Positions 1 through 55,486 of a stretch of DNA of 55,486 nucleotides are shown piece after piece. The position numbers were made by a program, and so were the translations under genes. The stretch comes from Nevskia sp. (lineage in GTDB: Bacteria; Pseudomonadota; Gammaproteobacteria; Nevskiales; Nevskiaceae): assembly GCF_023266035.1 (NCBI RefSeq), contig NZ_JAHFRY010000010.1:1-55486 (forward strand), in the 5' to 3' direction. The stretch's first letter is position 1. The number at the start of each line of letters is the position of its first letter. The notes under the pieces were generated by a model that worked only from the letters and a program-made list of their open reading frames with translations, was not told the DNA's origin and did not search any database.

Positions 1-8
1 GACGACGA

Positions 9-2768
9 TCACTGCACTTCTCCAATGACAAGTTGCTGCCACAACGCCGCGACGGCGGCGCGCGCTTCGGCAAAGTCTGCCTGATCGGCCAGACCATCGG
101 CCTGCTGCAAGGCGCGGCGATGCAGCCAGCCGCGATAGACCCGGGTGGCGTGCAGCAGGCTGTCCTTCTGCTCGGCGGTGATCCGCTGCGCATCGGCCAG
201 TGCTTCCAGCTGCCGCCAGTTGTCGGTGTATTCGATCAGCCGCGCCTCGCTGTGGGCATCGCGCAGGCACAGGTACTGGGTCAGGAATTCGGCGTCGATC
301 AGGCCACCGGCACCCTGCTTGACGTCCCACTTGCCGGCCGTGCGCTTCTCCAGGCTGGTGCGCATCCTGGTGCGCATCTCGACCACTTCGCGGCGCAGGG
401 TTTCGGCATTACGGACCCGGCACAGCACTTCGCGGCGCACGTCGGCGATCGCCGCGCAGAGGGCATCACTGCCGGCGATGGTTCGCGCCCGCAGCAGTGC
501 CTGGTGCTCCCAGGTCCAGGCGGATTCGCGTTGATAGCGGGCAAAGCTCGGCAGGCCGCTGACCACCAGGCCGGAGTTGCCGCTGGGCCGGAGCTGCAGA
601 TCGATTTCGTAGGCGCGGCCGGCCGGCGTCTGGGTGGCCAGGTAATGGACGATGCGCTGACCGAGCCGGGCGAAGAACTGGGCATTGCTGAGCGGCCGCG
701 CGCCATTGGTGGCGGCATCCGGGGCATCGCAGTCGTAGACGAAGACCAGATCGAGATCGGAGCCGTAGCCGAGTTCGATCGAGCCGAATTTTCCGTAACC
801 GAGGATCGCGAAACCGGCCGGGCGGCCATCGGCATGACTGGGCTCGCCATGGGCTTCGGCAAGCTGCGCCCAGCCGCTGGCCAGCGCGCGATCGACGATC
901 GCTTCGGCCAGCCAGGTCAGCCGATCGCTGACCTGGACCAGCGGCAGGCTGCCGGCCAGATCGCTGGCGGCGATGCGCAGGGTCATCTCCTGGCGATAGC
1001 GGCGCAGCACGTCCATCTGCGCTTCGACATCGCTGGCTTCGACCCGGGCGTAGCGCGTCACCAGGTCGTCCCGCAGCTGGACCTTCGATGGCGCTTCGGT
1101 GGCCAGCCGTGGATCGAGCAGCGCATCGAGCAGCGCCGGCGTGCGTGCCAGCAAGGTGGTCAGCCAGGGGCTGGCGGCGCACAGACGCAGCAGTGCGGCG
1201 CGAGCCATGGCGGAGTCGTGCAGCAGGATCAGATAGGTGCTGCGGCCGAGGGTGGCGGCGATCACTTCGAAGACGCGGGTTGCGGCGACGGCCGGCTCCG
1301 GCTGCTTGATCGCTTCATCGAGCAGCAGCGGCAGCAAGGTGCGCAGGCGTTGCTGGGCGGCATCGCTCAAGGTGCGCATCTGCCGCGACTGGCGCAGATC
1401 GGTCAGCGCCTTGGCGACCAGCGCGGCGCCGCTGCCGAAGCCCTGCGCCGACAGGGTCTCAGGGTCTTCGGCCGAGGTGCCCCAGGCTTCACCGGCAGCG
1501 CTGTCGAAGCATCGGGATTGCGGCGTCTTTTCCGGTTCCGCGAACAGGCGCTCGAACTCGCGGCGCACGCGCTGACGAGCGGCTTCCAGCGGCACCATCG
1601 CCGCCGTGTAGTCGGCGCTGCCGAGTGCCGCGGCAAACGCTGCGCGGGTGGTTTCGTTGGTCGGCAGCACATGGGTCTGAAGATCGCCATGCAACTGCAC
1701 GGCGTTCTCGGCGCGACGCAGCAGCACGTAGGCGGCATCGAGTGCCTGCGCGGCATCGGCCGGCAGCAGGCCGGCCTCGCCGAGATAGGCCAGTACCGGC
1801 CGCAGCCGGGCGTCGCGCAGGCGGGCGTCCTGGCCGCCGCGAGTCAGCTGGAACAGCTGGACGATGAACTCCACTTCGCGGATGCCGCCGGGGCCGAGCT
1901 TGAGGTTGTCGACAGCGCCCTTGGCCTGGGCATCGCGATCGATCAGACCCTTCAGATCGCGCAGCGAATTGAGCGCCCCGTAGTCGAGATAGCGGCGATA
2001 GACGAACGGCCGCAGGCGATCGAGCAGCGCGCAACCGGCGGCAAGATCACCGGCGCAGGGCCGCGCCTTGACCATCGCGTAGCGCTCCCATTCGCGGCCA
2101 TGCGTCTGGTAGTAGTCCTCCATCGCCGACGCCGAGGCCGCGAACGGGCCGACGCTGCCGAACGGCCGCAGCAGGGTGTCGACACGGAACACGAAGCCAT
2201 CCTGGGTAGCCGACGCCAGCAGGCGGCTGGTATCGCGGGCCAGCTTCGCGAAGTACTCCTCGTTGGCCAGCGAGCGGGCACCGTCGGTGTCGCCATTGGC
2301 GGTGTAGCCGAAGATCAGGTCGATGTCGCTGGAGAAGTTCAGCTCGCGGCCGCCGAGCTTGCCCATGCCGAGCACGAACGGCAGGGCCAGACTGCCATCA
2401 GCCGCGATCGGCCGGCCGTGGCGCGCCTGCAGCGTGATGGCGACGAAGCTCATGGTGACGTCGATCGCGGCATCGGCGAGATCGGACAGATCACCGAGCG
2501 TGGTGTCCAGCGTCGCGTAACCGGCGATGTCACGCACCGCGATGCGGGCCATCTCGCGATTGCGGAAGCGACGCAGCGCGCGCATCAGCGCGGCTTCGTC
2601 GGCGCTGCCGGCGCAGGCTTCGCTCAGCCGCCCGGCAACCGGTGGCAGCGTGCCTGCGAATTCGCCGTCAGCCCAGGCGGCATCGGCCCAGGCCTGCTCG
2701 CGCCGGAAGACCGACGCCACGAAAGGGCTGGCGGTGAATACGCGGGCCAGCAGGTCGGAAGCGCTCAT
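9..2768 (-). CDS. glnE: Bifunctional glutamine synthetase adenylyltransferase/deadenylase
   Basis: Adds AMP to, or removes it from, glutamine synthetase, tuning ammonia assimilation to the nitrogen status signalled by PII. The 919-residue protein is close to the usual ~945. Two nucleotidyltransferase domains are visible: the deadenylylase motif GMGKLGGRELNFSSDIDLIF at about residues 134-153, and the adenylylase motif GYGKFGSIELGYGSDLDLVF at about 653-672, both with the metal-binding D-x-D. Each is followed by a helical GlnD/PII-uridylyltransferase-like region. The ATG at 2766-2768 starts the conserved N-terminus; no strong Shine-Dalgarno sequence is seen. The gene is complete, with its stop at the very left edge of the window. 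Family assignment is secure. Confidence 0.96.
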   Translation of the reverse strand: MSASDLLARVFTASPFVASVFRREQAWADAAWADGEFAGTLPPVAGRLSEACAGSADEAALMRALRRFRNREMARIAVRDIAGYATLDTTLGDLSDLADAAIDVTMSFVAITLQARHGRPIAADGSLALPFVLGMGKLGGRELNFSSDIDLIFGYTANGDTDGARSLANEEYFAKLARDTSRLLASATQDGFVFRVDTLLRPFGSVGPFAASASAMEDYYQTHGREWERYAMVKARPCAGDLAAGCALLDRLRPFVYRRYLDYGALNSLRDLKGLIDRDAQAKGAVDNLKLGPGGIREVEFIVQLFQLTRGGQDARLRDARLRPVLAYLGEAGLLPADAAQALDAAYVLLRRAENAVQLHGDLQTHVLPTNETTRAAFAAALGSADYTAAMVPLEAARQRVRREFERLFAEPEKTPQSRCFDSAAGEAWGTSAEDPETLSAQGFGSGAALVAKALTDLRQSRQMRTLSDAAQQRLRTLLPLLLDEAIKQPEPAVAATRVFEVIAATLGRSTYLILLHDSAMARAALLRLCAASPWLTTLLARTPALLDALLDPRLATEAPSKVQLRDDLVTRYARVEASDVEAQMDVLRRYRQEMTLRIAASDLAGSLPLVQVSDRLTWLAEAIVDRALASGWAQLAEAHGEPSHADGRPAGFAILGYGKFGSIELGYGSDLDLVFVYDCDAPDAATNGARPLSNAQFFARLGQRIVHYLATQTPAGRAYEIDLQLRPSGNSGLVVSGLPSFARYQRESAWTWEHQALLRARTIAGSDALCAAIADVRREVLCRVRNAETLRREVVEMRTRMRTSLEKRTAGKWDVKQGAGGLIDAEFLTQYLCLRDAHSEARLIEYTDNWRQLEALADAQRITAEQKDSLLHATRVYRGWLHRRALQQADGLADQADFAEARAAVAALWQQLVIGEVQ

Positions 2769-2901
2769 CGATCGGCGGATCCATCTTTAAAGAGGGCGCG
2801 AGTGTAGCGATCAGCCGCGCCTCAAGCTGAAGGGAAGTCCCGCCCGCTCTATAGTCCGCGCTCTCGAACGCAGCCGGGCGCGAGCCCCGTCCTCATCCCC
2901 G

Positions 2902-4179
2902 ATGAACAACAGCAGTTCCCAGCCCGCCGGCGCGTCCGCCCGCTCCTGCGATGTCCTGATCCTCGGCGGCGGCGTCATCGGCCTGAGCGTGGCGCTGTTC
3001 TGCCTGCGCGCCGGCCGGGCGGTGACCATCCTGGAGCAGAAGACGCCCGGCAGCGCGGCCAGCCACGGCAACTGCGGCACCATCACGCCCAGCCATCTGC
3101 CGCTGCACGCGCCCGGCACCCTGGCCAAGGCGCTGAAGTGGATGCTCAAAGCCGACGCGCCGCTGCGCATCAAGCCCAGCCTCGATCCGGCCCTGCTCGG
3201 CTGGCTGCTGCGCTTCGCGAAGCTGTGCAACGAACGCGACTTCCTGGCCACGGCGCAGACCAAGGCCATCCTGCTGAAGGCCTCGCGTCTCCGCCTCGAA
3301 CAACTGATCGCCGACGAAGGCCTAGCTTGCGAGTTCGAGCGCAGCGGCACGCTGTATGTCTATCGCGAGGCCGCCGGCTACGAGCACGCCGCCCCGGATG
3401 CGGTGCTGCTGCGTTCGCTCGGCATTCCCTGTGAAGCGCTCGATGGCCCGGCCCTGCGCGCCAGGGAACCGGCGCTGAACGACTCGGTGGCCGGCGGCTA
3501 CTTCCATCCCGATGACGCACGGCTGCGGCCGAACACCTACATGGCCGAACTGGTCCGCGCCGTCCGGTCAGCCGGCGGCGTCATCGAGCAGGGCGTGCAG
3601 ATCACCGGCTTCGAGACTGCCAACGGCCGGATCGACTCGGTGCAGACCTCGGGCGGCCCGTATCGCGGCCGGGATGTGGTACTTGCCCTCGGCGCCTGGT
3701 CGCCTCAGTTCGGGCAGGCGCTGGGCCTGAAGATTCCGATCCAGCCGGGCAAGGGCTATTCGATCACCTACAGCCGGCCCGGCATCGCGCCGGTCATTCC
3801 GATGGTGCTGAAGGAACGCAGCGTCTGCGTCACCGCCTGGGATTCCGGCTACCGGCTCGGCAGCACAATGGAGTTCGCCGGCTACGACAGCAGCCTGAAC
3901 CGGCTGCGGCTCGATGCGCTTTCGCGCGGCGCGGCGGAATATCTGCAGGAACCGGTCGGACCGACCGTGGAAGAAGAATGGTACGGCTGGCGGCCGATGA
4001 CGCCGGACGATCTGCCGATCATCGGCCGTGCGCCGCACCTCGCGAATCTGACCCTGGCCACCGGCCACGGCATGCTGGGCGTCAGTTTGTCGGCGATCAC
4101 CGGCCAGCTGGTAGCAGAAATCTTGTCCGCTCGTCCCCCTACCCTGGACCTCGCACCGTACGCCCCGACCCGCTTTTGA
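2902..4179 (+). CDS. FAD-dependent D-amino acid dehydrogenase-like oxidoreductase (DadA family)
   Basis: A DAO-fold flavoprotein expected to oxidise an amine or D-amino acid at the inner membrane. The N-terminus carries the FAD dinucleotide-binding motif (DVLILGGGVIGLSVALF, residues 17-33), followed by a Glu ending the second strand (ILEQKT). The C-terminus has the typical ATGHGMLGVSLSAITGQL return strand of DadA proteins. The length of 425 residues fits DadA (about 430). It stands alone, divergent from glnE, with no dadX racemase beside it, so the substrate is open; proline/hydroxyproline or other amine dehydrogenases of the same fold are alternatives. The start has a weak ribosome-binding site. 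Confidence 0.85.
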   Translation: MNNSSSQPAGASARSCDVLILGGGVIGLSVALFCLRAGRAVTILEQKTPGSAASHGNCGTITPSHLPLHAPGTLAKALKWMLKADAPLRIKPSLDPALLGWLLRFAKLCNERDFLATAQTKAILLKASRLRLEQLIADEGLACEFERSGTLYVYREAAGYEHAAPDAVLLRSLGIPCEALDGPALRAREPALNDSVAGGYFHPDDARLRPNTYMAELVRAVRSAGGVIEQGVQITGFETANGRIDSVQTSGGPYRGRDVVLALGAWSPQFGQALGLKIPIQPGKGYSITYSRPGIAPVIPMVLKERSVCVTAWDSGYRLGSTMEFAGYDSSLNRLRLDALSRGAAEYLQEPVGPTVEEEWYGWRPMTPDDLPIIGRAPHLANLTLATGHGMLGVSLSAITGQLVAEILSARPPTLDLAPYAPTRF

Positions 4180-4338
4180 GCGCCGCGCTGATGGGTCCGG
4201 ATCTTGCAATTTTACCTACCCCTTTGACGATAGCGCGGCCTATGGCCAAACTGTGAGCAAATAACCATTCAAAATCTCGGCAAGCGTTCCGCGCTGACCG
4301 CCGTTGCAGCTACTGATTACACCGACTCAGGAAGGGAA

Positions 4339-5427
4339 ATGCTCAAGAATATCGCGACCTTGACCTTGATCTGCGCCAGCAGCGCGGCGCTGGCCGAGGG
4401 TGAACCGATCGTCCGCGATCGCCTCGTCTACACATCGAACGATTACGTCAGCGTGATCGCTTCCGGTGTGTTTCCCGACAACGGCCGGGGAACCGACAAT
4501 ATCGGCGGCGGTATCGCCTTCATGTACGGCAACCAGTTCCATGAACTGCTTTCGGTGGAAGGCCGGGTGGCTTTCCAGCTTTTCGAGACCGGACGCGGAA
4601 AAGGCTCCGATTTCTACCAGGTCCAGGGCGGCGTCGATCTGACCGTGACCCCTTGGGATCGTCGTGACGAACGGCCGATCACTCCGTTCGCGCTGATCGG
4701 CATCGGCACGCACAGCGATGACGTGGCGATCGATACGCGTGACGATTCCAGCTTTGCCGTCAACGCCGGCGTCGGCTTCGTCACCGCGCCGGTCTTCCAC
4801 AACGTCCGCATTCGCGGCGAAGCCCGCTACACGTACTCCACGTACAGAAGCGGCTACGGCGATCCCAGCGTCGGCATCGGCGTGGAAATTCCGCTCGGCC
4901 GCGTCCGTCAGACGCTGACCACGGTATTCACGCCGCAAGCAACCAAGATCATCGAGACCGACAAGGAAGTGCCGCGTCCGTTCATCGACACCGACGGCGA
5001 TACCGTCATTGACGAACTCGACAAGTGCCCGGATACGCCGAAGGGCCTGAAGGTCGACGCCGAGGGTTGCATCCTCGCCGGCCAGCTGATCGAACTCCGT
5101 GGCGTCACCTTCAACCTCGACGAAACCAAGCTGCGTCCGAATGCACAGTCGGTGCTCGACGTCATCGCCAAGGGCATGGCCGGCCAGCGCTCGCTGCAGG
5201 TCGAAATCGCCGGTCACACCGATAGCCAGGGTTCCGCGGCCTACAACCTCAAGCTGTCACAGGGTCGTGCCGATGCTGTCCGCGCTTACCTGATCGACAA
5301 GGGCGTTTCGCCTGATCAGCTGAAGGCGGTTGGCTACGGCGAATCGCAGCTGAAGATCAAGCCGGAACGGAATCCAGACGACTACTTGCTGAACCGTCGT
5401 GTCGAGTTCCGGGTCAAGGCCCGCTGA
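4339..5427 (+). CDS. OmpA-family outer-membrane protein (copy 1)
   Basis: Structural outer-membrane protein that anchors the envelope to peptidoglycan. It has a signal peptide (residues 1-18, cut at ALA|EG), an N-terminal beta-barrel-like region to about 200, a thrombospondin type-3-like acidic calcium motif (DTDGDTVIDELDKCPDTPKG, about 217-236), and a C-terminal OmpA peptidoglycan-binding domain from about 255, including GHTDSQGS and the NLKLSQGRADAVRAYL helix. The start follows a good AGGAAGGG Shine-Dalgarno sequence. The next gene encodes a clear paralogue, so the pair arose by tandem duplication. The OprF/OmpA group is a secure assignment; exact orthology is not. Confidence 0.92.
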   Translation: MLKNIATLTLICASSAALAEGEPIVRDRLVYTSNDYVSVIASGVFPDNGRGTDNIGGGIAFMYGNQFHELLSVEGRVAFQLFETGRGKGSDFYQVQGGVDLTVTPWDRRDERPITPFALIGIGTHSDDVAIDTRDDSSFAVNAGVGFVTAPVFHNVRIRGEARYTYSTYRSGYGDPSVGIGVEIPLGRVRQTLTTVFTPQATKIIETDKEVPRPFIDTDGDTVIDELDKCPDTPKGLKVDAEGCILAGQLIELRGVTFNLDETKLRPNAQSVLDVIAKGMAGQRSLQVEIAGHTDSQGSAAYNLKLSQGRADAVRAYLIDKGVSPDQLKAVGYGESQLKIKPERNPDDYLLNRRVEFRVKAR

Positions 5428-5435
5428 GATGAAAA

Positions 5436-5472
5436 TGAACCCCTTGCCGATGGCCGGGGGTTCATTGTTATC
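5436..5472 (+). terminator. Terminator hairpin after the first ompA-like gene
   Basis: An 8-bp stem (TGAACCCC / GGGGTTCA) with a 12-nt loop spans 5436-5464 and is followed by the T-rich TTGTTATC. It lies 9 nt after the stop codon, so the two OmpA paralogues are probably separate transcripts, or the second is read only partly from the first. The 5473-5640 stretch holds no gene; it is AT-richer and probably contains the promoter of the second copy. Confidence 0.6.
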
Positions 5473-5640
5473 GCTATACAAATGCTTGATTAGTTTGGTA
5501 AAGCCCGACGATTTTGTCGGCAAGCTTATTGCTGTCAAATAATTGACTTTGAATGATTCGGTGCTCAATCTGCGGCCCTGAGGCAGGGGTTGGCAGGAGG
5601 TGCGCCGTTCCATCCAGAACAGGCTCATACAGGGAAAAAC

Positions 5641-6708
5641 ATGCGTAATGCATTGATTGCGGCAGCGGTGCTCGCCAGTGGCGGCGCTCTTGCCCAGGGC
5701 GAGGAAAATGTTGGCGAGCACGATTACCTCAGCGTGCTGCCAACCTACGAAATTCCCGATAAAGCCCGCACTGGCGTTCGCAGCGGCAGCGGCGTATCGC
5801 TGCTCTACGGTCACTCGTTCACGCCGCACCTCGGCATCGAAGGTGGCGCCCACTGGGCGATCTACGCGACCGGCAACGGCAACGGCACCGATTTCTACCA
5901 GTACAGCGGCATGGTCGATCTGGTCTACACGATCACCGAGCGCCAAGGCTCGGCGCCGGTGCACCCGTTCCTGCTGCTCGGTGTCGGCGGCGCCTACAAC
6001 GACGTGACGCCGGACAAGCGCGACGCCGCGAGCGTGATCTACGGCGCCGGCGCAGGCCTGGTCAGCGCCGACCTCTATCACGGCATCCGCGTCCGCGCTG
6101 AAGGCCGCTACATCCGTGACGAGTTCCGCGCCGGCAACGAAGACATCCGCTTCTCGCTGGGTCTCGAATTCCCGCTCGGCCGCGGCGAGTCGAGCACCGT
6201 GACCATCCCGGCACCGGAACCCAAGATTGTCGAAGTGATTCGCGAAGTGCCGAAGCCGTTCATCGATACCGACGGCGACACCGTGGCCGACGAGCTCGAC
6301 AAGTGCCCGGATACGCCGCGCGGCATGAAGGTCGATGCCGAGGGTTGCATCATTCCGGACCAGATCATCGAACTGAAGGGCGTCACTTTCGAGTTCAACA
6401 AGGCGCGTCTGACGCCGAACGCTGAAGCCGTGCTCGACACCGTGGTCAAGGCCTTCGTCGGCCAGCCGTCGCTGCAGGTCGAGATCGGCGGCCATACCGA
6501 TTCGAAGGGCAGCGATGCCTACAACCTGAAACTGTCGCAGGCCCGTTCCAATTCGGTCCGCAGCTACCTGATTTCGCAGGGTGCGAGACCGGAACAGCTG
6601 ACCGCCGTCGGCTACGGCGAATCGCGTCTGCTGATCAACCCGGAAACCAGTGAAGACGATTGCGAGCTGAACCGCCGCACCGAATTCAAGGTTATCGGCG
6701 TCCGATAA
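5641..6708 (+). CDS. OmpA-family outer-membrane protein (copy 2)
   Basis: Paralogue of the preceding gene with the same architecture: signal peptide MRNALIAAAVLASGGALAQ, barrel-like region, TSP3-like motif DTDGDTVADELDKCPDTPRG (about residue 210), and OmpA C-terminal domain with GHTDSKGS and NLKLSQARSNSVRSYL. I place the start at 5641 because it begins the signal peptide; the in-frame upstream extension to 5590 would put a charged, non-secretory tail before it. 355 residues. The two copies are near-identical around the TSP3 and OmpA domains but diverge in the barrel, suggesting different surface loops on a common anchor. Confidence 0.92.
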   Translation: MRNALIAAAVLASGGALAQGEENVGEHDYLSVLPTYEIPDKARTGVRSGSGVSLLYGHSFTPHLGIEGGAHWAIYATGNGNGTDFYQYSGMVDLVYTITERQGSAPVHPFLLLGVGGAYNDVTPDKRDAASVIYGAGAGLVSADLYHGIRVRAEGRYIRDEFRAGNEDIRFSLGLEFPLGRGESSTVTIPAPEPKIVEVIREVPKPFIDTDGDTVADELDKCPDTPRGMKVDAEGCIIPDQIIELKGVTFEFNKARLTPNAEAVLDTVVKAFVGQPSLQVEIGGHTDSKGSDAYNLKLSQARSNSVRSYLISQGARPEQLTAVGYGESRLLINPETSEDDCELNRRTEFKVIGVR

Positions 6709-6747
6709 GCCCTTCGTCCTCAACCAGATAATGTAGTGGAGAGCACC

Positions 6748-8364
6748 ATGAACAATCTTCAAAAGCGCATACGCAAGATCCCGATCGCCGCCGCGATGGC
6801 GTTGGTCGTCGGCCTTGCCGGCTGCGCGGACGACGCCAGCGGACTGGGCGGCACGACTTCGGGCACGACGGGCGGCACCACCGCCGGAACTACCGGTGGC
6901 ACCACTTCGGGGACCACGGCAGGCACCACCGGTGGCACGACGGCCGGCGATACTGGCGGCACTACCTCGGGCGTCACCGGTGGCACCACTTCGGGTACGA
7001 CTGCAGGTACCACCGGCGGCACGACTGCCGGCGATACCGGCGGTACTACCTCGGGCGTCACCGGTGGCACCACTTCGGGTACGACTGCAGGCACCACCGG
7101 CGGCACCACTTCGGGTACCACGGGCGGCCTCGGCGGCATCGTCTGCAACCCGACCTCGAGCACCTACCGGCCGATCCAGATTCCGAATGCCACGGCCATT
7201 GGCGTGAGGAATGGTATTTGCCTCGGCTGCAGCGTCGCCAACCCGGAAAACTCGATCGATACCGACATCACGACGATCTCGTTGCTGAGCACTCCGGTCG
7301 GCCTGCTCGGCGGCTCGGCGGAACTGCAGGTGCAGGACACCGCTACGCTCTATCCGGCTGGCCGTCGCGCTGGCTTCGTGATCTTCGATCCGGCAGGCGC
7401 CCTGCTGACCGCGACGCTGCTGCAGCAGGTCACAGTCGAAGCTGTCAACAACGGTGTCGTCCAGTCGAGTGCCGACAACACCACCTTGTCGCTCGACCTG
7501 CTCGGCTCGGCGATCATCGGCAGCACCGAGCCGACCTTCGCCAGCTTCATCCCGACTACGCCGTTCAACGAACTGCGCATCCGCTTCGGCTCCGCCGTCA
7601 ATGCGCTAGCTACCCTGGGTGTGTTCCAGGCCTGCGTTGCCGTGGACCCGAATGATCCCGGCACCACCACCGGTGGCTCGACGGGCGGAACCACGGCGGG
7701 TACGACGGGCGGCACTACTGCGGGGACCACGGGTGGCACCACTTCTGGCACCACGGGTGGAACGACCTCGGGCACGACTGGCGGCACGACGTCGGGCACC
7801 ACGGGCGGCACCACTACCGGTGGCACGACTGGCGGCGCGTCAGCATCCTTCTGCGATCCACTGATCCCGGCATCCAGCCCGCTGCTGGCTCCGAATGCGA
7901 CGGCTGTATCGGCGCCTGAGGGCGGCATCCTGTGCCTGGGTTGCGATGTCCAGAATCCGAACAGCGCCATCGACACCGACCTCCTCTCGCTGGCCACCAT
8001 CACCGCGCCGGTCAGCTTGCTGGGCGCTTCCTCGGTCCTGTCAGTGGTCGATACTTCGACAACCTATCCAGTTGGTCGCCGCGTCGGCTTCGTGATCGCC
8101 GATCCGGCGGGTGCTCTGCTGACAGCAACACTGCTGCAGAACATCACCGTGCGCGCCACGCTCAATGGCACAGTCGTATCCAGCGCCGACCTGGGCAGCC
8201 TGCTGAATCTCGACCTGCTGGGCACCAGCCTGATTGGCGGCGTCGCGCCGTCCTACGCCAGCTTCGTGCCGACCAGCCAATTCAATGGCGTCGACTTGGC
8301 TTTCCGCAATGTTGTCGGCGCGCTGGGCCAGCTCAAGGTCGCCCAAGTCTGCGTGTCGAACTGA
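6748..8364 (+). CDS. Surface lipoprotein with Thr/Gly repeat linkers and two copies of an unrecognised domain
   Basis: The N-terminus is a lipoprotein signal peptide with lipobox LAGC (Cys26), so the protein is probably membrane-anchored. Residues ~35-128 and ~303-364 are low-complexity GGTTSGTTGGTTAG-type repeats, encoded by degenerate DNA tandem repeats. They separate two homologous ~165-residue domains (about 133-300 and 367-538). Each domain contains a C-L-G-C motif, an IDTD motif, a YP-x-GRR-x-GFVI-x-DPAGALLTATLLQ segment and a C-terminal ACVAV/VCVS cysteine. I recognise no family. The ATG at 6748 follows a GGAG Shine-Dalgarno. It lies 39 nt after the second ompA-like gene and is probably co-transcribed with it. 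A role in the envelope or matrix is inference from the lipobox and linkers. Confidence 0.8.
   Translation: MNNLQKRIRKIPIAAAMALVVGLAGCADDASGLGGTTSGTTGGTTAGTTGGTTSGTTAGTTGGTTAGDTGGTTSGVTGGTTSGTTAGTTGGTTAGDTGGTTSGVTGGTTSGTTAGTTGGTTSGTTGGLGGIVCNPTSSTYRPIQIPNATAIGVRNGICLGCSVANPENSIDTDITTISLLSTPVGLLGGSAELQVQDTATLYPAGRRAGFVIFDPAGALLTATLLQQVTVEAVNNGVVQSSADNTTLSLDLLGSAIIGSTEPTFASFIPTTPFNELRIRFGSAVNALATLGVFQACVAVDPNDPGTTTGGSTGGTTAGTTGGTTAGTTGGTTSGTTGGTTSGTTGGTTSGTTGGTTTGGTTGGASASFCDPLIPASSPLLAPNATAVSAPEGGILCLGCDVQNPNSAIDTDLLSLATITAPVSLLGASSVLSVVDTSTTYPVGRRVGFVIADPAGALLTATLLQNITVRATLNGTVVSSADLGSLLNLDLLGTSLIGGVAPSYASFVPTSQFNGVDLAFRNVVGALGQLKVAQVCVSN
6850..7130 (+). repeat. Thr/Gly-coding tandem repeat, block 1
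   Basis: Degenerate repeat of units such as GGCACCACTTCGGGTACGAC encoding G-G-T-T-S-G-T-T and G-G-T-T-A-G-D-T. Longer units of roughly 100 nt (encoding TAGDTGGTTSGVTGGTTSGT) occur twice nearly unchanged, indicating recent slippage or unequal crossover. A second block lies at about 7665-7840. Confidence 0.85.
7665..7840 (+). repeat. Thr/Gly-coding tandem repeat, block 2
   Basis: Second degenerate repeat block in the same gene, with 12-24-nt units encoding GGTTAGTT/GGTTSGTT. It links the two copies of the CLGC domain. Its coding sense is maintained throughout and there are no spacers, so it is not a CRISPR array. Confidence 0.8.
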
Positions 8365-8375
8365 GCCCCGCACGA

Positions 8376-9125
8376 ATGAACAAGTGTGATCTGAGCCTGG
8401 TGTCCCTGACCGCAGCCGTGATGCTGGCTGCAGGTCTTGCCGGCTGCGCCGACGAGCACAGCGATATCAGTGGCGGCACGACCAGCGGCGGAAGCTCCGG
8501 CGGGACGACCGGTGGCACGACGACGGGCGGCGATCCAGGGGAATGCGTGATCAGCTGCTCGCCAACCCCGCCGCCGCCGCCAACCAGCTTGGAAGACTGC
8601 AATCCGAACAATCCGAACGCCACCTATGCACCGGTGGCCAACGTGACTTCGGTTGATGTCGGCACGGAAGGTCTTTGTCTCAACTGTCGGGTCGCTTCTC
8701 CGGTGTCGGCTTTCGATGCCAACGTCAGCACCTTCTCGGTGGAAACGGCTGGCCTCGGGGTTGCGGGAACGATCGATCTGAACGGCTACGGCACGACCAA
8801 TTATGTGAGCTCACCGACGGTTCTCCGTCGGGCAGGCTTCTTCGTCGCCTACCCACAGGACTCCGTCGCCGATGTGGCTCTGCTCTCCCGCGTTTCGGCT
8901 TTCAGCGTCAACACGACGGGCGCTGTGGTGCAGGGACCGGGCGTGCAGACCAGCGATACGGCACTGAGCCTGCAGTTGCTCGGTCTGCCGCTGCTGGCGG
9001 GTCAGTCGCTGGCCTTCGTCAGCGTCGTCACGACGCAGCCGTTCAACGGCGCAAGGCTCGACTTCTCGCCAACCATCGGCGTGCTGGCGGGCCTCAACGT
9101 GATCGAGGCCTGCATCTCGAAGTGA
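8376..9125 (+). CDS. Lipoprotein with a single copy of the CLGC/CLNC domain
   Basis: 249 residues. Signal peptide with lipobox LAGC (Cys24), a short GGTTSGGSSGGTTGGTT linker (about 31-48), a proline-rich stretch (SPTPPPPPTS), then one domain homologous to those of the preceding protein. It has CLNC in place of CLGC, FDANVSTFSVETAGLGV in place of the IDTD strand, RRAGFFVAYP, and a C-terminal EACISK. The ATG at 8376 begins a clean lipoprotein signal and lies 11 nt after the previous stop. The in-frame upstream extension simply overlaps the neighbouring gene and is rejected. Function unknown; it looks like a one-domain partner of the two-domain protein. Confidence 0.78.
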   Translation: MNKCDLSLVSLTAAVMLAAGLAGCADEHSDISGGTTSGGSSGGTTGGTTTGGDPGECVISCSPTPPPPPTSLEDCNPNNPNATYAPVANVTSVDVGTEGLCLNCRVASPVSAFDANVSTFSVETAGLGVAGTIDLNGYGTTNYVSSPTVLRRAGFFVAYPQDSVADVALLSRVSAFSVNTTGAVVQGPGVQTSDTALSLQLLGLPLLAGQSLAFVSVVTTQPFNGARLDFSPTIGVLAGLNVIEACISK

Positions 9126-9154
9126 TTGGTTGAGCTTTCAGCTTTTCGCTTTCA

Positions 9155-9188
9155 ACGGGCCTGCAGCGATGCAGGCCCGTTTTTGTTT
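9155..9188 (+). terminator. Rho-independent terminator
   Basis: Perfect 10-bp stem ACGGGCCTGC / GCAGGCCCGT with loop AGCGAT, followed by TTTTGTTT. It ends the ompA/lipoprotein transcription unit and sits just before the convergent rmuC gene. Confidence 0.9.
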
Positions 9189-9236
9189 GGGCAATCCATT
9201 TTCTGAGGCGCCGTGGATGCGGCTCGGCGCTGGCCA

Positions 9237-10673
9237 TCAATCCTCACTGTCGCCTTCCTCCGCCTCCAAGCCGAGGATCGGCGCGACCACGACGCCGGGC
9301 AGTGATTCGACATTCTTCAGCTTGCGGCTGATCTGGCGCGTTCGTGTCTCGGCATCGCCGATCGAGTTCTGCACCGTTTCCAGCTGCTTCTTGACCTTGC
9401 CGAGCACGCCGCCGAACTTGTCGAACTCGGATTTGACCTCCCCCAGGGTCAACCAGACTTCACTCGATCGCTTCTGGATCGCCAGCGTGCGGAAGCCCAT
9501 CTGCAGGCTGTTCAGCAGCGCGCTCAGCGTCGTTGGCCCGGCCACCGTCACCCGGCATTCGCGCTGCAGCCATTCGCTCAGCCCCGGCCGGCGGATCACT
9601 TCGGCGTACAGGCCTTCGGTCGGCAGGAACAGAAGCGCGAAATCGGTGGTGTGCGGTGGCTCGATGTACTTGTCACGAATCTTCCTGGCTTCTTCGCGGA
9701 TGCGCGTTTCCAGTTGCTTGCCGGCTTCCTCGACACCGGCCGCATCGGCGCGCTCCTGGGCATCGAGCAGGCGCTCGTAATCCTCGCGCGGGAACTTGGC
9801 GTCGATCGGCAGCCACACCGGGGTGTCGATCGCATCGCGCCCTGGCAGGCGGATCGCATATTCCACCCGCTCCGTGCTGCGCGGCCGCGTCGCCTTGTTG
9901 GCCTCGTACTGATCGGCGACCAGCATCTGCTCGAGCAGGCTGCCCAACTGCACTTCGCCCCAGGTGCCGCGGGTCTTGACGCCGCTCAGCACCCGCCGCA
10001 GACCACCGACGTCTGCCGCCAGCGACTGCATCTCGCCGAGGCCACGCTGCACCTGCTCCAGGCGTTCGGCGACTCGCGAGAACGATTCGCCGAGGCGCTT
10101 CTGCAAGGTGTCGTTGAGCTTTTCGTCGACGGTGCGGCGCATCTCGTCGAGCTTGGCGGTGTTGTCCGCCTGGATCGCCGCCAGCCGCGTCTCGACCGTG
10201 CCGCGCAGCTCGTTCATCCGCTGCGCGCTGGCTTCACTCAAGCCATTGAACTGCGTGGCCAGCGCCTCGCCGAAACGCGACAGCACCTGCGCCTGCTGCT
10301 CGCGTGCTGCACGGCCTTCGGCGAGTGAGGCCTGCTGACGCTCGTCGCCGAGACGGGTCTGGGCTTCGAGCTGGCGGGCGAAGGTTTCCAGCTGGCCGGC
10401 CAGCTGGCGGCCGAGCACATCGGCCTGCGCGGTCTGCACCTGACCGAAGCGGGCCAGCGCTGCGGCCAGTTCATCGCGGCCTCGCGCCGCCTGCTCGCCG
10501 GCTTCGCGACGCGCCGTCGCGGCCTCATCGCGCACCGCGGTTTCGAGCCGCACGGCATCGCGGGCACCATCGTTCAAGCGGGAAGACAGACCACGCGCCG
10601 CCAGCCAGGCGAACACGGCGGCGATGGCGGCAATCAAGGAAACCGCGAGCAGCAGGAGATCAGGAGTCGTCAT
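9237..10673 (-). CDS. rmuC: DNA recombination protein RmuC
   Basis: Predicted nuclease-fold protein that limits inversions at short inverted repeats in E. coli. Architecture matches the family: one N-terminal membrane helix (about residues 6-27), a long Ala/Arg/Glu/Gln-rich coiled coil (about 30-190), then the RmuC core with RGTWGEVQLGSLLEQML, WLPIDAKFPREDYERL and FALLFLPTEGLYAEVI. 478 residues, within the usual range. It is convergent with the lipoprotein operon and stands alone. Assignment is secure from the core motifs. Confidence 0.94.
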   Translation of the reverse strand: MTTPDLLLLAVSLIAAIAAVFAWLAARGLSSRLNDGARDAVRLETAVRDEAATARREAGEQAARGRDELAAALARFGQVQTAQADVLGRQLAGQLETFARQLEAQTRLGDERQQASLAEGRAAREQQAQVLSRFGEALATQFNGLSEASAQRMNELRGTVETRLAAIQADNTAKLDEMRRTVDEKLNDTLQKRLGESFSRVAERLEQVQRGLGEMQSLAADVGGLRRVLSGVKTRGTWGEVQLGSLLEQMLVADQYEANKATRPRSTERVEYAIRLPGRDAIDTPVWLPIDAKFPREDYERLLDAQERADAAGVEEAGKQLETRIREEARKIRDKYIEPPHTTDFALLFLPTEGLYAEVIRRPGLSEWLQRECRVTVAGPTTLSALLNSLQMGFRTLAIQKRSSEVWLTLGEVKSEFDKFGGVLGKVKKQLETVQNSIGDAETRTRQISRKLKNVESLPGVVVAPILGLEAEEGDSED

Positions 10674-10830
10674 CGCCGGATTGTACGGGCGAGCCTCCGC
10701 CTTGAGGCGCCGCCATCGATATCCGGAAAGATGACCAGCGACGCCAGGCCCGCGTCATGTGACGACGCGCGCGGGCATGTTCTTGAACACCCGTCCCTTG
10801 CTGCATCAGACGGGCAACAAGGCGACTTGC

Positions 10831-11847
10831 TCAGCTACTCAGTCGCGGTGACAAGGCACGCAAGCGATATTCGCTGGGCGTGAGGCCGTACTGCACCTTG
10901 AACAGGCGGCTGAAGGTGGCGCAATCGTTGAATCCGTGATCGAAAGCGATGCCGGTGATCTTGCGATTCGGACGGCTGCTGTCATCAAGTGCCTGACGGC
11001 TGCGCTCCAGACGCAGATCGTGAATCATCTTCGAGGGCGTCAGCCGGCATTCCTTGAACAGCATGTACAGGGAGCGCCGCGACATGCACAGCGCCGACGC
11101 CAGATCATCCGGATCAAGCCCAGGATCGGAGATGTGATCGAGGATGTGCTGCTGGGCCCGGTTCAAACGATCATGCAGACGTATGTTGTTCAGACTGGGC
11201 AAGCCCAGCTCGCTCGCTGCCTGATGCAGCGAAGAGGTGATCATCGACTGCACGGCATGCAGCACGGTTTCACCGACACCGTCCTTGCCGCCGAGGCCGG
11301 CGCCGCTGAGTGCCATCAGTGCGCCGAACGTGGCACGCAAGGTGGCACTGTCGCCGAGTTGCTGACCGCACAGCTTCTGGCTGATCCGTTCCCAACCGGG
11401 GCAGGCCACATGCGGCAACATCAGCACCGCGAAATGAGCGCTATCGGATACGCGAATGCGATAGGGGCGCGTGCTGTCGCAGACCGTGGTCTGGCCCGGC
11501 GTGATGTGGCAGAGACGATTGTCCTGCTCAAGCTGGATATCGCCGGACAACTGCCACACCAGCTTGATGTAGCCGGACTCCGAACGATCGGCGAGATGAC
11601 GCGTGCGGATCACTTCGCTGGCATCCGCGTTGATCATCGTCAACGCGCCATCACCAAACTTGAAGGCGCTGACCTCGGCTTCGAAAAGTCCACCGGAATA
11701 GTTTCGGTGCTCCAGCCAGGGAAAGTTGTTGTTGACGAAATCCTTCCACTGCCCGAAACCGTGTACGGATTCCGAAGGGCCGAGACGAAACATCACACCA
11801 CCATCCGCCGGCCGGGAAAAGCTCGGCACTGCATTCATTCCAATCAT
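10831..11847 (-). CDS. AraC-family transcriptional regulator next to the sty genes
   Basis: 338 residues. The N-terminal half is an AraC_binding_2-like sensor domain (WQLSGDIQLEQ, PGQTTVCDSTRPY), the type found in FeaR, which controls phenylacetaldehyde dehydrogenase in E. coli. The C-terminal ~100 residues form the double helix-turn-helix (LASALCMSRRSLYMLFKE and ITGIAFDHGFNDCATFSRLFKVQYGLTPSEYR). The start at 11847 is preceded by GGAG with a 7-nt spacer. It lies directly downstream of styC on the same strand, so control of the styrene/phenylacetaldehyde genes is the natural hypothesis; see the phased repeats upstream of styD. The ligand is not determinable from sequence. Confidence 0.85.
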   Translation of the reverse strand: MIGMNAVPSFSRPADGGVMFRLGPSESVHGFGQWKDFVNNNFPWLEHRNYSGGLFEAEVSAFKFGDGALTMINADASEVIRTRHLADRSESGYIKLVWQLSGDIQLEQDNRLCHITPGQTTVCDSTRPYRIRVSDSAHFAVLMLPHVACPGWERISQKLCGQQLGDSATLRATFGALMALSGAGLGGKDGVGETVLHAVQSMITSSLHQAASELGLPSLNNIRLHDRLNRAQQHILDHISDPGLDPDDLASALCMSRRSLYMLFKECRLTPSKMIHDLRLERSRQALDDSSRPNRKITGIAFDHGFNDCATFSRLFKVQYGLTPSEYRLRALSPRLSS

Positions 11848-11923
11848 TTCATTTCTCCGTCAACACGTTCGCACGGACATCCAAGGGTTGGATCGTCCCG
11901 GCGTTTGGGGCTCTTTGGCCCTC

Positions 11924-11955
11924 ATCAGGCCCGGACTACGTGGTCCGGGCCTGAT
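11924..11955. terminator. Perfect 13-bp hairpin between styC and the araC-type gene
   Basis: ATCAGGCCCGGAC / GTCCGGGCCTGAT with a 6-nt loop. No T-run follows on either strand, so it may be an intrinsic terminator of weak type, an mRNA 3'-end stabiliser or a barrier between styC and the regulator gene rather than a classical terminator. Confidence 0.5.
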
Positions 11956-12008
11956 CTATCGGTCCTGCCCTCAAATCATCTCGAGCAAGCCCACCGCGAA
12001 CAATCGTG

Positions 12009-12485
12009 TCAGCGCGCGCGCAGCGCCTGGCGTCCGATGATGAACAGCGCGATCAGTGCCAGCACACCGAACAGATAAGCCGGGCCCAGTGCCAGTGCGC
12101 TGAAGATGTCGCCCGGGCCGAGGCGGCTGTCGCCGAAGCTCAGGCCGCGGTTCGCGGAGAAATTGCCGAAGAAGTAGAAACCGACATTGGCCCAGCCATC
12201 GAGAACGATAATCCAGCCGAGTCGCGCTGCGGTCTTTTCGGTGAACTCCAGCAGCGGCAACACGAAAGCCACCGTGATCACCATCATGCCGTTCATGGCC
12301 GGACCGGTATGCGCCTTGGCCCAGCCTTCCGGTGTGCCCGGAATATTGAAGTGCAGGATGTAGCCCGGGACGATCTCGAAACCACCGACCAGATTCATCC
12401 ACAGAAAAACGCCGAACAGCAGCGTCGAGAAAATCATCAAGATGCCGTGGCCAGCCATCTTGCGTTGCAGTTGCTTTGCCGCCAT
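12009..12485 (-). CDS. styC: Styrene oxide isomerase
   Basis: Membrane enzyme converting styrene oxide to phenylacetaldehyde (Meinwald rearrangement). 158 residues with four hydrophobic helices. The characteristic stretches KMAGHGILMIF, LWMNLVGGFEI, AHTGPAMNGMMVI and VLDGWANVGFYFFGNFS are all present. As I recall the Pseudomonas enzyme, His58, Asn64 and Tyr103 act at the ferric haem b site; these correspond here to His59, Asn65 and Tyr104. The start at 12485 is chosen because GGGGAGAG lies just upstream and the N-terminus then matches the family; the in-frame extension to 12536 has no support. Third gene of the styA-styB-styC unit, 138 nt after styB. Confidence 0.95.
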   Translation of the reverse strand: MAAKQLQRKMAGHGILMIFSTLLFGVFLWMNLVGGFEIVPGYILHFNIPGTPEGWAKAHTGPAMNGMMVITVAFVLPLLEFTEKTAARLGWIIVLDGWANVGFYFFGNFSANRGLSFGDSRLGPGDIFSALALGPAYLFGVLALIALFIIGRQALRAR

Positions 12486-12575
12486 TTCGCTCTCCCCGTT
12501 TTTATGTGTCGACCGGACCTCATCGGATCTGGCCATGCTTGATTGCCACCTTTCACTACAAGGCTCTACTTCTCA

Positions 12576-12604
12576 CGTGCAGATCCTCCAATCGGATCTG
12601 CACG
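12576..12604. promoter_or_regulatory. Intra-operon hairpin between styB and styC
   Basis: Perfect 11-bp stem CGTGCAGATCC / GGATCTGCACG around a 7-nt loop, in the 138-nt styB-styC gap. There is no T-run. Positioned to act as a partial terminator or an RNA-processing/stability element that would set styC expression apart from styAB. Confidence 0.45.
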
Positions 12605-12623
12605 GGTTTTCCGAGAACTCCAC

Positions 12624-13130
12624 TCAGGCGGCAATGGCCGTCCGGTGATAGCGGCTGCCGTAGAACATCAGCGGCGCCCCAGCTTCGCTACCACAGGCGG
12701 TGACCTGTGCCACGAACAAGGTGTGATCGTGAACCTGTACCTTCTCGATCGTTTCGCATTCGAACCAGGCCAGGCAATTACGCAGGGTCGGCAACTGTTC
12801 GCGAACCACGAAATCCGGCAGCAAAGATTCCTGCGGACGACCGCTGAAATGCGCGGAGAAGCTCTGCTGCCCTTCATTGAGGATGCAGGCTCCGTATCGG
12901 CCATTGCGCGAGATCAGGCGATGCGCCTTGCCTGGCTTCAACGAGACCAGCACCGTTGGCGGATCGAGACTCACCGAAGTGAAACTGTTGACGGTCATGC
13001 CGTGCACCTGACCGTCATCGTCCTCGCAGGTGAGGACGACGATGCCGGTGGCGAACATCGAAACCGACTTCCGGAAACTCTCCGGATCAACTCGACTACG
13101 TTTGCCCGACGCTGGGTCTGCATGACTCAT
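12624..13130 (-). CDS. styB: Styrene monooxygenase flavin reductase component
   Basis: NADH:FAD oxidoreductase that supplies reduced FAD to StyA. 168 residues, close to the ~170 of Pseudomonas StyB. Flavin-reductase-domain signatures are visible: FATGIVVLTC near the N-terminus, GMTVNSFTSVSLDPPTVLVS, and the C-terminal H-D-H-T-L-F-V-A-Q-V strand. The ATG at 13130 is preferred over the GTG at 13139 because GGAG lies 8 nt upstream of it. It follows styA by 51 nt on the same strand, as in known sty operons. Confidence 0.94.
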   Translation of the reverse strand: MSHADPASGKRSRVDPESFRKSVSMFATGIVVLTCEDDDGQVHGMTVNSFTSVSLDPPTVLVSLKPGKAHRLISRNGRYGACILNEGQQSFSAHFSGRPQESLLPDFVVREQLPTLRNCLAWFECETIEKVQVHDHTLFVAQVTACGSEAGAPLMFYGSRYHRTAIAA

Positions 13131-13181
13131 GGCTGACACTCCAGAAGGATCTTGATGTCCTTGTCACTGTGCCGGCGATGC

Positions 13182-14456
13182 TTAGGCCGCCGTAGCCATT
13201 TTCGGCTGCTTGGCCGCGGCTTTCATACGTGTCTCGACCCAGGCTTTCATGCGGTCGACACTGGCGAAGCAATCCCACTGCTTCTCGGGGAAGTTGAAGT
13301 TGTCGGTGAACTCGTCGGCCAACGCGCGGTTCTGGCTCAGCGCGCCGATGAACTGCTGCAGCTCGATCGGCATCGCCTTCAGATTGGTCATCATGAAGTT
13401 GGTCCAGCGCGCGGCACCGAGCACGCGATCGTTACGGCGCATGTTGACGTGCTCCACGAAGCGCTCGTCGAACACGTCCTGACGAACGAGTTCCTCGCCG
13501 AGGATCCAGGCTGCATGCGATGCCACGTTGGCGCCCTGACCAAGCAGCGGATCGACGGTGACCTGCACGTCGCCGAGTGCGATCGCGATCTTGCCGCCCT
13601 CAAGCGCCACGTGTGAGCGGCGAACGGTCGGCGTCACCCCACCCTGCAGAAGGTCCAGCGGGCCGTTGGCGAGGTCGAACTCCTGCTCGTCGATGCGCTC
13701 GGCGCAAGTCGGATAGTGCTTGCGCAGCTTGTCCAGCAGCAGCGCCATGAAGGCCTTCGGATTGTCGTCGTACTTGGTCTTGGCCAGCACTTCGAGATCG
13801 CCACCGGGAATGTTCTCGATGACCAGCGCGTTCTGCATGCCGTTGAACGTGGTGGTCGGGATTTCGATCATCTCGCCGGCGCCGGGGGAGAAGTACATCG
13901 TCACCGCACGGACCGGACGCTGCTTGATGCCCTTGAAGATGCCGACGCAGAGCGCACGCTGCGGCTTGTCGAACGGCGAGTGTTGCGTTTCGTAGGTGAA
14001 CATCTGGCCGAACGGACCCTTGCCGGTGCAGACCACCAGCAGGTAATGCCGGGCGCTGAGCGAGGAGACTTCTTCGCTCTTGATTTCGCGATATTCGATG
14101 TTGCCGCCGGCGTTCATGAAATCTTCCATCAGCCGAGGCTGATAGATGCGGTAATCGACCGCACGGCTGGCCGCATGCAGATCGCCGTAGAACTCCAGCG
14201 GCTGCGGCTGCAGACCGATGAAATAGTGGTGGCCGAAGTAGCCGAACTTCTGGTCCGGCCAGTGATTGACGCCCAGCGCGGTTTCGCGCTTCACCGTCAC
14301 GGCGTGATGGGCCACGGTGTTGAGCAGACGCATGCCGTGGTACTCGTCCGGCTTGCGATCGGTATAGAGGGTCACATCGACGCCGTGCTGGCGGAGATAC
14401 AGGCCCAGATGCAAGCCGGCCGTACCGGCACCGATGATTCCGACCTTTTTGCTCAT
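13182..14456 (-). CDS. styA: Styrene monooxygenase epoxidase component
   Basis: FADH2-dependent epoxidase making (S)-styrene oxide from styrene. 424 residues against about 415 in Pseudomonas. N-terminal Rossmann motif GIIGAGTAGLHLGLYLRQH (residues 6-24), then TLYTDRKPDEYHGMRLLNTV, YGDLHAASRAVDYRIYQPRL, RALCVGIFKGIK, and the FAD-binding GDVQVTVDPLLGQGANVASH followed by RWTNFMM. These stretches are diagnostic for StyA rather than for general p-hydroxybenzoate-hydroxylase-type enzymes. The ATG at 14456 follows GAGGAG; a TTG three codons upstream is not needed. It is first in the styABC unit and divergent from a LysR gene. Confidence 0.96.
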   Translation of the reverse strand: MSKKVGIIGAGTAGLHLGLYLRQHGVDVTLYTDRKPDEYHGMRLLNTVAHHAVTVKRETALGVNHWPDQKFGYFGHHYFIGLQPQPLEFYGDLHAASRAVDYRIYQPRLMEDFMNAGGNIEYREIKSEEVSSLSARHYLLVVCTGKGPFGQMFTYETQHSPFDKPQRALCVGIFKGIKQRPVRAVTMYFSPGAGEMIEIPTTTFNGMQNALVIENIPGGDLEVLAKTKYDDNPKAFMALLLDKLRKHYPTCAERIDEQEFDLANGPLDLLQGGVTPTVRRSHVALEGGKIAIALGDVQVTVDPLLGQGANVASHAAWILGEELVRQDVFDERFVEHVNMRRNDRVLGAARWTNFMMTNLKAMPIELQQFIGALSQNRALADEFTDNFNFPEKQWDCFASVDRMKAWVETRMKAAAKQPKMATAA

Positions 14457-14548
14457 CCCGATCAAGCTCCTCAGCTTTTATTGGATAGTCTTACTTTTGT
14501 GTATCGGATTCTGCGTCCGTGAATCCTGCTTGAAAACCTCGAAATCTG

Positions 14549-14574
14549 ATAAAGACTTATTCCAGTCTGGACTG
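14549..14574. promoter_or_regulatory. Two adjacent palindromes in the styA-lysR intergenic region
   Basis: ATAA-AGAC-TTAT (14549-14560) and CAGTC-TG-GACTG (14563-14574) lie side by side, about 95-120 nt upstream of the styA start and about 105-130 nt upstream of the proposed lysR start. A further imperfect dyad GGATTC-N9-GAATCC lies at 14506-14526. They are candidate binding sites for the LysR or AraC regulators of the cluster. Confidence 0.4.
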
Positions 14575-14677
14575 AATGCCTGAACTTCAATTCGGGTCTG
14601 GCCAGAGTTTGCGCCGATCCGCGCAAGCCGATTCGACGCCGCATACCGCCGTAAACCTCACAGGAGCAAGCTCGCAG

Positions 14678-15559
14678 GTGGATATCACCAAAGCCTATTC
14701 GACCTTCGTCAGGGCCTTCGAAGCCGGGAGTTTCTCGGCCGTTGCCCGCGAAACCGGCATGACCCAATCGGCGGTCAGCAAGGTCATCGCCGCGCTCGAG
14801 GCCAACCTGGGCGTGCAATTGTTCACGCGGACCACGCGCAAGCTGCATCCGACCAGCGAGGCCACCCAGCTTTACGAAGCCGCCCGGCAGATGCTCGACA
14901 CGCTGGATTCGCTGAGCGCCGTCGGGCGCAAGACGGCCGTCACCGAGCCTTCAGGCGTGCTGCGCCTGACCATCCCCAGTTCGTTCGGCCGGCGGCGGGT
15001 GCTGCCGGTGCTGACCCGGTTCATCGAGCGTTATCCGAAGATCAAGCTCGACGTGGTGATGACCGACAACGTGCTCGATCTGATCGAAGACGGCCTGGAG
15101 CTTGGCATCCGCATCGGCACCTTGCCGTCGAACACGCTGATCGCCCGTTCGCTGGGCATCGTCGAGCACACGCTGCTGGCTTCGCCGGAGTACCTGGCCC
15201 GTCACGGCCGGCCAGACACGCCGCTGGAGTTGGGCGAGCACCAGTGCATCGTCTACGGCAACACCTCGCGCTGGGATTTCGAGTCCGAACACGGCCGGCA
15301 AAGTGTGGAAATCAGCGGCCCGCTGCGGATCAACGATGCCGATTCGATCTGCGATGCGGTGCGCGCCAACCTCGGCATCGCCCAGGTGCCGGACTGGATC
15401 ATCAAGGATGATTTCGAGGCGCAGGGCCTAGTGCCGCTGCTGGAGGACTACTACCCGATTCCGGAGCCGGTCAGCATCATCTACCCGCAGACCCGTTTCC
15501 TGAGTCCGCGGGCACGATGCTTCATCGATCTGGTGGTCGCCGAGCTGCGGCGCCTCTAG
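14678..15559 (+). CDS. LysR-family transcriptional regulator inside the sty cluster
   Basis: Winged helix-turn-helix at the N-terminus (FVRAFEAGSFSAVARETGMTQSAVSKVIAALEANLG) and a periplasmic-binding-protein-like effector domain with FGRRRVLPVLTRFIERYPKI and LGIRIGTLPSNTLIARSLG. I prefer the GTG at 14678: it places the helix-turn-helix at the family-typical distance from the N-terminus and has AGGAG 11 nt upstream. The ATG at 14576 would add 34 residues without homologous character. It is divergent from styA and convergent with styD (9-nt gap), making it a prime candidate regulator of styABC. Confidence 0.88.
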   Translation: MDITKAYSTFVRAFEAGSFSAVARETGMTQSAVSKVIAALEANLGVQLFTRTTRKLHPTSEATQLYEAARQMLDTLDSLSAVGRKTAVTEPSGVLRLTIPSSFGRRRVLPVLTRFIERYPKIKLDVVMTDNVLDLIEDGLELGIRIGTLPSNTLIARSLGIVEHTLLASPEYLARHGRPDTPLELGEHQCIVYGNTSRWDFESEHGRQSVEISGPLRINDADSICDAVRANLGIAQVPDWIIKDDFEAQGLVPLLEDYYPIPEPVSIIYPQTRFLSPRARCFIDLVVAELRRL

Positions 15560-15568
15560 ACCATAAAG

Positions 15569-17068
15569 CTAGCCGGCGAGCAGCACCGTGATCGCCTTCT
15601 CCTCGGTGTAGGCCAGCACGCCGGACAAGCCGCACTCGCGGCCGATGCCGCTGGAGCCCACGCCGCCCCAGGGCAGACGGGCATCGATCGGCGCCCAGCA
15701 GTTGATGCCTACCGCGCCGGCACGGACCGCCTGTGCCACGCGATGCGCGCGGGCGACGTTACCGGTCCAGACCGTGGCGCCGAGGCCGTAGCGCGAGTCG
15801 TTGGCGATGCGGATCGCGTCTTCCTCGGTATCGAACGGAATGATCGTCGCCACCGGTCCGAAGATCTCGTCCTGGGCGATGCTCATGCTGTTGCTGGCGT
15901 CGGCAAAGATCGTCGGCTGCACGAACCAGCCCTTGGTATGCGTGGTCTCGCCACCAGCGAGCAAAGTGGCGCCTTCGGCGATGCCCTGGCGGATGTAGCG
16001 ATTGACGCGCTCGAACTGGCCCTTCTTGGAAACCGGCCCCATCTGCACGCCTTCGTCGAGCGGATTGCCCACCTTCACGCTCTTGGCCGCACCGGCGAGC
16101 ATCGCCGCAAAGCGCTCGGCGATGCCGCGCTGAACCAGCACGCGGGTGCCGGCGGCGCAGATCTGGCCCTGGTTGAAGAACACGCCCATCGCGCAGCCCT
16201 GGGCAGCGGCATCGAGCGACGCGTCATCGAACACGATCTGCGGACTCTTGCCGCCGAGTTCCAGCGACACCCGCTTGAACAAGGGGCCAGCGATGCGCTG
16301 GATTTCGGCACCGACTTCCGGGCTGCCGGTGAAGGTGATCTTGTCGACGCCCGGGTGCTCGCACAGCGCCTTGCCGACCACACGGCCGTAGCCGGTGACG
16401 ACGTTGACCACGCCATCGGGAATGCCTGCTTCCTGGCACAGCTTGGCCAGATGCAGCGCCGACAGCGGCGTTTCCTCGGACGGCTTCAGCACCACCGTGC
16501 AGCCGGCGGCGAGCAGCGGGCCGAGCTTCCAGGCGGTGATCATGAACGGCGTGTTCCACGGCACGATGGCACCGACCACGCCGACCGGCTCGCGCAGCGT
16601 GTACGACATCGTCGGCATGCCCATGTAGCCCGGCGTCGGAATGGTCCGGCCTTCGATCTTGTCGGCCCAGCCGGCTGAATGGCGCAGGGTTTCGATCGCA
16701 TTCGGCAGATCGAGCAGGCGCGGCTCGATCGGCGAGCGGCCGATGCAGCTGGCGTCCATGTCAGCAATCAGATCGGCATCGCGAGCCACCAGATCGGCAA
16801 GGCGGTGGATCAGCAGGCCGCGCTGCGAACCGCTCATGCGCCGCCATTCGCCGCCATCGAGCTGGGCGCGGGCCGCCTTCACGGCGGTATCGACATCGGC
16901 AGCCGTGCCGCTGGCCGAAGTGGCGATCACGTCCTCGGTGACCGGGCTGACCACGTCCAGGGTGCCGCCATCGGAGGCAGGCACGAAGCGCCCGCCGATG
17001 AACAGTTCGAGCGCAGCGATGTCTTGGGCGGCAGCAAGCTGCGCGGCAGGGGTGGACGGGCTATTCAT
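15569..17068 (-). CDS. styD: Phenylacetaldehyde dehydrogenase (StyD/FeaB-like aldehyde dehydrogenase)
   Basis: NAD(P)-dependent oxidation of phenylacetaldehyde to phenylacetate, completing the upper styrene pathway. 499 residues, as in StyD/FeaB. The ALDH active site is intact: the general-base Glu in SLELGGKSPQIVFDD (about 268), the nucleophilic Cys in FFNQGQICAAGTRVL (about 302) and the C-terminal PWGGVGSSGIGRECG motif. The start at 17068 has GGAG 8 nt upstream. Substrate assignment rests on the styABC neighbourhood; by sequence alone it could be another aromatic or betaine-type ALDH. Confidence 0.88.
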   Translation of the reverse strand: MNSPSTPAAQLAAAQDIAALELFIGGRFVPASDGGTLDVVSPVTEDVIATSASGTAADVDTAVKAARAQLDGGEWRRMSGSQRGLLIHRLADLVARDADLIADMDASCIGRSPIEPRLLDLPNAIETLRHSAGWADKIEGRTIPTPGYMGMPTMSYTLREPVGVVGAIVPWNTPFMITAWKLGPLLAAGCTVVLKPSEETPLSALHLAKLCQEAGIPDGVVNVVTGYGRVVGKALCEHPGVDKITFTGSPEVGAEIQRIAGPLFKRVSLELGGKSPQIVFDDASLDAAAQGCAMGVFFNQGQICAAGTRVLVQRGIAERFAAMLAGAAKSVKVGNPLDEGVQMGPVSKKGQFERVNRYIRQGIAEGATLLAGGETTHTKGWFVQPTIFADASNSMSIAQDEIFGPVATIIPFDTEEDAIRIANDSRYGLGATVWTGNVARAHRVAQAVRAGAVGINCWAPIDARLPWGGVGSSGIGRECGLSGVLAYTEEKAITVLLAG

Positions 17069-17161
17069 TCGGCAACTCCGGAGTGGCGGCGATATCAGCG
17101 GCAGCGTCGGTACGACGCGGCGACTCGATTATCGAAACCCCCACCGAAGGCGCTAGGCACC

Positions 17162-17190
17162 GCGTGCAAGCTGCCTGCCGATGCGTGCAA
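17162..17190. promoter_or_regulatory. Phased direct repeats upstream of styD
   Basis: GCGTGCAA occurs at 17162-17169 and 17183-17190, 21 bp apart (two helical turns), about 95-120 nt upstream of the styD start. In the direction of styD each reads TTGCACGC. Tandem half-sites two turns apart are how many AraC/FeaR-type activators bind. Confidence 0.4.
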
Positions 17191-17234
17191 AGCGCTCCCA
17201 AAGCACTTCAGGGGCCAGCCTCGGCCCCGCCGAT

Positions 17235-17912
17235 TCAGGCCTTGCTGCGCTTCGGACTCGCTGCCCGCGGGGTCTTCGCCGTTGGGGCGACCGCCGGAAT
17301 ATGCGCATTGAGCAAGGTCCGCACCGCCTTGCCGGCGACCGAGATCGGTCCCTGGCTGCAGAAGCTCAACCGGGTCAGATAGCCGCCTTCCATCAGCAGC
17401 ATCAAGGTGTCGCCGAGCGCTTCGGGATCGCTCGCGCCGGCCTCGCTGGAAAGCGTCCGCAGGCGGCCGCGCATCTCGGCCTTGTGCTGCTCGATGACCC
17501 TGCGACCCGGATGATCGCCTTCCGGCAGTTCGACCACGGCGTTGCCGAACGAGCAGCCACGCGAGCCGTCCTTGCAGGTCAAGGTCATGTAGTTGTCGAA
17601 CAAGGCTTCGAGCTGGCGGCGGGCATCGCCGGCATGCGGGGCGATCGCCGCGTCCCACCAGTCCCAGTAGCCGCGGCCCTGTTCGCGCAGGTATTCGGCG
17701 ATCAGTTCGTCCTTCGACGGGAAGCAGCGGTAGAAGCTCATCTTGTTGGTGCCGGCTTCCGAAGCGATGGCTTCGACACCGACCGCGCGCAAGCCATAGC
17801 GATAGAACAGACCCCGCGCGGTATCGAGGATACGGTCGCGCACACGGACTTTCGGCACCGCTGCTGCGCTGGTGTCACTGCCGGTTGAAAGCGTCTTGCT
17901 CATCGTGTTCAT
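17235..17912 (-). CDS. TetR-family repressor of the adjacent RND efflux pump
   Basis: 225 residues with the TetR N-terminal helix-turn-helix (RDRILDTARGLFYRYGLRAV, then VEAIASEAGTNKMSFYRCFP) and a helical C-terminal ligand domain. The start at 17912 follows a strong GGAGG; the ATG at 17924 lacks one. It is divergent from the RND pump genes, and identical palindromes lie in front of both, so autorepression plus pump repression is the obvious model. It reads towards styD 166 nt downstream, so limited read-through is possible. Confidence 0.88.
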   Translation of the reverse strand: MNTMSKTLSTGSDTSAAAVPKVRVRDRILDTARGLFYRYGLRAVGVEAIASEAGTNKMSFYRCFPSKDELIAEYLREQGRGYWDWWDAAIAPHAGDARRQLEALFDNYMTLTCKDGSRGCSFGNAVVELPEGDHPGRRVIEQHKAEMRGRLRTLSSEAGASDPEALGDTLMLLMEGGYLTRLSFCSQGPISVAGKAVRTLLNAHIPAVAPTAKTPRAASPKRSKA

Positions 17913-17957
17913 GCGGTCCTCCATCTGAGTCGCTGTGTCAGTCCACCGATCTGAGTA

Positions 17958-17977
17958 GTGTTACTGACCGGTAACAC
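17958..17977. promoter_or_regulatory. TetR operator O1 (autoregulation)
   Basis: GTGTTACTGACCGGTAACAC: perfect 7-bp arms around 6 nt, 46 nt upstream of the tetR start. Its 16-bp core is the exact reverse complement of the core of O2. Confidence 0.75.
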
Positions 17978-18247
17978 TTTAACAGGTTTCATCGATATGA
18001 CAGAAGGTGCTGACACGGGGCAGAAATAGGCAAGCGGCCGCGACGATCAGGTATTCGCTTGTTGCCGCGCCACTCGCAGAATGCTCGCAGCCCGAAGACC
18101 TCCGATGAAGCAGCTATCGGAGCAGCCACTGCATCGACGCAGTTCGGGCGCGGCCCGCAGCTTCGCAAGCGACCCGCTTTCCATCGCTCAGCCGTAGCGC
18201 CATCCCCGCGCCAACAGGCCCCGACCAGCACCCGTTCAAGCGAAGGC

Positions 18248-18276
18248 TTGACAGATACGTTACCGGTCAGTAACGT
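18248..18276 (+). promoter_or_regulatory. Pump promoter with operator O2
   Basis: A consensus -35 TTGACA (18248-18253) is followed after 17 bp by TAACGT (18271-18276) as a weak -10. The palindrome ACGTTACCGGTCAGTAACGT (18257-18276) fills the spacer and the -10, so a bound repressor would block RNA polymerase. From 17913 to 18360 no gene is supported; O1, O2 and O3 are the only signals I see there. Confidence 0.65.
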
Positions 18277-18283
18277 GCCGAAA

Positions 18284-18301
18284 TGTTACTTACCGGTAAC
18301 A
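18284..18301. promoter_or_regulatory. TetR operator O3
   Basis: TGTTACTTACCGGTAACA: perfect 6-bp arms around TTACCG, one base from O2's consensus in each spacer position that differs, and centred 26 bp downstream of O2. Confidence 0.65.
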
Positions 18302-18360
18302 CCTGCTTAACCGCCACACGCCGCTCCCCCGAACCGGCAGACATTCCAGGAAGGAACCCA

Positions 18361-19605
18361 ATGACCACGAAAAAACTGACCTACAGCCTCACCGCCGCCG
18401 CTGCCAGCCTCGCGCTGATCGCCGGCATCGCAATGGGCAAGGAACCGAAGCCGGACGCCGCTGCCCCCGCCGCGACCAAGGTCACTGCCGCCGAGATCAT
18501 TGCCCGCGACATCACCGTATCCGACGAATTCACCGGCCGCCTGGAAGCCGTCAATACCGTGCAGATCCGCCCCCGGGTCAGCGGCTACATCCAGCAGGTA
18601 GGCTTCAATGAAGGCGAGCTGGTGAAGAAGGGGCAGCTGCTGTTCCAGATCGATCCGCGTCCGTTCCAGAGCGAAGTCGATCGGCTCAAGGCCACCTACG
18701 CCCAGGCTCGCGCCCAGGCCACGCTGGCGCGTTCGAACAGCGATCGCGCCCAGCGCCTGCTGGACCAGAACGCGATTGCCAACGAAGAGGCTGATCGCCT
18801 CGCCACCGCTTCGCTCAGCGCCGAAGCTGAACTCGGCGCGATTGCCGCGCAGCTCGACATGGCCCGCCTGAACCTGAGCTACACCCAGGTCACCGCGCCG
18901 ATCGATGGCCGCGCCAGCAATCAGCGCATCACCCTCGGCAACCTGGTGACCAGCGCCGACGTGCTGACCGCAGTGGTCAGCGTCAACCCGGTCTATGCCA
19001 ACTTCGATGTCGACGAGCAGACCTTCCTCAAGTACTCGCAGGGCGCCTCACTGGCCAGCAAGACCAGCCCAGTGCGTCTTGGCCTCGCCAACGAGGAAGG
19101 CTTCCCCCATGAGGCGCGGCTGAACTTCGTCGACAACCAAGTCAGCACCACATCCGGGACGATCCGCCTGCGCGCAGTGCTCGACAACGCCGATGGCCGC
19201 TACACGCCCGGCCTGTTCGCCCGTCTGCAGTTGAGCAGCGCAACGACCCAGCACGCGACGCTGGTCGACGATCGTTCGGTCGGCACTGATCTCGGCAACA
19301 AGTTTGTCTACGTGATCGGCGACGGCAACAAGGTCGAGTACCGGCGCGTCACCGTCGGCCCGATGGTCGATGGCTTGCGCGTGGTCAATACCGGCCTGAC
19401 GCCGGGCGATGTGGTGGTCGTCAACGGCTTGCAGCGCGTCCATCCGGGTGAGGTCGTCGAAGCCGAAAAGGTGGCGATGGACCTGCGCGTGGACACGCAG
19501 CGGAAGCTCGCCGAAGCGGCCGGGCGTCCTGCCGAAACGGAAGCGAACGTCGACAAGAAAGTTGGCGAGAACGCCGTAGCCGCAACCGTCGCGAAGCAGA
19601 GCTAA
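18361..19605 (+). CDS. RND efflux periplasmic adaptor (MexE/OqxA-like)
   Basis: Membrane-fusion protein joining the inner-membrane pump to the outer-membrane channel. 414 residues: a hydrophobic N-terminal signal (residues 9-29, no lipobox cysteine), the split biotinyl-lipoyl domain (IRPRVSGYIQQVGFNEGELV and LSYTQVTAPIDGRASNQRIT), an alpha-hairpin between them and beta-barrel/membrane-proximal domains. The stretch SVNPVYANFDVDEQTFLKY is typical of the MexE/OqxA branch. The ATG at 18361 follows AGGAAGGAA; an upstream extension would run through O3. First gene of a three-gene operon. Confidence 0.92.
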   Translation: MTTKKLTYSLTAAAASLALIAGIAMGKEPKPDAAAPAATKVTAAEIIARDITVSDEFTGRLEAVNTVQIRPRVSGYIQQVGFNEGELVKKGQLLFQIDPRPFQSEVDRLKATYAQARAQATLARSNSDRAQRLLDQNAIANEEADRLATASLSAEAELGAIAAQLDMARLNLSYTQVTAPIDGRASNQRITLGNLVTSADVLTAVVSVNPVYANFDVDEQTFLKYSQGASLASKTSPVRLGLANEEGFPHEARLNFVDNQVSTTSGTIRLRAVLDNADGRYTPGLFARLQLSSATTQHATLVDDRSVGTDLGNKFVYVIGDGNKVEYRRVTVGPMVDGLRVVNTGLTPGDVVVVNGLQRVHPGEVVEAEKVAMDLRVDTQRKLAEAAGRPAETEANVDKKVGENAVAATVAKQS

Positions 19606-19647
19606 GGCCAGGCGATCGGCAGTCCAGAAGCACCGCAGGGGAGTCAC

Positions 19648-22600
19648 ATGAACATTTCGCAATTCTTCGTCAACCGCCCGATCTTCGCGGCGGTGCTGTC
19701 CCTGCTGATCCTGATCGGAGGCGCCTTGTCGCTGCCGAATCTGCCGATCAGCGAATACCCGGAAGTGGTGCCGCCGACGGTGGTCGTGCGCGCCAACTAT
19801 CCGGGCGCCAATCCGAAAGTGATCGGTGAAACCGTGGCCACGCCACTGGAAGAGCTGATCAATGGTGTCGAGGGCATGAGCTACATGTCCTCGCAGTCGA
19901 CCAGCGACGGCGCGCTGCAGCTAACCATCACCTTCGCCCTCGGCACCGATCTCGACAAGGCCCAGGTGCAGGTGCAGAACCGCGTCTCGCAGGCGCTGCC
20001 GAAGCTGCCGGAAGAAGTGCAGCGGCTCGGCGTGACCACCAACAAGAGCTCGCCGGACCTGACCATGGTCGTCCATCTGCTGTCGCCGGATGACCGCTAC
20101 GACATGTTGTATCTGTCGAACTACGCGCGCCTGAACATCAAGGATGAGCTGCTGCGTCTCGATGGCGTGGGCGACGTGCAGATCTTCGGCCTCGGCGATT
20201 ACAGCATGCGGGTCTGGCTCAATCCGCAGAAGCTGGCCTCGATCAGCATGACCACCGGCGACGTCGTCAAGGCGATCCGCGAGCAGAACATCCAGGTCGC
20301 CGCCGGTTCGCTGAACGCGCCCCCGGCGCACAGCGATCAAAGCTTCCAGCTGAACATCAACACCAAGGGCCGCCTGGTCACTGAAGAAGACTTCAGCAAC
20401 ATCGTGCTGCGCAGCGACAGCAATGGCGCGGTGATCCATCTGCGCGATGTCGCCCGCATCGAACTCGGCGCCAGTCAGTACGCGCTGCGCAGCCTGCTCA
20501 ACAACAAGCCGGCGACGGCGATTCCGGTGTTCCAGCGCCCCGGTTCGAACGCGATCGCAATTTCCGATGCCGTGCGCAAGAAGATGGAAGAGCTGAAGAA
20601 GAACTTCCCGCAAGGCGTCGACTACAGCATCGTCTACGACCCGACCGTGTTCGTGCGCGGCTCGATCGAAGCCGTGGTGCACACCTTGTTTGAAGCTGTG
20701 GTGCTGGTGGTGCTGGTGGTGATCCTGTTCCTGCAGACCTGGCGGGCGTCGATCATTCCGCTGGTCGCGGTGCCGGTTTCATTGATCGGCACGTTCGCGG
20801 TGATGAAGATCGCCGGCTTCTCGCTCAATGCGCTGTCGCTGTTCGGGTTGGTGCTGGCGATCGGCATCGTCGTCGATGACGCGATCGTCGTGGTCGAAAA
20901 CGTCGAGCGCAACATCGCGCTCGGCAAGACGCCGAAGGAAGCGACAAGGCAAGCGATGAAGGAAGTCACCGGGCCGATCGTCGCCACGGGTCTGGTGCTC
21001 TGCGCGGTGTTCATCCCGACTGCCTTCATCAGCGGCCTGAGCGGCCAGTTCTATCGCCAGTTCGCGCTGACCATCGCGATTTCCACGGTGATCTCGGCGT
21101 TCAATTCGCTGACCCTGAGCCCGGCGCTCGCCGCGATCCTGCTGAAGGGTCACGACGCACCGAAAGATCGCCTGACCCGCTGGATGGATCGCGGCCTCGG
21201 CTGGATCTTCCGGCCGTTCAACCGCGTGTTCGAAGCGGGCTCGGAGCGTTATGTCGGCATCGTCGGCAAGGTGACGCGGCGCAGCTCGATCGCGCTGCTG
21301 ATCTACGGCGGCCTGATCGGCCTGACCGTGCTCGGCTTCCGCCAGGTGCCCGGTGGCTTCGTGCCGCCGCAGGACAAGCAGTATCTGGTGTCGTTCGCGC
21401 AGTTGCCGGATGCCGCTTCGCTCGATCGCACCGAGGACGTGATCCGCCGCATGTCGGACATCGCCCTGCAGCAGCCGGGGGTGGAGAGCGCCGTCGCGTT
21501 CCCGGGCCTGTCGATCAATGGCTTCACCAACAGCACCAATGCCGGCATCGTCTTCGTCACCTTGAAGCCCTTCGATCAGCGCAAGGACAAGACGCTGTCT
21601 GCCGGTGCGATTGCCGATGAGCTCGGCAAGAAGTACCACAACATCCAGGACGCCTTCATCGCGATCTTCCCGCCGCCGCCCGTGCAAGGCCTCGGCACCA
21701 TCGGCGGCTTCCGCATGCAGATCGAGGATCGTGGCGCGCTCGGCTTCGAGGAACTGCACAAGCAGACCCAGAACCTGATCGCCAAGGCCAGGGCTTCCGG
21801 CAAGCTCAAGGACGTGTTCTCAAGCTTCCAGGTCGCTGTGCCGCAGATCGATGCCAACGTCGACCGCGAGAAGGCCAAGGCGGAAGGGGTCGATCTCAAC
21901 GACGTGTTCCAGACCATGCAGGCCTATCTCGGCTCGGTCTATGTCAATGACTTCAACCGCTTCGGCCGCACCTATCAGGTCAATGTTTCGGCCGAGCCCG
22001 GCTTCCGCCGCGAAGCCAAGGACATCCCTTCGCTTAAGACCCGCAACGCCGCCGGCGAGATGGTGCCGCTGGGTTCGTTCGTGACCGTCAACCAGAGCGC
22101 CGGGCCGGATCGTGTCAGCCACTACAACGGCTATGCCACGGCCGAGATCAACGGCACCGGCGTCGACGGCGTCAGCTCCAGCCAGGCGCAGGCGCTGATG
22201 GAAGAACTTGCCGCAGAGAATCTGCCACGCGGCATGAGCTACGAGTGGACCGAGCTGACCTACCAGAAGATCATTTCCGGCGACACGACCACCTTGGTCT
22301 TCAGCCTCTGCGTGCTGCTGGCCTTCTTGGTGCTGGCCGCGCAGTACGAAAGCTGGAGCCTGCCGCTGGTGGTGATCCTGATCGTGCCGATGAGCCTGTT
22401 CTCGGCGATCAGCGGCGTCTGGCTGACCGGCGGCGACAACAACATCTTCACGCAGATCGGCTTGATCGTGCTGGTCGGCCTCGCCTGCAAGAACGCGATC
22501 CTGATCGTCGAGTTCGCTCGTGAACGGCAGCTCGAAGGCATGGGCGTGGTCGCTGCAGTCAAGGAAGCCGCGCGCCTGCGTCTGCGGCCGATCCTGATGA

Positions 22601-22833
22601 CCTCGTTCGCTTTCATCATGGGTGTGGTGCCGCTGATCACCTCCACGGGTGCCGGTGCCGAGATGCGCCATGCGATGGGTGTCGCGGTGTTCGCCGGTAT
22701 GCTCGGCGTGACCTTCTTCGGCTTGGCTCTGACGCCGGTGTTCTACGTGGTGATCGAGGGCTGGCACGAGCGCCGCAAGGCTAAGCGCGCCGCTGCCACG
22801 CCCGCTGTCATCGCCCATCCGATCGAAGCCTGA
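19648..22833 (+). CDS. RND efflux inner-membrane transporter (MexF/OqxB-like, HAE1 family)
   Basis: Proton-driven drug/solvent exporter. 1061 residues with the standard 12-helix fold and two large periplasmic loops. The N-terminus is NISQFFVNRPIFAAVLSLL. The proton-relay motif GIVVDDAIVVVENVERNI in helix 4 keeps both aspartates, and LVGLACKNAILIVEFARE gives the helix-10 lysine. It is 42 nt after the adaptor gene and 43 nt before the outer-membrane factor gene. The substrate cannot be read from sequence; MexEF-type pumps export chloramphenicol, quinolones and aromatic compounds. Confidence 0.95.
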   Translation: MNISQFFVNRPIFAAVLSLLILIGGALSLPNLPISEYPEVVPPTVVVRANYPGANPKVIGETVATPLEELINGVEGMSYMSSQSTSDGALQLTITFALGTDLDKAQVQVQNRVSQALPKLPEEVQRLGVTTNKSSPDLTMVVHLLSPDDRYDMLYLSNYARLNIKDELLRLDGVGDVQIFGLGDYSMRVWLNPQKLASISMTTGDVVKAIREQNIQVAAGSLNAPPAHSDQSFQLNINTKGRLVTEEDFSNIVLRSDSNGAVIHLRDVARIELGASQYALRSLLNNKPATAIPVFQRPGSNAIAISDAVRKKMEELKKNFPQGVDYSIVYDPTVFVRGSIEAVVHTLFEAVVLVVLVVILFLQTWRASIIPLVAVPVSLIGTFAVMKIAGFSLNALSLFGLVLAIGIVVDDAIVVVENVERNIALGKTPKEATRQAMKEVTGPIVATGLVLCAVFIPTAFISGLSGQFYRQFALTIAISTVISAFNSLTLSPALAAILLKGHDAPKDRLTRWMDRGLGWIFRPFNRVFEAGSERYVGIVGKVTRRSSIALLIYGGLIGLTVLGFRQVPGGFVPPQDKQYLVSFAQLPDAASLDRTEDVIRRMSDIALQQPGVESAVAFPGLSINGFTNSTNAGIVFVTLKPFDQRKDKTLSAGAIADELGKKYHNIQDAFIAIFPPPPVQGLGTIGGFRMQIEDRGALGFEELHKQTQNLIAKARASGKLKDVFSSFQVAVPQIDANVDREKAKAEGVDLNDVFQTMQAYLGSVYVNDFNRFGRTYQVNVSAEPGFRREAKDIPSLKTRNAAGEMVPLGSFVTVNQSAGPDRVSHYNGYATAEINGTGVDGVSSSQAQALMEELAAENLPRGMSYEWTELTYQKIISGDTTTLVFSLCVLLAFLVLAAQYESWSLPLVVILIVPMSLFSAISGVWLTGGDNNIFTQIGLIVLVGLACKNAILIVEFARERQLEGMGVVAAVKEAARLRLRPILMTSFAFIMGVVPLITSTGAGAEMRHAMGVAVFAGMLGVTFFGLALTPVFYVVIEGWHERRKAKRAAATPAVIAHPIEA

Positions 22834-22876
22834 GCGCCGTGTCTGCATTCGCATCAATGAATTCGAGGTACCTGCA

Positions 22877-24301
22877 ATGAACACTCAATCCGTACCGTTA
22901 TCCATGTCGCGCAAGGTGCTGACTGCTGGCCTGCTCGCGACCCTGCTATCGGCCTGCGCCGTCGGCCCCGACTATCACCGGCCGGAACTGGCGCCGGTCA
23001 CGGCATTCAAGAACGCGCCGGCGGCAGACAGCGCCGCGCAGAACTTCGAAGCCCGCTGGTGGACGCAGTTCGGTGATCCCACGCTCGATGCGCTGGTCAG
23101 CCGCGCGGTCGCCAACAGCCTCGATCTGAAGATGGCCGTGGCGCGAGTCACTGCGGCACGGGCGGCGGTTGGCGATGCCCAGTCCAATCAGTTGCCGACC
23201 ATCGGCGCCGACGCCAGCTACACCCGCAGCCGCGCCCAGCAGCCGGGCTTCGGCAGCGACCGCTTCAGCATCAGCCGCTACCAGGCCGGCTTCGACGCTG
23301 CCTGGGAGCTCGATCTGGCCGGCGGCATTCGCCGCTCGGTGGAAGCCGCGCAGGCGAACTCGCAGGCCAGCGTCGCCAGCCTGCGCGACGCCCAGGTGCG
23401 CCTGATCGCCGAAGTGGCCCGCAACTACTTCGAGCTGCGCGGCGCCCAGCTGCGGCTGGAAATCGCATCCCGCGATCTGGCCAGCCAGAGCGAAACCGTG
23501 AAGCTGACGCGGGTGCGTCGCGAAGTCGGCACCGGGCCAGAGCAGGACGTCGCCAGTGCGTCCGCAAGACTGGCGGCGACCGAAGCCCGCATCCCGCTGC
23601 TGCGTGCGGCCGAGAAGCTGGCCGGCTACCGGCTCGATGTGCTGACCGGTGCGCGTCCCGGTGAATCCGGCGTCGATCTGTCGCCGCAGCTGTTCAAGAC
23701 ACTGTCCAGCCAGTTGGCGATCGGCGCGCCTCAAGATCTGCTCGCTCGTCGTCCGGACGTGCAGCGCGCCGAACGTGAACTGGCCGCCGCCACCGCCGGC
23801 ATCGGCATCGCCACCGCGGACTTCTATCCGCACATCGAAGTCGGCGGCTTCATCGGCTTCCTGTCCGGCAACAGCGCCGACCTCGGCAGCGTGGCTTCGC
23901 AGGCGTTCTCGATCGGCCCGAGCATTTCCTGGAACGGCCTGAACTGGAAGCGCGTGCAAGCGCGCCTCGACCAGAGCAAGGCCAACGCCGACGGCGCCTT
24001 CGCGAACTACCAGCAGACCGTGCTGCTCGCGCTCGAAGACATCGAAGGCTCGCTGACCCTGTTCAACACCCAACGCGAACGCAGCAACCACCTGCTCGAA
24101 CAAGCCCGGCAAAGCCGCCGCGCCGCCGACCTAGCCGGCATCCGCTACCGCGAAGGCGCCACCGATTTCCTGGTGCTGCTCGACGCCCAGCGCACTGCCC
24201 TCGCCGCCGAAGACGATCTGGCCCAGGCCGAGACGGCGATCAATACCAGCGCGATTGCGGTTTACAAGGCGTTGGGTGGGGGTTGGGAGGCTGGGGCTTG
24301 A
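22877..24301 (+). CDS. RND efflux outer-membrane channel lipoprotein (OprN/OprM, NodT family)
   Basis: Third component of the pump. 474 residues with lipobox LLSAC (Cys27) and the family-typical AVGPDYHRPEL start, followed by two OEP repeats with ARWWTQFGDPTLDALV, QAGFDAAWELDLAGGIRRSV and ARRPDVQRAERELAAATAGIGIATADFYPHIEV. The C-terminal repeat ends in YREGATDFLVLLDAQRTALAAEDDLAQA. It completes a self-contained tripartite system with its own local repressor. Confidence 0.94.
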   Translation: MNTQSVPLSMSRKVLTAGLLATLLSACAVGPDYHRPELAPVTAFKNAPAADSAAQNFEARWWTQFGDPTLDALVSRAVANSLDLKMAVARVTAARAAVGDAQSNQLPTIGADASYTRSRAQQPGFGSDRFSISRYQAGFDAAWELDLAGGIRRSVEAAQANSQASVASLRDAQVRLIAEVARNYFELRGAQLRLEIASRDLASQSETVKLTRVRREVGTGPEQDVASASARLAATEARIPLLRAAEKLAGYRLDVLTGARPGESGVDLSPQLFKTLSSQLAIGAPQDLLARRPDVQRAERELAAATAGIGIATADFYPHIEVGGFIGFLSGNSADLGSVASQAFSIGPSISWNGLNWKRVQARLDQSKANADGAFANYQQTVLLALEDIEGSLTLFNTQRERSNHLLEQARQSRRAADLAGIRYREGATDFLVLLDAQRTALAAEDDLAQAETAINTSAIAVYKALGGGWEAGA

Positions 24302-24385
24302 ATGGGGAACAGAGCGCTGATCGACGTCGGGACGGGAAGCGAAACGGCAGCAGTTTCGACAGATGCAAGTCAACCGGCTTCGAGC

Positions 24386-24430
24386 ACGAATTGGAGCCCC
24401 GGAAGATCTCCATTCAGCAGTCCAATTCGT
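24386..24430. repeat. Inverted repeat in the gap after the pump operon
   Basis: ACGAATTGGA and TCCAATTCGT (10 bp, perfect) are separated by 25 nt. It lies between the outer-membrane channel gene and the convergent membrane-protein gene; it could be a terminator stem or the remnant of a recombination site. Nothing else is seen in 24302-24466. Confidence 0.4.
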
Positions 24431-24466
24431 TCCATTTCTGAAGCTTTTCTACAGCCTCAACGCCCA

Positions 24467-24511
24467 GGTTAACGCGCAGGCCGGCCGGAGGCAGGGCCGT
24501 CGCGTTGAACC
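24467..24511 (-). repeat. Imperfect dyad overlapping the end of the cassette-like gene
   Basis: Read on the minus strand, the ends GGTTCAACGCG and CGCGTTAACC pair with one bulged base, enclosing a 5-bp inner stem CGGCC/GGCCG. The 5' end contains GTTCAAC, which fits the attC R'' consensus RYYYAAC; the 3' GTTAACC misses the consensus by one base. The dyad is shorter than normal attC sites, so it is a weak candidate for the 3' recombination site of the cassette. Confidence 0.25.
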
Positions 24512-24849
24512 ACTAGTTGGATCCTTGCGACGAACCGCGCTACGAGGGGAACGATGATGAGGCTGGCGAGGTAGGCAGGCAGGAAGAACGGCGGGACGAA
24601 CCAAGCGCGCGACGCCGATGGAAACGATGAGGGCGCGGCCAAGAAGGCGGGTAGCGTTGCCCACAGCAAAGTGGCCAGCACGAAAGTGCCAAAAACTGAG
24701 ACGATGATTGCTGTTGCCGACCGCGCAAAGCGCACATGCCGGCGTCGATACAAAACTACCTGCACGACGAGGCCAATGGCGAACGCTGGCAGGCAGAACC
24801 ACGCTACCAATAGCAGCGCCTCATGTGGGTATACGAAGTTCTCTTGCAT
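24469..24849 (-). CDS. Small integral membrane protein, probable integron cassette gene
   Basis: 126 residues with three or four hydrophobic segments (LLLVAWFCLPAFAIGLVVQVV, ATAIIVSVFGTFVLATLLWA, FVPPFFLPAYLASLIIVPLV) and a charged C-terminal tail. I recognise no family. The ATG at 24849 lies only 3 nt after the GTTGGAC core of an attC-like site, the usual position for a cassette gene start; an ATG 5 codons upstream would fall inside that site. The orientation is divergent from the integrase stub, as cassettes are in integrons. Function unknown. Confidence 0.6.
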   Translation of the reverse strand: MQENFVYPHEALLLVAWFCLPAFAIGLVVQVVLYRRRHVRFARSATAIIVSVFGTFVLATLLWATLPAFLAAPSSFPSASRAWFVPPFFLPAYLASLIIVPLVARFVARIQLVVQRDGPASGRPAR

Positions 24850-24852
24850 TAG

Positions 24853-24909
24853 GTCCAACGCCAATTAGCTACAAAAATGTCGGATAGCCCGGCCTGAGCG
24901 GTGTTATGC
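24853..24909 (-). repeat. attC-like (or attI-like) integron recombination site
   Basis: A 57-bp stretch on the minus strand begins GCATAAC (one mismatch to RYYYAAC) and ends GTTGGAC (exact GTTRRRY). Folding it symmetrically pairs the GTT/AAC cores and leaves a largely unpaired 5-nt spacer. Then an L''/L'-like pairing (T-A, A-T, G-C, C-G) has one extra base on the L'' side, which is the attC pattern. R''/R' bases beyond the core do not pair, as expected when the R' tail belongs to the next cassette. The pairing is my hand fold, so confidence is moderate. Confidence 0.5.
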
Positions 24910-24915
24910 GTCATC

Positions 24916-24965
24916 TTGTCGCCTAAACCATTCACGGCTGGATTCTGCAAACATTTGTCGCCTAA
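24916..24965. repeat. 11-bp direct repeats in the presumed attI region
   Basis: TTGTCGCCTAA occurs at 24916-24926 and 24955-24965 (TTAGGCGACAA in the cassette direction), 39 bp apart. They lie between the attC-like site and the integrase stub, where an attI site with accessory direct repeats would be expected. Confidence 0.45.
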
Positions 24966-25078
24966 TCCGTGACGGCGCGGACACCGGGCGGCAGGTGGAT
25001 TCACTGAAAAACAGGGGCTCATCAGAGTTCCGTGCAAGGGACCGCACCACGGCTGAGTCATCAAAGGCGACATCCGTT

Positions 25079-25228
25079 CCTCCTGGCTCACCGCGACTTC
25101 TGGATCGGGTTCGTCAGCAGATTCGGGTGCGCCACTATAGCTTTCGCACCGAGACCGCTTACGTGAACTGGATGAAGCGGTTCAACTTTCCGCGACACGC
25201 CTCCTTCCGAAGCGAAGCCGTGGCCTGA
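25079..25228 (+). pseudogene. Truncated integron integrase (IntI) N-terminus
   Basis: In frame, the sequence encodes PPGSPRLLDRVRQQIRVRHY followed by SFRTETAYVNWMKRF, an excellent match in pattern to the N-terminus of IntI tyrosine recombinases (IntI1 has [20 protein letters not shown]). Homology stops after about 36 residues; the reading frame then runs into unrelated sequence and a stop at 25226-25228, and neither other frame continues the integrase. The whole catalytic domain (R-H-R-Y) is missing, replaced by the upstream region of the thiolase gene. It points away from the cassette, the standard intI orientation. Confidence 0.75.
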
Positions 25229-25300
25229 GCAACCAACCTTAGGATGGGGCGCGCTGGCCGAGCAGCAGCCATGCTTATCTTTTGATCAGGAGATAGCTGG

Positions 25301-26536
25301 ATGAGCGAAGCGTGGATCATCGATGCCTGCCGCACCCCGCGGGCGATCGGCAAGGCGGGCAAGGGCGCGTACACCGGCATTCATCCGCAGCGTTTGGGCG
25401 CAACGGTGCTCAAGGCACTGGCCGAGCGCAACCACCTCAACACCGCGGAGGTCGACGACATCATCTGGGCGACCAGTTCCCAGCGTGGCCAGCAGGGCGG
25501 TGATCTGGGGCGCATGTCGGCGCTGGATGCGGGCTACGACGTTCGTGCCAGCGCCGTGACACTGGACCGCTTCTGCGGCTCGGGCATCACCAGCGTCAAC
25601 CTCGCCGCGGCGACGGTCCTTTCCGGCATGGAAGACTGCGTCATCGCCGGCGGCACCGAGATGATGTCCAACTACGGCTTCGGCGGTAACGATCTGCCGG
25701 CGTTTCTGGACAACGGCAATCTCCATCTGCGTCAGCTGCACCCGCAGCCGCATCAGGGCGTCTGCGCCGATGCGATCGCCGCGATGGAAGGCATCAGCCG
25801 CGAGGACTGCGACCGGATCGGCCTGGTCAGCCAGGAACGTGCGGCGCGCGCCATTGCCGAAGGGCGGTTCGCGAAGAGCCTGATCCCGGTGTTTCGCGAT
25901 GACGGCTCGCTGGCGCTCGACCGCGATGAGTACCCGCGCGCCGGCACCACGCTGGAAAGCCTGGGTCAGCTCAAGGCGGCGTTCGGGCAGTTTGCCGATC
26001 GCCCGCTCGATGAAGCCGGCACGACGTATCGCCAGCTGATTCAGTCCGTCTACCCGGAGCTGGCCTTCGACGCTGTCCACCACGCGGGCAACTCGTCGGG
26101 TGTGGTCGATGGCGCGGCGGCCCTGTTGCTCGCATCGCCGCAGTACGCACGCTCGCAGGGATGGACGCCGCGCGCGCGCATCGTCGCCACCGCGAACATC
26201 GGCGACTCGCCGACCTTGATGCTCAACGCACCGGTCCCCGCCGCACGCAAGGTGTTGGCGAAGGCGGGCCTGAAGATCGAAGACATCGACCTGTTCGAGA
26301 TCAACGAAGCCTTTGCAGTAGTCACCGAGAAGTTCATCCGTGATCTGGATCTGGACCGCGACAAGGTCAACGTCAACGGCGGCTCGATTGCGCTGGGCCA
26401 CCCGATCGGCGCCACCGGCGCGATGCTGATCGGCACCGTGCTCGACGAACTGGAACGTCGCGGACTTCGCCGCGGCCTGGTGACGATGTGTGTGGCCGGC
26501 GGCATGGCGCCCGCCATCATCATCGAGCGTCTTTAA
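25301..26536 (+). CDS. Acetyl-CoA acetyltransferase (thiolase)
   Basis: Degradative or biosynthetic thiolase acting on 3-oxoacyl-CoA or acetoacetyl-CoA. 411 residues; the nucleophilic Cys92 (RFCGSGITS), the NEAF and GHPIGATG motifs and the second active-site Cys in VTMCVAGGM are all intact. It resembles the acetyl-CoA acetyltransferases of fatty-acid or steroid catabolism more than PaaJ/PcaF. It stands alone next to the integron relic. Its stop codon shares the TTAA tetranucleotide with that of the convergent DUF924 gene. Confidence 0.9.
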   Translation: MSEAWIIDACRTPRAIGKAGKGAYTGIHPQRLGATVLKALAERNHLNTAEVDDIIWATSSQRGQQGGDLGRMSALDAGYDVRASAVTLDRFCGSGITSVNLAAATVLSGMEDCVIAGGTEMMSNYGFGGNDLPAFLDNGNLHLRQLHPQPHQGVCADAIAAMEGISREDCDRIGLVSQERAARAIAEGRFAKSLIPVFRDDGSLALDRDEYPRAGTTLESLGQLKAAFGQFADRPLDEAGTTYRQLIQSVYPELAFDAVHHAGNSSGVVDGAAALLLASPQYARSQGWTPRARIVATANIGDSPTLMLNAPVPAARKVLAKAGLKIEDIDLFEINEAFAVVTEKFIRDLDLDRDKVNVNGGSIALGHPIGATGAMLIGTVLDELERRGLRRGLVTMCVAGGMAPAIIIERL

Positions 26537-27135
26537 TCAGCGGGTTTCGATAAGCCCAGATAAGCCCGCTCCTCAGCCGTGTTCTCACGGCCGAGGAGCG
26601 CATTTCGATGCGGAAAGCGGCCGAAGCGCTGGATCACTTGCTGATGCTCCAGCGCATAGCCGAGATAGTTTTCGAACTGGGCGCGAAGCGGCTCGGCAGC
26701 CTCGGCGACCAGCTGCCGGTTGAGGCTGACCGAGCGCGCCTGCTCGTCGATCGACTCCGCGTGTTCGAGCGGCAGATAGAAGAAGGCGCGCCGGATCGGC
26801 GACAGCTGCAGATCGGCGCCGGCAGAGATGCCATCCATGCAGAGCTGCTGTCCCAGCATCTGCCAGGCATAGGACTGCCCGTTGCCCCGAAACAGATGGC
26901 GGGAGAACTGGTCGACGACGATGATCGCCGCCAGCCGGCCTTCGGGAGTCGCCAGCCAGCCGTCCCGTTCGCCGTTGACCACCGCTTGATGCAGCGCGCC
27001 GAAACGATCACGAATCTGCCCGTCGACCGCTGGCTCAGCGTTCCACCATAGATCGGACTGGGTGCGGATGGTTTCCAGATCGTCATCGCCCGGCCCGAAC
27101 CAGAATTCGAGAACTGCCTGCACTTCCGTGGTCAT
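26533..27135 (-). CDS. DUF924 family protein
   Basis: 200 residues with the family signatures LEFWFGPG, RLAAIIVVDQFSRHLFRG, FFYLPLEHAES and YALEHQQVIQRFGRFPHRN. The fold is an all-helical TPR-like bundle; biochemical function is unknown, though the conserved His/Arg/Phe segments suggest ligand binding. It overlaps the thiolase stop by 4 bp tail-to-tail. Confidence 0.9.
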   Translation of the reverse strand: MTTEVQAVLEFWFGPGDDDLETIRTQSDLWWNAEPAVDGQIRDRFGALHQAVVNGERDGWLATPEGRLAAIIVVDQFSRHLFRGNGQSYAWQMLGQQLCMDGISAGADLQLSPIRRAFFYLPLEHAESIDEQARSVSLNRQLVAEAAEPLRAQFENYLGYALEHQQVIQRFGRFPHRNALLGRENTAEERAYLGLSKPAD

Positions 27136-27176
27136 GTATCTGCTGCCTGCCGAGCGCCTATGTACGACTCTTGGGT

Positions 27177-28016
27177 CTAGCGCTGGCGGAACAAGACACT
27201 GTCAACGGCATGGTCTTCACCAAGCGTCAGCAGCACGTCGGCTCGCTCCGGCAGCACTCGCAGGGCGTGGGTGGTCAGCCGCTCGTAATGCTGGATGAAG
27301 CGTTCGAGCTGGGTTCGGGACTGCAAGCCGGTGGCCTTGCTGTCTGCCGCGCTGGCGGTGTCCTGCTCCTGCTGCCATCGCCAGCGGCGTACGCAGTCGA
27401 TATCGGGAACGCGCAGGAACACCAGGGCATCGAGCCGCGAGAACCAGTCGGCGTAGGCCGTGCGGAGTTGCTCGTTGACGATGTGGCGCCAACGGCCATC
27501 GGCGTCTTCATTGGCTTCGAGCGCGTTGACGGGTTCAGCCAGTTCCGCTGATGACTGTGGCGGCGTGCCGACGCACCAGCCTTCGAACAGCACGATGTCG
27601 ACCGGGCCGGTGATGCTGGACCAAAGGCTTGCCGGTATTCGATCGTCGTCGGCTTTCGAGAACTGCGGCAGCGCCAGCGACTCTCCCTTGCGAAGCTCGC
27701 GCAGCTTGTCGAGCGTGTCGATGCCCAGCCGCACATCGTGAGTACCGGGCACGCCGCGCGTCGCGAACAGCGGATGGACTTCAAGGGCGAGACGTTCGCG
27801 GTCCGCGCGCGGCAGATAGAAATCATCGAGCGACAGCACCACGGCGCGCAGCCCGTGCGCTGAGAGCAGCTCATCCTTCAGGAACGCGGCAGCCGTGCTC
27901 TTGCCGGAACCTTGTCCGCCGTTGATGCCGACAATCGAGCCGCATTGGCCACGCTCGCGCAGCGCCATCCACGCGGCCAGTTGGCGATAGAAAGTCTGTG
28001 TCTGCTCGTCCAGCAT
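27177..28016 (-). CDS. P-loop kinase of the D-glycerate 3-kinase/Tda10 family
   Basis: Walker A GINGGQGSGKST (about residues 30-41), followed by VVLSLDDFYLPRADRERLA and DIVLFEGWCVG, match the plant-type glycerate kinase family (GLYK, Tda10, bacterial homologues); 279 residues. The likely reaction is ATP-dependent phosphorylation of D-glycerate, but many bacterial members are uncharacterised. The gene follows the SDR gene by 42 nt on the same strand, and its Shine-Dalgarno GGAG lies inside a 14-bp hairpin (see 28020-28052). Confidence 0.82.
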   Translation of the reverse strand: MLDEQTQTFYRQLAAWMALRERGQCGSIVGINGGQGSGKSTAAAFLKDELLSAHGLRAVVLSLDDFYLPRADRERLALEVHPLFATRGVPGTHDVRLGIDTLDKLRELRKGESLALPQFSKADDDRIPASLWSSITGPVDIVLFEGWCVGTPPQSSAELAEPVNALEANEDADGRWRHIVNEQLRTAYADWFSRLDALVFLRVPDIDCVRRWRWQQEQDTASAADSKATGLQSRTQLERFIQHYERLTTHALRVLPERADVLLTLGEDHAVDSVLFRQR

Positions 28017-28019
28017 GAA

Positions 28020-28052
28020 GGGCTCCGTGCCTGGGGTTCAGGCACGGAGCCC
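28020..28052 (-). promoter_or_regulatory. 14-bp hairpin sequestering the kinase ribosome-binding site
   Basis: GGGCTCCGTGCCTG and CAGGCACGGAGCCC pair perfectly around a 5-nt loop. On the minus-strand mRNA the 3' arm contains GGAG, positioned 6 nt before the kinase ATG. The stem begins 7 nt after the SDR stop. It may act as terminator, translation brake or both. Confidence 0.55.
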
Positions 28053-28058
28053 GGCCGT

Positions 28059-28832
28059 TCAGTAGAGCTGAATCGAATGCCCGGCGTCGACCGTGACGAT
28101 CGAACCATTCATGTGCCGGGAGGCATCGCTGGCCAACAATAACAACGGCCCGTCCAGTTCCTCGACCTGACCAAGGCGCTGCAGGGGATGGCGTTCGACA
28201 TAGCTCTTGCCGATGTCGGAATCGAACAGAGGCCCGGCCATCTCGGTTTCGAAGTAGCCGGGCGCGATCGCGTTGACGCGGATGTTGTGGCCGAACATGT
28301 CGCGCGCCATCGACTTGGTCAGCTGGTTGGCAGCAGCCTTCAGCGTGCAGTAGGTCGGCACGCCGGCCATCACCTGGGTGCCGATGATCGAGGTGATGTT
28401 GACGATCACGCCGGGCTCGCCGGCGGCGATCAGGCGGGTGGAAAAGCTGCGGCAGGTGCGCATCATTCCCGACAGATTGACGTTGATGAGATTTTCCCAG
28501 TTCTCGTCCTTCAGATCCGGGAACAAGCCGAAATCCACTTGCGCCGCGCAGTTGACCAGCAGATTGACTCTGCCGAAGGCCTGCTCTGCAGCGTCGAAGA
28601 TCGCTTCCACCGATGCACTGCTGCCGACATCACCGGCCACCGCCACCGCGTCCGCGCCGCTCTCGCGCAGATCGGCAACGACCTTTTCCAGACGCTCCTG
28701 ATTGCGGGCGACACAGACCACCTTGGCACCCGCCGCCGCCAGCGTTCCGGCGAAGCGCTTGCCCATGCCGGTGCCGGCGCCGGTGACCAGGGCGACCTTG
28801 CCCTTCAGCGAAAACAGACTTTCGACATTCAT
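28059..28832 (-). CDS. Short-chain dehydrogenase/reductase
   Basis: Classical SDR with TGAGTGMG (residues 17-24), VNCAAQ in place of NNAG, the catalytic Ser in VNITSIIG, and the Y-x-x-x-K of TYCTLKAA; it ends in VDAGHSIQLY. The ATG at 28832 is chosen because GGAG lies 8 nt upstream; the ATG at 28853 has none. 257 residues. It is last in a three-gene unit with the DUF1214 and sulfotransferase-like genes; the substrate is probably a hydroxyl or keto group of the compound this cluster handles. Confidence 0.9.
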   Translation of the reverse strand: MNVESLFSLKGKVALVTGAGTGMGKRFAGTLAAAGAKVVCVARNQERLEKVVADLRESGADAVAVAGDVGSSASVEAIFDAAEQAFGRVNLLVNCAAQVDFGLFPDLKDENWENLINVNLSGMMRTCRSFSTRLIAAGEPGVIVNITSIIGTQVMAGVPTYCTLKAAANQLTKSMARDMFGHNIRVNAIAPGYFETEMAGPLFDSDIGKSYVERHPLQRLGQVEELDGPLLLLASDASRHMNGSIVTVDAGHSIQLY

Positions 28833-28856
28833 CGACGCAGCTCCAGAAGTCATGGA

Positions 28857-30044
28857 TCAATCCCGGCCGAGACGCGGCATCGACCAGGCCCGCTCGCGCA
28901 GGATCTTCTGGCGTTCTTCGGCCGACAGGCGCGGTGTCGATGCCGGCAGCAGGGCATCGAGTTGCGAGCGCTTGACCTTGCGGATGGTCGGCAGCGGCAG
29001 GGTGTCGGCCTCGTAGTAGCGGATGGTGATCAGGCCCGACGAATGGCCGCCGGCATCGAGCCAGTTGGCAATGCCCGGATCATCGTGCGAGATCACCGCC
29101 CGGAAGATGCCACCGTCCTCGACTCTCGCCTGATGGCCGTTGAGCGAGGTCTGGCGCAGATGGTAGTCACGCGCTTCCCAGAAATGGCTGCCGATCTGGA
29201 CGTTCCAGTACTGGGTCTTCGGCAGCTGGCATTCGAGGATCAGCGCTTCGTCCAGCGCGCACTGGTACGGGCCCTTGCCGTACTGGATGGCACGCCAGCC
29301 GTAGTCGATGCCATCGAAGGCCAGGGTGTTCGGCGGCGCCGTGTAATAGGTTTCCACAGACCCGCGGAAGATCGCGGTGGCCTGGCTCAGGAAGTCGCAG
29401 AACAGCGCGGCGTTGCGGCGAATGTCAGCCTGGGTCAGCGGCGGCGGCGGGTACGTAGCGCCCTCGTTGACGATGGTCAGGCGTGCAGCCTGTTCGGTGG
29501 TCCAGTCGTAGAAGTACTGGCGGAAGATCAGCTCGCCCGGGCCTTCGGGCAGTTCCAGCCAGTTCTTCGCTTCGGCCGGGCGCTTGGCGCTGAGCACGAT
29601 GTCGACGTGATTGTTCGGCCCCACCTCGGCCTTCGGCAGTCGCGCGTGCAAGGTCCATTCGCCGAGCCGCGCGAACTGGTTGCGGCGAGATTCGATGTCG
29701 AACATCTTCGCGGTGCCGCGATCGCCGCTGATGCGGTAGACGTTGTCGCCGTGCACGGGCGCCCACTGGTAGTGGCAGTCCGCGGACGGCAGGCCCCATT
29801 GCAGGTGCGTGCTGAGCAGTTGCAGGAAGCGCGGATAGTTCGGGTTGGACTCCTCCATCGTGATCGGCAGCGCACCGGCGATCAGGCGGGTCAGATAGCG
29901 CAAGCCTTCAGCGCGGGTCAGGTCGTCGGTCACTCGGGGATCGTTCCAGACCAGGGCTTCCAGCTCGCCCATGGCCTTGACCACCGCGCGCCAGATATCC
30001 GGCTGGGTGAATTTCAGATGCTCGAAGGAAGTGTGTGCAGTCAT
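28857..30044 (-). CDS. DUF1214 domain-containing protein
   Basis: 395 residues. The C-terminal part (CALDEALILECQLPKTQYWN, VQIGSHFWEARDYHLRQTSL, DPGIANWLDAGGHSSGLITIR) is typical of DUF1214 proteins, which occur beside sulfotransferase-like and SDR genes in catabolic clusters. No catalytic motif or signal peptide is visible. Its ATG overlaps the stop of the upstream sulfotransferase-like gene (ATGA), so translation is coupled. Function unknown. Confidence 0.8.
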   Translation of the reverse strand: MTAHTSFEHLKFTQPDIWRAVVKAMGELEALVWNDPRVTDDLTRAEGLRYLTRLIAGALPITMEESNPNYPRFLQLLSTHLQWGLPSADCHYQWAPVHGDNVYRISGDRGTAKMFDIESRRNQFARLGEWTLHARLPKAEVGPNNHVDIVLSAKRPAEAKNWLELPEGPGELIFRQYFYDWTTEQAARLTIVNEGATYPPPPLTQADIRRNAALFCDFLSQATAIFRGSVETYYTAPPNTLAFDGIDYGWRAIQYGKGPYQCALDEALILECQLPKTQYWNVQIGSHFWEARDYHLRQTSLNGHQARVEDGGIFRAVISHDDPGIANWLDAGGHSSGLITIRYYEADTLPLPTIRKVKRSQLDALLPASTPRLSAEERQKILRERAWSMPRLGRD

Positions 30045-31246
30045 GCGGAGATGCTCCGATCTGTCGTGATGTAGCTGCGGAAGCGCTCGCCGTAGGCGGC
30101 GAAGCGTCGGTCGATGGTGTCGCTGGCGTAGCCGTAGTCAGCGGCGGAATAGCTGTAATGGCCGAGGTAATGCGGCGGGCGCTGTTCTTCCCAGGCACCG
30201 ATCAGGTTGGCGGTTTCCGGCGTGAACGCGCGGCCCGCGCGTTCGTAGATGCGGCGCACCACGTCGAGCGCGTTGTCGACCACTTCCTCGTAGCGGACAT
30301 CGAGGATGCGATCCGGTGGCAGCTGGTCGCGCAGTTCCAGATAGCGGTCCATCGAGCGGCCGAAGTAATCGAGCATCTCGTCGCCCAGCACCTTGCGATC
30401 GACGTGATCGCTGTGGATGCGGCGCATCTCTTCGACCAGGCCGGCGATCGAGGGCAGCAGCTTGTTGACGTCGCGATGGCAGTGCACCAGCACGGCGTCC
30501 GGGAAGGTCTCCAGCAGGATGTCGATCAAGCCGGTATGGCACGGCGATTTCAGTACCCAGCCACGGCCTCGCGCACCACCTTCCTGCCATTGCAGGTACT
30601 GCATCTGGCTGAACAGATACTGGTACACCGGCCGCCGGTCATTGTTCATGACGTGGTCGTAGAACGAGGGCGAGCGCGCGAACAGCCAGGTGACCACGCA
30701 ATCGAAGGAGCCCTGCATCAGCAGCACTTCCTCGTCCGGTTGCAGCGCTTCGGTCGGGTGCCGCGCGACGAAGGCCGGAAACTGCTCGGTGAGCATCGCC
30801 ACCACGGCCTGCGCGGCTTCGATGCGGCCCTTCGGATTGCCCGGCTCCTCGTCCGGGAACGGCGCCGGATTCATCATCTTCCAGTACATCATCCCCTGCG
30901 CCTGCGGGTCGGCAGACAGGATGCGCTGCAGCTTGGTGGTGCCGGTGCGCGGCAGGCCAAGCACGACGATCGGCTTGACGATCTTCTCGTCCAGGATCTC
31001 CGGGTGCGCCTTCACGTCGCGCACATAGCGCAGGCGATTGACCAGCATGTTGATCACGCCGCCGTAGGCGAGCTGCTCGCCCATCGCACTGAACCGCGCT
31101 TCTTCGCGGAAGCCGGCGATCAGCACCTCGAGCGCCTTCATGAAAGATGGATCGCCAAAATCCTCCAGCCCCGCCATTGCACGTGCGGCGGCCAGCAGTT
31201 CAGGCACGGTCTTGGGCAGCACGGCTGCCCCGATTGTTTCGGTCAT
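30041..31246 (-). CDS. Sulfotransferase-family protein
   Basis: 401 residues. The PAPS-binding P-loop-like motif VLGLPRTGTTKLQRIL (about residues 95-110) and the downstream Arg/Ser segment (VHCHRDVNKLLPSIAGLVEE) place it in the Sulfotransfer_3 family. In such catabolic clusters these proteins are rarely characterised, and true sulfation activity is not assured. The start has GGAGGAG upstream. First gene of the unit; the promoter region is shared with a divergent AraC regulator and carries phased direct repeats and a MITE-like insertion. Confidence 0.85.
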   Translation of the reverse strand: MTETIGAAVLPKTVPELLAAARAMAGLEDFGDPSFMKALEVLIAGFREEARFSAMGEQLAYGGVINMLVNRLRYVRDVKAHPEILDEKIVKPIVVLGLPRTGTTKLQRILSADPQAQGMMYWKMMNPAPFPDEEPGNPKGRIEAAQAVVAMLTEQFPAFVARHPTEALQPDEEVLLMQGSFDCVVTWLFARSPSFYDHVMNNDRRPVYQYLFSQMQYLQWQEGGARGRGWVLKSPCHTGLIDILLETFPDAVLVHCHRDVNKLLPSIAGLVEEMRRIHSDHVDRKVLGDEMLDYFGRSMDRYLELRDQLPPDRILDVRYEEVVDNALDVVRRIYERAGRAFTPETANLIGAWEEQRPPHYLGHYSYSAADYGYASDTIDRRFAAYGERFRSYITTDRSISA

Positions 31247-31290
31247 CGCTCCTCCAGCACATTCAATTTCTGGGCATCGCCTCTTCGGGC

Positions 31291-31320
31291 GGTCGCCGAT
31301 AGTTGTAGCGGGTCGCCGAT
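31291..31320. promoter_or_regulatory. Phased direct repeats upstream of the sulfotransferase operon
   Basis: GGTCGCCGAT at 31291-31300 and 31311-31320, exactly 20 bp apart, 45-75 nt upstream of the sulfotransferase-like start. This fits a binding site for the divergently encoded AraC protein. Confidence 0.5.
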
Positions 31321-31381
31321 TGCGGCACTGTCAGATTCGTACGCTGCGGCCTGAACAGAATCGTCCAACGATCGGGGCCTA

Positions 31382-31649
31382 GGGCCTGTCACCAATTACT
31401 TTGCTCGCTGCGGCGGAGGTCGTTTTTCCGCAGTGCAACTTGATAGGAGCGGCCAATGGTTATTCCATTGGCGCGACGAGCAAGGCGGCAATGCGGAAAA
31501 ACGGCCCCGCCCCTTCGGGTTGCGGCCAAAAAACCGCCGGGACTTCGTTGCGAACCTTGACCATAGGTAGGCTATGGCCTGCGGTTCGCGCCTCGCCCGG
31601 CGGCTTTTTGACCTGCAACGCAGCGACCAAAGCAATTGATGACAGGCCC
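31382..31649. mobile_element. MITE-like structured element, 268 bp
   Basis: Terminal inverted repeats begin GGGCCTGTCA and match over about 31 positions with 3 mismatches; the element is flanked by TA on both sides (31380-31381, 31650-31651), suggesting TA target duplication. Inside are two long imperfect hairpins. The first is 31418-31506 (GTTTTTCCGCA/TGCGGAAAAAC with a perfect apical CCAATGG-N5-CCATTGG). The second is 31524-31613 (AACCGCCGGG/CCCGGCGGCT with inner GCGAACC/GGTTCGC and apical CCATAG-N5-CTATGG). No open reading frame is supported. It sits between divergent genes, in the leader region of the AraC gene. Confidence 0.7.
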
Positions 31650-31681
31650 TAAAGCGGTGCTGGTGCAGGAGGAGAAGACAG

Positions 31682-32599
31682 ATGGCCCACGACATCGGAA
31701 TACGCGGCGTCGACGCCTACAGCCAGGCGTGCCGGACGACACCACTGATGGAACGCAAGAGCGCCGAGCGCACCGGCATCAGCCTGTATGGCTGGGGCGT
31801 GAAGCCGGACAAGGAACTGTACGTCTCGGAATCGCAGGAGCTGACGCTGGCCGTGCACCTCAGCGGCGCGCGCCGCGTGCGGGTGTTCACCGACGGCGGC
31901 TTGAGCCGGCGCTTCTCAAGGCCGGGCGACATCACGCTGATTCCGCGCGGCCAGTCGATCAGCTATCTCACCGACGGCGAAGTGGAGTTCGCCACGGCCC
32001 ATTTTCCGCTCGATGCCGCGAGGATCTTCCGCGATGTCGCCGGCGACCGGCTGCTGAATCTGCCGCACTGCCTGTTCGCGATCCGTGACGATTACGTGGT
32101 GTCCAGCGTCCGCACCCTGATGCGCGCGCCGGCGCTGTCGTCGCGCAGCACGCGGCACTACGTCACCCATCTGCTCAACTCGCTGGCCTGGCATCTGGTG
32201 CGTGTGGTTGCCGATGGCAATGCCGAACCGGTCCGGCTCGCGCAATGGCAGACAACGGTAGACGGCGCGCCGCGCGAACCGGATTTCGACGCGGCGATCG
32301 CGCAGATCGACGCGCGGCTCGGCGACCGCATCGGCCTGCAGGAACTGGCCGATCACGCCGGCATGGGCCGCACCCGCTTCTGCGAGAAATTCACCCAACG
32401 CTACGGCTGCTCGCCGCATCGCTTCATCCTGCGGCGGCGCATCGAGAAAGCCAAAGCCCTGTTGCGCGAAGGCCGCAGCAATGTCACGGCGATCGCCTAC
32501 GAGCTTGGCTTCAGCAGCCCCTCGCATTTCTCGGTGGCGTTCAAGGCAGCGACCCACCTGTCGCCGCTTGAATTCGCCGCGCGGGCCAACGCCGAGTAG
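31682..32599 (+). CDS. AraC-family transcriptional regulator (sulfotransferase operon)
   Basis: 305 residues. The N-terminal sensor region has a cupin-like stretch (RPGDITLIPRGQSISYLTDG) and the C-terminus the double helix-turn-helix (LQELADHAGMGRTRFCEKFTQ and VTAIAYELGFSSPSHFSVAFK). The ATG at 31682 follows AGGAGGAG. It is divergent from the sulfotransferase-DUF1214-SDR unit, whose promoter has phased repeats, and ends 16 nt from the convergent OYE gene. Confidence 0.9.
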   Translation: MAHDIGIRGVDAYSQACRTTPLMERKSAERTGISLYGWGVKPDKELYVSESQELTLAVHLSGARRVRVFTDGGLSRRFSRPGDITLIPRGQSISYLTDGEVEFATAHFPLDAARIFRDVAGDRLLNLPHCLFAIRDDYVVSSVRTLMRAPALSSRSTRHYVTHLLNSLAWHLVRVVADGNAEPVRLAQWQTTVDGAPREPDFDAAIAQIDARLGDRIGLQELADHAGMGRTRFCEKFTQRYGCSPHRFILRRRIEKAKALLREGRSNVTAIAYELGFSSPSHFSVAFKAATHLSPLEFAARANAE

Positions 32600-32615
32600 C
32601 CGCTGCCCCAAGCCT

Positions 32616-33920
32616 TCAGGCCGGCCGCTGCCAACGCTCCAGCGCCTCGGTTTCGTTCTGCTCGTAGCCCATCAGCGCATCGAACACCGATAGCTTCAGA
32701 TCCGGTTCCTGGCCATCGCCGAGACGGATCAGCTGCAGGCAGAACCAGCCGAGCAGGCCGAAGGATTCAACGGTCTTGAAGGCGCGGTCGTCCATGTCGG
32801 GGCCGAGCGCATCGCGCGGCATGCCGAGCCCGTGCTCGATGGTCGGCAGTTCGCTCCCCTGTCCACCCAGCAGCAGCGGTCCACAGTCTTCCGGTGCGTA
32901 GCAGGTCGGCCGGCCGATGCCGATGACATCGCAGGCGCCGGAGGCCAGCGCGTCGTCGATCGTCTTCAGGCTGCGCATGCCGCCGGTGATCATCAGCGGC
33001 ATCAACACCTGCGGCCTCACGCGCTGCGCGAAGTCGAGGAAATAGGCCTCGCGCGCCGCGGTGCTGGCCGCGACCTTGCGCCCGGTCTTCGGCGCGTCTT
33101 CGCCGAGGCCGACCATCGACATCTGCTCGTAGCTGCCGCCGGAGATTTCCAGCAGATCGAGGCCGGCGTCGGACAGCCAGCGCACCACCTGCATCGACTC
33201 ATCCTGGCTGAAACCGCCGCGCTGGAAATCGGCCGAATTGAGCTTCACCGAGATCGGGAAATCGGCGCCGACGGCGCGCCGCGTCGCCGCCACGATCTCC
33301 AGCAGCAGCCGCGCCCGGTTGGCGAGGCTGCCGCCGTAATCGTCGGTGCGGGCATTGGCCAGCGGGCTCAGAAAATTGGATAGCAGATAGCCGTGCGCGG
33401 CATGGATCTGCACGCCGGTGAAGCCGCTGTCGCGCGCCACGCTGGCCACGTGCACGAAACGGCGCTGGACATCGCGGATGTCGTCCAGGCTCATCGCCTG
33501 TGCCGCGCCACAACCAGCCTCTGCGACCGGCAGCGAGATCGCCGAGGGCGACAGCGGCCGCGGATGGATCGCCGCCGAGGTCTGCCGGCCCGGATGGTTG
33601 ATCTGCATCCAGAAATGCGCGCCCTCGCGGGTGCCGATCGCCGCCAGCTTGCGCAGCGCTTCCAGGCCGCCGTTGTCATCGATGGCGATGTTGCCCGGCC
33701 GTTCCAGCTGACGACGATCGACCTGCACGTTGCCGGTGAGCATCAGGCCGAAGCCGTTGCGCGCCCAGCGCTCGTAGAGCCGGAAATGCCGGTCGCTGAC
33801 CCGGTTCAGCGGGTCGGCCAGACCTTCGGTCATCGCCGCTTTCGCGAGGCGGTTCTTGAGTACGGCGCCGCAGGGCAGGCGAAGCTCGGTAGCAACGAGG
33901 TTACGCGGGGCTGAGTTCAT
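32616..33920 (-). CDS. NADH:flavin oxidoreductase, Old Yellow Enzyme family (copy 1)
   Basis: FMN-dependent ene-reductase-type TIM barrel. 434 residues; the H-x-x-H-x-Y active-site motif QIHAAHGYLLSNFLSP (His173, His176, Tyr178), RTDDYGGSLANR and the phosphate-binding MITGGMRS/DVIGIGRP are visible. No C-terminal FeS/FAD domain of the 2,4-dienoyl-CoA reductase type, so a single-domain ene-reductase. It lies 7 nt after the SnoaL-like gene. A paralogue lies at 51978-53246. Confidence 0.9.
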   Translation of the reverse strand: MNSAPRNLVATELRLPCGAVLKNRLAKAAMTEGLADPLNRVSDRHFRLYERWARNGFGLMLTGNVQVDRRQLERPGNIAIDDNGGLEALRKLAAIGTREGAHFWMQINHPGRQTSAAIHPRPLSPSAISLPVAEAGCGAAQAMSLDDIRDVQRRFVHVASVARDSGFTGVQIHAAHGYLLSNFLSPLANARTDDYGGSLANRARLLLEIVAATRRAVGADFPISVKLNSADFQRGGFSQDESMQVVRWLSDAGLDLLEISGGSYEQMSMVGLGEDAPKTGRKVAASTAAREAYFLDFAQRVRPQVLMPLMITGGMRSLKTIDDALASGACDVIGIGRPTCYAPEDCGPLLLGGQGSELPTIEHGLGMPRDALGPDMDDRAFKTVESFGLLGWFCLQLIRLGDGQEPDLKLSVFDALMGYEQNETEALERWQRPA

Positions 33921-33927
33921 GCCGCGC

Positions 33928-34329
33928 TCAGCCCTTCAACACGTCAGCGGTATGCATGGTGTCCAGATATTCCTTGACCGCCGCGATCTTGCCGTCGCGA
34001 ACTTCGAGCAGGAAGTGGTACTCGTTGTTGTAGGTGCGGCCGTTGCCGAGCACGCCGTAGGACTCCGCTTCGCAGGCCACCTTGCTGCCTTCGGCGATCA
34101 TGCTTTTCGGGGTGATCTTCAGGCCGTCCTTGGTGCCGGGCACCAGGCTGTTCAGCAGCGCGCCCATTTCCACCTTGGTCTTCAAGCCACAGAGCGGAAA
34201 CAGCTCGGGTTTGCCACCGATCCACCAGGTGGCATCGGCGGTCATCATGTCCAGGGCGCCCTGAACGTCCTTGCGCCCGAAGTGGGCAAAGAAGTCGGCC
34301 ACCAGTTGCTTGTTGGTTTCCAGGCTCAT
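33928..34329 (-). CDS. SnoaL-like/NTF2-fold protein
   Basis: 133 residues with the NTF2-like cone fold signature: NKQLVADFFAHFGRKDVQGAL at the N-terminus, MTADATWWIGG, and a C-terminal YNNEYHFLLEVRDGKIAAVK-EYLDT strand pair. Such proteins are either small isomerases/hydratases or carriers; ketosteroid-isomerase-like activity is possible but not shown. Co-transcribed with the OYE gene (7-nt gap). Confidence 0.82.
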   Translation of the reverse strand: MSLETNKQLVADFFAHFGRKDVQGALDMMTADATWWIGGKPELFPLCGLKTKVEMGALLNSLVPGTKDGLKITPKSMIAEGSKVACEAESYGVLGNGRTYNNEYHFLLEVRDGKIAAVKEYLDTMHTADVLKG

Positions 34330-34369
34330 CGTTTCGTCTCCTCGTCCGTTGTCGTGTTTCTCGTTATGG

Positions 34370-34434
34370 CCCGATGCTACGACCCGATGCTACGACATGA
34401 GCCGTGGCCGCCGCCCCGAGGGATTGCCCTCGGG
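34370..34434. repeat. 13-bp tandem repeat and hairpin in a divergent promoter region
   Basis: CCCGATGCTACGA is repeated back-to-back at 34370-34382 and 34383-34395, 41-66 nt upstream of the SnoaL-like start. A perfect 8-bp stem CCCGAGGG/CCCTCGGG with a 4-nt loop follows at 34415-34434. Possible regulatory sites for the divergent SnoaL-OYE and esterase genes. Confidence 0.4.
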
Positions 34435-34541
34435 TGCATGAGGGCTCGGCCTCGTATCGGCGCCTTCGGTCCCGGGGTTAGGTTTCCGTCAGCTGCCGAA
34501 GTGCAGCCTCGCGAACAAGACCGAACTCGAGGAGACGAACC

Positions 34542-35441
34542 ATGTCAGCTCAGCAACTGGACGCGGTGATCGCGGACATTCACGCCTGCTTCGGCGCCTG
34601 GTCGCCGGACACGCCGCTGCCGCAGATGCGCCGCGACTGGGACGAGGTGTTCGGCAAGGTTCCGTGCAAGGTTGGCGCGCGTTGCGAGGCGATCGACATC
34701 GGCGGCCTGCCGGGCCTGAAGGTCAGTGCGTCAAACGCGGTCGCCGATCGCGCCATCCTCTATCTACACGGCGGCGGCTATGTGTTCGGCTCGCCGCGTT
34801 CGCATCGTGATCTCGGCGAATTCCTGTCGCGTGCCGCGCAGGCGCAGGTCTACATGCTCGACTACCGCCTGGCGCCCGAGCATCCGTTCCCGGCAGCCGT
34901 GGACGACGCAACCAATGGCTGGCGCTGGCTGCTGGCGCAGGGCTATCGGCCGGGCCGACTGGTGATTGCGGGCGACTCCGCCGGCGGTGGTCTGGCGCTG
35001 GCCACGCTGCTGTCGATCCGCGATCACCACCTGCCGATGCCGGCCTGTGCGGTGACCTTGTCGCCCTGGGCCGATCTCGAATGCACCGGCGAAACCATGC
35101 TCAGCAATGCCGCGATCGATCCGATGGTCGGCAAGGACTTCACCCGCCAGCTCGCCAATCTCTACGTCACCGCTGGCAACAGTCTGCGCGATCCGCTGGC
35201 CTCGCCGCTCTATGGCGACCTGACCGGCCTGCCGCCGTTACTGATCCAGGTCGGCGAACGCGAAACCCTGCTCGACGACAGCCGCCGGGTCGCCACACGC
35301 GCCAAGCAGGCCGGCGTCGATGTGACCCTGGAGATCGAGCCCGGCCAGATCCACGTGTTCCAGATCTTCGCCAACCGGCTCGATGAAGCCGTCGCGGCGA
35401 TCGAGCGGATGGGCGCCTTCGTGCGCAAGCACATCGGTTGA
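34542..35441 (+). CDS. Alpha/beta hydrolase, hormone-sensitive-lipase family esterase
   Basis: 299 residues. Oxyanion motif YLHGGGYVFG (His76-Gly79), nucleophile Ser146 in AGDSAGGGLA, acid Asp in LLDDSRR (245/246) and His271 in GQIHVFQ form a complete triad. The predicted activity is carboxylester hydrolysis in the cytoplasm; no signal peptide. Divergent from SnoaL-OYE, convergent with the acyl-CoA dehydrogenase gene (4-nt gap). Confidence 0.9.
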   Translation: MSAQQLDAVIADIHACFGAWSPDTPLPQMRRDWDEVFGKVPCKVGARCEAIDIGGLPGLKVSASNAVADRAILYLHGGGYVFGSPRSHRDLGEFLSRAAQAQVYMLDYRLAPEHPFPAAVDDATNGWRWLLAQGYRPGRLVIAGDSAGGGLALATLLSIRDHHLPMPACAVTLSPWADLECTGETMLSNAAIDPMVGKDFTRQLANLYVTAGNSLRDPLASPLYGDLTGLPPLLIQVGERETLLDDSRRVATRAKQAGVDVTLEIEPGQIHVFQIFANRLDEAVAAIERMGAFVRKHIG

Positions 35442-35445
35442 TCGT

Positions 35446-36693
35446 TCAGCGCCCTTCTGCGGAAGCCATCGGGTTGTAATCCGCCGCCATGAACTTGCGG
35501 TGCAGTTGCCGGCGACGCACGCCCATGTTGCCGCCGTCGTAGAGCGGGAAGCACAGCGCGTCCTGCATCAGGCCGGAGAGCGGCGACAGCACGGTGTAGC
35601 TGTCGACGCCGACCAGGCGCATCGCGTCGTACACCGCCTGCACGCAGAGCTCCGAGCTGTACACCTTGGTCATCACCGCCAGCTCGTCGCTGCGGCGATC
35701 GGTGACGTCCAGCTGGTGGCAGGCCTTCCAGGTCAGGTAGCGCGCGGCTTCGATGCGCATCTTGATGTCGGCCAGCATGTAGCCGACGTTCTGGTGCTCG
35801 ATCACCGGCACGTTGCCGGAGCGCTTGTCGTGCTTCGCGAACTCGAAGGCGATGTCGAAGGCCGCGCGCATGACGCCGGTGCAGGCGGCGCCGATCAGCG
35901 CTGCGGTCCACGAGAACGCGTACTGGCAGATCGCGATGCCGTCGCCCGGCTTGCCGAGGATGTTGCCGGCCGGCACCCGGACGTTGTTGAAATGGATGCG
36001 CGGCGATACCACCGCCCGATGGCCGACGGTATCGAGATAGCCGACCACTTCGACACCCGGTGTCGAGCCCGGCACCACGATCACCGCCAGCGATTCCGCC
36101 GGAGGCTTGCTGGGATCAGTGCGGCAGACCACCGAGATCAGATGGGCGCCTTTGCCGTCCCAGCCGCAACCGTTGGTGGTGTAGTGCTTCTGGCCGTTGA
36201 TGACCCAGTGATCGCCTTCCAGGCGCGCAAAGGTCTGCACGCCGGCACTCGGGTCCGGGCAGTCGTAGTTGGAGCCGCCGGTGACTTCGGTGAACGCCAG
36301 TGCCGCCAGCCGATCACCCGGCGCTTCGAGGATTTCGCCGATCCAGCGGCGCTTCTGCTCCTCGCTGCCGTAGCCGATGATCGGTTCCATGCCGAGGCCG
36401 GTCGAAAGCAAGGTCGACGGCACGTTGATGTCGGCCACGCAAAGCTCCTCGGCAGCGATCGCGAAGTCGACGATCGACATGCCGCTGCCGCCATAGGCCT
36501 TCGGAAACAGGGCATGGACGAAGCCGGTCTGGGCCATCTGCGCGTAGAACGGCCGCGTTGCGAAGAAGCGATCCTCGTGCGCCGGATGCAGGGCGATCGT
36601 CGCCTTGACTTGGCTCAGCACGGCAGCGGCGAACTGGCGCGCGCCGGCTTGCAGGGCTTGCTGTTCGGGGCTCAGGGAAAAGTCGATGGCCAT
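35446..36693 (-). CDS. Acyl-CoA dehydrogenase family protein
   Basis: Flavoprotein of the ACAD fold, 415 residues. FAD/substrate signatures ALAFTEVTGGSNYDCP, HWVINGQKHYTTNG and FEFAKHDKRSG-like segments are present. At the site where most members carry the catalytic base (Y-E-G-T-N), this one has YDGGN with Asp386. Desaturation of an acyl-CoA is expected, but the substituted base makes that less certain. Divergent from an AraC gene, with phased repeats between them. Confidence 0.85.
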   Translation of the reverse strand: MAIDFSLSPEQQALQAGARQFAAAVLSQVKATIALHPAHEDRFFATRPFYAQMAQTGFVHALFPKAYGGSGMSIVDFAIAAEELCVADINVPSTLLSTGLGMEPIIGYGSEEQKRRWIGEILEAPGDRLAALAFTEVTGGSNYDCPDPSAGVQTFARLEGDHWVINGQKHYTTNGCGWDGKGAHLISVVCRTDPSKPPAESLAVIVVPGSTPGVEVVGYLDTVGHRAVVSPRIHFNNVRVPAGNILGKPGDGIAICQYAFSWTAALIGAACTGVMRAAFDIAFEFAKHDKRSGNVPVIEHQNVGYMLADIKMRIEAARYLTWKACHQLDVTDRRSDELAVMTKVYSSELCVQAVYDAMRLVGVDSYTVLSPLSGLMQDALCFPLYDGGNMGVRRRQLHRKFMAADYNPMASAEGR

Positions 36694-36758
36694 CGTGATG
36701 CGTCCTCGATCGGGTGTGCAGCGAAGCCCTTAGATTGAACGCCGCAGAAGATGCTGGC

Positions 36759-36789
36759 TTGGCGGATGCCGAATGCGCAGTTGGCGGAT
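36759..36789. promoter_or_regulatory. Phased direct repeats between the ACAD and araC genes
   Basis: TTGGCGGAT at 36759-36767 and 36781-36789, 22 bp apart, each followed after two bases by CG. They lie 65-95 nt upstream of the ACAD start and 80-110 nt upstream of the AraC start. Confidence 0.45.
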
Positions 36790-36868
36790 TGCGCACGCAA
36801 CTGGCAAAGATCATGCGGAGGATCGGCACGTATGATCGGCGGGCGATGGACCGATAGCGAGGGCAACG

Positions 36869-37825
36869 ATGCGAACCTGGACCACCGAGGACCGGCCGCC
36901 GGCGCAGCAGTACCCGTACTGGCGCGAGGTGCTGTGCGAAGCCTTTACCGCGCTGGATCCGGTTGCCGAATCGGTCGGCTCGTTCGAAAGCACGGTGGCG
37001 ATCAAGGACCTGCTCGACGTCACCGTGTCCGACGTCCGATCCAGAGCCCAGACGGTGTTCCGCAGCGAGCGCGAAATCCGCCGCAATCCCAGCGAGTATT
37101 TCTTCGCCAACATGCAGCTGGAAGGCAGCTGCATCGTCAAGCAGGACGGCCGCGAGACGCTGATGCGGCCGGGCGATTTCTACATCGTCGACACCACGCG
37201 AACCTACGATCTGGTATTCGAGAACTGGCGAATCCTGTGCATCCGCATGCCGCGGCATTTGCTGATGCCGCGTCTGAAGGCGCCGCGCGCAGCGACTGCC
37301 GTGCGCCTGCATGACGACGGCGCACTCGGCACCGTCGCCGGTTCGTTCATGCGCTCGCTGCTGCACTGCTCGGAAGCGATTCCGCAGGCCGCGCAACTGT
37401 CGCTGGTCGACACGCTGGCGAATCTGCTGTCGATTGCCTTGGGCGCCACCACGGAGACCCGAGAGCACGGCAAGCATGCCGTCCGGGAAAGCTTCCGCGA
37501 TTCGATTGCCGCCTACGTGGCGACGAACATCGCCAATCCGGAGCTGTGCGTGAACATGGTGGCCGGCCGTTTCGGGATCTCGCCGCGCTACCTGCACAAG
37601 CTGTTCGAGGACCAGGGGCAGTCGTTCTCGCAGCGGGTGCAGGAGGGCCGCCTGGAACGCTGCGCGCGTGATCTGGCCGACGCAGCCCAGGGGCAGGCGT
37701 CGATTTCCGAGATCGCCTACCGCTGGGGCTTCAACGACCTGTCCAACTTCTGCCGCGTCTTCCAGAAGCGCTACGGCATGTCGGCCGGTGATTTCCGGCG
37801 CCGCGGCGTGGACGCGGTTCGCTGA
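36869..37825 (+). CDS. AraC-family transcriptional regulator (ACAD neighbour)
   Basis: 318 residues. An AraC_binding_2-like N-terminal sensor (YWREVLCEAFTALD, EGSCIVKQDGRETLMRPGDFYIVD) is followed by the C-terminal double helix-turn-helix (VNMVAGRFGISPRYLHKLFE and ISEIAYRWGFNDLSNFCRVFQKRYG). Divergent from the acyl-CoA dehydrogenase gene, which it probably controls. Convergent with a GlcG/HbpS-like gene 10 nt away. Confidence 0.9.
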   Translation: MRTWTTEDRPPAQQYPYWREVLCEAFTALDPVAESVGSFESTVAIKDLLDVTVSDVRSRAQTVFRSEREIRRNPSEYFFANMQLEGSCIVKQDGRETLMRPGDFYIVDTTRTYDLVFENWRILCIRMPRHLLMPRLKAPRAATAVRLHDDGALGTVAGSFMRSLLHCSEAIPQAAQLSLVDTLANLLSIALGATTETREHGKHAVRESFRDSIAAYVATNIANPELCVNMVAGRFGISPRYLHKLFEDQGQSFSQRVQEGRLERCARDLADAAQGQASISEIAYRWGFNDLSNFCRVFQKRYGMSAGDFRRRGVDAVR

Positions 37826-37835
37826 TCCGCTTGCT

Positions 37836-38246
37836 TCAGCCGAACGCTGCGACACCCACTTCGGCAACCGACTGATCCTGCTCGCCCGAGCCGCCGCTGA
37901 CACCGACGGCGCCGACCACGTGGCCGTTCTTCTTCAGCGGAATGCCGCCGGCGAAAATCATGATGCGGCCGTGATTCGAACCGTGGATGCCGAAGAACTG
38001 CTGGCCCGGCTGCGAGTTGTCGGCCAGATCCTTGGTCGCGAGATTGAAGGCACGCGCGGTGAAAGCCTTGTTGATCGAGATGTCGACGCTGCCGATCCAG
38101 GCGCCGTCCATGCGCGCATGGGCGATGAGATTGCCGCCGGCGTCGACCACCGCGATGTTCATCGGCTGGCCGATGGCCTTCGCTTTCTTTTCGGCGGCGG
38201 CGATGATGGTCCGGGCGTCCTTCAGGGAGACGAGGGTGATTTCCAT
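37836..38246 (-). CDS. GlcG/HbpS-like protein (DUF336 family)
   Basis: 136 residues. The family pattern is clear: ARTIIAAAEKKAKAIGQPMNIAVVDAGGNLIAHARMDGAW, the K-A-x-T-A-R helix, and the C-terminal GGIPLKKNGHVVGAVGVSGGSGEQD. Family members bind haem or act as small accessory proteins in catabolic clusters; the role here is unknown. The ATG at 38246 is preferred because it starts the domain and has AGGAA upstream; an in-frame extension to 38312 lacks support. Confidence 0.88.
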   Translation of the reverse strand: MEITLVSLKDARTIIAAAEKKAKAIGQPMNIAVVDAGGNLIAHARMDGAWIGSVDISINKAFTARAFNLATKDLADNSQPGQQFFGIHGSNHGRIMIFAGGIPLKKNGHVVGAVGVSGGSGEQDQSVAEVGVAAFG

Positions 38247-38346
38247 GGATGGAATTCCTGGTAGGTGAATGGGAACAGCAAGAGCGCAACGCGGCAGCTT
38301 GCTACCGAACACCGGGTCTTCTCAATCCCGTGGCAGTGCTGGGACG

Positions 38347-39243
38347 CTACTGCTTCACCATCGGCACATGGCGCTGGAAACACTCCGCCGCCGATCGCGC
38401 CGCCGGCCCGGCCAGTTCCGGGCGAACCAGCACCAGATACAGCTCCATGTTGCGATGGCCACCGACCGCCAACGGCAAAGGCCGTACCGTGCCGTCGCGC
38501 AGCGATGACGTCACTAGATGCTCGGGCAGCCAGGCGTAGCCGAGGCCGGCTTTCACCGTCGCCAGCGAGGCTTCGATGCTGCTGACCGTGCAGCGGCGGT
38601 CGGCACCGAGCCAGCCTTCGTTGCGCGGATGCTTCTGGCCCGAATCACGAACCACCACCTGGACGTGGCGGGCCAGATGCTCGGTGGTCAGCGGCGCCTC
38701 GATCTCGAACAGCAGATGGTTCGGGCTGGCGATGGCGATGAAGCCGATATCCATCAGGAAATTGCCGAGGAAGCCCTGCGGCACGCGGGTGGTGATGACG
38801 ACATCGGCGGTGCTGTCCTCGATCGCCTGCTCGGCACCGGACAGCACGGCATCGGACACCTGCATCTGGGTGCTCGGACAAAGCTGCTGCAACTCGGCGA
38901 CGATGTTCAGCAGCAAACCACGCGGGAACGCCACGTCGACCACCAGGCGCAGTTCCGGCTCCCAGCCCTGCTTGAGCTTAGCCGCCAGCAGTTCCAGCGT
39001 TTCGAGATCGCGCAGCAACGGCCGGGCGCGCTGCAACAACACGCGGCCGTGTTCGGTGAGCACCGCCTTGCGGCCTTCGACGACCAGCAGCGGCACGTCC
39101 AGCGCTTCCTGCAGCCTTGCGATCGCATAGCTCACCGCCGGCTGGCTCTTGTTCAGCGCCGCCGCCGCCTGCGCGTAGCCGCCGTGATCGATCACCGCGG
39201 CCAGCACGGCCCATTGTTCCAGCGAGGTTCTTGCGAGCGCCAT
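38347..39243 (-). CDS. LysR-family regulator of the pirin operon
   Basis: 298 residues. N-terminal winged helix-turn-helix (WAVLAAVIDHGGYAQAAAALNKSQPAVSYAIARLQEALDV) and LysR effector domain. It is divergent from the pirin gene with a perfect T-N11-A type palindrome between them, so it very probably controls that operon and itself. Confidence 0.92.
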   Translation of the reverse strand: MALARTSLEQWAVLAAVIDHGGYAQAAAALNKSQPAVSYAIARLQEALDVPLLVVEGRKAVLTEHGRVLLQRARPLLRDLETLELLAAKLKQGWEPELRLVVDVAFPRGLLLNIVAELQQLCPSTQMQVSDAVLSGAEQAIEDSTADVVITTRVPQGFLGNFLMDIGFIAIASPNHLLFEIEAPLTTEHLARHVQVVVRDSGQKHPRNEGWLGADRRCTVSSIEASLATVKAGLGYAWLPEHLVTSSLRDGTVRPLPLAVGGHRNMELYLVLVRPELAGPAARSAAECFQRHVPMVKQ

Positions 39244-39253
39244 GCCTCAAGTT

Positions 39254-39268
39254 ATCAATTTTGTTGAT
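39254..39268. promoter_or_regulatory. LysR box between lysR and pirin genes
   Basis: ATCAATTTTGTTGAT: perfect 5-bp arms around 5 nt, containing T-N11-A, 11 nt upstream of the lysR start and ~80 nt upstream of the pirin start, the usual recognition-site position. Confidence 0.65.
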
Positions 39269-39346
39269 TGATGGCATCCGAAAATCGAGCTTTTTTATCC
39301 GATCCCCACGTTTTATCTTGCTTCCACACCAACCGGAGACAAGGCC

Positions 39347-40063
39347 ATGAACCAGATCAGACTCAGCAACGAACGCGGCCACGCCGACCATGGCTGGCTC
39401 AACTCCCACCACAGCTTTTCGTTCGGCGAATACTTCGACGCCGAGCATGTCGAGTTCGGCCCGCTGCGCGTCATCAACGAAGACCGTGTGCAGCCGGGCA
39501 ACGGCTTCGGCACCCATGGTCATCGCGACATGGAAATCATCAGCTACGTGCTGTCCGGCGAGCTGGCGCACAAGGATTCGCTCGGCAACGGGTCGGTGAT
39601 CCGCCCTGGTGACGTGCAGCGGATGAGCGCCGGTTCCGGCGTGCGCCACAGCGAGTTCAATCCTTCGCAGGCCAAGCCGGTGCACTTCCTGCAGATCTGG
39701 ATCCAGCCGAACCAGCAGGGCATCGCGCCGAGCTACGAAGAGAAGCGCTTCGAGGAAGCCGAAAAGCGCGGCCGCCTGCGGCTGATCGCATCGCCGGATC
39801 AGGCCGAAGGTTCGGTGCTGCTGCACCAGGACGCTCGTCTCTACGCCGGCCTGTTCGATGGCGCCGAGACCGCGTCCCTTAGCCTGGCCGCCGGCCGCCG
39901 CGCTTACGTGCATCTGGCTCGCGGTGCGATCACCGCCAACGGCGTGAAGCTCGCCGCCGGTGACGCGCTGAAGATCGAAGCGCTGGGCGAACTGAGCCTC
40001 AGCGAGGGCAGCGATGCCGAAGTGCTGGTCTTCGATCTGCCCGGCGCGCAGCGCAGCTCCTGA
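39347..40063 (+). CDS. Pirin family protein (YhhW-like quercetinase type)
   Basis: Bicupin metalloprotein of 238 residues. The N-terminal cupin holds the metal ligands in GFGTHGHRDMEIISYVLSGE (two His plus Glu) and SGVRHSEFN (third His). Family members show quercetin 2,3-dioxygenase activity or act in redox signalling. First gene of a likely operon that continues with the isochorismatase-like gene. Confidence 0.9.
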   Translation: MNQIRLSNERGHADHGWLNSHHSFSFGEYFDAEHVEFGPLRVINEDRVQPGNGFGTHGHRDMEIISYVLSGELAHKDSLGNGSVIRPGDVQRMSAGSGVRHSEFNPSQAKPVHFLQIWIQPNQQGIAPSYEEKRFEEAEKRGRLRLIASPDQAEGSVLLHQDARLYAGLFDGAETASLSLAAGRRAYVHLARGAITANGVKLAAGDALKIEALGELSLSEGSDAEVLVFDLPGAQRSS

Positions 40064-40070
40064 TTCAAAC

Positions 40071-40098
40071 GCCCGGCCCGGCTCGAACAGGGCCGGGC
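40071..40098. terminator. GC-rich hairpin after the pirin gene
   Basis: GCCCGGCCC / GGGCCGGGC, 9-bp stem with a 10-nt loop, 8 nt after the stop. No T-run; may stabilise or partly terminate the pirin transcript. Confidence 0.4.
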
Positions 40099-40148
40099 CG
40101 GACATTGCCGACGCAGTACCTCACACACAACGCAAAGGGGAAACCACC

Positions 40149-40850
40149 ATGTCGCAAACCAACAAACTCGCCAAGCGCTCCGAAAAGGGCCTGCTGACGC
40201 CGGACAACTGCGTGCTGGCGATGATCGACCTGCAGCCGCAGATGCTGTTCGGCGTCGCCAGCCACGATCGCCAGACGATCATCAACAACAACGTTCTTCT
40301 GGCCAAGGCGGCCAAGGTGTTCGGCATTCCGGTGGTGCTGTCGACCGTCGAAAGCAAATCGTTCAGCGGCAACACCTGGCCGCAGCTGCTGGCGGCGATG
40401 CCGGGCGTCGAGCCGATCGAGCGCACTTCGATGAACTCCTGGGACGACGCCAACTTCGTCGCCGCGATCGAGAAGACCGGCCGCAAGAAGATCGTGCTGA
40501 CCGGCCTGTGGACGGAAACCTGCGTCGCCCTGCCGACCGTGCAGGCGATCCACGATGGCTACGAGGTCTATGTCGCCGAAGATTGCTGCGGCGATGTCAG
40601 CCTGCTGGCCCACGACAACGCCATGAAGCGCGTCTACCAGGCCGGTGCCAAGCCGGTCACCGCACTGTCGACCCTGCTCGAATGGCAGCGCGACTGGGCG
40701 CAGCGCGATACCTATGACGCGGTGATGGACATCGTCAAGACCCATTGCGGTGCTTATGGTGCCGGCGTCGAATACGCCTACACGATGGTTCATGGCGCGC
40801 CGCCGTCGGTCATCTCGCCGTACGTCCCGGCGTCTGCCGCGCACGGCTGA
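40149..40850 (+). CDS. Isochorismatase-family cysteine hydrolase
   Basis: 233 residues, YcaC/nicotinamidase-like. The catalytic triad is visible: Asp27 (AMIDLQPQM), Lys113/114 (TGRKKIVLTGLW) and Cys125 (WTETCVALPT), with the cis-peptide region preceding Cys. The substrate is unknown; YcaC-type members are hydrolases of amides or ureas. The ATG at 40149 is preferred over an in-frame extension from 40014, which overlaps the pirin gene. Follows pirin by 85 nt. Confidence 0.9.
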   Translation: MSQTNKLAKRSEKGLLTPDNCVLAMIDLQPQMLFGVASHDRQTIINNNVLLAKAAKVFGIPVVLSTVESKSFSGNTWPQLLAAMPGVEPIERTSMNSWDDANFVAAIEKTGRKKIVLTGLWTETCVALPTVQAIHDGYEVYVAEDCCGDVSLLAHDNAMKRVYQAGAKPVTALSTLLEWQRDWAQRDTYDAVMDIVKTHCGAYGAGVEYAYTMVHGAPPSVISPYVPASAAHG

Positions 40851-40859
40851 ACCCGGCAG

Positions 40860-40899
40860 CCTCGGACGATCGGCCAGAGGCTGGCTCGATCGTCCGAGG
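40860..40899. terminator. Large nested hairpin between isochorismatase and xapX genes
   Basis: CCTCGGACGATCG / CGATCGTCCGAGG (13 bp, perfect) enclose a further GCCAG-AGG-CTGGC stem. No T-run. Likely an mRNA 3'-end structure or attenuator before the downstream operon half. Confidence 0.5.
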
Positions 40900-40934
40900 C
40901 CTGATGCTGCACCCACAATTCTGGAGACGCCGCC

Positions 40935-41213
40935 ATGAAGATGTATCTGCTGTCGCTCGCCGCTGGCCTGCTGGTCGGCGCGATCTACGCGCTGCTGAAC
41001 GTGCGCTCGCCGGCGCCGCCGGTGATCGCCCTGCTCGGGCTGATGGGCATCCTGCTCGGCGAACAGGCGGTGCCGCTGGTCAAGCGCGTGTTCGTTGCCA
41101 AAGAGCCGGTGACGGTGAGCTGGGTGAGGACGCAATGCGGCGAGCACGTCTTCGGCGCGCTGCCGGCGGCGCGGAAAGAGGCCGAACCGCGTTCGCGGCA
41201 ACTAGCCGGCTAG
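40935..41213 (+). CDS. XapX domain-containing small membrane protein
   Basis: 92 residues. The XapX (DUF1427) module MKMYLLSLAAGLLVGAIYALLNVRSPAPPVIALLGLMGILLGEQ forms two membrane helices, followed by a short cytoplasmic tail with one Cys and His. The function is unknown; it was named after a protein encoded near xanthosine phosphorylase. It lies 6 nt upstream of the amidohydrolase gene, as is common for this domain. Confidence 0.88.
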   Translation: MKMYLLSLAAGLLVGAIYALLNVRSPAPPVIALLGLMGILLGEQAVPLVKRVFVAKEPVTVSWVRTQCGEHVFGALPAARKEAEPRSRQLAG

Positions 41214-41219
41214 CACCAC

Positions 41220-43187
41220 ATGAATCCTACCGATCACGATCGCCGCCGCGCCCTGCAGGGCGTCGCCGGACTCGCCGCCAGCGCCTGGCTCGGCGCTGCC
41301 ACCGCACAGTCGAAGTCTGGAGATTCCCGCATGAACGACACCCCCAGCCTGATCATCCGCAACGCCCAGATCACCACCCTGGACCGGCAGAACCCGCAGG
41401 CCAATGCCCTGGCGATTGCCGATGGCCGCTTCATTGCCGTTGGCAGTGAAGACGAAGTGATGAAGCTCGCCGGCACCGGCACGCAGATCATCGATGCCGC
41501 CAAGCGTCGCCTGATTCCCGGCCTGATCGACTCGCACATCCACGTCATCCGTGGCGGCCTCAACTACAACCTCGAACTGCGTTGGGATGGCGTGCCTTCG
41601 CTGGCCGATGCGATGCGCAAGCTGCGCGATCAAGTCGCCCGCACGCCGGCGCCGCAGTGGATTCGCGTGGTCGGCGGCTTCACCGAATGGCAGTTCGCCG
41701 AGAAACGTCTGCCGACCATCGACGAGCTGAATGCCGCCGCACCGGACACACCGGTGTTCATCCTCCATCTCTACGATCGCGCCCTGCTCAACGCTGCCGC
41801 GCTGCGCGCCGTCGGCTACACCCGCGACACGCCGAATCCGCCCGGCGGCTGGATCGTCAAGGACAGCCGTGGCGAGCCCACCGGCCTGCTGCTCGCCGAG
41901 CCGAACGCGCTGCTGCTGTACTCGGCACTGGCCAAAGGGCCGAAGCTGCCGATCGAGTACCAGCGCAATTCCACACGCCATTTCATGCGCGAGATGAATC
42001 GCCTCGGCGTGACCAGCGTCGTCGATGCCGGCGGTGGCTTCCAGAATTACCCGGACGATTACCAGGTCATCGAAGACCTGCACGCCTCCGGCGAACTGAC
42101 TCTGCGCATCGCCTACAACCTGTTCACCCAGAAGCCGAAGGAAGAAGTTTCCGACTTCAAAAACTGGGCGAAGCTGGTGAAGCCCGGCCAGGGCGATGCG
42201 ATGTATCGCCACAACGGCGCTGGCGAAATGCTGGTGTTCTCGGCGGCCGATTTCGAAGACTTCCGCCAGCCGCGCCCGGAACTGCCGGCCGGCATGGAGA
42301 ACGAGCTTGAAGCGGTAGTCCGCGTGCTGGTCAGCAACCGCTGGCCGTTCCGCCTGCATGCCACCTACGACGAATCGATAGCCCGCGCGCTGAGCGTGTT
42401 CGAGAAGGTCAACCTTGAGATTCCCTTCGACGGCCTGCACTGGTTCTTCGATCACGCCGAAACGGTCAGCGATCGCAACATCGAGCGCATCGCCAGGCTC
42501 GGCGGCGGCATCGCCATCCAGCATCGGATGTCCTATCAGGGCGAGTACTTCATCGAGCGCTATGGCGCGAAAGCCGTCGAACGCACGCCGCCGTACAAGC
42601 GGATGCTGGAGATGGGCGTCCACGTCGGCGCCGGCACCGATGCCACCCGCGTTGCCAGCTACGATCCCTGGAACGCGCTGTGGTGGCTGTCGACCGGCAA
42701 GACCGTCGGTGGCACGCGCATGTATCCGCCGGCCAATCTCGTCGATCGCGAAACGGCGCTGACGATGTACACCAAGGCCAACGCCTGGTTCTCGAACGAG
42801 GAAGGTGCCAAGGGTCAGATCAAGATCGGCCAGCTCGCCGATTTCGCGCTGCTGTCGGCCGATTACTTCAGCGTGCCGGAAGACCAGATCCGCAACCTGG
42901 TCTCGGTGCTGACCGTGGTCGGCGGCAAGCCGGTTTATGGCGATGACGAGTTCAAGCCGCTGGCGCCGGCCTTGCCGCCCGCGATGCCGGACTGGTCGCC
43001 AGTCAACTTCGGCAGCAAGTACTACAAGCCGGACCGCGAAGCGGCGCACGCGATGGCGCAGGCCAGCTGCGCCTGTGCCACCAGCTGCAATGTCCACGGC
43101 CATGCCCATGGCCGTGCCGTCACCTCCGCGACCGACGACCAGAATGGCTTCTGGGGCGCGCTCGGTTGCTCCTGCTGGGCGTTCTGA
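41220..43187 (+). CDS. Exported amidohydrolase (YtcJ-like) with Cys/His-rich C-terminus
   Basis: 655 residues. The N-terminus is Tat-like (DRRRALQGVAGLAASAWLGAATAQ, residues 7-30), so periplasmic location is likely. The amidohydrolase-3 domain has the metal site HIH (His106, His108) in PGLIDSHIHVIRGG, later HWFFDHAETVSDRN, IAIQHRM and the Asp of GAGTDATRVASYDPW. The last ~45 residues add CACATSCNVHGHAHG and a terminal CSCWAF, an unusual extension that could bind metal. The substrate is unknown. 2 nt before the DUF1275 gene. Confidence 0.85.
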   Translation: MNPTDHDRRRALQGVAGLAASAWLGAATAQSKSGDSRMNDTPSLIIRNAQITTLDRQNPQANALAIADGRFIAVGSEDEVMKLAGTGTQIIDAAKRRLIPGLIDSHIHVIRGGLNYNLELRWDGVPSLADAMRKLRDQVARTPAPQWIRVVGGFTEWQFAEKRLPTIDELNAAAPDTPVFILHLYDRALLNAAALRAVGYTRDTPNPPGGWIVKDSRGEPTGLLLAEPNALLLYSALAKGPKLPIEYQRNSTRHFMREMNRLGVTSVVDAGGGFQNYPDDYQVIEDLHASGELTLRIAYNLFTQKPKEEVSDFKNWAKLVKPGQGDAMYRHNGAGEMLVFSAADFEDFRQPRPELPAGMENELEAVVRVLVSNRWPFRLHATYDESIARALSVFEKVNLEIPFDGLHWFFDHAETVSDRNIERIARLGGGIAIQHRMSYQGEYFIERYGAKAVERTPPYKRMLEMGVHVGAGTDATRVASYDPWNALWWLSTGKTVGGTRMYPPANLVDRETALTMYTKANAWFSNEEGAKGQIKIGQLADFALLSADYFSVPEDQIRNLVSVLTVVGGKPVYGDDEFKPLAPALPPAMPDWSPVNFGSKYYKPDREAAHAMAQASCACATSCNVHGHAHGRAVTSATDDQNGFWGALGCSCWAF

Positions 43188-43189
43188 TC

Positions 43190-43894
43190 ATGACTGACAA
43201 CACTCCTATTGCCCGTCCGGGCGCCGTGGCGCCGTTGCTGAGCTTTGTCGCCGGCTATGTCGATACCGTCGGCTTCATCGCGCTGTTCGGCCTGTTCACC
43301 GCCCACGTCACCGGCAACTTCGTGCTGATCGGCGCGTCCCTGGTGCAGCCCGCACACGCCGGCGTGCTCGCCAAGCTGCTGGCGCTGCCGGTGTTCATCG
43401 CCGCGGTGGCGATGACCACGGCTTTCGTGCGCCGACGGGAGCGACGGCAACGACGTTCGCTGACCCCGGTGCTGTGGGCGCAGATCGTGCTGCTCGGCGG
43501 CTTCCTCGTCGCAGCACTGCTGGCAGCGCCGATCATCCACGCCGATGCCCCGGGCGCGGTGATCGCAGGCCTGCTCGGCGTTGCCGCGATGGGCGTGCAG
43601 AACGCGGCCTCGCGGCTGATCTTCACCAGCCTGTCGCCGACCACGGTGATGACCGGCAACGTTACCCAGGTGGTCATCGACAGCGTCGATCTGCTGCGTG
43701 GCTCGAATGCCGATAACCGCGCCGTGACCCAGGCGCGGATCAGCAAGATGTGGCCGCCGGTGCTCGCCTTCGCGGTCGGTGCCGCGGCCGGTGCGGTGCT
43801 GCTGATGCAGGTCGGCATCGTCTGCCTGCTGCTGCCGATGCTGGCGATCGTTCTGGTCTCCCGTTTGGCTCTTGCTCCGGAAGTGCGCTCATGA
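43190..43894 (+). CDS. DUF1275 (YoaK-like) integral membrane protein
   Basis: 234 residues with six hydrophobic helices. Family signatures LLSFVAGYVDTVGFIALFGLFTAHVTGNFVLIG and MGVQNAASRLIFTSLSPTTVMTGNVTQ are present. Function unknown. I place the start at the ATG 43190, 2 nt after the amidohydrolase stop; overlaps the next gene by ATGA. Confidence 0.88.
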   Translation: MTDNTPIARPGAVAPLLSFVAGYVDTVGFIALFGLFTAHVTGNFVLIGASLVQPAHAGVLAKLLALPVFIAAVAMTTAFVRRRERRQRRSLTPVLWAQIVLLGGFLVAALLAAPIIHADAPGAVIAGLLGVAAMGVQNAASRLIFTSLSPTTVMTGNVTQVVIDSVDLLRGSNADNRAVTQARISKMWPPVLAFAVGAAAGAVLLMQVGIVCLLLPMLAIVLVSRLALAPEVRS

Positions 43895-44298
43895 ACGCCG
43901 CCTTCTGGCTGGCCCGCGCCGGGCTGTGTCTGGCTTACGTCTACAGCGGCCTCGCCAAGCTGATCGACTTTCCGGCGGCGATCGCCGAGCAGCAGCACTT
44001 CGGCCTGCAGCCAGCGGCGCTGTTCGCCGCAGCGACGATCGCGGTGCAGCTCGGTGGCTCGGCGCTGGTACTGTTTGCGAAAGGCCGCATGGCCGCACTC
44101 GGCGCGGCGGCGCTCGCGGGTTTCACGGTGATTGCCACCGTCATCGGCCATCCGTTCTGGACGATGAGTGGCATGGAGCGCTTCCACAATCTCAACGCCT
44201 TTCTCGAACATGCCGGCCTGGTCGGTGGCTTCGGGCTGATCGCCTTGATCGCGCTGCAATCACCTGCGGCAAACACGCCATGCACGCCCGCTCGCTGA
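43891..44298 (+). CDS. DoxX-family membrane protein
   Basis: 135 residues with four membrane helices. ARAGLCLAYVYSGLAKLIDFPAA and the GHPFWTM-x-x-x-x-x-FHNLNAFLEHAGLVGG stretch are typical of DoxX/YphA proteins, which are membrane subunits of thiosulfate- or redox-linked complexes or detoxification helpers. The start codon overlaps the DUF1275 stop, so translation is coupled. Overlaps the next gene by 19 nt. Confidence 0.86.
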   Translation: MNAAFWLARAGLCLAYVYSGLAKLIDFPAAIAEQQHFGLQPAALFAAATIAVQLGGSALVLFAKGRMAALGAAALAGFTVIATVIGHPFWTMSGMERFHNLNAFLEHAGLVGGFGLIALIALQSPAANTPCTPAR

Positions 44299-45740
44299 GC
44301 CTCATCGCCCTCGCCCTGCCGGCCTTCGGGCTGGCAGCGGCGGAGCAGCCGAAAGTCGATCCGGCGACCTCGGTGCTGTCGGAATACACCAACGCCGCGG
44401 CACCGGATCCGCATCCACCGCCGTACACCTTGCTGCGCTTCAACGAGCGTTACGACCGCCTCGCCGATCCCCTCCAGCGCAGCGATTTCTTCGACCCGGC
44501 GAAGTACATCGCGCTGGACGCCAGTGATCCTCACAGTTACCTGAGCTTCGGCGGCGAACTGCGCGAACGCTACGAGCAGTTCGACAACGCTGGCTTCGGC
44601 ACCAGCGGCGAACCAGACGATCTGTCCTATCTGTTGCAGCGAGTCGCGCTGCATGCCGATCTGCACGTCAACGAGCGGCTGCGCTTCTTCGTCCAGGGCC
44701 TGTCGGCGCTGCAGTTCGGCGATCGCGACAGTGCCTCGCCGATCAACCAGAACCCGCTCGATCTGCAGCAGGCCTTTGTCGATTACACCTTGGGCGATCC
44801 ATCGCCGAACGGGCCGAAAGTGATCGCCCGCGCCGGCCGCTTCAGCATGAATTACGGCTCGGCGCGGCTGATCGCGACACGTGCGGCGCCGAACGTGCCG
44901 TACAAGTTCGATGGCGTGCAGATCATCGCCGCACAGGGCACGGCGCGGCTCTATGCCTTCCTGGTCCGGCCGGGACAGGAGTCCCGACATCAGTTCGATG
45001 GCGAGAACGACGGTCAGAGCTTGTGGGGCGTCTACAGCTCGATGCCGACGCGCCTGAGCTTGCCGGCGACCATCGACCTGTACTACCTCGGCGCCCATTA
45101 CGACAGCCGGCGCTACATCCGCGGCAGCGCCGCCGAGGATCGCCACAGCATCGGCACGCGGCTCTCAGGAACTGCTGGCGGCTGGAGCTATGACTGGGAA
45201 CCGATCGTGCAGTTCGGCAGCTTCGGCAACCGCGACATCCGCGCCTGGACGATTGCCACCGACACCGGCTACAGCTTCCGCTCGCTGCCCTGGAAGCCGC
45301 GCCTCGGGCTCAAGGCCGACTACGCCAGCGGTGACTCCAAGGGGCCGGATGGCCATTACGGCGGCTTCAATCCGCTGTACTTCAAGTCCGGTTACTTCAA
45401 CGACGCCAGCATCATCCGCCCGACCAACATCGCCGATCTGCATCCCTCGCTGCAGCTGGTGCCGACGCGATCGCTGACCGCGACCCTCGCTGTCGATCTG
45501 CTCTGGCGAGCCAGTGTCAACGATGGTGTCTACGGCCCGGCCGGCAACATCGAACTGCGGCCGGTGCCTGGCGCCTCGCGCTACATCGGCAACACCGCCG
45601 AAGCGGCACTGAGCTGGAAAGCCGGCCGGCACTGGGTGTGGACGGCCTCCTACGTGCATCTGTTCGCCAGCGATTACGTGCGCGCGGCGAATGGCAACGA
45701 TGTCGACTTTCTCGGCAGCTGGGCGACCTTCACCTGGTGA
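44280..45740 (+). CDS. Outer-membrane porin, alginate-export family
   Basis: 486 residues. Signal peptide [20 protein letters not shown], then a beta-barrel-type sequence with [39 protein letters not shown] and a C-terminal aromatic W-A-T-F-T-W. This is the PF13372-type barrel also found in many substrate porins outside alginate systems; no alg genes are nearby, so it is more likely a substrate or aromatic-compound channel. The start at 44280 begins the signal peptide; a longer in-frame extension is rejected. Confidence 0.86.
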
Positions 45741-45840
45741 GGTCAGCACGCTTGATCAATCGCTTTCGCAGCCGGATTGGCAACATTCGCGGAGTTCGGC
45801 TGCAGCTTATTTCCATCCCACGCGGTACAGGAGACAGCGC

Positions 45841-46662
45841 ATGAGCTTCATCAAGACCCAAGACGGCACCAACATCTTCTACAAGGACTGGGGCAGCGGC
45901 CAGCCGGTGATCTTCAGCCACGGCTGGCCACTGTCCGCCGATGCCTGGGACGCACAGATGCTGTTCCTCGGCGAGCACGGCTACCGGGTGATCGCCCATG
46001 ACCGGCGCAGCCACGGCCGTTCCGATCAGACCTGGACCGGCAACGACATGGACACCTACGCCGACGATCTCGCCGCGCTGATGGCCGCGCTTGATCTCAA
46101 GGACGCGGTGATGATCGGTCACTCCACCGGCGGTGGCGAAGTGGCGCACACCATCGGCCGCCATGGCACAGGCCGGGTCGCCAAGGCGGTGCTGGTCGGT
46201 GCCGTGCCGCCGCTGATGCTGAGGACCGCCGGCAATCCCGATGGCGTGCCGATGCAGGTGTTCGACGACATCCGCAAGGGCGTGATCGACAACCGCGCGC
46301 AGTTCTACAAGGATCTTGTGATGCCGTTCTACGGCTACAACCGGCCGGGTGCCACCGTTTCCGAAGGCGTTCGCGACTCGTTCTGGCTGCAGGGCATGCT
46401 CGGCGGCCTCAAGGGTCAGTACGACTGCATCAAGCAGTTCTCGGAAGTGGATTACACCGAGGACCTGAAGAAGATCGACGTGCCGACCCTGATCGTCCAC
46501 GGTGACGACGATCAGATCGTGCCGATCGGCACTGCGGCGCTGCTGTCCTCGAAGATCGTCAGGAACGCGATGCTGAAGATCTACGCCGGCGCGCCGCACG
46601 GTCTGGCAACTACCCATGCTGATCAGCTCAATGCCGATCTGCTGGCCTTCATCAAAGCCTGA
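45841..46662 (+). CDS. Alpha/beta hydrolase, non-haem chloroperoxidase-like
   Basis: 273 residues. Oxyanion region [18 protein letters not shown], nucleophile Ser95 in IGHSTGGGE, Asp in [11 protein letters not shown] and a C-terminal APHGLATTH histidine. Homologous to cofactor-free haloperoxidases/esterases (perhydrolases); in vivo roles are usually esterase-like. The ATG at 45841 follows AGGAGACAG. 100 nt after the porin gene; convergent with an SDR gene. Confidence 0.9.
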
Positions 46663-46680
46663 GTCGCAGAGACACGCCGA

Positions 46681-46712
46681 CTCATCCCGCTGCGCTCAGA
46701 CAGCGGGATGAG
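46681..46712. terminator. Bidirectional stem-loop between convergent genes
   Basis: CTCATCCCGCTG / CAGCGGGATGAG, perfect 12-bp stem with an 8-nt loop, lying between the chloroperoxidase-like gene and the convergent SDR gene. No strong T-run on either side. Confidence 0.6.
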
Positions 46713-46717
46713 CGGCG

Positions 46718-47419
46718 TTACCAGGTTTCGCAGAACGGCCTGATCTCGGCATTGAAGGTCCAGGCCGAACGGTCCTGATGGGCCAGATGCCAGGCCTCTT
46801 CGGCGATCGCTGCCGGCTTGATGAAGAAGTCGTCCGGGCGACCGGGAAAGGCCTTGCGCGTCCAGGCCAGATCGATGACTGCATCGATGGTCAGATAGGC
46901 CACGTGCACGCCCTTCGGTCCCACTTCTCGGGCGATGGCTTCGGCGAGCACGCGTTGCGCCGCCTTGCTCGGCGCGAAGCCGGCGAAGTTCGCCTTGCCG
47001 CGAAATGCGGAGGTGTTGCCGGTGGCCAGGATCACGCCCTGCCCCGCCGCGATCATCGGCGGTGCCAGACGCCGCGCGAGATGCAGCAGCGCCATGGTGT
47101 TGATCTGGAAGTTGCGTTCCAGCTCGGCCGGATCGATATCCAGGAAGTTGCCGAAGGTGCCGCCGACGGCGTTGTGGATGAACACCGAGGGATCACCGAA
47201 GGTCTGCCGGACGGCCGCCAGGGTCGCGTCGATCTGGGCACCGTCGGTGACATCGCAGACGAAGCCCTTGCTGTCCTCGATTTCGCTTTCCAGCAGCTTC
47301 AATCGGGCTTCATCGCGCGCCAGCATGGCGACGCGATAACCGCCTTTCGAGAAGCGGCGGCTCAGTGCCGCGCCGGTGCCGGGGCCCACGCCGGTGATCA
47401 GGGCGACTGGTTTGCTCAT
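46718..47419 (-). CDS. SDR-like protein with Phe at the catalytic Tyr position
   Basis: 233 residues, Rossmann fold with TGVGPGTG (residues 9-16), a CDVTD Asp after the second fold unit and FIHNAVGG in place of NNAG. At the YxxxK site it reads GFAPSKAAQ, so Lys is kept but Tyr is Phe. Either an atypical reductase or a protein that has lost classical oxidoreductase activity; such FxxxK members do exist as a subfamily. Follows the TetR gene 47446-48042 on the same strand by 26 nt. Confidence 0.85.
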   Translation of the reverse strand: MSKPVALITGVGPGTGAALSRRFSKGGYRVAMLARDEARLKLLESEIEDSKGFVCDVTDGAQIDATLAAVRQTFGDPSVFIHNAVGGTFGNFLDIDPAELERNFQINTMALLHLARRLAPPMIAAGQGVILATGNTSAFRGKANFAGFAPSKAAQRVLAEAIAREVGPKGVHVAYLTIDAVIDLAWTRKAFPGRPDDFFIKPAAIAEEAWHLAHQDRSAWTFNAEIRPFCETW

Positions 47420-47445
47420 GCGCTACTCCGTGTGGCTGCCGCGCG

Positions 47446-48042
47446 TCAGCCGCGCGAGGTTTGGTTCGGTGGATCGAGGATGCTCAGGGTCAAGGCCGCG
47501 ACCTGATCCATCGCGCGGTTGCTGGCCTTGGTGCGCTCCATGATCCGCGCGCCTTCGATGCCGTTGACGAGGTATTGCGCCAGCACGTCGGCGCTCCAGT
47601 CGCTGCGCACCGTGCCTTCCGCCTGACCGCGCTGGATGGTCTTGCGGAATACCGTGGTCAGCGCCGCGAAGGTGTCGCGAACGATGGCCTGCGCCTCGGG
47701 ATCTTCATCGCCCAGTTCGAGTGCCGAGTTGGTCGCGAAGCAGCCCTTGCGTTCGGTACGCCCACCGCGCGCCATCAGCTTGCGGATGGTGCTGTCGAGC
47801 CCGGCACGGGCATCCGGCGCTTCATCCAGCATGCCTTGCACGCTGTCGAGTACCAGCTGCCGGTACTGGAGCAGTGTTTCCAGATAGAGCTTCTGCTTGC
47901 TGCCAAAGCTCGCGTAGACGCTGGGCTTCTCGACACCGAGCGTGCTGGTCAGCATGTCCATCGAGGTGCCGCGGTAGCCGTGATCCCAGAACAGGGTCAG
48001 CGCGCGGTCCAGCGCTTCTTCGCGTTCGATCTTTCTGGCCAT
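47446..48042 (-). CDS. TetR-family transcriptional regulator
   Basis: 198 residues. N-terminal helix-turn-helix (DRALTLFWDHGYRGTSMDML, then GVEKPSVYASFGSKQKLYLE) and a C-terminal domain with GCFATNSALE, typical of the AcuR/NemR/YxaF-type branch that senses electrophiles or small organics. The ATG at 48042 places the domain at the usual distance; an extension to 48090 overlaps the operator. Divergent from the WrbA-like gene across two palindromes. Confidence 0.88.
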   Translation of the reverse strand: MARKIEREEALDRALTLFWDHGYRGTSMDMLTSTLGVEKPSVYASFGSKQKLYLETLLQYRQLVLDSVQGMLDEAPDARAGLDSTIRKLMARGGRTERKGCFATNSALELGDEDPEAQAIVRDTFAALTTVFRKTIQRGQAEGTVRSDWSADVLAQYLVNGIEGARIMERTKASNRAMDQVAALTLSILDPPNQTSRG

Positions 48043-48084
48043 GAGGGGAGATTCCGGCAAATGTTTCCTTGTGTTGACCAACTG

Positions 48085-48119
48085 TACCACACGGTATAGC
48101 GTATCTGTACCGATCGGTA
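48085..48119. promoter_or_regulatory. Paired TetR operators between tetR and the WrbA-like gene
   Basis: TACCACACGGTA (48085-48096) and the perfect palindrome TACCGATCGGTA (48108-48119), each preceded by G and followed by TA, with centres 23 bp apart. They share the TACC-N4-GGTA pattern and lie between the divergent TetR and flavoprotein genes. Confidence 0.65.
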
Positions 48120-48173
48120 TAAGTCAGAGCCGGCATCGTCCAGGTCATCAGATGTCCATCGAGGAGATTCGCC

Positions 48174-48737
48174 ATGCACATTGCAGTCGTGTTCCACAGC
48201 GGCTACGGACACACCGCCCGTCAGGCACTTGCGGTTGCCGAAGGTGTCGAGCAATCGGGCTTCGCCAAGGCGCTGCTCGTCGATGTCGCCAAGGACATTC
48301 CCTGGGATGAACTGGGCAGCAGCGCCGGCATGATCTTCGGCTGCCCGACCTACATGGGCGGGCCATCGGCAGTATTCAAGAAGTTCATGGAAGACAGCTC
48401 CTCGCGCTGGATGAAGCAGGAATGGGCGGACAAGGTCGCCGCCGGCTTCACGACCTCGTCGAGCCAGAGCGGCGACAAGCTCAACACCCTGGTCTCGCTG
48501 GCGATCTTCGCCGCGCAGCACGGCATGTTCTGGATCAGCACGGGCCTGATGCCCGGCAACAATGTCAGCACCGGTTCAGTCAACGACATCAACCGGCTCG
48601 GCAGCTGGCTGGGCGCAATGGCGCAGGCCAACTTCGATCAGCCACCGGAACTGGCGCCACCAGAAAGCGATCTGCTGACCGCCCAGAAACTGGGGCTCCG
48701 CGTTGCCAGTGCAGCGAAACGCTTCGCAGGCGCCTGA
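48174..48737 (+). CDS. Flavodoxin-like NAD(P)H:quinone oxidoreductase (WrbA-type)
   Basis: 187 residues. FMN-phosphate loop VVFHSGYGHTARQA (residues 5-18) and the WrbA-like GCPTYMGGPSAVFKKFMED segment. Predicted two-electron reduction of quinones, protecting against redox cycling. GAGGAG precedes the ATG. It shares its promoter region with a TetR gene and is followed by two GST genes, forming a detoxification-type block. Confidence 0.88.
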   Translation: MHIAVVFHSGYGHTARQALAVAEGVEQSGFAKALLVDVAKDIPWDELGSSAGMIFGCPTYMGGPSAVFKKFMEDSSSRWMKQEWADKVAAGFTTSSSQSGDKLNTLVSLAIFAAQHGMFWISTGLMPGNNVSTGSVNDINRLGSWLGAMAQANFDQPPELAPPESDLLTAQKLGLRVASAAKRFAGA

Positions 48738-48785
48738 GTCTGAGTCTGGGTCCGCTGATCGAACCACGAATATCGAGAGCTTCCG

Positions 48786-49580
48786 ATGAGCGCATTGCGC
48801 ATTTTTTCCTACCTTCCGAATCCCAGGATCGCGAAAGCGACGATTGCCGCGCGGCTGTGCGGCGTGACCCTCGATGTTCGTGGCGCGTCGGTGCCCGAGC
48901 TGAAGCACTGGCTCTGGGATTTCGATGCCCACGCGATGTCGGAGGCCGAGCGGGCATCGCTGGAGCATCTGCTGCGCACTGCGAAGAAAGGCTTCACCAG
49001 CACGCTGTACAAGACTGAAGCCTTTCTTGAAGCGCATCCGTTCGGCACCGTGCCTGCCGCGTTCAGCCCGGATGGCAAGGTCGGCATCTTCGAATCGAAC
49101 AGCATCATGCGGGCCGTCGCTCGCCTCGGTGATGATAAAGCCCGGCTCTACGGCGACGATCCTTACAGCGCTTCGCGGATCGACAGCTTCCTGGACGCCA
49201 GCCTGCTGTTCGCCCGCGATACGCAGATCTATGTGCTGGCGCTGTGGTCGGGTTCGATTGCACCCGAAGTCCATCGCAGCGCCGCGCAGGCGTTCGCAAG
49301 CTACATGGGCGGCATCGAGCGCGCGCTGCAGGGGCAAGCGCGATTTCTGGTCGGCGATCGCCTGACGCTTGCCGACATCTGCTTCATCGCCGAACTGACC
49401 CTGTTCCACAACGAGATCGCCCACGTCGAGCTGCTGCAGCGGCTGGACCTGCGGCCGATGCTGTCCGCAGCCAGCCGAGCGGAGTTTCCCGAGACCTTCG
49501 CTCACTTTGAGCGCTTGCGCGCGATGGAAGCGATTGCACCGGACATCGAGCCTTATTTACAGGCACTGGGCAAGCACTGA
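48786..49580 (+). CDS. Glutathione S-transferase family protein (EF1B-gamma-like)
   Basis: 264 residues. Thioredoxin-like N-terminal domain with an inserted charged segment (about 36-75) before KTEAFLEAHPFGTVPAAF, and ESNSIMR giving the SNAIL-like motif; the helical C-terminal domain contains RFLVGDRLTLADICF. It resembles the N-terminal GST of translation factor EF1B-gamma and fungal/bacterial relatives. Likely glutathione conjugation or binding. 48 nt after the WrbA-like gene. Confidence 0.85.
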   Translation: MSALRIFSYLPNPRIAKATIAARLCGVTLDVRGASVPELKHWLWDFDAHAMSEAERASLEHLLRTAKKGFTSTLYKTEAFLEAHPFGTVPAAFSPDGKVGIFESNSIMRAVARLGDDKARLYGDDPYSASRIDSFLDASLLFARDTQIYVLALWSGSIAPEVHRSAAQAFASYMGGIERALQGQARFLVGDRLTLADICFIAELTLFHNEIAHVELLQRLDLRPMLSAASRAEFPETFAHFERLRAMEAIAPDIEPYLQALGKH

Positions 49581-49631
49581 GCAAGCCGCACTGAAGCGGG
49601 TCCATCCGTCGCGAACGAGGAGAACACCGTC

Positions 49632-50282
49632 ATGAAGCTACTGCAGTCATTCGGCCCGAATCCGCGCATGGTGCGGATGTTCATTGCCGAGAAGGGCCTG
49701 TCGATCCGGTTCGAAAGTGTCGATCTGTTCGGCGCCGAGAATCGTCAGGAGGCTTACCGCAAGAAGAATCCGGCCGGCGGCATTCCCTGCCTCGAACTCG
49801 ACGATGGCCATGTGCTGTCGGAGACCGGCGCGATCTGCGAGTTCCTCGAAGAACTGCATCCTGCACCGGCCCTGATCGGCAGCAACGCCTGGGAGCGCGC
49901 CGAGACCCGGATGAACCTGCGCCGCGTCGAACTGCAGGCCACCGAATACCTCTACAACGCCTTCCGCTTCGGCCCCGGACTGGCCTTGTTCGAGCACCGC
50001 TTCCGCTGTGTCCCGGAAGCTGCCGATGGACTGCGTGCCAAAGGCCTCGACGGCGTTGCGCTGCTCGATTCGATGCTCGAAGGACAGACCTATGTTTGCG
50101 GAGAGCGGCTCACGGTCGCTGATTTGGCGCTGTTCTGCTGTCTCGACTTCTGCCTGTCGACCGGCCTGGTGATCGACCCCGCGCTGACCAACATCAGCAC
50201 CTGGCTGGCGCGGATGGATGCCAGGCCCAGCGCATCGGCCTCGCTGTCCGCCGGCTGGCAGGACATCGGCATGAAAGGCTGA
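49632..50282 (+). CDS. Glutathione S-transferase
   Basis: 216 residues. Thioredoxin fold with the glutathione-binding GGIPCLELDDGHVLSETGAICEFLEE segment, including the SETGAI motif, and a helical C-terminal domain with YVCGERLTVADLALFC. The N-terminal FGPNPRMVRMF suggests a Ser/Pro/Asn rather than Tyr activation site, as in bacterial GSTs acting on electrophilic organics. 51 nt after the first GST gene. Such enzymes could dispose of epoxides, though no substrate is shown. Confidence 0.9.
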   Translation: MKLLQSFGPNPRMVRMFIAEKGLSIRFESVDLFGAENRQEAYRKKNPAGGIPCLELDDGHVLSETGAICEFLEELHPAPALIGSNAWERAETRMNLRRVELQATEYLYNAFRFGPGLALFEHRFRCVPEAADGLRAKGLDGVALLDSMLEGQTYVCGERLTVADLALFCCLDFCLSTGLVIDPALTNISTWLARMDARPSASASLSAGWQDIGMKG

Positions 50283-50390
50283 GTGGGCCAGCGCTGCTGG
50301 ATGGCAGCTTCGAGGGCGATCCTTATCCGGCCGCAGAACAAGCATATGGAACGGCATCGTCGTATGCCTTGTTTTTTGCGCGGGATTTAT

Positions 50391-50406
50391 TATGATGACC
50401 ATCATA
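50391..50406. promoter_or_regulatory. TetR operator at the start of its own gene
   Basis: TATGATGACCATCATA: perfect 7-bp arms around 2 nt, ending on the first base of the tetR start codon. A near-identical copy lies at 51028-51043. Confidence 0.7.
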
Positions 50407-50987
50407 TGAAAAAGCCCAACGCCCGATCGAAGGAGGCCACGCATGAGCGCATCGTCGATGCCGCCGCACGCGCCATCCGGCGCAGCGGCTACGACGGCAC
50501 CAGCGTTGCCGACATCATGAAACAGGCCGGGCTGACCCACGGCGGCTTCTATGCCCACTTTTCCTCGCGCGAAGCGATGCTTGCCGAAGCGGCGGACCGT
50601 GCCGGCGCCGATGCCGTCGCGGCATCGGCGCGCACAGCCGCCAATGCCCCACCGGAGCAGGCCTTGCTGCGGATGATGTCTGCCTATCTCTCGCAAGAGC
50701 ATCTCAACGCTGTGGAGAAAGGCTGCCCAGTCGTCGCACTGGGTTCGGAGATGCCTCGCCAGGCACCAGAAGTAAGACGCGCGACCACTCGGCGGATCAA
50801 GGAAATGATCGACGTCGTTGCCCGCCAGTTGCCCGACTGGGGGCAGCCGGCGGCACATGAGCGTGCGCTGGTCATCGTGTCCTCGATGGTCGGAACCTTG
50901 CTGCTGGCACGCGCCGTCGACGACCCCAAGCTTGCCGACGCGCTGCTGGCCTCGACCTTGAAGCACTTCGCTCCAACCGCTCCTTGA
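50406..50987 (+). CDS. TetR-family regulator of the SDR-OYE-thioesterase block
   Basis: 193 residues. Helix-turn-helix (THERIVDAAARAIRRSGYDG and VADIMKQAGLTHGGFYAHFS) as in the YP/TetR_N branch, with a C-terminal CPVVALGSEMPR region. The start at 50406 is chosen because it begins the HTH at the right distance; upstream in-frame codons run through the operator. The matching operator before the downstream SDR gene indicates that it controls itself and that unit. Follows the GST gene by 123 nt. Confidence 0.88.
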   Translation: MKKPNARSKEATHERIVDAAARAIRRSGYDGTSVADIMKQAGLTHGGFYAHFSSREAMLAEAADRAGADAVAASARTAANAPPEQALLRMMSAYLSQEHLNAVEKGCPVVALGSEMPRQAPEVRRATTRRIKEMIDVVARQLPDWGQPAAHERALVIVSSMVGTLLLARAVDDPKLADALLASTLKHFAPTAP

Positions 50988-51027
50988 GCACGACATCAGC
51001 CGTGTCGGCTTTCAAGCTGAGAATGAA

Positions 51028-51043
51028 TATGACGATCATCATA
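51028..51043. promoter_or_regulatory. Second TetR operator upstream of the SDR gene
   Basis: TATGACGATCATCATA, one arm mismatch from a perfect 7-2-7 palindrome and sharing 13 of 16 bases with the operator at 50391-50406. It lies 57-72 nt upstream of the SDR start, in an AT-rich stretch that looks like a promoter. Confidence 0.65.
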
Positions 51044-51099
51044 AATTTTTCGCTCGCTATCAGTGCATCGCACATCACTGCTCACAGGAAGGCATTGCC

Positions 51100-51936
<837 letters not shown>

Positions 51937-51977
51937 GCTGCCGTCAAGTCATTACCCAATCATCACGAGCACCAAGC

Positions 51978-53246
51978 ATGGCCGATTCGTCTTCCCAGCA
52001 ATCAAACCTGCTGACTCAACCCCTGCGGTTACCCAACGGCAGTGCCCTGCGCAACCGCCTTGCCAAGGCGTCGATGAGCGAAGCCCTGGCGACTTACGGC
52101 AATCGGCCCACGCCGAAGCTCGTCGAGCTGTATCGGCGCTGGGCAGCATCCGGCATCGGCCTGCTCCTCACCGGCAATGTGATGATCGATCGCCGAGCGC
52201 TGGGCGAGCCCGGCAACGTTGTGATCGAGGACGAAGCGGACCTGACGGTGCTGCGGCAATGGGCGAGCGCTGCGACCGATCATGGCGCTGCGATATGGGT
52301 GCAGCTCAACCATCCCGGCAAGCAGGCGACCAAGGGGCTCAACGTCAGCACGCTTGCCCCATCGGCCGTGCCGTTCCGAAAGGACATGCAGCCGCTGTTC
52401 GAGACCCCTCGCGAGGCCACCCAGACCGAGATCGAGGACATCGTCCAGCGCTTCGGACGCAGCGCGGCGATCTGCAAGAAGGCCGGTTTCAGCGGCGTGC
52501 AGATCCACGGCGCACACGGTTATCTGGTCGGCCAGTTTCTGTCGCCGCACCACAACCGGCGCGACGATCAATGGGGCGGCAGCCCGGAAAAGCGGCGCCG
52601 TTTCGTGCTCGCCGTCTATGCCGAAGTAAGACGGCAGGTCGGGCCTGAGTTCCCGGTCGGGATCAAGCTCAATTCCGCCGATTTCCAGCGCGGCGGCTTC
52701 ACCGAGGATGAGTCGCTGGCGACAATGCAGGCGCTCGTCGACGCCGGCATCGATCTGATCGAAATCTCCGGCGGCACCTACGAAGACCCAGCGATGTCGG
52801 GCGCGCTTCCTCAGGCAATGAAGGCCTCCACCGCAGCGCGTGAAGCCTACTTTCTCGACTTCGCCGAGAAGGTGCGCGCCTCGCTGAAAGTGCCCTTGAT
52901 GGTCACCGGCGGTTTCCGCAGTGCCGCCGGCATGAACGCCGCGCTGCGTTCCGGTGCCCTCGATGTGATCGGCCTCGCGCGGCTGCTGGCCATCGATCCC
53001 GATGCTCCGGCGGCCTTGCTGCGAGGACAGGACAGCCCCCAGCAGGTGCAGCCGATCAAGAGCGGTATCCCGGCGATCGACCGCATGGGTGTCATGGAAA
53101 TCTTCTGGTACACGCTCCAGCTCCGCCGCATTGCCGACGGCGGCGAGCCACGTCCCGGCGAAAGCGGACTGTGGGCCTTCCTCAAAGCAGTGACGAAAAG
53201 CGGCTGGGGCACCTTCCGGACGCGGCGCCTGCGCGCTACGGCCTAG
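51978..53246 (+). CDS. NADH:flavin oxidoreductase, Old Yellow Enzyme family (copy 2)
   Basis: 422 residues, paralogue of the gene at 32616-33920 with the same single-domain layout: RNRLAKASMSEALATYGNRP, LLLTGNVMIDRRALGEPGNV, active-site QIHGAHGYLVGQFLSP (His177, His180, Tyr182) and LMVTGGFRSAAGM. The expected activity is FMN-dependent reduction of activated C=C bonds or electrophiles. 41 nt after the SDR gene. TetR-type control resembles the nemR-nemA arrangement of E. coli. Confidence 0.9.
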   Translation: MADSSSQQSNLLTQPLRLPNGSALRNRLAKASMSEALATYGNRPTPKLVELYRRWAASGIGLLLTGNVMIDRRALGEPGNVVIEDEADLTVLRQWASAATDHGAAIWVQLNHPGKQATKGLNVSTLAPSAVPFRKDMQPLFETPREATQTEIEDIVQRFGRSAAICKKAGFSGVQIHGAHGYLVGQFLSPHHNRRDDQWGGSPEKRRRFVLAVYAEVRRQVGPEFPVGIKLNSADFQRGGFTEDESLATMQALVDAGIDLIEISGGTYEDPAMSGALPQAMKASTAAREAYFLDFAEKVRASLKVPLMVTGGFRSAAGMNAALRSGALDVIGLARLLAIDPDAPAALLRGQDSPQQVQPIKSGIPAIDRMGVMEIFWYTLQLRRIADGGEPRPGESGLWAFLKAVTKSGWGTFRTRRLRATA

Positions 53247-53296
53247 CGCAGCGAGTAGGACAAACGCAGGACTCAACCTCGATATTGGAGAGCGAC

Positions 53297-53749
53297 ATGA
53301 ATCTGCTGGAACAACCCGGCGCTGCAAACGGCCTGGAACAGTTGCGAGGCTGGCTTGCGAGCGGTCAGCAACCGGCCATCGGCGAGACGCTGAAGTTCTC
53401 GCTGGTCGAAGTTTCGGAAGGCCGTGCAGTGTTTGCGGCGACACCGGGTGCGCACGCCTACAACCCGATCGGTTCCGTGCATGGCGGCTACGCGGCCACG
53501 TTGCTGGACTCGGCCTGTGGCTGTGCGGTGCATTCCGCGCTGAGCAGCGAGCAGGGCTACACGACGCTGGAACTGAAGATCGCCTATCACCGCGCGCTGA
53601 GCGCCAGCACCGGTCTGGTGCGCGCCGAGGGCAAGGTGGTTTCGATCGGCAAGCGTGTGGCCTTTGCCGAAGCGCGGATCACCGACGAAGCCGGCCGCCT
53701 CTACGCCTCGGCGACCTCGACCTTGCTGGTGTTCGAGCGCAAGTCCTAG
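53297..53749 (+). CDS. PaaI-family hotdog thioesterase
   Basis: 150 residues. Hotdog-fold signature YNPIGSVHGGYAATLLDSAC (HGG with the following Asp as the catalytic base) and a central TTLELKIAYHRALS strand. Predicted to hydrolyse aromatic or short acyl-CoA thioesters. The ATG at 53297 follows GGAG; an earlier in-frame start at 53171 overlaps the OYE gene. Convergent with the paaJ-like gene, 28 nt away. Confidence 0.9.
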   Translation: MNLLEQPGAANGLEQLRGWLASGQQPAIGETLKFSLVEVSEGRAVFAATPGAHAYNPIGSVHGGYAATLLDSACGCAVHSALSSEQGYTTLELKIAYHRALSASTGLVRAEGKVVSIGKRVAFAEARITDEAGRLYASATSTLLVFERKS

Positions 53750-53777
53750 ACGCGCCCTAGATGCTCCGGGCCGGCGC

Positions 53778-54983
53778 TCAGACCCGCTCGATGACCATGG
53801 CGATGCCCTGGCCGACGCCGATGCACATCGTGCACAGCGCATAGCGGCCGCCCGTACGTTCGAGCTGGTTCAGCGCGGTGGTCACCAGACGCGCACCTGA
53901 AGCGCCCAGCGGATGGCCGATGGCGATCGCGCCGCCATTGGCGTTGACGTGAGCGGCATCGTCAGCGAGGCCAAGATCGCGGGTCACGGCCAGGCCCTGC
54001 GCCGCGAACGCTTCGTTGAGTTCGATGACGTCGATCTGCGACAGCTTCAGTCCAGCCAGTGCCAGCACTTTCCTGGTCGCCGGTGCAGGGCCGAAACCCA
54101 TGATCCGTGGCGCCAGGCCCACCGTGGCCATCGCCAGCACTCGGGCGCGCGGCTTGAGGCCGTAGCGTCCGGCGGCAGCTTCGGACGCCAGCAGCACGGC
54201 GCAGGCACCGTCGTTGACGCCTGATGCGTTGCCCGCGGTGACGCTGCCATCCGGCTTCACGACACCTTTCAGCTTGGCGAGCATCGCCAGCGTGGTATCC
54301 GGGCGCGGGTGTTCGTCCGCAGCGAACTGCAGTGCCTCGCCCTTCTTTTGCGGGATGGCGACTGGCACCAGCTCATTCGCGAAGAAACCGGCGGCATGCG
54401 CGGCAGCCCAGCGCTGCTGGCTGCGGATCGCGAAGGCATCCTGATCGGCGCGCGAGATGCCAAATTGCTCGGCGACGTTCTCGGCGGTTTCCGGCATCGA
54501 GTCGATGCCGTACTTGGCCTTCAACAACGGATTGATGAAGCGCCAGCCGATCGTCGTGTCCTCGATCTTGGCGACTCGCGAGAACGCGCTGTCGGCCTTG
54601 CCCATCACGAACGGCGCGCGGGTCATGCTTTCGACACCGCCGGCGATCATCAGCTGCGTTTCGCCCGCCTTGATCGCACGAGCCGCCATGCCGATCGCAT
54701 CGAGGCTCGATCCGCACAGGCGGTTGATCGTCGAACCCGGCACCTCTTGCGGCAAGCCGGCGAGCAGTGCGGCCATGCGCGCGACATTGCGATTGTCTTC
54801 TCCGGCCTGATTCGCGGAGCCGTAGAGCACGTCTTCGACAGCCGCCCAGTCGACGTTCGGATTGCGCTGCATCATCGCTGCGATCGGCAGTGCTGCGAGA
54901 TCGTCGGTACGGACATTGGCCAGCGCGCCGCCGTAACGGCCGAAGGGCGTGCGGATGGCGTCGCAGAGGTAGGCGTGCTTCAT
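53778..54983 (-). CDS. paaJ: 3-oxoadipyl-CoA/3-oxo-5,6-dehydrosuberyl-CoA thiolase (PaaJ/PcaF-like)
   Basis: 401 residues. The signature YGSANQAGEDNRNVARMAALL is typical of PaaJ/PcaF; nucleophile Cys90 (NRLCGSSLD), NEAF, GHPLGASG and the second Cys in CTMCIGVGQG are intact. It releases acetyl-CoA and succinyl-CoA at the end of phenylacetate or beta-ketoadipate catabolism. Its position 12 nt downstream of paaK on the same strand favours the phenylacetate role. Confidence 0.88.
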   Translation of the reverse strand: MKHAYLCDAIRTPFGRYGGALANVRTDDLAALPIAAMMQRNPNVDWAAVEDVLYGSANQAGEDNRNVARMAALLAGLPQEVPGSTINRLCGSSLDAIGMAARAIKAGETQLMIAGGVESMTRAPFVMGKADSAFSRVAKIEDTTIGWRFINPLLKAKYGIDSMPETAENVAEQFGISRADQDAFAIRSQQRWAAAHAAGFFANELVPVAIPQKKGEALQFAADEHPRPDTTLAMLAKLKGVVKPDGSVTAGNASGVNDGACAVLLASEAAAGRYGLKPRARVLAMATVGLAPRIMGFGPAPATRKVLALAGLKLSQIDVIELNEAFAAQGLAVTRDLGLADDAAHVNANGGAIAIGHPLGASGARLVTTALNQLERTGGRYALCTMCIGVGQGIAMVIERV

Positions 54984-54995
54984 GATTTCGGGGGC

Positions 54996-55486
54996 TCAGC
55001 GAGTGACGAGTTGAACGGCCGGCGCGCTTTCCCTCGGCCGGCGATCGACCACCCGCTTGGCCTTGCCGATCGAACGCTCCAGCGTCTCCGGGGGATGCAG
55101 CAGCACGCGGACGCTGATGCCGACATAGGTCTTCACCAGGTGCTGGAGATTGCTGCTCACTTCCTTGCGCAGGCCGTCTTCGATGCCGGCATCGGCGACC
55201 GACAGCTCGACGTTGACCAGCAGCTGATCGAGATTGCCTTCGCGGATCACTTCGATCAGATAGTTCGGCGTCAGCTGCGGGCAGCGCAGCAGCAGTTCCT
55301 CGATCTGGGTCGGGAAGACGTTGACGCCGCGGATGATCAGCATGTCGTCGGATCTTCCGGTGATCTTGCCCATGCGCCGCATGCTGCGCGCGCTCGGTGG
55401 CAGCAGGCGCGTCAGATCGCGAGTGCGGTAGCGGATGATCGGCAGCGCCTCCTTGGTCAGCGAGGTGAACACCAGTTCGCCTTCCT
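54996..55486 (-). CDS. paaK: Phenylacetate-CoA ligase, C-terminal part (runs off the right edge)
   Basis: Partial gene: only the C-terminal ~163 codons are in the window, entering as EGELVFTSLTKEALPIIRYR. The PaaK signature follows: TRDLTRLLPPSARSMRRM, ITGRSDDMLIIRGVNVFPTQ-IEELL and the C-terminal ERSIGKAKRVVD catalytic Lys region. It activates phenylacetate to phenylacetyl-CoA, the step after StyD in styrene catabolism. The start codon lies outside the window. Confidence 0.93.
   Translation of the reverse strand, partial: EGELVFTSLTKEALPIIRYRTRDLTRLLPPSARSMRRMGKITGRSDDMLIIRGVNVFPTQIEELLLRCPQLTPNYLIEVIREGNLDQLLVNVELSVADAGIEDGLRKEVSSNLQHLVKTYVGISVRVLLHPPETLERSIGKAKRVVDRRPRESAPAVQLVTR

Follow-up and report, generated by a model that had tools for sequence, protein, structure and literature searches.

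A recurrent domain with a predicted discoidin-like jelly roll in putative lipoproteins encoded beside OmpA-family genes in Nevskia

INTRODUCTION

Two adjacent genes of Nevskia sp. (RefSeq assembly GCF_023266035.1) encode predicted lipoproteins that share a domain of approximately 170 amino acids (aa). What is this domain, and what might it do at the cell envelope? The window analyzed here is a stretch of 55,486 nucleotides (contig NZ_JAHFRY010000010.1, positions 1 to 55,486), for which an original prediction had described three copies of a domain of no recognizable family, tethered by Thr/Gly-rich linkers to lipid anchors and suited to cell-surface display.

RESULTS

Organization of the locus. 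The features considered below are as follows (all on the + strand).

4339 to 5427, +: ompA1, OmpA-family gene 1 (Pfam OmpA, 6.6e-22; OMP_b-brl, 7.3e-07)
5641 to 6708, +: ompA2, OmpA-family gene 2 (Pfam OmpA, 3.2e-22; OMP_b-brl, 1.4e-07)
6748 to 8364, +: lipA, 538-aa predicted lipoprotein with two domains (open reading frame [ORF]; lipobox seen in sequence)
6841 to 7143, +: Thr/Gly linker 1, 101 aa, 42 Thr and 38 Gly (composition, tandem repeats)
7144 to 7641, +: domain copy 1 (profile/pairwise comparison)
7660 to 7836, +: Thr/Gly linker 2, 59 aa, 29 Thr and 24 Gly (composition, tandem repeats)
7846 to 8361, +: domain copy 2, farthest from the predicted lipid anchor, strongly diverged, modeled with AlphaFold2
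8376 to 9125, +: lipB, 249-aa predicted lipoprotein with one domain (ORF; lipobox seen in sequence)
8598 to 9122, +: domain copy 3, divergent B-type (97 to 99% identity in two near relatives)
9154 to 9181, +: terminator-like hairpin, 12 pairs, between lipB and the convergent rmuC

The Pfam matches bear out the claim that two OmpA paralogues lie directly upstream of the lipoprotein genes. The ompA1 product consists of a barrel-type domain followed by an OmpA domain of the peptidoglycan-binding type (Pfam), and ompA2 is its paralogue; the scan of ompA2 was begun at 5635, and its ATG start at 5641 was taken from a reading of the sequence. The short gaps between ompA2 and lipA (39 bp) and between lipA and lipB (11 bp) suggest that at minimum these three genes form one transcript. 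The convergent rmuC lies beyond the hairpin, which is a consensus match only (i.e., the region has 5 such matches, versus 3.8 expected in shuffled sequences).

The two lipoprotein ORFs were also found as claimed. As judged by eye from the translations, each has the signal peptide with a lipobox that characterizes bacterial lipoproteins: a signal-peptide-like stretch is followed by LAG/C, with Cys26 of LipA and Cys24 of LipB as the predicted lipid-attachment sites. LipA is then composed of the 101-aa linker, copy 1, the 59-aa linker, and copy 2, while in LipB a short linker precedes copy 3. Regarding the Thr/Gly character of the linkers, the prediction was correct for LipA and not for LipB, the linker of which is of mixed composition (Thr/Gly followed by two Cys and a run of Pro). 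In lipA, the linkers are encoded by tandemly repeated DNA (with periods of 12, 24, and 84 bp, among others), and Thr/Gly runs vary in length among relatives.

Pairwise BLASTP comparisons of copy 1 with copy 2 (51% identity; 169 columns; E, 3e-50) and with copy 3 (33%; 177 columns; E, 1e-17) revealed similarity far above chance; the three copies, two in the first protein and one in the second as predicted, are homologous. The motifs quoted for the domain (CLGC, IDTD, and ATLLQ) are present in copies 1 and 2 but not in copy 3, the most divergent of the three, in which the counterparts are CLNC, FDAN, RRAGFFV, and ADVALLS. The genome also encodes a fourth, remoter copy (E, 1.3e-21) at another site; its 205-aa ORF opens with a stretch resembling a signal peptide, with no lipobox evident.

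Distribution and gene neighborhoods. We scanned one genome per species (84,980 species) with two short peptide patterns derived from the three copies, which confirmed 11 loci: nine from gammaproteobacterial metagenome-assembled genomes (six Nevskia, one Lysobacteraceae, and two Gammaproteobacteria) and two from Chitinophaga. A profile of the three copies (E, 0.001) had matches in 48 of 61 genomes sampled around that of the window, namely, the window's genome itself and, counting only others at each level, 16 of 17 from the genus, 17 of 19 from the family, and 14 of 24 from the rest of the order. With a 36-row profile (E, 1e-4), matches were obtained for 4 of 276 genomes in one sample of the class (the window's genome and two from its order among them) and for 5 of 299 in another (including the window's own). 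The same profile matched 30 of 296 Bacteroidota genomes, one of them the Chitinophaga genome used as the center of the sample, and 29 of the 30 had two or more copies; in both class samples and the Bacteroidota sample, at most 12 or 13 candidates were scored per genome. The domain is thus found in most genomes sampled near Nevskia and in about 1 in 10 sampled Bacteroidota, and it is rare elsewhere in Gammaproteobacteria.

Synteny was compared across 15 loci. Seven (L014, L016, L017, L018, L019, L020, and L097) have a pair of ompA genes ahead of the domain gene, and two more have at least one (L021 and L101), where one ompA gene or its end is present and the contig ends; two others (L013 and L015) start inside the domain gene. 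The four paralogous loci (L012, which lies at a contig end, L098, L099, and L100) showed no same-strand ompA gene upstream; at L098, an OmpA match is situated approximately 1.2 kb away on the opposite strand. Loci contain between one and three lipoprotein genes, and rmuC follows in eight of them.

Conserved positions. We collected 135 copies (i.e., profile matches covering 110 or more model positions, with each distinct sequence counted once, excluding 8 sequences of a distant subfamily), which were assigned to Gammaproteobacteria (66 rows) or Bacteroidota (69 rows) according to the search that yielded each locus. Both columns of the C-x-x-C motif are Cys in 62/66 gammaproteobacterial and 51/69 Bacteroidota rows, and the first residue between the cysteines is mostly hydrophobic. 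The conserved motif Asp is retained in 126/135 copies (64/66 and 62/69, respectively), and D-x-[NDS] occurs in 106/135; the strict form, hhDG[NDS], occurs in 12/135, and a similar pattern is matched by 5 of 26 F5/8 type C (F5/8C) control domains. These controls are the loci used from 40 PF00754 matches and 30 loci in two Chitinophaga genomes. The final Cys is conserved in 58/66 gammaproteobacterial rows; in Bacteroidota, Cys is not the usual residue there. Trp is absent from 120/135 copies, versus 0/26 controls, and His and Lys are rare.

Relation to known families. Searches of Pfam and NCBIfam with 36 members (copies 1 to 3 and 33 relatives) returned no meaningful match, and nothing below an E value of 0.77 was found among PDB sequences with either copy 2 or the 36-row profile as the query. 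Matches to 7TM_GPCR_Srj, PenR, P68HR, DUF1072, SslE, and others (E, approximately 0.02 to 0.5) were noise, and a tblastn search of plasmids with copy 2 found nothing. At the sequence level, the claim that the domain belongs to no known family therefore stands, and the confident match to a characterized family that would contradict it was not found in the libraries searched. Literature searches on Nevskia, bacterial F-type lectins, SprB/SprF, TSP3/MtsC, and discoidin lipoproteins turned up nothing that we recognized as this domain, which is not proof of novelty.

AlphaFold2 models were obtained for copy 2 (pLDDT, 81.9; pTM, 0.80; 36-row alignment) and for a Chitinophaga copy (pLDDT, 87.1; pTM, 0.84; 25-row alignment); the two are not wholly independent, because the 25-row alignment included window rows. 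Both predicted structures resemble the jelly roll of discoidin, F5/8C, and F-type-lectin domains. With VIA-align, the best match of both models was an F-type lectin (the family of the lectinolysin lectin domain and fucolectins): 3lek for copy 2 (Z, 12.2; 128 residues; 2.9 Å) and 3lei for the Chitinophaga copy (Z, 11.4; 126 residues; 3.0 Å), the latter tied within 1 Z unit with other sugar-binding and glycosidase domains. The best Foldseek matches were CBM32 2v72 (E, 2.5e-6; TM, 0.52 on the query) and CBM86 6sgf (E, 4.2e-5; TM, 0.47), respectively, with TM-scores of only approximately 0.5, and identity in the structural alignments with F-type lectins was approximately 10 to 20%. As far as these models go, the domain appears not to be an orphan fold but a discoidin/F-type-lectin/CBM32-like one.

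The nearest sequence family to consider is F5/8C/CBM32 (PF00754), which the domain resembles in its predicted jelly roll and in an "aiDgdxxT"-type motif. Membership by sequence was not upheld. In a Pfam scan of the 36 members at E values up to 5 (in which HMMER filters discard most matches above approximately 0.1), matches to 9 families were obtained, none of them PF00754; at an E value of 1e-5, PF00754 had no match anywhere in the window's genome. Comparison of the domain with the PF00754-type controls by hhalign gave a probability of only 4.8% (P, 0.008) over just 12 columns, with the Asp motif as the sole part aligned; reversed, shuffled, and Ig_7 controls were all weaker (P, 0.06 to 0.84). 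The two groups also differ in composition: Trp follows the Asp motif in 23/26 controls versus 2/135 domain copies (by slightly different patterns), and C-x-x-C occurs in 0/26 controls. Discoidin domains have a terminal disulfide, of which the terminal Cys of the gammaproteobacterial copies is reminiscent.

Regarding F-type lectins, the conserved Asp and D-x-[NDS] resemble the cation motif h2DGx, as given in PMC5712786. The fucose motif given there, HX24RXDX4(R/K), is missing from all 135 copies, even with a loose pattern (H x18-34 R x D x3-6 R/K). With no fucose motif, almost no Trp, and few His and Lys residues, no standard sugar pocket is apparent. Given the discoidin-like models on the one hand and the lack of a profile match or fucose motif and the scarcity of Trp on the other, we regard the domain as a separate family without a library model, on a predicted discoidin-type fold; a common fold does not equal a common function.

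Architectures of homologous proteins. The gammaproteobacterial protein set (n = 55) was obtained by merging proteins with identical last 60 residues and still includes one protein twice, as the truncated versions L055 and L059. The domain ends within 30 aa of the C terminus in 44 of 51 proteins with a complete C terminus; the seven exceptions are five TSP3-type proteins with approximately 400 more residues and two with 42- and 88-aa tails. A lipobox was detected in 34 of 43 proteins with a complete N terminus. The pattern used was crude; it failed to recognize lipB of the window, the open frame of which extends far upstream. In addition to Thr/Gly linkers, the stalks include Big_2 Ig-like domains (L043) and thrombospondin-3 repeats (L036 and L039): two or more TSP3-like motifs occur in 10/55 proteins, and TSP_3 or Big_2 was found in 3 of 5 proteins scanned with Pfam. 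One of these, L036, exceeds the cutoff of the thrombospondin-3 cell cohesion family MtsC (NCBIfam NF047638; 378 versus 350 bits) and has the domain at its C terminus. The match lies in the TSP3 repeats, however, outside the domain, and the window lipoproteins have no TSP3 stalk.

The Bacteroidota architecture is known from one protein, the giant Chitinophaga L022, in which several domain copies are interspersed with Ig_7 domains and the C terminus is a CHU_C/type IX type-B sorting domain; the adjoining gene encodes a PorP/SprF family protein (3e-54). These repeats, sorting domain, and neighbor resemble those of SprB-like type IX type-B adhesins; SprF binds SprB, a type-B protein of Flavobacterium johnsoniae (PMC9143113). 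In contrast, the Nevskia proteins are short predicted lipoproteins with OmpA-family neighbors, and LipA and LipB gave no match to the type IX type-B sorting domain in Pfam or NCBIfam.

Phylogeny and divergence. A tree was built from 134 of the 135 copies after length filtering. Copies from the OmpA-linked Nevskia loci formed one group (support, 95/79), with a long lipB-type branch (1.71). Each of the three copy types (copy 1, copy 2, and that of lipB) clustered with its counterparts in relatives, so the duplications predate the split of the closest genomes. Bacteroidota and gammaproteobacterial copies were largely but not wholly separate (4 changes versus a shuffled mean of 45), and the placement of both copies of one gammaproteobacterial genome (G326) among six Bacteroidota copies (98/90) suggests transfer.

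Divergence from the close relative G002 was uneven along the locus. The identities of OmpA1 and OmpA2 were 98 to 99% (dS, 0.233 and 0.221) and that of the lipB domain was 99% (dS, 0.206), compared with 95% for copy 1 (dS, 0.356), 92% for RmuC (dS, 0.438), and only 66% for copy 2 at the aa level (dS, 0.815; dN, 0.262; dN/dS, approximately 0.3). Comparison with G010 gave a similar value for copy 2 (68%; dS, 0.763), versus 97% for the lipB domain and 98% for RmuC; in the comparison with G015, some segments had no true counterpart, and their best match was a paralogue. In the tree, copy 2 of the window paired with the L015 copy (99/92) and not with the G002 or L013 copies. All comparisons gave a dN/dS ratio below 1, in keeping with coding sequence under constraint. 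Pure positive selection on copy 2 was dropped as an explanation, since dS was raised along with dN. With its far lower identity and higher dS than its neighbors, copy 2 looks like a divergent allele.

DISCUSSION

The account that we favor, and consider somewhat likelier to be right than wrong, is that LipA and LipB are outer-membrane lipoproteins that present discoidin-fold heads for adhesion or ligand binding on flexible stalks and are made together with OmpA-type anchors. The proteins would be lipid anchored in the outer membrane, and the stalks would hold the F5/8C/F-type-lectin-like heads off the membrane; lipA and lipB are probably cotranscribed with the genes for the OmpA-type barrel/peptidoglycan anchors. 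At the cell surface, the heads would most likely hold cells to their own matrix, to neighbors, or to particles, with glycans as the likeliest class of ligand. Nevskia inhabits hydrophobic pellicles at the air-water interface and dominates bubble biofilms (PMC7798470); with this way of life, binding to a matrix or an interface is a natural hypothesis. Export to the outer face, the ligand class, and the adhesive role are all inferred, the last of these from the company that the domain keeps, namely, the stalk types and the type IX-sorted giant protein. Regarding the predicted surface display, the architecture of the homologues is in agreement (a predominantly C-terminal domain, frequent lipoboxes, and the sorting domain of L022), and by analogy the Nevskia proteins may be exposed as well.

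The conserved gene order with ompA in Nevskia loci would also suit a location inside the envelope, with LipA and LipB acting in the periplasm, alongside the peptidoglycan-anchoring OmpA proteins, as envelope spacers or cross-links. A periplasmic orientation is common among gammaproteobacterial lipoproteins. We regard this as unlikely, given that L022 carries a type IX sorting domain beside a PorP/SprF gene and that linker length varies among relatives, which suits reach better than fixed spacing. Even if the heads are outside, their ligand might not be a sugar. The heads might bind lipid or a hydrophobic interface and help to build the water-repellent pellicle with which Nevskia lives at the air-water surface; such pellicles are described as hydrophobic (PMC7798470). 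The absence of any fucose motif match, the near absence of Trp, the conserved C-x-x-C with its mostly hydrophobic first intervening residue, and the high Ala+Val+Leu+Ile content (37.6% versus 29.0% in the F5/8C controls) are consistent with this, as is the factor V C2 domain, which has the same fold and, according to PMC5712786, has affinity for phospholipid without the basic triad. We nevertheless hold it to be rather improbable, because the domain is not confined to Nevskia but extends to other genera of its order and to Bacteroidota and because the hydrophobic residues may belong merely to the core.

The divergence of copy 2 raises a further reading, in which allele exchange maintains diversity in the outermost domain, a putative phage target or variable surface antigen. 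Its raised dS relative to OmpA1, OmpA2, and the lipB domain and its pairing in the tree with L015 point in this direction, but the pattern comes from a handful of genomes, the dN/dS of copy 2 does not show positive selection, and rmuC also has a raised dS in the same pair; we give this reading little credence. A broader conjecture, for which we would claim no more than a slim chance, is that the domain defines a widespread and undescribed Trp-poor discoidin-type family in which C-x-x-C forms a new binding tip on stalked proteins of two phyla, that the OmpA-linked set of Nevskia builds or grips the air-water pellicle, and that its outermost head is exchanged between strains for specificity.

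On the favored reading of LipA and LipB as stalked surface lipoproteins, Nevskia gains candidate adhesion heads, and its air-water/air-air cohesion lacks an explanation in the available text of the literature searched. A domain without a library model now has a predicted fold, a set of conserved motifs, and a role that can be tested, and the giant type IX-sorted proteins gain a defined repeat unit for study.

Relatives of the LipA/LipB domain

A second, distant sub-family of the domain found in LipA and LipB, lacking the C-x-x-C motif, was represented by eight loci (L089-L096). These came from eight genomes of the window's order, which were chosen from the genomes searched with the three-copy profile. 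Aligned with the main family, the sub-family scored an hhalign Prob of 99.8 (E, 9e-28). The open frames encode 268 to 318 aa, every one of them ends with the domain, and seven of the eight proteins carry a lipobox. Four of these proteins were scanned against Pfam; two had no match, and the other two had weak EF-hand or TSP3 matches that were located outside the domain.

Five proteins from another family of the same order (L037, L039, L041, L045, and L047) continue after the domain with a tail of approximately 400 residues with an abundance of repeated Leu/Asn/Asp/Gly segments. The L039 tail, the only one of the five that was scanned, matched no Pfam family above the cutoff.

Possible transfer and allele replacement

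Both domain copies of a protein from the gammaproteobacterial genome G326 (represented by two cut versions, L055 and L059) were placed among Bacteroidota copies in the tree, and horizontal transfer of this protein is possible. Within LipA, copy 2 (7846-8361), the domain furthest from the lipid anchor, had a dS of 0.815 between the window and its relative G002, far above the values of approximately 0.2 obtained for OmpA1, OmpA2, and the lipB domain, suggesting allele replacement at the LipA tip.

Possible styrene or indole oxidation cluster

Minus-strand genes at 10831-14465
10831-11847, minus: AraC-type regulator, in the same group
12624-13139, minus: flavin reductase gene (Flavin_Reduct, 6.4e-36), adjoining the next
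13182-14465, minus: styrene-monooxygenase-A-like gene (Pfam Smoa_sbd, 5.5e-33)

The ORF at 15569-17068 is, by its appearance, presumably an aldehyde dehydrogenase. This set of genes is possibly a cluster for styrene or indole oxidation.
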